27,880 nucleotides of DNA, taken from the IMG/VR virus record IMGVR_UViG_3300031952_000108, positions 1 through 27,880 of that record; one strand, written 5' to 3'. Below are positions 1 to 27,880 of the stretch, one piece after another. The DNA comes from a virus. The translations under genes and the position numbers were made by a program. Under the pieces are notes generated by a model. That model was not told the DNA's origin and did not search any database. It saw only the letters and a program-made list of their open reading frames with translations. The number at the start of each line of letters is the position of its first letter. The first letter of the stretch is position 1.

Positions 1-180
1 CAGATTCGGCAGTACCACCCGACGATTGTGATCTTCGACGAAGCGGCGCACCTAGACGAGTTCCGGGAAAGCTACGGAGCTGCGGAGCCAGTGTGCAGCC
101 AAATTATCGCGGTGTCGAGTGCTGCACCGTCGTTCTTTGGCGATATTTGTGTGGAGGCCTGGAGCGGCACCCACAATTAG
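1..180 (+). CDS. terL: Terminase large subunit, ATPase part (5' truncated, ends early)
   Basis: Reading frame 1 is open from the window edge to TAG at 178-180 and gives the last 59 residues of a terminase ATPase domain. It contains a Walker B strand with catalytic Glu (TIVIFDEAAHLDEF, residues 8-21 of the fragment) and the following coupling motif (AVSSAAPSFFGDIC), both typical of phage DNA-packaging motors. The motor cuts concatemeric DNA and pumps it through the portal using ATP. Walker A lies upstream of the window. The frame ends at TAG, and a second in-frame stop (TGA, 202-204) precedes the nuclease half at 220. The end is therefore either a true split gene, a disruption or a sequencing error. 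Family assignment is firm; the natural 3' end is not. Confidence 0.85.
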   Translation, partial: QIRQYHPTIVIFDEAAHLDEFRESYGAAEPVCSQIIAVSSAAPSFFGDICVEAWSGTHN

Positions 181-219
181 TTGTATCCAGAAGTTTTTTC
201 TTGACTAGCGGTTGTACCC

Positions 220-1200
220 ATGCTAGAAACCGTACCAAGCGCACAGTCGTTCCCGCCGCCGAAAGGTTGCCGGGAGGCGACGTCCCCGCTGGGAATCGAA
301 GTCCTCAGACTCCATTACAGCGCAGACCCAGCCAAGGGGCCGGAATGGGCGGCTATCGCCAAGCCACATGCGCCGAGTGTCGCCAACTGGAACCAAGAAC
401 AAGAGATTGACTTCGGGGCCTTCCTGGGAACCCGCCTATTCCCTGAGTTCCAGCGCGAACTCACGGTCATAACCCCCTTCCCTGTCCCGCCTTCCTGGAC
501 ACGGTACATGGCAATTGATCCCCATCCCAGAAGGCCCCACGCGTTTCTGTGGGTGGCGGTGTCACCTGGGGATGACCATGTTTATTACCGGTCTTATTGG
601 CCCTCGAAGATTTACGGCAAGCCGGGAGACGTGCCGGAAGACGACGACCTGTACCACATCGACGACTACGTGGCCACCATCAAGATGGTCGAGTCGAAAC
701 AGTGCGACGTCTTCGGTCCCGGAGGCTTTGCTGACAACGGCGGCAAGGACGAGGTGATTTCGCGGCGGATTATGGACCCCTACGGGAAGGCCATAGCCTC
801 AGAACGCAAGTGGGGGAAAGAGGGCGCAGAGACTTTTTGGGACAGGTACGCGCAACTCGGAATCCATTGCGAACCAGCGAAGCGCGATTTCCAGGCTGGT
901 CGGGATGCGGTAGGTCGGCGGCTGCGGCCCAGGAAGGTGATCGATGAGACTGGCGAGCGCATCCAGAGCCAGATACTGGTGTTCGAGACCCTGCCGGAAC
1001 TGATTTTCGAATTGGAGAACAACCGATTCCCAGTGCTGACGCCGGAACAAGCCGCACGGCGCGATCCTGCGGATGTACCGCTCCCGAAGCGGAAGTGCCT
1101 TACCGACCTCATGCGCTACATCGAAATTACCGACCCGGCCTTCGTCGAGCATGTGGAGCCGACGTTGCTGCCGAGACTGGCCGAAGGGGTGAGTTACTAA
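220..1200 (+). CDS. terL: Terminase large subunit, nuclease part
   Basis: This 326-residue product matches the C-terminal RNase H-like nuclease half of TerL. The beta-1 strand with the first metal-binding Asp is at residues 97-101 (MAIDP, Asp100), and the last acidic motif is LTDLMRY with Asp296, equivalent to the usual hD-xLRY pattern. The stretch LHYSADPAKGPEW followed by WNQEQEIDFGAFLG is the usual linker joining ATPase and nuclease in terminases. It cuts the genome during initiation and headful termination. It is in the same frame as the ATPase fragment but separated by TAG and TGA, so it starts either at ATG 220 or at an unseen upstream site. No good ribosome-binding site precedes 220. 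The first 20 or so residues look unlike terminase and may be translated junction sequence. Confidence 0.85.
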   Translation: MLETVPSAQSFPPPKGCREATSPLGIEVLRLHYSADPAKGPEWAAIAKPHAPSVANWNQEQEIDFGAFLGTRLFPEFQRELTVITPFPVPPSWTRYMAIDPHPRRPHAFLWVAVSPGDDHVYYRSYWPSKIYGKPGDVPEDDDLYHIDDYVATIKMVESKQCDVFGPGGFADNGGKDEVISRRIMDPYGKAIASERKWGKEGAETFWDRYAQLGIHCEPAKRDFQAGRDAVGRRLRPRKVIDETGERIQSQILVFETLPELIFELENNRFPVLTPEQAARRDPADVPLPKRKCLTDLMRYIEITDPAFVEHVEPTLLPRLAEGVSY

Positions 1201-1362
1201 GAATGCGGGCGACCTTTGTCGCGGTGAATACGTTGGTGAGAGTCCAACACCCTTGCGCCGTGAGGCGTCAGGGTTGCCGGAGCAAGGACGGACACCGAAG
1301 CCAGACCAAGCCAGCGGACGCGGTTGGCGGATCGCCCGCAGAAATTGAAGGGGTGAGCTACT
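1183..1362 (+). repeat. 16-bp direct repeat flanking a 164-bp unit
   Basis: GAAGGGGTGAGTTACT at 1183-1198 recurs with one mismatch as GAAGGGGTGAGCTACT at 1347-1362. The first copy encodes the last residues of the terminase (EGVSY, then stop). The second encodes the same five residues and a stop in the frame just before the ATG of the next gene. Each copy holds a GGGGTGA ribosome-binding sequence a few bases before an ATG (1203 and 1364). The simplest reading is that the original terminase/next-gene junction was duplicated when the 164-bp unit between the copies was gained. Confidence 0.7.
1204..1340 (+). ncRNA. Candidate structured RNA element between terL and the next gene
   Basis: A perfect 9-bp inverted repeat closes the element (TGCGGGCGA 1204-1212 with TCGCCCGCA 1332-1340). 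Nested inside are GTTGG-TGAGAGT-CCAAC (1232-1248), a long hairpin ACCCT-tg-CGCC-GTGA-GGCG-tc-AGGGT with a GNRA loop (1249-1274), and a CCAAGCC/GGTTGG stem further on. The GGTGAGAGTCC loop resembles, from memory, the coordination-loop hairpin of domain I in group II introns, but no domain V, 5' GUGYG end or reverse transcriptase is visible. A competing hairpin GCGAC-CTTT-GTCGC (1209-1222) would disrupt the outer stem. The same span can be read as a 53-aa ORF from ATG 1203 with a plausible ribosome-binding site, which is the main alternative. Fold was judged by eye only. Confidence 0.4.
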
Positions 1363-1363
1363 G

Positions 1364-1681
1364 ATGGCAAACGGAGTCAACGGCCTGAGACTGACCGTCA
1401 TTGTCGGGGTTTTGGGAATCGTAGTCGGGATTGGCGGTAAGGGCGTAGCGGACAGGTTATCAATGGAAAGGGGCGCAACGTCTGCGGCTGTCGAAATCAG
1501 CACAATCAAGACGCAGATCGGTGAACTGAAACATGCTGACGAGGTTCTGAGTGAAAGTGCGGTATCAGTCCGCGAGTTCTCACAGTTCACCGGAGCCACG
1601 GACAAGCGCCTAGAGGAAATTCTGGACCAAGTGAAGTCCCTGCGGGCGGAGTTTATGCAGGCAAACAGGAGGGGGAAATGA
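1364..1681 (+). CDS. Small membrane protein with coiled-coil tail
   Basis: The 105-residue product has one hydrophobic segment (about residues 9-30, LRLTVIVGVLGIVVGIGG) and then a hydrophilic, heptad-like helical region rich in Glu, Lys and Ser to the end. Size and layout resemble phage holin or spanin-like accessory proteins, but no diagnostic motif is present and no endolysin gene was recognised nearby. GGGGTGA is 7 nt upstream and the ATG overlaps the preceding stop frame by one base (TGATG). The stop overlaps the next ATG (ATGA), so it is probably co-translated with the exported protein that follows. Function unknown; an anchor or lysis role is inference only. Confidence 0.7.
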   Translation: MANGVNGLRLTVIVGVLGIVVGIGGKGVADRLSMERGATSAAVEISTIKTQIGELKHADEVLSESAVSVREFSQFTGATDKRLEEILDQVKSLRAEFMQANRRGK

Positions 1682-3129
1682 AAGGCAGATTACAGATTGC
1701 ACTACTGACGGTGGTGGCAGGAGTTCTCTTCGCCTTGCCGATGCACGGCCAGCGGTGGAGTGGAGCGGCGGGTGGAGATTCCTGGGTTCCAGATGCCTAC
1801 AACCTGATATTCGGGTTGCCGGCGGGAACCGATGGCGTGTTCGTCAGAACCACGGCGTCGAACGAAATCACGCTGACCGGGGCGAATGGACAGAAGTACG
1901 TCATCAACCTCGGGGCAGCAGGCCTGACGTTTCCCAACGGGATGACCCTGCGGGCGAGTGACACCGACGTTTGGGATGGGCTTACGCTAATCAAGTCTAC
2001 GACTGTTGGCCCGACCGTGGGAGAGGAGGGTGTGGCCCTCTATGTCCAGAACAACCGGACGGCAGTCATCGAAGACCAAGCCACCGTGACAGGCATCGAG
2101 TCGGCCGTGCGTGCAAGAGGCGCTGGCCGAAGCCTGACAATCCGTGGGGGGCACTTTAGGACGTACATTGATGCGGATACCTACCCTGGCGCGGACGCAA
2201 TCACGTCGGTGGGTGTAGATGGCGCGGTAAGGACAACGGCCAGTCTAGCCGCACACGACGGGACAGCCTTCGTAGGGGTTCGGTCTTACATGGCTCCAGA
2301 TTTCGCCGACGCGAGCAAAGTGACCAACTTCCACGCATTCTGGGGATACAACGAGTCCGCATCACAGGCTGTGACCAACCTTCTTTACGGGAGTGACGGC
2401 GGGGGTGGGTTCACCTACGGGGTCAACCTGAGTGGCACCACCATCGGCACGGCAGATATTGTCCTCTCGAATGGTTTGACACTTGCCAGCGCCACACCGA
2501 AGGAATTGGACATCTTCAACTCTGCCCAGACTACGGCGGCTGGCTCCACCACGTTTTACAGCAAAGTCGAATCGCTCACCAACGCCCTGACTGGCGACCA
2601 AATCGCCGTCCGGGGCCGGTCAAACAACAACGTCGCCTCGATGACCGGCGCGATCATAGGTGGGTACTTCCAGGCTGCAAACTATCAGGATTCGGCCAAC
2701 GGAACCTTGCGTGGCGCGTACATCGAGGCGCTGACGAAGGGCAAGGATGCCGCCGTTGCACGCGGCCTCGAAGTCAATGTGGACACCGACGACACTGAGG
2801 TGTTCGGCACCGAACTCTCTGCGCTCTACGCTTCGGTACAAACGGGTTCGAACCAAACCTACAGTGGGGTGGCCACCGTCCTCAGACTTGCCAACAACGG
2901 CGTGGCGGGTGGCGGCGGGAAGAATCTGGGTTCATTCATCCGCATGGACTCTGAGTCAAACGCTGTTGGAGCAACCGTTCTGATCGACGCTTCAGCCGCT
3001 AAACAGGTGGCCCAAACCGGCAACGCTGTTTGTTTGATGAGCTTCAAGGATTCGGCTGGCACGGTTCGCTACCTCATCTACGACACAGACGCGGCGACTG
3101 CTGTCTCAGTCAATACGACTTGCCCGTAG
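1678..3129 (+). CDS. Exported beta-rich fibre-like protein
   Basis: The product has 483 residues. The first 24 form a classical signal peptide: Lys/Arg, a hydrophobic core (IALLTVVAGVLFAL) and a small-residue site before Gln (MHG|Q). The remainder is Gly/Ala/Thr/Asn-rich with short alternating beta-type segments (LYVQNNRTAVIEDQ, GAIIGGYFQAANYQ), as expected for a fibre shaft or beta-solenoid. The tail ends with a Cys in NTTCP that may pair with the Cys in NAVCLMSF. It is followed by a small exported protein and then the portal. No enzymatic motif was recognised. A virion fibre or host-surface attachment role is likely from composition and context, but there is no firm family match. Confidence 0.75.
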   Translation: MKGRLQIALLTVVAGVLFALPMHGQRWSGAAGGDSWVPDAYNLIFGLPAGTDGVFVRTTASNEITLTGANGQKYVINLGAAGLTFPNGMTLRASDTDVWDGLTLIKSTTVGPTVGEEGVALYVQNNRTAVIEDQATVTGIESAVRARGAGRSLTIRGGHFRTYIDADTYPGADAITSVGVDGAVRTTASLAAHDGTAFVGVRSYMAPDFADASKVTNFHAFWGYNESASQAVTNLLYGSDGGGGFTYGVNLSGTTIGTADIVLSNGLTLASATPKELDIFNSAQTTAAGSTTFYSKVESLTNALTGDQIAVRGRSNNNVASMTGAIIGGYFQAANYQDSANGTLRGAYIEALTKGKDAAVARGLEVNVDTDDTEVFGTELSALYASVQTGSNQTYSGVATVLRLANNGVAGGGGKNLGSFIRMDSESNAVGATVLIDASAAKQVAQTGNAVCLMSFKDSAGTVRYLIYDTDAATAVSVNTTCP

Positions 3130-3139
3130 GGAGCGAGGA

Positions 3140-3409
3140 ATGATGCGACGTTGGGTAGCCATCGTTCTGATAGGTCTGGTTCTTACGCCTGGGGTGTTCG
3201 CGCAGAAGGCAGAAGCGCCAGCGCCGGTCGTCAAGGTCGAGGAATTACAGAAGCATCTAGGCGAACTGGAGAACACAAGGGAACAGGCCTTGGCGAACCT
3301 CCACGCGATAGATGGGGCGATTCAGGAGTGCAAATACTGGATCAAGAGGGCGCAAGCGGGGCCGGGGAAGCCGGAAGTCAAGCGCACTGAACCGGCACCA
3401 GCACAGTAG
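3140..3409 (+). CDS. Small exported coiled-coil protein
   Basis: Residues 1-22 form a signal peptide with a clear AxA|Q site (MMRRWVAIVLIGLVLTPGVFA|Q). A predicted helix of about 40 residues follows with regular Leu/Ile spacing (EELQKHLGELENTREQALAN), and the tail is Pro/Ala/Lys-rich. Length is 89 residues. GGAGCGAGGA lies directly upstream of the ATG. It could be a periplasmic spanin-like or fibre-chaperone protein; the small size, export signal and coiled coil allow either. No known family is recognised. It lies between the exported fibre-like protein and the portal gene. Confidence 0.7.
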   Translation: MMRRWVAIVLIGLVLTPGVFAQKAEAPAPVVKVEELQKHLGELENTREQALANLHAIDGAIQECKYWIKRAQAGPGKPEVKRTEPAPAQ

Positions 3410-3419
3410 CGGAGAATTC

Positions 3420-5582
3420 ATGTCCCAAGCGGGTTTGGACTCTCGGGTCAGTGACACCATCGAACGCCGGAAAGCCTCGCGTGATTGGACGCGGGACAAC
3501 TTCTGGGGCGAGTTCGAGGAAGTCTGGCGGTACATGAAGTGCCGCACCGTGCCCATCACCGACCCCAAGACGGGGAAGGAAGACACGACTCGCACCAACA
3601 TCTGTATGCCCGATTTCTGGAGTGTCGTCCGGCGGAAGACGGCGAAACTCACGGCGCGACCTCCGACCCTGCGGATTCACGCGAAGAGTCCGCAAGTCGC
3701 CGAGTGGTGGACTGGGTTCGCGGCGTATCAGTGGGATCGCGCGCATGAGCAAGTCGTCCAGCGGCGCCATGTTCTCCAGGCACAACTGTTTGGTCTGTCC
3801 GTCAAGGCGCATTGGTATGACACCGTGATCGAGAATCGCCGGTTTCGTAGGAAGACCGAAGACGTACTGGCCGAAATCGGCGTCGTCATGGACGATGAGA
3901 CTGGGAAGTTGCAACTCCCGAGCGTGGACGAAATCCAGACGAAAAGGACTCGGCCATACAAGGACTTCCCTCCGCAGCAGACACAGGAACTTATGGCCTC
4001 CGTAGGCCCTGAGATGTTCCGGCGCGAGGCGATCCGCAAGTACGAGGGTCCGGTATCCTCATTCGTATTCCTGGGGGACTTCTATCCAGAGCCAGAGTTC
4101 GAAAGTCTGCACAGTGCGGCCTGGATAATCCTGGAAGCGATGCGCGATGTGGAATGGCTGGCCTACTTTGCCAAGCAAAAGTATTCCGATCCCCGCGACC
4201 CCCAGGCCCCAGAGCGACCGATATTCGACACCAAGCGCTTGCAGGAACTCCTCGATGGCGTTTCGTACTCTACCACTTCGGCTGCTAAGGACGAGGATCT
4301 GAAGGCCCAACTGCGGTCGGCAATCTTCAAGACCGAACCGTTGGTGGACGTGAAACTCCTCCCGGTCAAACGGTTCAAGATTACCAGCGAGTACGTCTTC
4401 AAAGACGGCTGGCCGCACGTGCGTTGGATCGGGAACGACAAGCACCTCCTGAACTACACGGAGAGTGACAAGGACGACGGGTACATGCCGTTGCCGTGGG
4501 ACCTCAACGGTCGCTACAACCTCTCGTCATTCACACCGATTCCAGACCTTTTGTGGGGTGTGGGGGATTCCTCGCCACGCATCCTGCGGCATCTTATGCG
4601 TTTGCACAATGTTACTGTAGCGCAACGTACCGATTTAGTTACTGCGGCCTTGATGCCGCTCGTGCCCATCCGTGAGGGTGCGGACATCCCGGAGCAGATT
4701 CAGAACCGGGGGTGTATGCGGGTCTTTCGCGTAAAAACGCCGGGCGACATTGGTACACCCATAACAGTTCAAGTTCCGCGTGAGGCTTGGGAGTCGGAAA
4801 AAGCCATCCTTATGCAGATGCAGAACGCTGAACCCTCCCTCAATTCCTTCGGCGTGGAAAGTCAGGCGGTTCCAGGAGCCTCTCAGGTGGCGACACTCGG
4901 GATGCTCCAACAAAGAGCTGGTGAGGCACTGTCGGCTGACGAACTTGAGCGCCTGAACGAATCTCTGGCTGAGGAAACGACCATCAAGTTGCTCATGGCG
5001 CAGCAGGGCCTTTCGGAAATCCCCAAGATTCCGAAGCAGTTCATGCCAGCGCCGGAAGCCGAGGCGGACAGTTCAATGATGACGCTGGCAAGCGGTGCCC
5101 CAGGGGAACGTGCGGCAGTGACGATAAAGGATCCGCTCGAACTCCAGGAAGACTTGGAGGTCATCCCGGAATTGGGAAGCACCTTGGCCCTGGACGACGA
5201 ATTCAAGAGGTCGAGTGCTGAGAAGTTGTACTTGGTGGCAAGTGCCGACCCCATCCTGTGGAACAAGCGCGAGGCCGCACAGCAGTTGGCCAGCACGTTC
5301 CGGGCGAGGGACGCTGAAAAGCTGCTCAATCCTGAGATGCCGCCAAGCCCGCGAGTGCCTGAGACTCGGGTAAGCATTTCGCTGGCCCTGAAGTGGGACG
5401 ACTTGCCGGGAGAGGTACAGAACGAAATCCTACAAAAAACCGGCCTCAGCCCCAGCGCAGACCTCGACGCTCGGGACGCCTTAAAGAGCGTGGAAAGACT
5501 GAATCAGGCAGCAAAGGCGGCTCAGGAATTGACCGAACCGGCGGTGACTCCCTCCGATGGGGAACAGGTAAAGAGGACGTGA
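3420..5582 (+). CDS. Portal protein
   Basis: The 720-residue size, position downstream of the terminase and sequence style match the large podovirus-like portal family. The N-terminal part has a basic helical wing (RRKASRDWTRDNFWGEFEEVW) and a conserved patch TRTNICMPDFWSVVRRKTAKL. A mixed alpha/beta clip and stem follow, then a long helical crown rich in Glu/Leu/Gln near the C terminus (residues about 480-700). The dodecameric ring forms the DNA gate at one capsid vertex and docks the terminase and the adaptor. ATG 3420, with GGAGA a few bases upstream, is preferred; an in-frame extension to 3312 would overlap the previous gene and is unlikely. The adjacent small gene follows with a one-base gap. 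Confidence 0.85.
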   Translation: MSQAGLDSRVSDTIERRKASRDWTRDNFWGEFEEVWRYMKCRTVPITDPKTGKEDTTRTNICMPDFWSVVRRKTAKLTARPPTLRIHAKSPQVAEWWTGFAAYQWDRAHEQVVQRRHVLQAQLFGLSVKAHWYDTVIENRRFRRKTEDVLAEIGVVMDDETGKLQLPSVDEIQTKRTRPYKDFPPQQTQELMASVGPEMFRREAIRKYEGPVSSFVFLGDFYPEPEFESLHSAAWIILEAMRDVEWLAYFAKQKYSDPRDPQAPERPIFDTKRLQELLDGVSYSTTSAAKDEDLKAQLRSAIFKTEPLVDVKLLPVKRFKITSEYVFKDGWPHVRWIGNDKHLLNYTESDKDDGYMPLPWDLNGRYNLSSFTPIPDLLWGVGDSSPRILRHLMRLHNVTVAQRTDLVTAALMPLVPIREGADIPEQIQNRGCMRVFRVKTPGDIGTPITVQVPREAWESEKAILMQMQNAEPSLNSFGVESQAVPGASQVATLGMLQQRAGEALSADELERLNESLAEETTIKLLMAQQGLSEIPKIPKQFMPAPEAEADSSMMTLASGAPGERAAVTIKDPLELQEDLEVIPELGSTLALDDEFKRSSAEKLYLVASADPILWNKREAAQQLASTFRARDAEKLLNPEMPPSPRVPETRVSISLALKWDDLPGEVQNEILQKTGLSPSADLDARDALKSVERLNQAAKAAQELTEPAVTPSDGEQVKRT

Positions 5583-5583
5583 G

Positions 5584-5934
5584 ATGCCAAGATTCCGCAA
5601 AAAGCCGATTGTAATTGAGGCGGTGCAACTAACGTGGGGGAACTGGTCTGAGATGTGCGAACACGCGGGAGTCGGGAAGCTTTCGGACGGCAAGCCAGAA
5701 GGGTGTTATCTCGGACCGGACGGCCATCCGCGCAAGGGACACGAAGTTACCGACAAGATGGGCCTTGCGATTCCGACTTTGGAGGGGGTGATGATTGCCT
5801 CAGAGGATGACTGGGTAATCAGGGGGGTGAAGGGTGAACTCTACCCCTGCAAGTCAGACATCTTTGCGGCAACTTACGAACCCGAGGTTGCGCTGCCTGC
5901 CTCCGAAGCGAAGGGAGGACAGGGTGCTGGTTAA
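5584..5934 (+). CDS. Conserved small phage protein (FRKKPIVIEA family)
   Basis: The start, MPRFRKKPIVIEAVQLTWGN, and the end, DDWVIRGVKGELYPCKSDIF, are the signature of a widespread small phage protein. It usually begins with a KFRKKPVxIEA motif and ends in an iGDWIIkGvkGEfYPCkpDiF motif. Known relatives are 80-130 residues long; this one has 116. Their biochemical role is not established. The ATG follows the portal stop by one base and has GAGGA upstream. The 3' end overlaps the next start (GTG 5924) by 11 nt, so the two are likely co-translated. Family recognition is strong; no function can be assigned. Confidence 0.8.
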   Translation: MPRFRKKPIVIEAVQLTWGNWSEMCEHAGVGKLSDGKPEGCYLGPDGHPRKGHEVTDKMGLAIPTLEGVMIASEDDWVIRGVKGELYPCKSDIFAATYEPEVALPASEAKGGQGAG

Positions 5935-6100
5935 AGCGTTCGCAGGACTGAATTGGTTGAGCATCGAGAAGGGATACAACGACTGGTCGCGGACTGTCGA
6001 GGTTCTTTCGATTACGACCCACGTTGACCGAGAGGGAATGATGCAGTTGCTCGCAGTTTACAGGGAGCAGGTACCCGGCAATCCGGCCAGGCTGAACTGA
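5924..6100 (+). CDS. Small hypothetical protein
   Basis: The 58-residue ORF starts at GTG 5924 with a strong AGGGAGGA site 5 nt upstream. A longer in-frame ATG at 5834 lies deep within the previous gene and is not needed. The product is mixed alpha/beta with an aromatic N-terminal half (FAGLNWLSIEKGYNDW) and no cysteine, membrane segment or known motif. It lies between the conserved FRKKPIVIEA-family gene and the tailspike. Its stop is followed directly by GGAG, the ribosome-binding site of the tailspike. Not recognised. Confidence 0.6.
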   Translation: MLVKAFAGLNWLSIEKGYNDWSRTVEVLSITTHVDREGMMQLLAVYREQVPGNPARLN

Positions 6101-6113
6101 GGAGTTGCTAGGA

Positions 6114-8426
6114 ATGAAACTTCGCGCCATTGCGTTACTTGCCGCCCTCCTCTGGGCTTCATCGGCCTGGGCCACTACCGTGACCGGGACGATGAAGGAC
6201 GTGCAGGGCAACCTGCTTTCGGGAACGGGAGACTACGCCACTTTTCAGTTGATGAACTTCGGCTCGAACGTCCCGAGAGTGACGGGCACGAATATCGTCG
6301 TCCAGACCCAGCCGCTGAGGATCACGCCAGCGCAGTTGCAGGCGGGAGTCACCATTCAGGCGAACGACACCATCACACCCGCCACCACGTTCTATCGCGT
6401 GACGTTCTTCCAGGGGAGCCGACCCTTCCGAAGTGCCGACCATCGGATTACCGGGACCACCTACAACCTGGACTCGGCCACGCCGATCACCACGTCCCCG
6501 GTGGTTGCGGCGCCAACGGGGGACACGACCTACCCCCGATTGGACGGTGGCAACCTGAACTTGGTCGGACCTGGGTGGGCGCTTCCTGTACTGCTCGCAC
6601 ACACTTTTCCAGGTGCAGACGCAGGCGCGAAGATCGCAGCGGCAATCGCTGCTCTGCCTGCTACGGGCGGCACCGTGGATGCACGCGGGCTGCCAGGGGC
6701 GCAGACGATTTCCAGCGATGTTTTTACGGCAGCAACGAAGAACGTCAGGATACTTTGGGGAGCAGGCACCTATTCTTTTGGGGCAAACACGACCTTCCCC
6801 GCAAATATAGAGCATATGTTCGGCGTTGGCTCAATCTTTGCTGTTCCAAACGGGATAACGGTAACAATCAACGGCCCTCTATCCGCTCCAGTAGCGCAGA
6901 TATTCTCGCTGGCAGGTACAGGCCAAGTTGTATTTGGGCATGGTGCGGTGAAAGAGGTTTATCCTCAATGGTGGGGAGCAAGGGCTGATGGGGTGACCGA
7001 CGATAGCGCAGCCGTCCAAGCCGCCATTAACTCGAACTACTTTGCTGGCGCTTCTAATTCGGGTGGCCGTGTTTACTTTCCAGCGGGGATTTACCTTCTA
7101 AATTCTCAGATCGATGTCACAGATTTCCAGCTTGGAATATCTCTAGTCGGGCCACGATGGACTAGCCTGACCGGAGTATTAGAAAAGCAGAGAGGCGCCA
7201 ATCTGCGCGGAAATCATGTCGGCATCATGTTCGACTTCACTGGCTCAAGACTTGTCACACTAGAGAACCTGTTTATTGATAATGGTGCAAGCATCCCCTC
7301 TGTAGGCCTGCTTTTTGCGCGATCAACTACCAATACGTCTGCGGACTTCAACACCCTCCGGCAGGTTGACGTATCTCTTGCTTCGCGCCCGGCAGCGAAC
7401 GGCGGGAACGGAACTGTGGCTCTCTATAACCGGGCCGCTGAAATCTTTTCCGTCGAGCATTCCAAGTTTGGGGCTGACAATCCGGCGGTGATAACAAGTA
7501 GTGCTACGTTCGGCGTAGCCAGCGCGTTTAAAACGATTGGCGGCTCAAGCTCGACGAGCTTTATGACGTTTGATGAAAACTGCTTTTTTACTGTGGCCAC
7601 TAACGGCATAGGCAACGCCCTATTCCTTAGTGTGGTGCGGAGCCTCCATTTTAACAATTCAAACTTCTACAGAAACACCGGCGGAACAAACGATTTTGCC
7701 CTGCGCATTTATCAGTCAGACAATGTATTGGTCTCGGGGCAGATTGAGGTGTTTCCCCGGTTGCTGGACTTGAGCGGATTGAATAACGGTATCAAGCTGG
7801 AAACATCAATTCTAAGTGATGTGGGAAGCACCATCTATTTTTCGGTGAATGGTGCAAGCTTTCGTAGAGGATTGATAAACATTCTGCCTATAACTGGCAG
7901 CGTCGTTGAGCCTTTATTCTCTATGTTGGGCGCGACGGCAGCAGTGACAGAGAACATCATCCACCTCTATGCTGGTCAGCTAGTCGGAACTGTTTCGGAA
8001 AGAGAACGGAACTATATCATGGAGAATAACACGGCCCGTGGCGTTTCGTTGGATGGTCTAGTGAAGGTGAAACGCGTATCAGCTGCTATAGGAACCCCTC
8101 TCGCCGCCGGCGACTTCGCCCTCTCTGGTGGATGGGGCAGCACCGCCAGCGTGGGAACCGTGCGTGGGACAGACCAATTCTTCTCGTTTGTCGTTACCTC
8201 GGCGGGGACAGGCCAGGGAGCAAGTCCCACTATAACGTTCACCTACCACGATGGGACGTGGACCACAGCGCCGCCTGTTACGTGCAACCGTCAGGATTTC
8301 GCTAGCCAACCAACGGTGACTTTCAGCACGAATGACACCAGCGCCACGGCACTCGTCCTGACATTCAATGGCACTCCGGTGGCGGCAGAATCGTTCAAAC
8401 TGGCCTGCCACGTCGGGGGTATCTGA
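6114..8426 (+). CDS. Exported tailspike with pectate-lyase-type beta-helix
   Basis: The product has 770 residues. Residues 1-20 are a signal peptide (MKLRAIALLAALLWASSAWA|T). An N-terminal beta-sandwich of about 110 residues follows, beginning TVTGTMKDVQGNLLSG and typical of phage tail adaptor modules. A right-handed beta-helix starts near residue 285 with YPQWWGARADGVTDDSAAVQ, the hallmark of the pectate-lyase-3 / GH28-like tailspike fold. The C-terminal part (about 650-770) is a small beta domain with a Cys pair (VTCNRQ, LACHVG). Tailspikes of this type bind and often degrade host polysaccharide. Catalytic residues cannot be placed without a structure. ATG 6114, with GGAG 9 nt upstream, is chosen over TTG 6105. 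The middle (about 6760-8090) is visibly less G+C-rich than its flanks, suggesting a transferred receptor-binding domain. Confidence 0.85.
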   Translation: MKLRAIALLAALLWASSAWATTVTGTMKDVQGNLLSGTGDYATFQLMNFGSNVPRVTGTNIVVQTQPLRITPAQLQAGVTIQANDTITPATTFYRVTFFQGSRPFRSADHRITGTTYNLDSATPITTSPVVAAPTGDTTYPRLDGGNLNLVGPGWALPVLLAHTFPGADAGAKIAAAIAALPATGGTVDARGLPGAQTISSDVFTAATKNVRILWGAGTYSFGANTTFPANIEHMFGVGSIFAVPNGITVTINGPLSAPVAQIFSLAGTGQVVFGHGAVKEVYPQWWGARADGVTDDSAAVQAAINSNYFAGASNSGGRVYFPAGIYLLNSQIDVTDFQLGISLVGPRWTSLTGVLEKQRGANLRGNHVGIMFDFTGSRLVTLENLFIDNGASIPSVGLLFARSTTNTSADFNTLRQVDVSLASRPAANGGNGTVALYNRAAEIFSVEHSKFGADNPAVITSSATFGVASAFKTIGGSSSTSFMTFDENCFFTVATNGIGNALFLSVVRSLHFNNSNFYRNTGGTNDFALRIYQSDNVLVSGQIEVFPRLLDLSGLNNGIKLETSILSDVGSTIYFSVNGASFRRGLINILPITGSVVEPLFSMLGATAAVTENIIHLYAGQLVGTVSERERNYIMENNTARGVSLDGLVKVKRVSAAIGTPLAAGDFALSGGWGSTASVGTVRGTDQFFSFVVTSAGTGQGASPTITFTYHDGTWTTAPPVTCNRQDFASQPTVTFSTNDTSATALVLTFNGTPVAAESFKLACHVGGI

Positions 8427-8479
8427 TGGCTTGGATAAGGAATGTCATATGCCATACACCAACCGTGCGGATAGGTTAG
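8426..8479 (+). other. Vestigial start of the gene downstream of the HNH insertion
   Basis: The tailspike stop overlaps an ATG (TGATGG) that opens a 17-codon frame reading MAWIRNVI and so on, ending at TAG 8477-8479. The gene after the HNH endonuclease starts with the same TGATGGC sequence at 8892-8898 and reads MASIQNLVV. The two N termini share M, A, I and N and are conservative at three more positions. This looks like the original start of that downstream gene, left behind next to the tailspike when the HNH gene entered. The match is short, so this remains inference. Confidence 0.35.
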
Positions 8480-8922
8480 CGTGCCAGGCACGGTACTATG
8501 CTAGAAATTGTTCACGGCTAAGGGCGGCTGGACGTGCTTATCACGCCAAGCACCGCGAGTGCGGGATCCTGCGCCCGGAGGAACCCAACCACCCAACGTA
8601 CTGTCGCACTTCACGGCTCAGGATTAAACAGGAGGCCATCGCTGCTTACGGCGGCAAGTGTCAGTGTTGCGGTGAGACGCAGGGGGACTTCTTGACTATT
8701 GACCACATCAACGGGCGGCAGAAAGGTGAGTTTGGAAAGACGTACAAAGTCGGTGGCGAGGAACTGTACCGATGCCTGAAAAAACGCGGTTGGCCCAAGG
8801 ACGCCTTTCGCCTCCTCTGTATGAATTGCAATTTTGCTCTGGGTAAGTTTGGTCGGTGTCCACACACGCCCATCGTGGTCGGGGAGAACGGTGATGGCCT
8901 CTATACAAAATCTGGTGGTTAA
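8449..8922 (+). CDS. HNH homing-type endonuclease
   Basis: The product has 157 residues. A basic N-terminal region (residues 1-65) precedes an HNH core: CxxC at 71-74 (CQCC), the Asp85-His86 pair in LTIDHINGRQ, then CxxC at 124-127 with the trailing Asn128 (LLCMNCNFALG) and a C-terminal CPH. The four cysteines form the structural zinc site and His86 is the expected general base. The spacing and the phrase WPKDAFRLLCMNCN are characteristic of free-standing phage HNH homing endonucleases, which nick DNA and spread between related phages. AAGGA is 7 nt before ATG 8449. The gene lies between the tailspike and a small gene whose start it overlaps by 29 nt. Confidence 0.92.
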   Translation: MPYTNRADRLACQARYYARNCSRLRAAGRAYHAKHRECGILRPEEPNHPTYCRTSRLRIKQEAIAAYGGKCQCCGETQGDFLTIDHINGRQKGEFGKTYKVGGEELYRCLKKRGWPKDAFRLLCMNCNFALGKFGRCPHTPIVVGENGDGLYTKSGG

Positions 8923-9184
8923 CGATGTCGGCGACCCGGAAGCGATAGTTGCCGTGACCGTCTGCCGGAAGATTACTGTGGGTGAGGAACGGGGTGTTGC
9001 CAACTACCCGACGACGGACTTCAGGGTTCGCAAGGGGGCAATGAACACCGAGGGAACCGTACTCCTCGCCGGGTTGAGTTACACCTTCGAAAGCTCACCA
9101 GGAAGGTTTTTCCAACCAGGGGATGTCGTGGGATGGGTTGAGACCCTTTCGGGTGCTTCGGATTTCTTCCAGGATGAATCTTGA
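8894..9184 (+). CDS. Small hypothetical protein, beta-rich
   Basis: The product has 96 residues, beta-rich and without cysteine pairs apart from one Cys (VTVCRKITVGEE). The end, FFQPGDVVGWVETLSGASD, resembles small phage tail-associated or decoration proteins, but no family is recognised. ATG 8894 has GGGGAGA upstream; the same frame is open earlier inside the HNH gene but has no better start. The stop overlaps the next ATG (TGATG at 9182-9186). The start was probably re-formed when the HNH gene inserted upstream. Confidence 0.6.
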   Translation: MASIQNLVVNDVGDPEAIVAVTVCRKITVGEERGVANYPTTDFRVRKGAMNTEGTVLLAGLSYTFESSPGRFFQPGDVVGWVETLSGASDFFQDES

Positions 9185-10107
9185 TGAAAGTAACCCCTCA
9201 AGGTCTCCTGCGTCAGTGGTTGGAAAGCCAGGGATATCCGCGTCTGGCCCGGAGCAGGCCCGAAGTGGACGAGGTTGAGGTCGAAAAGCTGAAGAGGCGA
9301 GGACGCATTGCCCACCCGGACTATGACGACAAGGCGCTGACGGTCTGGGCGATTTACTCGGTGCTGACGCACAACGCGGCGGGTCGGGAGCGGAAATTGG
9401 CTCGTAGGCGTCTTTGGTTCTGGCGTCTCGTCCTGGCGGGGGCGGTTCTGGTTGTTGGACTTCTTGCCTGCGTTCACGCCTTCGGGCAGACACCACACGA
9501 TCCCTTACTCCTGGAAATCCGGGACGAGGGCACGCGGGTTAAAGTCTGGCCCGCTGGCGTGGCGCGGGTGAATTTCGTCGGCTCTAACGTGATGTGCGGT
9601 TGGAACCCCACCACGAAAGTGGTTGATTGCTCTGTCACGGGTGGAGGGACGGCGAACTGGTCAAACGAGGAAGGTCCGGCAGGGCAAATCAACGGCGTGA
9701 ATGTAACGTTCACGCTGGCTCATGCGCCTTCACCGGCGGCAAGCCTGCAACTGGTACTTAATGGCCAGGTGCTTCGGTCTGGCGCGGCGAATGATTTTAG
9801 CCTTTCGGGTTCTACCATCACCTTCAACTATCCGCCGCCAGCGGGAAGCAGTCTGCTTTGCTGGTATCAAACGGCTGGAACAAGTTGGTCGAACGAGGAA
9901 GGACCGACGGGGGAAATCAACGGGGCGAACACAACGTTCACCCTGGCCTATGCACCCTCACCCCCAGCCAGTCTGAGGCTGGTACTCAATGGCGTGACCC
10001 TGCGGTCGGGCGTGGCAAACGATTTCACTATTTCGGGGAATACCATCAGCTTTAACTATCCGCCGACGGCGGGTAGCGGGTTGATTGCGTGGTACGAATT
10101 CTTGTAG
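9184..10107 (+). CDS. Membrane-anchored fibre-like protein with two tandem ING repeats
   Basis: The product has 307 residues: a charged N-terminal region of about 77 residues (cytoplasmic if the protein is type II), one transmembrane segment (about 78-97, FWRLVLAGAVLVVGLLACV) and an external part. The external part has a Cys pair (C138, C149) and then two copies of a 73-residue module, residues 159-230 and 235-307. Each begins WSNEEGP and contains INGxNxTFTLAxAPSP, LVLNG, LRSG, NDF, TIxFNYPP and WY. The module resembles domains found in phage tail fibres and adhesins. A third, diverged copy ends the next protein. An attachment or fibre role is likely. The long N-terminal region before the membrane segment is unlike an ordinary signal peptide. 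Confidence 0.75.
   Translation: MKVTPQGLLRQWLESQGYPRLARSRPEVDEVEVEKLKRRGRIAHPDYDDKALTVWAIYSVLTHNAAGRERKLARRRLWFWRLVLAGAVLVVGLLACVHAFGQTPHDPLLLEIRDEGTRVKVWPAGVARVNFVGSNVMCGWNPTTKVVDCSVTGGGTANWSNEEGPAGQINGVNVTFTLAHAPSPAASLQLVLNGQVLRSGAANDFSLSGSTITFNYPPPAGSSLLCWYQTAGTSWSNEEGPTGEINGANTTFTLAYAPSPPASLRLVLNGVTLRSGVANDFTISGNTISFNYPPTAGSGLIAWYEFL
9658..10104 (+). repeat. Tandem in-gene repeat encoding the ING module
   Basis: Two in-frame units, 9658-9873 and 9886-10104, encode modules sharing roughly two thirds of their residues (WSNEEGP, TFTLA, APSP, LVLNG, NDF, FNYPP). They are separated by four residues. A third diverged unit is near 10586-10804 in the following gene. Intragenic repeats of this kind allow expansion and exchange between fibre genes. 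Confidence 0.75.
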
Positions 10108-10117
10108 GAGGTTGGAA

Positions 10118-10807
10118 ATGCAGTTTCGAGACATTCGAGGAAAGACGATGTACGGGGCCTGGGGGCGAAAGGCGAGCCTTCCCTCTGCCCTGCTGTATGC
10201 CGCGCTGATTGCCTTTGGGTACCTGAACATTGCGGCAGTCACCCAAATTGACCTCACCACGCAGGTGAAGGGCATCTTGCCGTACGGCAGCGGCGGCACG
10301 GGGCAGAGTTCGCTCTCTGCTGGCGTACTCCGCTCCAGTGGTTCGGCAATGAGTTCGGGGGAACTTTCCGGGGATGCCACGACCTCGGGATCGAACGTGG
10401 TGACCGTGGTCAAAGTGAACGGCACAAGCGTACCGACCAACGCCGCAGCCGATACGGTGATACTAACAACCGCGTCAGCCACCGGGAGTTGGGGCGCCGT
10501 TCCCTCTTGCTCCAGCGGCACGCAGGCCTTGACCTACAACACCACGAGTCACGCCTTCGGTTGCGTCGGCATCCTGAGTGGAACCTTTGTAGATAATGTG
10601 GCTCCCACCGGGACGATCAACGGGACCAATGACACCTTCACGCTGGCCAACGCGCCGAGTCCCGCCGGGTCACTCTCACTCTATAAGAACGGCCAGTTGA
10701 TGATTGCGGGAGGTGCGGACTACACGCTGACCAGCCTCACTATCGTCTATGTGGCGGGCGCGATCCCGAAGACGGGGGACGTTCATAAGGCGTCGTATCG
10801 GTACTAG
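10118..10807 (+). CDS. Exported fibre-like protein with QVKGILP and ING modules
   Basis: The product has 229 residues. A basic N terminus and hydrophobic stretch (residues 20-40, SLPSALLYAALIAFGYLNIA) suggest a signal anchor or uncleaved signal. DLTTQVKGILPYGSGGTGQ follows, a peptide close to the dLttqVtGtLPvanGGTG signature common in phage tail fibres, then a Ser/Thr-rich shaft with a Cys pair (VPSCSSG, AFGCVG). The C-terminal 73 residues are an ING module (INGTNDTFTLANAPSP, YKNGQL) homologous to the pair in the previous protein. AGGAGG is 6 nt before ATG 10118. A host-attachment or fibre subunit is likely. Confidence 0.75.
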   Translation: MQFRDIRGKTMYGAWGRKASLPSALLYAALIAFGYLNIAAVTQIDLTTQVKGILPYGSGGTGQSSLSAGVLRSSGSAMSSGELSGDATTSGSNVVTVVKVNGTSVPTNAAADTVILTTASATGSWGAVPSCSSGTQALTYNTTSHAFGCVGILSGTFVDNVAPTGTINGTNDTFTLANAPSPAGSLSLYKNGQLMIAGGADYTLTSLTIVYVAGAIPKTGDVHKASYRY

Positions 10808-10820
10808 CCAGGGCGTGACT

Positions 10821-11306
10821 ATGGGCAGACTCAAGTTCTATCTCGGTGTGTTGGGCATTCTGTTTCTAGCCTGGGCGTTGACCTTGCAGGGGGAGACCAA
10901 GCTCAACCTGGACAATCAGGTCAAGAGTACCCTGCCTATCGAGCAGTTCGCCGTGGCGAACAAGACCATCACCAAGACCATCAACATATTCTTGCCGACC
11001 ACGGCGGACACCAACAAGATTCAACTCTACTGGCCTACAGCCGTGACGTTGCAGCGTGTGGCGTGCTCGACCGACGTTGCCAGCAGCACGGTCTCGATTC
11101 AGTTCGACGAGCGTGCGGAGGCCACGCCGAACACGGCAGGGACGAACAGCCTTACGGCTACGCTGGTATGCGATACGGACTCCCAGACCACGACCTCGTT
11201 CAGCGACGCGATTATCGCGGCAGACGTGCCGCACAACCTCCAAATCACGGCGATGGCGAACACCCCGACGGTGGTGAGGATTCATGTCAAAGCGCAGATC
11301 AATTAG
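10821..11306 (+). CDS. Exported small fibre-like protein
   Basis: The product has 161 residues. An N-terminal signal or anchor (MGRLKFYLGVLGILFLAWAL) is followed by LNLDNQVKSTLP, the same QVKxxLP peptide as in the upstream gene. The rest is a compact beta domain with a Cys pair (VACSTDV, LVCDTD) and Thr/Ser-rich strands. The ribosome-binding site is weak, and the start lies 13 nt after the previous stop. The C-terminal part resembles small beta-sandwich domains that cap phage fibres, but no family can be named. Its end overlaps the next start by 23 nt. Confidence 0.65.
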   Translation: MGRLKFYLGVLGILFLAWALTLQGETKLNLDNQVKSTLPIEQFAVANKTITKTINIFLPTTADTNKIQLYWPTAVTLQRVACSTDVASSTVSIQFDERAEATPNTAGTNSLTATLVCDTDSQTTTSFSDAIIAADVPHNLQITAMANTPTVVRIHVKAQIN

Positions 11307-12075
11307 CTTCGGTGCGGTGCTTGTTGGGTTAGCCCTCCTAATTGGATGCGGGTCGGGTTGGGCCGCAGCGACTTTCAAGGCGGCGGGGACATTCACGACT
11401 GGTTCGAGTGCAATTACTCCCCCCTATCCCGCTTCGCCGAACGCTCCAGTCGCCGGTGACATCGCCATTCTGGTTGTCGAATCCGAGAACCAGGCAATTT
11501 CGCTTACCACGGCAAATGGCTTTGTCGAGCTCGGTGCCCAAGCAAACAAGGCAGCGGGTACAGCGGCAGTTGACCCAGCCTCACGGCTCGCGGTTTACTG
11601 GAAGCGCTGCGCGGGCAGCGATAGTGCCCCCGTCGTTGCCGCCCCTGGCAACCACGCGACGGCACGCATCTACCTCTTCTCTGGCTGCATAACCTCCGGC
11701 GATCCCTGGAATGTGTATGCGGAGGGAAACGATGGCGCAGCCGACGACCTCACCGGCGTAATTCCCGGAGCGACGACGACAGTTGCGGATTGCCTCGTCT
11801 TTGTGATTTCCACCTCAAGCTACAACGCCACGAGCACGGCACAGTTTGCGAGTTGGACCAATGGTGACTTGGGGAGCCTCACAGAACGAGGCGACAACAC
11901 CCACACTATCGGGTTGGGCGGCGGACACGGTTCGGCGACCGGCACGAAGGCTTCGGCTGGGGCCTACGGCAATACGACCGTCACACTGGCGCAGACCTCT
12001 TATAAGGGCGCGATGTCGATTGCACTCATACCGGCGCCACCTCCGGCCCGCAGTAATGTGGTGGTGATTCAATAA
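11284..12075 (+). CDS. Putative lipoprotein, fibre-like
   Basis: The product has 263 residues. The N terminus MSKRRSISFGAVLVGLALLIGC carries a match to the lipobox (L-I-G-C, Cys22), so it may be lipid-modified and membrane-anchored, or simply cleaved after GWAA. The mature part has a recurring phage adhesin-like sandwich: PVAGDIAILVVESENQ, VYWKRC with ARIYLFSGC (a probable disulfide), and a C-terminal GAMSIALIPAPP. Enzymatic motifs are absent. A lipobox on a gene inside a structural operon is unusual; a superinfection-exclusion lipoprotein is an alternative to a fibre part. It overlaps the previous gene by 23 nt. Confidence 0.65.
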   Translation: MSKRRSISFGAVLVGLALLIGCGSGWAAATFKAAGTFTTGSSAITPPYPASPNAPVAGDIAILVVESENQAISLTTANGFVELGAQANKAAGTAAVDPASRLAVYWKRCAGSDSAPVVAAPGNHATARIYLFSGCITSGDPWNVYAEGNDGAADDLTGVIPGATTTVADCLVFVISTSSYNATSTAQFASWTNGDLGSLTERGDNTHTIGLGGGHGSATGTKASAGAYGNTTVTLAQTSYKGAMSIALIPAPPPARSNVVVIQ

Positions 12076-12092
12076 CCACTGAGGAAAAACCA

Positions 12093-13406
12093 ATGATTTC
12101 GAGAATACGGCACGTTCTACTTCTTGCTGGTCTTCTGGCGGGCCTTCTGCTCAGGCCGCAGGGTCTCCGCGGAGACTACATTGACTCCAACGGGCTGCGG
12201 GTAACGAACGCTGGACTCATTGTGGTGATGCTGAGCACGGACCCCACCTACGACCCCGCTCAGACGATCCGAAACTCTCGGGGGTTTCTGACGACCTTCG
12301 ACGGGAAGCTAGTGATAGACGGCACCGGCATTGGAGGAACCGTTGGCCCAGGCACGGTAGGGACGGTCTCGAAGTTTGCGACGACGACTACCGTCGGGGA
12401 CTCCAAATTTACGGATGATGCCACCACCGGCGCTTATGCCGGGCCATTTGGTGCAACCTTCCTAAAACTGACCCCACAAGACACTGACCCCGTGGGCGTG
12501 GCGAATAGCTGGCTCTGGCTCACATCACATGCGCACGCTAATCCTGACGAGGCTTATGTTTATCTGAATGGCGTCCAGCGACGGGTAGTGGTTTCTGGCG
12601 GCGCGGCGCTGCTGGGTACGGACACCATCTTTCCCGTCTCGACGGCCACAACCCTCGGCCTCGGTCGCCTAGCTGCAACGGGCACTGGGATAAGTTGTGG
12701 CGTGGCCTCGGGGGTGTGGACTTGCAACAACACCGGAGCCTTGCTCACCGCCAATACCTTCACGGCGGCGCAGACCTTCCAGGGGGCAACGCCCATCGTG
12801 CTCGATGGCGCGACGGCAGGCACAAACGCCACCACCGTGACCGTAACCGACCCCACGGGAGCACGCACATTCACGGTTCCCGACGCCGACTCGGTGGCCG
12901 TGCAACCACAGACCTGCGCGGCTGGTCAGCATGTGACGGCGATAAGTGCAGCCGGAGTTGTCACCTGCACGGACCCTATCCTCAACAAGCAAGACGCGGC
13001 GGCGGAAATCACCGGCGATGGCACTGACCTGACAATTTACACTTACACAGTCCCAGCAAATACAATTCCTTCTGGTGGCTGCATCCGGGCGCAAGTTTTC
13101 GCCCAGCATACCACCGGGACCGATGCCACGACTTACAAATGGTATTTTGGCGGAACATCAATCGCCAATTCGACTTCTACCAGCACTGGGGTTTGGGGTT
13201 CATCGCTGGTTCTCTGCAACAATACAGGTGTGACGAATGCTCAGACCATGACGCAACATGCGGGCGGGGTCGGCAGTACATCCCAAGCAGCTATCATCGG
13301 CACGCCGGCAGAGGACACAACTGCTGCGATAATCCTAAAGGCAACTTTCAGCGTGGCCAACAGCAGCAAGATAACGCCGAAAATGTTCCTGGTCTGGCAT
13401 CAATGA
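12093..13406 (+). CDS. Exported tail-fibre-like protein
   Basis: The product has 437 residues with an N-terminal hydrophobic signal (HVLLLAGLLAGLLL, residues 7-20). The shaft is rich in Gly, Thr and Ala. A Cys pair near residues 202-211 (ISCGVASGVWTC) is followed by TANTFTAAQTFQGATPIVLDG, a peptide common in fibre shafts. A second Cys pair (TCAAGQHVTAISAAGVVTC, about 275-292) follows. The C-terminal 130 residues form a beta domain with further cysteines (GGCIRAQ, LVLCNNT) resembling fibre-tip domains. The upstream stop/start gap is 17 nt and the stop overlaps the next start (ATGA). A receptor-recognition fibre is the best reading. Confidence 0.75.
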   Translation: MISRIRHVLLLAGLLAGLLLRPQGLRGDYIDSNGLRVTNAGLIVVMLSTDPTYDPAQTIRNSRGFLTTFDGKLVIDGTGIGGTVGPGTVGTVSKFATTTTVGDSKFTDDATTGAYAGPFGATFLKLTPQDTDPVGVANSWLWLTSHAHANPDEAYVYLNGVQRRVVVSGGAALLGTDTIFPVSTATTLGLGRLAATGTGISCGVASGVWTCNNTGALLTANTFTAAQTFQGATPIVLDGATAGTNATTVTVTDPTGARTFTVPDADSVAVQPQTCAAGQHVTAISAAGVVTCTDPILNKQDAAAEITGDGTDLTIYTYTVPANTIPSGGCIRAQVFAQHTTGTDATTYKWYFGGTSIANSTSTSTGVWGSSLVLCNNTGVTNAQTMTQHAGGVGSTSQAAIIGTPAEDTTAAIILKATFSVANSSKITPKMFLVWHQ

Positions 13407-16400
13407 TCAAACGCCTCTTTATTCTCGGCCTGTTCTTGACTGCGCCCCTCCGCGCCCAGGTGACGCAGGATATTTGGAACGGCGACACCGCGCTGGGCGT
13501 TTCGAGCCTCAGTTGCTCGAAATGCGGCACGGTGACTTCCTTCCCTGACGCGACCCACTTGACCGACAGCGCAAGATCGTGGACCGCGCACCAATTCCAG
13601 CCACGGGCGGTGGACACCACAGTGTCAGATTCCGCCGTGGGTGACACGAGTTTCACCGTGGCTTCAGCCACAAACATTGTGGCGGGCCGCTGGGTGGTCT
13701 TCGCCCAGGGTACGGTGAAGGAATTTTGGGTGCGGGTATACAGTATCGTCGGAACCACACTCACGATTGAGCCGCCCGCACCGTTCGCGTTTCTGGCGGG
13801 GGATTCCACGAACACGGTGAAGGCGACGTACTACTACTATGTCAGTCCGAACGTGGACACCCCCCTGGCGGTTTATTCTGCCGCACCCCCCAGTGGCACA
13901 GCCCCGCAACGCCTCAAGGGCCTGATGTGCTGGCGCATCCTGGACAACACCAGCGATACGCTCACCGTAGAAGCGACCGCGATGCTGAATGGCTCGACCT
14001 ATCCGAGCATCAACGCCGCGTCAGTCGGCAAGGTGGGAGCGAGTTATTCGATTTGGGACACGCCCTATGTAACCGACATCGGCAACCGGCGGGGCTGGAT
14101 TAACCCGCTGGGGCATCTGACCTATATTTTCAGCATCGCCAACATCAGCACGATCACGACACCGGTAAACGTTTGCAATACGAAGTACGGCGGATACGCT
14201 CCCTGCGCCTACTACGGCACGCTCCGGTTGAAGAATTGGGGCATAAACTTCTGCGGCTGGGGGTGCCCGAAGACCTGGCAAATAAGTCCGCAGACCGGAT
14301 ACGAGGAGAACGCGGGACTCGGGGACGGAACCACCTACACCAATAGCTACGTCGCGCCCATCGAAAGCAGTTGGGGCGGGCGAGCGTTCCAGATAACGTC
14401 GGGAACTACGTCGAGTCCCTACTACACGAAATACGACCAACCCCTCGGCAACGTCTTTGATGGTTCAGCTTTCAACAGCACTGGCTGGACGGACGTTTGG
14501 GGAACAACTTACGAAGCTGCAACCAAGGATATCCTCGACCAACTAAACACCACCACGAGCGTGTCCTGGGTCTACGGCACGATGGGCAGTGAATTGAACG
14601 CCCCCTGGAATCCCATTGTTGACACTAGTGAATCGGACTGCCTGCAAGGCTGGGGATCGTGCGACAAGCATTTTGACATCGGCCTGATGGCGATGCTTTC
14701 CGCGCCGCTTATTCCCGCGAACAAGAACGGCAGCGGCACGCGCACTTATCCTTATGTCGGGAGAACCATCAACCCGATCAACAATCACCGGGCAGCCTTC
14801 CGGCGCTATCTGCGCTGGGCCTACGACCCGAATTGCAAGACTATGGGATCGCTCCAATGCCGCATCAATGGTGCAGGAACCGTCACGCTGAACTGGATGT
14901 ATGATTTCCCCAGCGGCACAACTCCGGGTCAGCGGTCGGGATTCGCCATTAAGACCGACACGGACCTGCCGACTTACGATGACTTCAGTTACACCAGTGC
15001 CGATGCACTCACGGCCCTGGCCTCTCTGAACGCCGCCTGGGGATCGAACTACACCAGTTGGGGCCAGGCGGCGGTAGACAACATTCTAGCGGAAGGGTCG
15101 CGCACCAACCAGCATGTCACCGCATCTGGGAATACTACGCTGACTGACGTAACGGAATCTCCGTACTTGGCTACTGACCGCGGGTCGATGATTGAGATTA
15201 CCGCCGATGGCGGGGGCGGGAATTGTTCGGCAGCGATGATTGGTCAGACCCGCCGCATCTCAACCGTGGACAGCACGACTCAGGTAACGCTGACGACGGC
15301 CTGGACAACGAATCCGCACACTGACTGTCTGTTCCGCATCGGCCCGCATTATCGCCAGCCGGTGAGTTGCACCGGCTCGACCTTGACCGACACCGGCAAG
15401 TTCACGAACGCCCAAGTGGGCTATCTAGTTTACGCGATGAACGCGGCGGGCACGTCGGTCACTTCTGGTGTTACCAAGTACACCATCAGCAGTGTGGCGG
15501 GCGCGCCGAATTCTGTGACTCTGAGTGCCGCCTGCCCGTCCTATACCGACCTGCGCTACGCCCTGGTGGCGTGGAAACTGACGGGAGCGCCAGCCTCGAC
15601 GGGCTTCATGGATGAGAATGGGGCCAATACTTGGCTGGGCGGTAGCGGGACCCCAACATGGTCGCCGCTGACCGATACTTCAACGACTTCTTGTGCCTAC
15701 GTGAAACGCGCCACCGGGATCAACAACAACGTCCGCGAAGATTTGGCGCAGTTCAAACGCCTTACAGCCATGCGGCGATTCGAGGTTCTGGCGCGGCGCA
15801 TCAAGAACGCCTTCCCCTCGTTGATGGTGATGACGGAGGAGGCGCTGGGATCGGACCAAGTGAATCTGGTTAAAGGCGCGGCAGGATTGGTGGACATCTG
15901 GCGGGGGACGCCCGAGAGCATCATCAACGTCGGTGAGTTCACCTCGGCCGGTGGCTTCATCTCGCGCTGGCGGACGGCAGAGGGCGACAGTGCGCTATTC
16001 GAGGACACCTCAGTCTCATTTCCTGGGACAGCCACAAGCACCGGGCTGGGTTTCGCGGGCGGCAGTCAGGTGCATCGAGCTGACGAGTTGGGGGCGATGA
16101 TTCAGAAAACCTTCTCGGCACGGACGAGTGCGGGAAAATACGCCACCATCGGTCAGAACAACTGGGGATTCGTCGATGACCCGACTGAATTGCGCGCCTA
16201 CGGTTTTAAGACGATGGGCAAGGGTGAGACCTGGGCGGCAAACACGACCTATCAATACTGTGACACCGTTCGGCCTACGGTAGCCAATGGGCACGTCTAC
16301 CGTGCTTATGGCGGGAAATGCCAGACGACACTCGGAAAGAGTCATGCGACGACGGAACCGACCTGGCCGACAACTGCTTTTGCGACAGTTGTGGATAACG

Positions 16401-16924
16401 CTGTGACCTGGATGGAGTGGGGTGGCGAATACGCTTACGACAACGCCTACAACGGCGTCGAGGCGGTGACGGCTTCGGGCACGCTGGATTGGACCACGAT
16501 TATGACCGTGCCCTGCGCGGTGATTCGTAACGCGCAACCCGCCTGTACGAAAACCTTCCCTTATGGTGGGGAAAAGCGCAACTTCGGCAACTTCACCGAT
16601 AACTACAGGAAATACACCTTCGCCGCGACCACCGGAATTTACGATTTCATGGCCGCGCCAGCAACGATGTCGGTGGCAGTAGGCGCGGCGGGGTTGACTT
16701 CGGGAACCGTAGAATACGGCCTGGCGAGTGGCGACGGCACGCCCTGGAAGTCTCCGACAACCTGCGGGAGTTACGGCTCCTCGGTGGCGATTGCCGGAGA
16801 TGGCACGGCCACGCTGACAGGACTCTCGCCGGAATCGTTCTATACCTACCGCGTAAAGACCGCCGGGGGAACAGTGGTAGCGAGTTGCCTGCAACTGAAT
16901 ACGTTGAGCGGGGAAGTCTACTGA
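13403..16924 (+). CDS. Large exported multidomain protein, possible glycoside hydrolase
   Basis: The product has 1173 residues from ATG 13403, which overlaps the previous stop. Residues 1-19 are a signal peptide (MIKRLFILGLFLTAPLRA|Q). A Cys-x2-Cys motif (SCSKCG) and beta-rich N-terminal domains follow. Residues about 370-560 and 790-930 resemble pieces of a TIM barrel of the GH42/clan-A kind: YGTMGSELNAPWN, AFRRYLRWAYDP, then LNAAWGSNYTSW, and later FEVLARRIKNAFPSLMVMTEEA. A beta-rich insert with several cysteines separates the two parts. Residues about 942-1010 look like a CBM5/12-type chitin- or sugar-binding module (NTTYQYCDTVRP, HATTEPTWPTT, VTWMEWGG), and the end is FN3-like (about 1083-1173). 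Likely a tail-associated polysaccharide-degrading enzyme. The fold call rests on motifs; catalytic Glu residues are guesses. Confidence 0.6.
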   Translation: MIKRLFILGLFLTAPLRAQVTQDIWNGDTALGVSSLSCSKCGTVTSFPDATHLTDSARSWTAHQFQPRAVDTTVSDSAVGDTSFTVASATNIVAGRWVVFAQGTVKEFWVRVYSIVGTTLTIEPPAPFAFLAGDSTNTVKATYYYYVSPNVDTPLAVYSAAPPSGTAPQRLKGLMCWRILDNTSDTLTVEATAMLNGSTYPSINAASVGKVGASYSIWDTPYVTDIGNRRGWINPLGHLTYIFSIANISTITTPVNVCNTKYGGYAPCAYYGTLRLKNWGINFCGWGCPKTWQISPQTGYEENAGLGDGTTYTNSYVAPIESSWGGRAFQITSGTTSSPYYTKYDQPLGNVFDGSAFNSTGWTDVWGTTYEAATKDILDQLNTTTSVSWVYGTMGSELNAPWNPIVDTSESDCLQGWGSCDKHFDIGLMAMLSAPLIPANKNGSGTRTYPYVGRTINPINNHRAAFRRYLRWAYDPNCKTMGSLQCRINGAGTVTLNWMYDFPSGTTPGQRSGFAIKTDTDLPTYDDFSYTSADALTALASLNAAWGSNYTSWGQAAVDNILAEGSRTNQHVTASGNTTLTDVTESPYLATDRGSMIEITADGGGGNCSAAMIGQTRRISTVDSTTQVTLTTAWTTNPHTDCLFRIGPHYRQPVSCTGSTLTDTGKFTNAQVGYLVYAMNAAGTSVTSGVTKYTISSVAGAPNSVTLSAACPSYTDLRYALVAWKLTGAPASTGFMDENGANTWLGGSGTPTWSPLTDTSTTSCAYVKRATGINNNVREDLAQFKRLTAMRRFEVLARRIKNAFPSLMVMTEEALGSDQVNLVKGAAGLVDIWRGTPESIINVGEFTSAGGFISRWRTAEGDSALFEDTSVSFPGTATSTGLGFAGGSQVHRADELGAMIQKTFSARTSAGKYATIGQNNWGFVDDPTELRAYGFKTMGKGETWAANTTYQYCDTVRPTVANGHVYRAYGGKCQTTLGKSHATTEPTWPTTAFATVVDNAVTWMEWGGEYAYDNAYNGVEAVTASGTLDWTTIMTVPCAVIRNAQPACTKTFPYGGEKRNFGNFTDNYRKYTFAATTGIYDFMAAPATMSVAVGAAGLTSGTVEYGLASGDGTPWKSPTTCGSYGSSVAIAGDGTATLTGLSPESFYTYRVKTAGGTVVASCLQLNTLSGEVY

Positions 16925-16959
16925 TTGAGTGATTGGGCGATTGAGTGATTGACGATTGA
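16923..16959 (+). repeat. Short tandem GATTGAGTGATTG repeat
   Basis: GATTGAGTGATTG occurs at 16923-16935 and 16939-16951 (period 16), followed by a partial third GATTGA at 16954-16959. The run starts just inside the stop of the large fibre enzyme gene and contains TGA in more than one frame. It may be a slippage product or a small protein-binding site; nothing shows which. Confidence 0.7.
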
Positions 16960-16969
16960 AGGAAAAACG

Positions 16970-17053
16970 ATGCCTTATGAATCGGTGAAAGACGTTCCCG
17001 AAAGCGTCCCAGCGGAACGGGGCGGGACGTTTCGGATAAGCAAACCAGATTGA
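16970..17053 (+). CDS. 27-aa ChaB-like stub
   Basis: The ORF encodes MPYESVKDVPESVP and 13 more residues before TGA. The opening peptide matches the start of the short ChaB-like phage proteins (MPYxxixDlPExV), which are normally about 60-80 residues. Here the homology stops after about 14 residues and runs into unrelated sequence, so the gene looks truncated. A good site (AAGGA) is 6 nt upstream, so it may still be translated. The stop lies within a 10-bp direct repeat (TGAGGCGGGC at 17051-17060 and 17072-17081) that also contains the start of the next gene. Confidence 0.4.
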   Translation: MPYESVKDVPESVPAERGGTFRISKPD

Positions 17054-17070
17054 GGCGGGCCGAGGAAACC

Positions 17071-17520
17071 ATGAGGCGGGCACTAGAAGTCGTGAAGGTG
17101 ATCTTGGCGGGCATCCTCATGCTCACCGCACTATTTCTCCTTTTCTGCGGAGCGGCAAGCGACAAGGCGAGGAGGCCGGACCCCGAGAAGATCACCGGGA
17201 CAGTGAGTGCGGCACTGGCGGAGGCCTTTGCCGAATACAACCAGCGGTACTTCGGTGACCGATTGCCGCACGGCACCGTAGCGGGTTGGAGTGCAGACCT
17301 GGCCGACGAACCCGCAGTGGCCATCTTCGATCCCGCCACCGGTCAGTACGTGATATTCATCAACGACCGTCTGCGCTGGTCGCCGGAACTGGCGCGGCTG
17401 ATGCTCTTGCATGAGATGGTTCACGTCGATCGCTGGAACTACACCGATGACGATGACCCCCGGTTTCAGGCTGCGATGTTGCGCCTTGCAAAATCCGGGG
17501 CATTCGAGGGACTCTGGTAG
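17071..17520 (+). CDS. Membrane-anchored HExxH metallopeptidase-like protein
   Basis: The product has 149 residues. An N-terminal membrane segment (residues 8-27, VKVILAGILMLTALFLLFCG) precedes a domain resembling the SprT-like zinc peptidases. It has AEYNQRYFGDRLP, a strand with an Asn-Asp pair (YVIFINDRLRW), then the zinc-binding HEMVH at 114-118 with catalytic Glu115, and a helical end. SprT relatives are usually cytosolic; this one carries an export or anchor segment. The third zinc ligand is not obvious. It might act on envelope or virion proteins in the periplasm, which is inference. ATG 17071 with GAGGAAA upstream is preferred; TTG 17050 would add seven residues repeating the same MRRA start. 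Confidence 0.75.
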   Translation: MRRALEVVKVILAGILMLTALFLLFCGAASDKARRPDPEKITGTVSAALAEAFAEYNQRYFGDRLPHGTVAGWSADLADEPAVAIFDPATGQYVIFINDRLRWSPELARLMLLHEMVHVDRWNYTDDDDPRFQAAMLRLAKSGAFEGLW

Positions 17521-17526
17521 CCGAAC

Positions 17527-17769
17527 ATGGCACTGACACTGGCCCAGCACGGTGCTCTCCAAGCACTTCTGAGCAATGATGAACTGGTCGCCGCCCTGCA
17601 AGCGGTACTGTGCGAGGAAGAGGACGAATGGCGGTCCCGCATGGTCGCCGAAAGCGAGACCGACGATCCCAAATTTCTCCGCGTCCTTCGGTGGGGCGCC
17701 AAATCCGCGACCTACGCCTCCTTGTTGGAAGTTCTGCGCGAATATGCACGTCGCGCGCCATCCCCATAG
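17527..17769 (+). CDS. Small helical hypothetical protein
   Basis: The product has 80 residues, predicted all-helical: LAQHGALQALLSNDELVAAL, an acidic patch (CEEEDEWRSRM) and a second amphipathic helix (KSATYASLLEVLREYARR). No signal, membrane segment or known motif is seen. It starts 6 nt after the metallopeptidase stop without a clear ribosome-binding site, suggesting coupling. The stop overlaps the next GTG (TAGTG). Small helical proteins of this kind are common near phage head and tail genes, but no role can be assigned. Confidence 0.6.
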   Translation: MALTLAQHGALQALLSNDELVAALQAVLCEEEDEWRSRMVAESETDDPKFLRVLRWGAKSATYASLLEVLREYARRAPSP

Positions 17770-18062
17770 TGCGACCTGAGAGCAAATTCTTCCGTGTGCG
17801 CGTTGATCTGCCTGGCCTGCCCAAGGCGGCGCGGCGGCACCAGTTCTCCAACCTTGCGGCTCTGGACATGCCCGACGCCGTTCGGCAAGCCGTGCGGAAG
17901 GTGTTCACGAACGCGGCCCACGGGTTCCGGCCGATGGAGATGGTAATCCGGGTGAGGAGGTTGCAAACGAGCGAAGAGATGGGCGGCGAGTTACGGTACG
18001 GACCCAGTCCGCGGGAGAGGTTGGAGAGTATGGCAACCCCCGAACCTCTTTGTGAGGGTTAA
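17769..18062 (+). CDS. Small basic hypothetical protein
   Basis: The product has 97 residues from GTG 17769, which overlaps the previous stop by one base. It is basic and mixed alpha/beta (SKFFRVRVDLPGLP at the start, MEMVIRVRRL near residue 55-65). A helix LDMPDAVRQAVRKVFTNAA sits between the strands. No motif is recognised. The frame is open further upstream but that sequence lies in the preceding gene and is Arg-rich shadow. The stop overlaps the ATG of the glycosyltransferase (TAATG), linking it to the modification cassette. Confidence 0.55.
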   Translation: MRPESKFFRVRVDLPGLPKAARRHQFSNLAALDMPDAVRQAVRKVFTNAAHGFRPMEMVIRVRRLQTSEEMGGELRYGPSPRERLESMATPEPLCEG

Positions 18063-19255
18063 TGAGCAAGAGAATCGCAGTTGTCTACCCTGCTGGCATA
18101 ATGAGTGCTTGGGATGTTGCGGACGGGATACCTCGCACTCTGAAGCGTATGGGATACGAAGTTCTCGACCTGCCCCGTGGTCGGTGGGGGCAACCTGCGG
18201 CGAGGGTGGCCGACCTGAACGAATGCGACCTAATTATCGTGAGCGGTGCGGAGCATGTCCTTGCGAAGGACCGCTTCGGGTTCTGGGATGAGGTAAGCCG
18301 AGAGGACTGGCTGACTAAGGTCAAGGCACCGAAAGCGGCTTGGTATCACGAATCGTTTACCCGCGAGGATGAGAACACGGACTTTGCTGCCCTGCGTCCG
18401 CTCCTGGACTTCCACTTCTTCCCGGCGGTTCAGGATGCGGAGACCTACTGCCAGCCGCACTTCGGAGTCCCCGACCGATGCCACTATCTGCCGTTCGGGG
18501 CGGACACAGAGATTTTCAAGCCGAACCTGTGCCCGCAGTGCCGCAACGGACCCCCGGCTTCGGACTGCATTACCTGCTTGGGCGTCGGAACCCTGCCGTC
18601 AGGCAAGGACATTGACATCGGCTTTATCGGGTCGCTCTATGGGCCGAGATTGACTTACCTGGACAGGTTGCGCCCACACCTGAAAGGCGTCTCGCTCCTG
18701 TGCGGCAACGTTGCGGTGCAGGACATCGAAGGCCCGTCGCCGGAGGAAACCGCGCTGAGGCTGGCGGCTAACTACCGGCGAATCAAGGTGTTTCTCAACC
18801 TGCCGTCCCTTAGCCAGCTTTTGGTGACGAAGGCAGTTGAGGTAATGGCCTGTGGAACCTTCTTGCTCCAGCCAGCGCTTGGGGCGGCGGCGGGCAAGAA
18901 CATGGAGCTTTTTGCCCATACGAGGCACCTCGTCTATTACCGGCACACGAATTTGGGCTTCCTCGCACAGATTCTGAGGGAGTTCATGGAGCGTGACCTG
19001 GATCGAGAGGTCATAGCCGCGGCGGGGTGCAAGGAAGTCAGGGAGAAACACTCGTTGCGCCTGCGATTGACGGAGATGCTGGGGAAATGTGGGTTCGGGG
19101 CACCGCCGGGGCCTGAGGAATGCCTTGGTATCACGAGACCAGGGGGGTCTGAGGCATCGGAAGGGGCTGGGACGCCCCGGAGTGCCAAAACCGAGTCTGG
19201 CCCGTCTGGCGAGGCAGCGGTGGCCTCCGAGGGGACGGAGTTGGAGAGGAAATGA
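18062..19255 (+). CDS. CgeB-like glycosyltransferase with zinc-knuckle insert
   Basis: The product has 397 residues and a GT-B style layout. The N-terminal Rossmann-like half (MSKRIAVVYPAGI, CDLIIVSGAEHV, AAWYHESF) is followed by a C-terminal sugar-nucleotide-binding half whose signature KAVEVMACGTFLLQ (257-270) is typical of the CgeB / Glycos_transf_1_2 family. Between the halves is CPQC (157-160) with CITC (169-172), a CxxC-CxxC zinc-binding pattern not expected in this family. The last 45 residues are low-complexity (Ser/Gly/Glu). It transfers a sugar from a nucleotide donor to an unknown acceptor. The ATG overlaps the previous stop (TAATG), and its stop overlaps the epimerase start (ATGA), so donor supply and transfer are probably coupled. 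Confidence 0.8.
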   Translation: MSKRIAVVYPAGIMSAWDVADGIPRTLKRMGYEVLDLPRGRWGQPAARVADLNECDLIIVSGAEHVLAKDRFGFWDEVSREDWLTKVKAPKAAWYHESFTREDENTDFAALRPLLDFHFFPAVQDAETYCQPHFGVPDRCHYLPFGADTEIFKPNLCPQCRNGPPASDCITCLGVGTLPSGKDIDIGFIGSLYGPRLTYLDRLRPHLKGVSLLCGNVAVQDIEGPSPEETALRLAANYRRIKVFLNLPSLSQLLVTKAVEVMACGTFLLQPALGAAAGKNMELFAHTRHLVYYRHTNLGFLAQILREFMERDLDREVIAAAGCKEVREKHSLRLRLTEMLGKCGFGAPPGPEECLGITRPGGSEASEGAGTPRSAKTESGPSGEAAVASEGTELERK

Positions 19256-20121
19256 AGACTGCGCTGGTCGTCGGAGCTGCCGGTTTCATAGGCCGACACC
19301 TGGTTCCGAAACTGGAGGCCGTGGGGTACGCTGTGAGCGGCATTGACCCGTGGCTCTTTACGTGCGCCGTGACGGCGACATTCGAGGAGTGGCTCGATTC
19401 TCGGCGGGCGTTTGAGCGATTGCATGGCATTGAGGTTCCCACCTTTGACTTGGTCGTCCACCTCGGCGCCAACATCCTTGATATCTCGCAGCGCATGGCA
19501 GGGGGACTCGATAAGTATGCCGACATCCGCCTGGACTACGCCGTCTGCCAGTACGTTGCAGACCATCCGCCGAGGGAAGCGTTCATTTACCCCAGTTCGT
19601 GTGCCACCGACAATCCCGAAGACCCCTACGCCTGGGTGAAGTTGACGGGTGAGCGGTTTTGCCAGGAACTTCACAAGGCGGGTGTCCCTACGGTCATATT
19701 GAGGCCCTTTTCTGGCTACGCTTCGGACCAAGCGGATTCCTACCCGTTCCCTGCCCTGCTGGGGCGTGCCATACGGCATGAGCATCCGCTGACGGTCTGG
19801 GGGTCACTGGAGACGGTTCGGGACTGGATACACATTGACGACCTAAGCGACGCCTTCGTTTGGGTGATTGAGAACGCGCCGCGAGGCATCCCCATCGACA
19901 TCGGAACGGGAATCGGCACCAATTTCCTGGAATTGGCTCTGATGATGGCTGCGGCGACTGGATACCGTCCGGCCGTTGTGGCCGACCGGACGAAGCCAAC
20001 ATCCTCACCACGTAGAGTTGCCGACACAACCCTGGCGAGGGCGCACGGATTCGAGGCCAAGATAACGCTGGCTGAGGGGATACGCCGTGCCGTCGAGGTG
20101 GCCCATGCGAAGACTCGTTGA
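19252..20121 (+). CDS. NAD-dependent sugar-nucleotide epimerase/dehydratase
   Basis: The 289-residue product is an extended short-chain dehydrogenase/reductase. The nucleotide-binding GAAGFIG motif is at residues 8-14, an acidic residue for the ribose (SGIDP) follows beta-2, LVVHLGA is the third strand motif, and the catalytic Ser (YPSSCA, 114-118) and Tyr126-x3-Lys130 (YAWVK) are intact. WIHIDDLSDAF is the typical distal motif of UDP/dTDP-sugar enzymes. It probably epimerises or dehydrates a nucleotide sugar for the adjacent glycosyltransferase. The substrate cannot be deduced. The start overlaps the upstream stop by 4 nt. The end carries the first copy of a 22-bp direct repeat that recurs at the methyltransferase start. 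Confidence 0.88.
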   Translation: MKTALVVGAAGFIGRHLVPKLEAVGYAVSGIDPWLFTCAVTATFEEWLDSRRAFERLHGIEVPTFDLVVHLGANILDISQRMAGGLDKYADIRLDYAVCQYVADHPPREAFIYPSSCATDNPEDPYAWVKLTGERFCQELHKAGVPTVILRPFSGYASDQADSYPFPALLGRAIRHEHPLTVWGSLETVRDWIHIDDLSDAFVWVIENAPRGIPIDIGTGIGTNFLELALMMAAATGYRPAVVADRTKPTSSPRRVADTTLARAHGFEAKITLAEGIRRAVEVAHAKTR

Positions 20122-20182
20122 AAGGACGCCAGGGGAGTACCTCCGGTCGCACGGGTGGAAACCCGTTCAGGGAACACGGTGA
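20105..20182 (+). CDS. 25-aa leader-like ORF, truncated copy of methyltransferase N terminus
   Basis: The frame starts ATG 20105 inside the end of the epimerase gene and reads MRRLVERTPGEYLRSH, closely matching the methyltransferase start at 20358 (VKRLVERTPPECFQLH). It ends at TGA 20180-20182. It is most likely a leftover of the original epimerase/methyltransferase junction, separated from its gene by insertion of the 62-aa gene that follows. It may be translated as a short coupled peptide. Confidence 0.4.
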   Translation: MRRLVERTPGEYLRSHGWKPVQGTR

Positions 20183-20384
20183 AATATGCGTGGAATGTAC
20201 CGGTTTACTCGCGTTACGGAACCGCCAGGCGGAGCTGCGACCTTTAGGGTTGCGTTCTGTGTCCGGTGTCAGGAAGCCCTCGTTACCGACCACTGGGCCG
20301 GAGAACACAGACTCACCTATACGGCCACATGCCGATGTCCGTGGCGGAGGAAGAAACGTGAAAAGACTCGTTGAAAGGACGCCA
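20110..20384 (+). repeat. 22-bp perfect direct repeat flanking the Cys-rich gene
   Basis: A perfect 22-bp sequence, starting AAGACTCGTTG and ending GACGCCA, is present at 20110-20131 and 20363-20384, 253 bp apart. Similarity continues imperfectly for about 20 bp more. In both places it ends the upstream gene with Lys-Thr-Arg-stop in one frame and begins RLVERTP in another, so the whole stop/start junction is duplicated. The 62-aa ORF lies between the copies. Confidence 0.85.
20186..20374 (+). CDS. 62-aa Cys-rich protein, possible zinc knuckle
   Basis: The product is small and basic with Cys-x2-Cys (FCVRCQEAL) and then Cys-x-Cys (TCRCPWRR) about 24 residues later; His in DHW and EHR could add ligands. 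It ends KREKTR, the last three residues coming from the direct repeat shared with the epimerase end. GGTGA is just upstream of ATG 20186. It lies inside a 253-bp unit bounded by repeats and overlaps the methyltransferase start by 17 nt. It could bind nucleic acid or scaffold the neighbouring enzymes; nothing establishes this. It could also be a chance ORF. Confidence 0.5.
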   Translation: MRGMYRFTRVTEPPGGAATFRVAFCVRCQEALVTDHWAGEHRLTYTATCRCPWRRKKREKTR

Positions 20385-20969
20385 CCGGAGTGCTTCCAGC
20401 TCCATGCCCGGAAGCCGGGGCGGGTTTACGAGGATGACCCTTGGCACGCCCGCCGGATCGAGAAGACCCGCGAGGCTGTGATTGTGGCCTTGCTCGATAT
20501 GAACAAAACTCCGGTCCATAGGTGGGGCAAGATCGTCGAACTCGGCTGCGGAACCGCCGACATTTCAGGGTTTTTCTCGTGGGCGCATTACGTTCTGGGC
20601 CTTGAAGCGTCGCCCACCGCTGCCATTGCCGCAGCCAAGCGGTATCCGTGGATGAATGTCGAGGTTGTAGACGTGCAGGAAGCCGTCCCGCTGCCATGCG
20701 ACATCGTGATATTGACCGAAATCCTGGAGCACGTAGCCGACCCGATGTTGCTGGCAGAGAAGTGGCTGACGGTTTCGGCCTATTCGGTCCTTTCGTGCCC
20801 CATCGACGGGGACTTGCCCAAGGACGTATCGGCTGGAGAGCACTGCTGGTCCATTTCCGAGACCGACTGGTCGGAGTTCTTCGAACGAGGGCAGCATGAG
20901 GTCATCCGCAAGGAAATTCTGAGTTTGCCCGACTACACCATCGCCATCGGGGTCGGGAGGCGGGTATAG
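20358..20969 (+). CDS. Class I SAM-dependent methyltransferase (copy A)
   Basis: The product has 203 residues from GTG 20358. The SAM-binding motif I is intact (IVELGCGTADIS, residues 59-70), followed by the acidic post-I residue in GLEAS, motif II-like DIVILTEILEHVADP and motif III-like VLSCPIDGD. It belongs to the small Methyltransf_11/23-type enzymes common in sugar or small-molecule methylation. No DNA methylase catalytic motif (NPPY, DPPY, PCQ) is present, so DNA modification is less likely. A longer frame to 20118 exists but its extra N terminus is shadow sequence. The next gene is a close paralogue. Confidence 0.8.
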   Translation: MKRLVERTPPECFQLHARKPGRVYEDDPWHARRIEKTREAVIVALLDMNKTPVHRWGKIVELGCGTADISGFFSWAHYVLGLEASPTAAIAAAKRYPWMNVEVVDVQEAVPLPCDIVILTEILEHVADPMLLAEKWLTVSAYSVLSCPIDGDLPKDVSAGEHCWSISETDWSEFFERGQHEVIRKEILSLPDYTIAIGVGRRV

Positions 20970-20971
20970 GG

Positions 20972-21571
20972 GTGCTGAGACTCAAGGACCGCACCGCAGC
21001 GGAGAGTCTGGCCTTCCATGTGGCCAATCGACCCTCGCCTCGCTTTGTCGAAACCAGTCAGCTGGGCCGCATCCTACTCACCCGGCGCGTGCTAGGTACG
21101 TTGTTGGCCGACCTGAATCGAAGATGCAAAATCATCGAACCCGGATGCGGGAGGGCGGATATTTCGGGGTGGTTTTCGGCGGACCATGACGTTATCGGCT
21201 ACGAATGCGGCCTGGAAGCCGTCGCTGGCGCCAAGTCCGACTGGCCGCAGATGGACGTGCGCATTGGGGATGCTCAGACAGTGGAACCCGAGGACTGCGA
21301 TGTGGTGATTCTCACCGAGTTTCTGGAACATATTGCAGACCCGTTGGGGATGGTCAAGAGGTGGTTGCCGAAGGCCAGATACTCGGTGATTTCCTCCCCG
21401 CTGGAGGGTGACCGCGGCGAATTCCAGGAATCGGGACATATCTGGTCGTTTGACCGCGAGGATTTTGATGCCTTTTTCGACCGAGGCGGGCACGAACTGA
21501 TTGAATGGTTTGACTTCGAGATGTCGATTTACAAGATGTTCTTGGGACTGGGGAAAAGGCGGTCGGGATGA
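20972..21571 (+). CDS. Class I SAM-dependent methyltransferase (copy B)
   Basis: The product has 199 residues from GTG 20972, two bases after the stop of copy A. It shares the same order of motifs: IIEPGCGRADISGWFS (54-69), GYECG, DVVILTEFLEHIADP, YSVISSPLEGD, then HIWSFDREDFDAFFDRGG. Copy A has matching SVLSCPIDGD and HCWSISETDWSEFFERGQ segments. The two are tandem duplicates that have diverged considerably, which suggests different acceptors. The N-terminal 40 residues differ from those of copy A. The end overlaps the PP-loop gene start by 4 nt. Confidence 0.8.
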   Translation: MLRLKDRTAAESLAFHVANRPSPRFVETSQLGRILLTRRVLGTLLADLNRRCKIIEPGCGRADISGWFSADHDVIGYECGLEAVAGAKSDWPQMDVRIGDAQTVEPEDCDVVILTEFLEHIADPLGMVKRWLPKARYSVISSPLEGDRGEFQESGHIWSFDREDFDAFFDRGGHELIEWFDFEMSIYKMFLGLGKRRSG

Positions 21572-22380
21572 CCGGCTGCGGGCGAAAAATCGGGCCGTAT
21601 GAATTCCTGAGTTACGGCGCTGGGGTCAACAGCACGGCCGTCATGGTGATGCTGAAACCGCAATCCCTGATCTTCGCAGACACCGGAGTTGAGCATCCCG
21701 AGACCTACCGGTTCATCGAGGAGTACGCCAAACCCTTCGTCGCATCCTATGGCGGGGAATTCATCACCGTCAGGAATCCCAAGTACCCGTCCCTCAAAGA
21801 CATGGCCCTTGCGGACCGTATAATTCCCGCGCGGACCCATCGGTGGTGCACGGACAAGTTTAAGGTACGCCCCATCCGTCGGCATCTTGGCGAACAGGCC
21901 AACTTACATTGTCGGCAGATGATCGGCATGGACGCGAATGAACAATCCCGCGCCAAGCCATCGGGACATCCAGGGATAGAGAATGTCTTCCCGCTGATTG
22001 AACGCGGCATAGACCGACCGGGCTGCAAGGCCATCATCCAAGAAGCTAGGTTACCCGTGCCCCGGAAGTCTGGCTGCTACTTCTGCCCGTTCCAATCGAA
22101 GGGACAATGGATTGAACTGAAGCAGGAATACCCAGAGCTTTTCCGAATTGCCGTAGAGATTGAGCGAAACGGTGCGAACTTTGACCAGGGCTTCTTCTTG
22201 GCTGGCGACAAACCGCTTGAGGACTATATCCGAACTGGCCGTATCCGGTACGAGGAGGATCAGTTGGGACTCTTCAAGTGCGCCTGCTACGACGGTGCGG
22301 CGGTCGAGGCCCAGCCGAACCTGTTTAAGCCGAAGCCGGAGCAACTACCACTCGCCAATTTGACACCCCCCCAAGCCTAA
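21568..22380 (+). CDS. PP-loop ATPase, PAPS-reductase-like
   Basis: The 270-residue product belongs to the adenine-nucleotide alpha-hydrolase superfamily. The PP-loop is at residues 15-23 (SYGAGVNST), followed by LIFADTGVEHPET as in PAPS reductases. RWCTDKFKVRP (Cys94) and GCYFCPFQSKGQW (Cys170, Cys173) are the conserved Cys motifs of the phage PAPS-reductase-like branch. Such proteins adenylate or sulfurate targets, or reduce activated sulfate; the phage members' substrates are mostly unknown. The ATG overlaps the methyltransferase stop (ATGA). A sulfurtransferase or IscS-like partner is not seen in the window. The last 30 residues are Pro/Lys-rich. Confidence 0.8.
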   Translation: MTGCGRKIGPYEFLSYGAGVNSTAVMVMLKPQSLIFADTGVEHPETYRFIEEYAKPFVASYGGEFITVRNPKYPSLKDMALADRIIPARTHRWCTDKFKVRPIRRHLGEQANLHCRQMIGMDANEQSRAKPSGHPGIENVFPLIERGIDRPGCKAIIQEARLPVPRKSGCYFCPFQSKGQWIELKQEYPELFRIAVEIERNGANFDQGFFLAGDKPLEDYIRTGRIRYEEDQLGLFKCACYDGAAVEAQPNLFKPKPEQLPLANLTPPQA

Positions 22381-22396
22381 CTGTCACGCTGACTTC

Positions 22397-22425
22397 GGTG
22401 GCTCTCCAACCTCCGGGGAGTCGCC
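22397..22425 (+). promoter_or_regulatory. Hairpin in the leader of the scaffold gene
   Basis: GGTGGCTCTCC (22397-22407) pairs with GGGGAGTCGCC (22415-22425) over 11 bp including three G-U pairs, with a 7-nt loop AACCTCC. There is no T-run, so it is a poor terminator. The loop contains ACCTCC, which resembles the anti-Shine-Dalgarno sequence, and its CTCC could pair with the GGAG of the ribosome-binding site (GAGGAG, ending 7 nt before ATG 22438). It may modulate scaffold translation or protect the mRNA. This is visual evidence only. Confidence 0.35.
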
Positions 22426-22437
22426 GAGGAGTTGAGC

Positions 22438-23634
22438 ATGGCAGAAACGCCCGGAACCACCCCGAGCGACATTGAGCGGTCGATGGTTACGACGCTTATC
22501 CCCACGGAGACCCCCTCCGAGACGGGAAAGGCGGAAGGTTCTACCGAAGAAGTCGAACAAGTCACGGCGGCAGAGGGAACTCAAGAAATCGACGCAGGCC
22601 CCTCCCCAACCGAGGCCACCGAGACAGAAGCGACTCCGGGGGAGCCAGCAGCGAAGGGCAAAAAGACTCTCGGATACGACGAACTGCTGCCACTGGAACA
22701 GGGCGAGGAGTATCCCGATGAACTGTATGCCATCGCGGCGCGGAAGTGGAAGATCGACCCCAAACTTCTGGAAGACGAGTCCGTGCGCGGACTCATACGG
22801 GACAAGATCAATTCGGACATCGAAATCAAGCGGCAACGGTTGGAAGGGCAAGCGCGTGAAGAGCGAGAACCAGGGAAGACTGCCGAGGAACCACCCTCGA
22901 CTGAAACCCCCGGTCGCACGCTGACGCAAACCTTCGAGGAAGCCGGGTCGTTCGTCGAGCCGATGCTGACGAGCGATGGTGCAGCGATTTACGCTGCGAA
23001 GATGGGCGAAGCGTGGCAGCAGCACCAGGAGGCCGTCGAGTCTGGCGACCCGAAAGCCCTGGAAAAAGCGCAACGCAACGTCACCAAGGTCGAGATGCAA
23101 CTGTTGGCGATGGGCCTTCAGACCATGCTCCCGGCCATGATCCCGGGCCTGCTCGACAACTACGTTGCTGGACGGCAAGCGGAGGCAGACGAATCCACCC
23201 GAGTCTATAGCAAGGCCCGGGAACTCGTCGTGCAAGATCCGGCCTTCGCCGAGGTGAACGAACTCTACGACAAGGGCGAATTCCGCAAGTTGCTTGAGGA
23301 ACTCCCCGACCTCTTGGAGATGCGTTTCACCAAGGATGGGAAGCCGCTTCCACCGCTCGAAAATGCCGTGGCACAGTACAAGTACGCCGTCCGATTGATC
23401 CGTGGCAGAAACCGCCAATCCCCCGGAGACTCATTCCAGAAGGGCATCGAAGCCCGCAAAAAGCAAGAGGAAAAGGATCGGCAAATGGCGGGCGTGGGCA
23501 AGGGGTTGGGACAAGGCCGCACAGCGTCGGGAAAGTTCACCCCGGCAGGTCTGAGCGACGACGAGCACCAGCAGAAGGTGATCGACTCCTGGAACCGAGA
23601 ACATCCGTTCTCGGGTAGCGCGCCGCCGAAGTAG
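22438..23634 (+). CDS. Scaffolding protein
   Basis: The product has 398 residues and no cysteine. The first 70 residues are acidic and low-complexity (Glu, Thr, Pro), the middle is strongly helical with coiled-coil character (residues about 100-350), and the end is Lys/Gln-rich and basic (RKKQEEKDRQMAGVGKGLGQ), typical of scaffolds that grip the capsid shell by a basic tail. Its place immediately before the capsid gene supports the call. A peptidase motif is not seen, so it is probably a plain scaffold. ATG 22438 with GAGGAG upstream is chosen over TTG 22432. Confidence 0.8.
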   Translation: MAETPGTTPSDIERSMVTTLIPTETPSETGKAEGSTEEVEQVTAAEGTQEIDAGPSPTEATETEATPGEPAAKGKKTLGYDELLPLEQGEEYPDELYAIAARKWKIDPKLLEDESVRGLIRDKINSDIEIKRQRLEGQAREEREPGKTAEEPPSTETPGRTLTQTFEEAGSFVEPMLTSDGAAIYAAKMGEAWQQHQEAVESGDPKALEKAQRNVTKVEMQLLAMGLQTMLPAMIPGLLDNYVAGRQAEADESTRVYSKARELVVQDPAFAEVNELYDKGEFRKLLEELPDLLEMRFTKDGKPLPPLENAVAQYKYAVRLIRGRNRQSPGDSFQKGIEARKKQEEKDRQMAGVGKGLGQGRTASGKFTPAGLSDDEHQQKVIDSWNREHPFSGSAPPK

Positions 23635-23663
23635 ACCGTGCTGGGTGAACACGGAGAAATCAG

Positions 23664-24860
23664 ATGGCAAACGTAGTGGTTGCACGGTCCACCTACCAGG
23701 CCATCACAGGTGAGGGAATCCAGGTAAGGGAAATCGGAGACCGTATTGCCCTCCTGGACAGGGATGTAACCCCTCTTCTCGTGATGTCCATCAACGCCAA
23801 GCGCAAGAAACCCTCCAAGAGTCCCCGCATCGAGCAGATTGAAGACGATGTGCGTGGTCTGTGGGACTACCACGCCAGCAATGCGACCATCAGTTCGGTT
23901 GCCACGGGCATCCTGGTCAGTGACGGGACGCTGTTTGCCGTGGGCGACTTGGTGGCCGTCCAGAAAGCGAATTCCAGTTCCGCAGCCGAGGAAATCGTCC
24001 GCGTGACGGCAATCAGTTCCAACACTCTGACCGTTACCCGTAGCATCGGTGGTGCCGGGCAGGACAGCATCAATGTGACTCAGGCTCTGCGCATCATCGG
24101 TTCGGCATTCGCGGAAGGGGCGGCGCTGGGGTCTGTCCGTTCGACCACCAAGACCACCATCACCTCCTACACGCAGATCTTCCGGGAGCCAATCCAAATC
24201 ACGGGCACCATGCAGGCCACGGAAGTCTACGGCGAGCCTGATGAGGAATACCAGATTGCCAAGGCCCAGATCGAGCTGAAGAAGCAGATCGAGGCTGCGG
24301 GACTCTGGGGCAGGGCTTCGGAAAGTCTTGCGGCTCCTGCGAGCGTGCGCACCACGATGGGGTTCAAGTCGCGCGTCAGCACGAACGTCAACGACATGGC
24401 GACGACTGCCACCCTGACGAAGTGGAACACCGTGTCGGAGACTGCCTTCCGGTACAGCCAGCACCGCAAGTTGCTCATTGCTGCGCCGGCAGTCCATTCA
24501 GGGATCAACTACTTCGCGCAGAACGCCCTGAAGACTGAAGTGGAAAGCACCGTCTTTGGTGTCAACATCAAGCGGTTCATGTTGCCGCACGGCGAGTTGC
24601 TCCTGGCTCCGAACTGGCTGATGGAGGCGGGGGTTGCGTCACAGGCCGGGTACAACGATGAGTTCTACATCATTGACCTGGAAGCTGTGACTCTCTTCTA
24701 CCTCAACGGCAACGGCGTCAACCGTGACGTGGCGCTCTACAGGGACGTGGTCAAGGCTGGGGCGGACGCCACCACCCACGAAGTCCGGGGCGAACTCGCG
24801 TGGATCGTCGTGAACGAGAAGAAGCATAGCAGAGGTTTTAATTGCTCTGCTTATGCGTGA
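23664..24860 (+). CDS. Major capsid protein (DUF5309/SU10-like)
   Basis: The product has 398 residues, a usual length for the family. The sequence fits the HK97-fold DUF5309 / SU10-type group: an N-terminal arm (QVREIGDRIALLDRDVTPLL), YTQIFREPIQITGTMQA, then the spine-like helix (EEYQIAKAQIELKKQIEAAGLWGR) and RTTMGFKSRV, a conserved peptide in this group. A beta-rich insert at about residues 75-140 (TGILVSDGTLFAVGDLVAVQ) is the variable surface domain. GGAGA is upstream of ATG 23664. A strong hairpin terminator follows. It forms the icosahedral shell with the scaffold just before it. Confidence 0.88.
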   Translation: MANVVVARSTYQAITGEGIQVREIGDRIALLDRDVTPLLVMSINAKRKKPSKSPRIEQIEDDVRGLWDYHASNATISSVATGILVSDGTLFAVGDLVAVQKANSSSAAEEIVRVTAISSNTLTVTRSIGGAGQDSINVTQALRIIGSAFAEGAALGSVRSTTKTTITSYTQIFREPIQITGTMQATEVYGEPDEEYQIAKAQIELKKQIEAAGLWGRASESLAAPASVRTTMGFKSRVSTNVNDMATTATLTKWNTVSETAFRYSQHRKLLIAAPAVHSGINYFAQNALKTEVESTVFGVNIKRFMLPHGELLLAPNWLMEAGVASQAGYNDEFYIIDLEAVTLFYLNGNGVNRDVALYRDVVKAGADATTHEVRGELAWIVVNEKKHSRGFNCSAYA

Positions 24861-24925
24861 AACGGCGTTGCCACGGTACGCGTGAACCTCCGATTTGTGA
24901 GACCTCGCGGCTCGGGAACATCGGT

Positions 24926-24963
24926 CGGAGGGCGATTCCAACGCCCTCCGGCCTTTCCTGGCC
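24926..24963 (+). terminator. Rho-independent-type terminator after the capsid gene
   Basis: A perfect 9-bp G+C-rich inverted repeat CGGAGGGCG / CGCCCTCCG (24926-24934 and 24942-24950) has a 7-nt loop, and a smaller GGCC-TTTCCT-GGCC hairpin (24950-24963) follows. The downstream T-run is weak (TTTCCT), so termination may be partial; high capsid expression with read-through would fit. The 123-nt gap 24861-24983 contains no other gene, though a further CCGAT/ATCGG pair (24890-24894, 24920-24924) is present. Confidence 0.65.
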
Positions 24964-24983
24964 CTTGAGGTCACGGGAGTCTT

Positions 24984-25466
24984 ATGGGTACTCGCAGAAA
25001 GTGGAAATGCACGACGTGCGATGAAGAGTTTTTGACTGGCCAGTGGTTCGGGTGTTGTGGCGAGGAAGGCCGGAAGCACTCGGTGGCACCGAAAAAGTAC
25101 TGGAGTGCCGACAGCCTCGGCCTTGTAATTCACTGGAAGGCCGACCAAACGGTCCCTGCCGCCGAGGGCAAGGGTGCGGTTATCCGCATCCCCGGCGCCC
25201 ACGCCAGTTTCCTCGCCGGTCGCTATACCTCGACGGATGCAGAGGAGCAGGAAACTCTCGACCGCAATCCGTCGCTCTGCACCGAAGATGAATTCGTTGC
25301 CAAACGCCTGTCTCCAGAAATCCGGGCTCAACGGGCGACCACGAAAGTGACCGAGATGCAGACGCTCCTCGATGAGCAGCAAGCGGAACTGGTAAAGCTG
25401 AGGGCGGAAAAGGCGAGTTCGGCGGGAGATGCCGGTGGCGGAGAAAAGCTCGGTCGAAAGCACTGA
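24984..25466 (+). CDS. Zinc-ribbon protein with helical tail
   Basis: The product has 160 residues. The N terminus is a zinc ribbon: WKCTTC (Cys9, Cys12) and FGCCGEEGRKH with two more Cys and a His, residues about 22-35. The middle is beta-rich (GKGAVIRIPGAHASFLAGRY), and the C-terminal 50 residues form a predicted coiled coil (KVTEMQTLLDEQQAELVKLR). GGGAG is 5 nt before the ATG. It is the first gene after the capsid terminator and precedes another zinc-ribbon gene. Possibly a head-completion or DNA-binding protein; not recognised as a known family. Confidence 0.65.
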   Translation: MGTRRKWKCTTCDEEFLTGQWFGCCGEEGRKHSVAPKKYWSADSLGLVIHWKADQTVPAAEGKGAVIRIPGAHASFLAGRYTSTDAEEQETLDRNPSLCTEDEFVAKRLSPEIRAQRATTKVTEMQTLLDEQQAELVKLRAEKASSAGDAGGGEKLGRKH

Positions 25467-25656
25467 CCGAGAAATCTGCCCGAAGTGCGGGAACGAGACG
25501 GGCATCGGTCTGTGGCCGTGGTGTCCACACGGTCAACCGCATTTCCATGTTCATTCGGGCAGAATCATTTGGCTTGGGAGTCAGGTGTACGGAAAGAAGA
25601 AACTACTCTCTGACGAGCTGCGGGCGGACACGGAAGCTGACATGGTAGGTGGATAG
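25429..25656 (+). CDS. Small zinc-ribbon/HxH protein
   Basis: The product has 75 residues with CPKCGNETGIGLWPWCPHG near residues 17-35 and then QPHFHVH, giving Cys and His ligands for one or two zinc ions. It overlaps the previous gene by 38 nt and ends one codon before the glycosyltransferase ATG (TAGATG). If translation uses GTG 25435, the GGGAG spacing is better than for ATG 25429. Role unknown; the two adjacent metal-binding proteins may work together. Confidence 0.6.
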   Translation: MPVAEKSSVESTDREICPKCGNETGIGLWPWCPHGQPHFHVHSGRIIWLGSQVYGKKKLLSDELRADTEADMVGG

Positions 25657-26478
25657 ATGGCCGTGGTCGATATCCTGGTACCCCAGTACCGGCTCCCCCA
25701 GCCGCTTATGTGGGAAGCTACAAACCAGATGATGGCGTTCTCCGCCTGCAAATGCACGATGAGGGCCATTCAGACGGCGCACCTTTCGAAGGGTCGCGTC
25801 GACCCGCGTGAAATCCATCATCCATCGGAATGCCCGAAGGGAAAACACGACATCTTCATGCCGCCGCGCCTGTCCTCTTCCGTGATTCACTGGACGAGGA
25901 ACGTGCTCTTGGAGCAACGCCGACCGAACTGCGATTATGTTCTCTTCATGGATGACGACATCGTCCCCGAGCCGGATTATCTCGACCGACTTCTAGCGCA
26001 CAAAAAGGACATCGTCGGCGGACTCTGCACGCAGCGTCAGGACCCACCCAGGCCGACGATTCGGCAGTGGATGGAGGAAACCCAGAACTACGGGGCGCTG
26101 ATCGAGTGGCCGCACGGAGGTCTTATCGAGGTGGACGCGATAGGGACTGGGTTTCTGCTTCTCAGCCGAAGGGTGATTGAAGACGTTGCCCGCGCCTACC
26201 ACCCCAAGGAATACGCCAAAGACGGAAGAGGGTGGTGGTTTCGATTCAAATGGGGACCACTGGGCGGCGAGTTTGGAGAGGATATTTCGTTTTCGTGGAA
26301 GGCCCAGCGCATCGGGTTTCAGATCTACTGCGACACTTCAGTGACGCCGGGGCATGTCGGGGATTACCCATACTCAATCAAGGACTTCTTCGAGCACCAA
26401 AAAGCCTACATCGAAGGGGTCGTCGGATTAACCGAAGAGGCGAAAGCCGTTCGAACTCTGAAAGCGACGGGGGCGTAG
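25657..26478 (+). CDS. GT-A (family 2-like) glycosyltransferase
   Basis: The product has 273 residues. The DxD-type metal and nucleotide-sugar site is LFMDDDIVPEPDYLD (Asp99-101), followed by KKDIVGGL, DAIGTGFLLLSRRV and EDISFSWKAQRIGF with a final TPGHVG, the usual GT-A order (DxD, GTG, ED, HxG). A CKC / ECPKGKH cluster near residues 31-64 could bind zinc and is unusual. The ATG abuts the previous stop. It lies in the head module rather than in the cassette with the CgeB-like enzyme, and may glycosylate capsid or tail proteins or a host surface sugar. Enzyme class is clear; acceptor and donor are not. Confidence 0.85.
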   Translation: MAVVDILVPQYRLPQPLMWEATNQMMAFSACKCTMRAIQTAHLSKGRVDPREIHHPSECPKGKHDIFMPPRLSSSVIHWTRNVLLEQRRPNCDYVLFMDDDIVPEPDYLDRLLAHKKDIVGGLCTQRQDPPRPTIRQWMEETQNYGALIEWPHGGLIEVDAIGTGFLLLSRRVIEDVARAYHPKEYAKDGRGWWFRFKWGPLGGEFGEDISFSWKAQRIGFQIYCDTSVTPGHVGDYPYSIKDFFEHQKAYIEGVVGLTEEAKAVRTLKATGA

Positions 26479-26480
26479 AG

Positions 26481-27167
26481 TTGGCCTACACGAAGCAACA
26501 GATTATTGACCTCGCTACCGAACTCGCCGAAGGGCGTGGGATTAAGTTGAATCTCAAGGCCTGGCTAGACCTAGAAATCTCTCAGATCATCCAGGAGAAG
26601 CGGTACTGGTGGCGCCGCAAGGTGGCGACGGTGGACTCCGTGGTGGGGACGTCCGAGTACGACCTGTCGAAGGCTGGCTTGGACGAAGCAGATGACCTTG
26701 AGCAAATCATCTCAGTGTACCGACTGAATGCGGACGGCAGTGCGGACAAACTCTACTTCGAGGGTGACGAAGACAACGTCCAGGCATTTCTGGCTGACAC
26801 CACGCAGGGGGAACCGAGTGTGTACTTCCCCTATCCTGGAGCACCGCTAACCCTGTGCCTGAAGATGAATCCCGACGCGGTGGCAACTTACCAGATAACG
26901 TACTGGGCGGGATTCAACATCCACGGCGATGTCTCGGACGATGAAATCCCCCTCATCCCACCGACATACCACAACGTCCCACTCTTGGCCCTGATCCGGC
27001 GGGTTTACCTACACCTGTTTGGCCAGAAGGATTCTCGATTTGTGGTGGCCGACAGGGACTTCGAGCGCGCCTTGGAGAGGTTAAAGGCGTTTAACTCGCC
27101 ATCTCAGGAGGCTGTGACTGAACTTCGCACATCTGACTCCGATGCGACTGTGAGGAGTACGAACTGA
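26481..27167 (+). CDS. Head-tail adaptor protein
   Basis: The product has 228 residues from TTG 26481. The order of elements matches phage adaptor proteins that bind below the portal: an N-terminal helix (TKQQIIDLATELAE), KRYWWRRKVATVDS followed by a GTSEYDLSK turn, a central beta part (YQITYWAGFN) and a C-terminal helical region (VPLLALIRRVYLHLFG, ERALERLKAF). The position after the head genes and before the probable tail protein supports it. The frame is open upstream to 26232 but only as overlap with the glycosyltransferase. No strong ribosome-binding site; coupling to the upstream stop is likely. Confidence 0.65.
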   Translation: MAYTKQQIIDLATELAEGRGIKLNLKAWLDLEISQIIQEKRYWWRRKVATVDSVVGTSEYDLSKAGLDEADDLEQIISVYRLNADGSADKLYFEGDEDNVQAFLADTTQGEPSVYFPYPGAPLTLCLKMNPDAVATYQITYWAGFNIHGDVSDDEIPLIPPTYHNVPLLALIRRVYLHLFGQKDSRFVVADRDFERALERLKAFNSPSQEAVTELRTSDSDATVRSTN

Positions 27168-27451
27168 TGGAGGCCGTTTTCGTTCATCAGGACCATCTGC
27201 ACACGAACGTTGTTCCGGTCCGCAAGCACCATCCCGAGGCCTACCGGTTTGGAGGTCGAGGAATGGGATGCGGGTCCGGGGCATGGCCGAAATCGTACTG
27301 GCTGAAGTTCCACACGGATGGGTTCCACGAGTTCTTTGTCGAGGTCTGCGACCGGGAACTGGTCATAAGCGATGAACTGGCTCAGACATTTCCGCTGGTA
27401 GCCGAGGCGGTCGGGATGGATGCGACACCAGTTCCGAGTGCGCCGAGTTGA
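27167..27451 (+). CDS. Small hypothetical protein
   Basis: The product has 94 residues, His- and Gly-rich at the start (FVHQDHLHTN, GGRGMGCGSG) and then WLKFHTDGFHEFFVEVCDREL. It starts within the stop of the adaptor gene (TGATGG), indicating translational coupling. The end is Pro/Ser-rich. No family is recognised. A minor tail or connector role is suggested only by position. Confidence 0.6.
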   Translation: MEAVFVHQDHLHTNVVPVRKHHPEAYRFGGRGMGCGSGAWPKSYWLKFHTDGFHEFFVEVCDRELVISDELAQTFPLVAEAVGMDATPVPSAPS

Positions 27452-27458
27452 GGTCTAG

Positions 27459-27880
27459 GTGCCCACGGGTAGAGTTGTAGAAGCCTTCGCGTTTGGTGGG
27501 GTTGACTCGCGGTCGAATCCGCTGGCCATGCCACCGGGTAAGTGTCTCCGGTCGGTGAATTGGGTTAGGGCGGAAGCCGGGTACCTGAAACTGAGACATG
27601 GGTATTCGAACGTCACGATGTCAACCGTCAGCGCAGTCTCGATTCATTCCGCCGTAGCGATCCAGCAGTTGAAGACCTCGCTCTGGGAGCGAAGGATTCT
27701 GTTCGGCCAGGGGAACGCCGTCAAGGCACTCGAACTTGGGGCGGTCGGGACCGTCACCGGCATCACAACAATGCCGTCAACCTTGTCGTGGGGGTCATTT
27801 CTCCTCGACAACCTGTTTTTCTGGGGCACGGGATGGTCTAGCGTGAAGTCCTTTGACGGAACCACCGCTAGGTTCGCGGG
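27459..27880 (+). CDS. Probable tail (beta-propeller/nozzle-like) protein, 3' truncated
   Basis: From GTG 27459 the frame stays open to the window edge (140 codons seen). TGAGG is 5 nt before the GTG. The opening VEAFAFGGVDSRSNPLAMPP is followed by GKCLRSVNWVRAEAGYLKLR, which resembles the start of podovirus tail-nozzle or beta-propeller proteins (N-terminal segment, Pro-Leu, then an NW-containing strand and a basic GY patch). Further on, the WGSFLLDNLFFWGT and SFDGTT peptides fit a repetitive beta-propeller. The C terminus is not in the window, so length and exact identity cannot be judged. Confidence 0.6.
   Translation, partial: MPTGRVVEAFAFGGVDSRSNPLAMPPGKCLRSVNWVRAEAGYLKLRHGYSNVTMSTVSAVSIHSAVAIQQLKTSLWERRILFGQGNAVKALELGAVGTVTGITTMPSTLSWGSFLLDNLFFWGTGWSSVKSFDGTTARFA

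Follow-up and report, generated by a model that had tools for sequence, protein, structure and literature searches.

A duplicated terminase stop/start junction around a 146-bp insert in a viral genome

The window analyzed here is a stretch of 27,880 nucleotides of viral DNA (IMGVR_UViG_3300031952_000108). The junction between the end of its terminase gene and the start of the next gene is present twice, with a 146-bp segment between the two copies. This arrangement raises the question of what the segment is, and of how it came to lie between the two genes. It could be a structured RNA, an ordinary small gene or a short cassette brought in by recombination at the gene boundary.

The duplicated terminase junction

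The frame at 220-1200 (plus strand) was assigned to the nuclease part of a terminase large subunit (TerL) by alignment and by tblastn, in which the best match to annotated large subunits had an E of 5e-7 and 25% identity. It ends with EGVSY followed by TAA. The terminase frame is broken between the ATPase and nuclease parts, by an in-frame TAG at 178-180 and an in-frame TGA at 202-204, both in an AT-richer stretch, and it resumes in the same frame at the ATG at 220. The relatives examined mostly have one long frame. In one distant terminase relative (L043, 2431-2450) we noticed by eye an in-frame TAA inside the apparent ATP-binding loop.

The left copy of the junction (1183-1200, plus strand) comprises the C-terminus of the terminase, the ribosome-site-like sequence GGGGTGA and the stop TAA. 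The right copy (1347-1364, plus strand) again contains EGVSY and GGGGTGA, and its stop TGA overlaps the ATG of the downstream gene (1364-1681, plus strand), which encodes 105 aa and has no family match above cut-off. The insert between the two copies occupies 1201-1346 on the same strand. The original prediction had described flanking repeats that match at 15 of 16 positions and each encode EGVSY-stop together with a GGGGTGA site. This was borne out, for the repeat at 1183-1198 and 1347-1362 as well as for the translation of both copies, and the further proposal of an insertion at a stop/start junction with duplication of that junction is supported. In its longer form the repeat comprises 1183-1200 and 1347-1364 (16/18, spacing 164). 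The two differences are silent with respect to EGVSY-stop (AGT/AGC and TAA/TGA), and the similarity stops at these 18 bp, as an anchored alignment found no extension on either side. When positions 1001-1500 of the window were shuffled, any pair matching at 15 of 16 was found in 1 of 1000 shuffles. The whole window contains four such pairs no more than 300 nt apart, whereas 40 shuffles averaged 0.1.

The junction was compared with 84 terminase loci, comprising the best 80 of at least 447 relatives (from 600 viral stretches) and four phage records. Seven loci were too short, which left 77, and these relatives are distant (about 22-45% identity). The terminase ends in -GY-stop in 74/77 loci, and the left copy is therefore the native gene end. 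A next frame of at least 80 aa begins within 30 nt of the terminase stop in 73/77 loci. The remaining four, read by eye, have small frames after the terminase and no exact repeats of 10 nt or more. No relative covering the TerL junction in an empty, one-copy form was found among those searched, and for this reason we infer the empty site.

Coding capacity and fold of the insert

The insert carries an open frame of 53 aa on the plus strand (coding part 1203-1361, stop 1362-1364). The start of this frame lies 2 nt beyond the terminase stop, and its end falls within the right junction copy. An ordinary small gene would account for this position and for the overlap with the next start; the repeat would then reflect ribosome sites and gene ends that match by coincidence. 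The base composition by codon position resembles that of the genes, and the small frames in four of the 77 distant relatives are found at the same place. However, 1390 out of 4000 shuffles also contained an open frame, and in 245 of them the codon-usage score of the 53-aa frame was matched. With a codon z of 1.40 this frame ranks at the 6.6th percentile among 61 real coding segments, which have a median of 2.58, and the range of the score was 1.40-1.90 (1.45 in a second run and 1.90 when the EGVSY codons were included). No protein homologue was found in the collections searched (best E in PDB 0.036), and the repeat is a rare outcome of local shuffling, as given above. We find it quite unlikely that an ordinary small gene next to a coincidental repeat explains the locus. 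Considered by itself, the cargo of the insert is perhaps a small gene or filler and less likely an RNA.

The insert had also been predicted to fold, with a perfect 9-bp closing stem around nested hairpins of which one has a GNRA loop. The closing stem was found as predicted, perfect over 9 bp, with its 5' arm at 1204-1212 and its 3' arm at 1332-1340 (plus strand). It sits 3 and 6 nt inside the insert ends defined by the repeat. Among 20000 shuffles, 7 had a perfect stem of 9 bp whose arms both began at most 12 nt from these ends. The hairpins exist as well. The one with the GTGA loop, which is of the GNRA type, lies at 1249-1274 (plus strand) and was given pair probabilities of 0.93-1.0 by folding, except for the outermost pair (0.66); a 26-nt stretch with a fold as good was found in 9 of 300 shuffles. 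Another hairpin, GTTGG-TGAGAGT-CCAAC at 1232-1248 (plus strand), has the form of the GGUGaAAGUCC hairpin of the Rfam family group-II-D1D4-4 and is present in approximately half of the ensemble (0.56). The sequence GCGGTGAATACGTT at 1221-1234 may resemble a conserved stretch of 16S rRNA.

These structures could belong to a mobile, non-autonomous structured RNA element with terminal inverted repeats that duplicated 18 bp of its target on insertion and is transcribed within the late transcript. The closing stem near both insert ends argues for such an element, and so does the fold of the insert alone (1201-1346), which has a z of -3.46, a value reached by 2 of 190 equal windows. In addition, swapping the frame's own codons while keeping the protein seldom gave an equal fold (10/500 on the plus strand and 4/500 on the minus strand), and the codon usage of the frame lies under that of most real genes. 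The fold score was, however, found to depend on the borders chosen, with z being about -1.7 once flank is included (-1.67 on the plus strand and -2.77 on the minus strand for the whole 180 nt, and -1.74 for 1203-1361). When synonymous codons were resampled from the genes, equal folds were obtained in 36/500 (plus) and 48/500 (minus) cases. An RNA element is further disfavored by the lack of an Rfam family above cut-off, by the single copy of the insert in the sources searched and by matches in bacterial genomes that stay at chance level (both detailed below), and by other duplicated junctions that have unstructured cargo. The case for the insert acting as an RNA is weak, and we hold a mobile RNA of this kind to be unlikely. 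A fuller version of this reading, a mobile RNA module with terminal inverted repeats that enters phage gene junctions with an 18-bp duplication that leaves the neighbors translatable and bears a group II-like coordination hairpin, appears distinctly improbable.

The likeness to the coordination loop in domain I of group II introns was upheld in one part. The remembered hairpin is present, as GG-UGAGAGU-CC fits the group-II-D1D4-4 consensus GGUGaAAGUCC (here GGUGAGAGUCC) except at one position, but membership in group II was not supported, with 9 bits against a cut-off of 49. Since the likeness is confined to one 11-nt hairpin with this score, it is a resemblance and not membership; the insert has in common with domain I one UGARAGU-loop hairpin closed by GG/CC and differs in everything else. 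The covariance search with Rfam that had been proposed for the insert gave no family above cut-off, group-II-D1D4-4 included. In the whole window no family reached its gathering score, domain V families among them, and a search at E 10 found nothing above cut-off in 1000-1500 or in 1196-1366. The matches at E 10 in 1196-1366 were v-snoRNA-1 (12.2 bits, cut-off 75) and group-II-D1D4-4 (9.0 bits, E 6.2), and no others; no domain V family matched this region at E 10. The cobalamin riboswitch and HEARO or OMEGA RNA were also considered as candidates and had no Rfam match at E 10. A relic of a group II intron, reduced to a piece of domain I, would explain the hairpin, but the low score, the absence from the window of any domain V family at gathering score and the size of 146 bp all speak against it. 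In addition, long target duplications are not known to be left by group II introns. We consider it extremely improbable.

Further copies of the insert were sought with the insert, the 53-aa frame, the terminase part, the 105-aa and 483-aa neighbors and the gene at 3312-5582 as queries. No homologue of the insert and no second copy was found with any of them, most of these searches reaching close relatives only, and no second copy was present in the window, in 93 additional loci or in the records G001-G003. When the insert was compared by BLAST with phages and plasmids, the matches were all short and weak; a Bradyrhizobium stretch sharing 25 nt with the insert looked unrelated by eye. An exact 23-mer of the insert had 0 matches in viral contigs, and the pattern GGTGAGAGTCC...GCCGGAGC had six, of which three are one sequence. 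One of these loci (L011) has at 4933-4971 a long intergenic GG-TGAGAGT-CC hairpin, located after a terminator-like stem and before a scaffold-like gene. This hairpin is probably due to chance, and the locus was rejected as a relative of the insert: it had no notable Rfam match, the insert model did not match it, and no relative among phages was found at E <1.

That model (R1) is a one-sequence model because it was built from the insert given twice. In 94 sources it matched the insert itself and one further site, at 23139, with 16.7 bits. In 398 bacterial genomes it gave four matches at E ≤0.1 per genome (best 0.0044), all of them gapped or partial alignments and no more than chance predicts, in a scan with strict filters that lose weak matches and with at most 7 candidates scored per genome. 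One Burkholderiales contig from the genome pattern scan was unlike the insert.

Other duplicated junctions in the lineage

Two other junctions of the lineage have the same architecture with other cargo. Where the epimerase gene (19252-20121) ends, 22 identical bases at 20110-20131 and 20363-20384 (plus strand) are located around a frame of 62 aa. The left copy lies over the epimerase stop (20119-20121), and the right copy at the start (GTG at 20358) of a methyltransferase-like gene. A 25-aa frame begun by the left copy (MRRLVERTPGEYLR..., 20105-20182, plus strand) resembles the N-terminus of the downstream gene by eye and is likely a remnant of it. The 62-aa frame (20186-20374, plus strand) ends with KREKTR-stop inside the right copy, compared to AKTR-stop for the epimerase in the left copy. 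The insert at this junction is unstructured (fold z -0.06). We also observed a CxxC-like FCVRC stretch in the 62-aa frame.

The epimerase-end duplication was also found in a second virus record, IMGVR_UViG_3300031772_000072 (G001), with an identical 62-aa frame. Six long segments of G001 match the window, at 88-99.7%; the record has no terminase match and ends inside the gene corresponding to 3312-5582. Between a 197-aa gene and the epimerase gene it carries a gene of 89 aa with a codon z of 3.44, and CCTCCGAGGGGACGG is found at both borders, i.e., at the end of the 197-aa gene and at the end of the 89-aa gene. In the window CCTCCGAGGGGACGG is present once, at the end of a glycosyltransferase gene and directly before the epimerase start (19190-19275, plus strand). 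The 89-aa gene is absent, and this is the empty site of the G001 junction. The difference could equally stem from a deletion in the lineage of the window or from an insertion in G001. The two records differ in further respects in this region, where the glycosyltransferase gene of the window has a tail resembling, at 77% over 119 bp, the one in the 197-aa gene. Three gene ends were seen to have the tail CCTCCGAGGGGACGG in common (window 19190-19275 and G001, L112). Because the cargo of these other junctions is likewise flanked, the 89-aa gene being clearly coding and the other insert unstructured, an RNA is not needed for a duplicated junction.

We also asked how unusual matching ends of neighboring genes are. 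A hand-made list of 31 gene stops gave a similarity of at least 12 in 2/30 adjacent pairs vs. 0/435 other pairs, in a test prompted by its own two top pairs, and of at least 9 in 3/30 vs. 5/435. An automatic list for the window gave 0/27 vs. 1/351 at a threshold of 12, as the list left out both small frames. For G001 the automatic list gave 1/52 adjacent pairs vs. 0/1326 others at a threshold of 14, 1/52 vs. 1/1326 at 12 and 2/52 vs. 6/1326 at 10. The gene-end signal obtained with automatic lists is thin, and the excess at lower thresholds is small.

Probable insertion at the gene boundary and related systems

On balance we judge it probable that the segment at the TerL end was inserted at the gene boundary by recombination. 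The duplicated junction is most likely a scar left when genes were shuffled in the ordinary way at short boundary sequences, and not a new kind of RNA. In the ancestor, the stop of the terminase gene would have overlapped the start of the next gene (TGATG), with nothing in between. Short boundary sequences may then have recombined, in a mixed infection or out of register, and brought in a short cassette, with a copy of the junction remaining on each side of it. The terminase would thereby have kept its C-terminus and stop, and the 53-aa frame of the cassette would have come to end in the same EGVSY-stop, overlapping the next ATG, so that ribosome access of the downstream gene would be kept. 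Such an insertion would be tolerable in a late operon because the end of one neighbor and the ribosome access of the other are preserved. Insertion at the gene boundary leaves the closing stem (7/20000 shuffles) and the fold of the insert unexplained.

A similar case is described for gene 68 of the mycobacteriophage Island3 (PMC3029335). This gene encodes an 85-residue product without homologues and is absent from Brujita. The last 18 residues of the product, with about 50 bp of DNA, are also found where the gene upstream ends, and the gene was attributed to recombination between short boundary sequences. Both gene 68 and the 53-aa frame are small orphan frames that share their terminal DNA and residues with the upstream gene; the repeat comprises 18 residues and about 50 bp in Island3 compared to 5 residues and 18 bp (16/18 nt) at the TerL junction. 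For Island3 a relative shows the empty site, whereas in the lineage of the window an empty site was found at the sister junction only (19190-19275). The insertion at the TerL junction is probably of the Island3 gene 68 kind, which is already published.

The same source describes the mycobacteriophage elements MPME1 and MPME2, which are 439 bp long, occur at several sites and add 6 bp at one end (PMC3029335). They resemble the insert in being very small phage insertions with inverted repeats at their ends; the insert differs in its 146 bp, in the one copy known and in its imperfect 18-bp junction repeat. No MPME-type phage relatives of the insert were found; the search gave nine phage-collection records, none of which covered more than 15% of the query, with an E of about 7. 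T4-type mobile regulatory cassettes carry promoters or stem-loops and use a short repeated intergenic sequence as the site of module exchange. At the TerL junction the repeat is instead the stop/start junction itself.

Insertions of this type show how orphan genes can enter tightly packed phage operons while leaving the neighbors unbroken. Because the junction itself is duplicated, the gene before it retains its end and the gene after it retains its ribosome site. That one lineage has three clear junctions with this form, among them one filled/empty pair, suggests that such insertions may be more frequent than the only published mycobacteriophage case would imply, and junction-duplicating insertions are open to systematic search.

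Two further genes of the window that are absent from G001 have weak duplications at their borders. One is a 116-aa gene at 5584-5934 (plus strand), with a 13 nt overlap. The other is an HNH endonuclease-like gene at 8449-8922 (plus strand; phrog_2255, E 2.2e-5), for which the border duplication is diverged (25 nt overlap) and which might itself be what drives its insertion there. A 228-bp internal repeat is found at 9655-10077, within the gene at 9181-10107. The window also encodes an SU10-type major capsid protein (23664-24857, Pfam E 3.7e-38), and glycosyltransferase, epimerase, methyltransferase-like and PAPS reductase-like genes are located upstream of the capsid gene.
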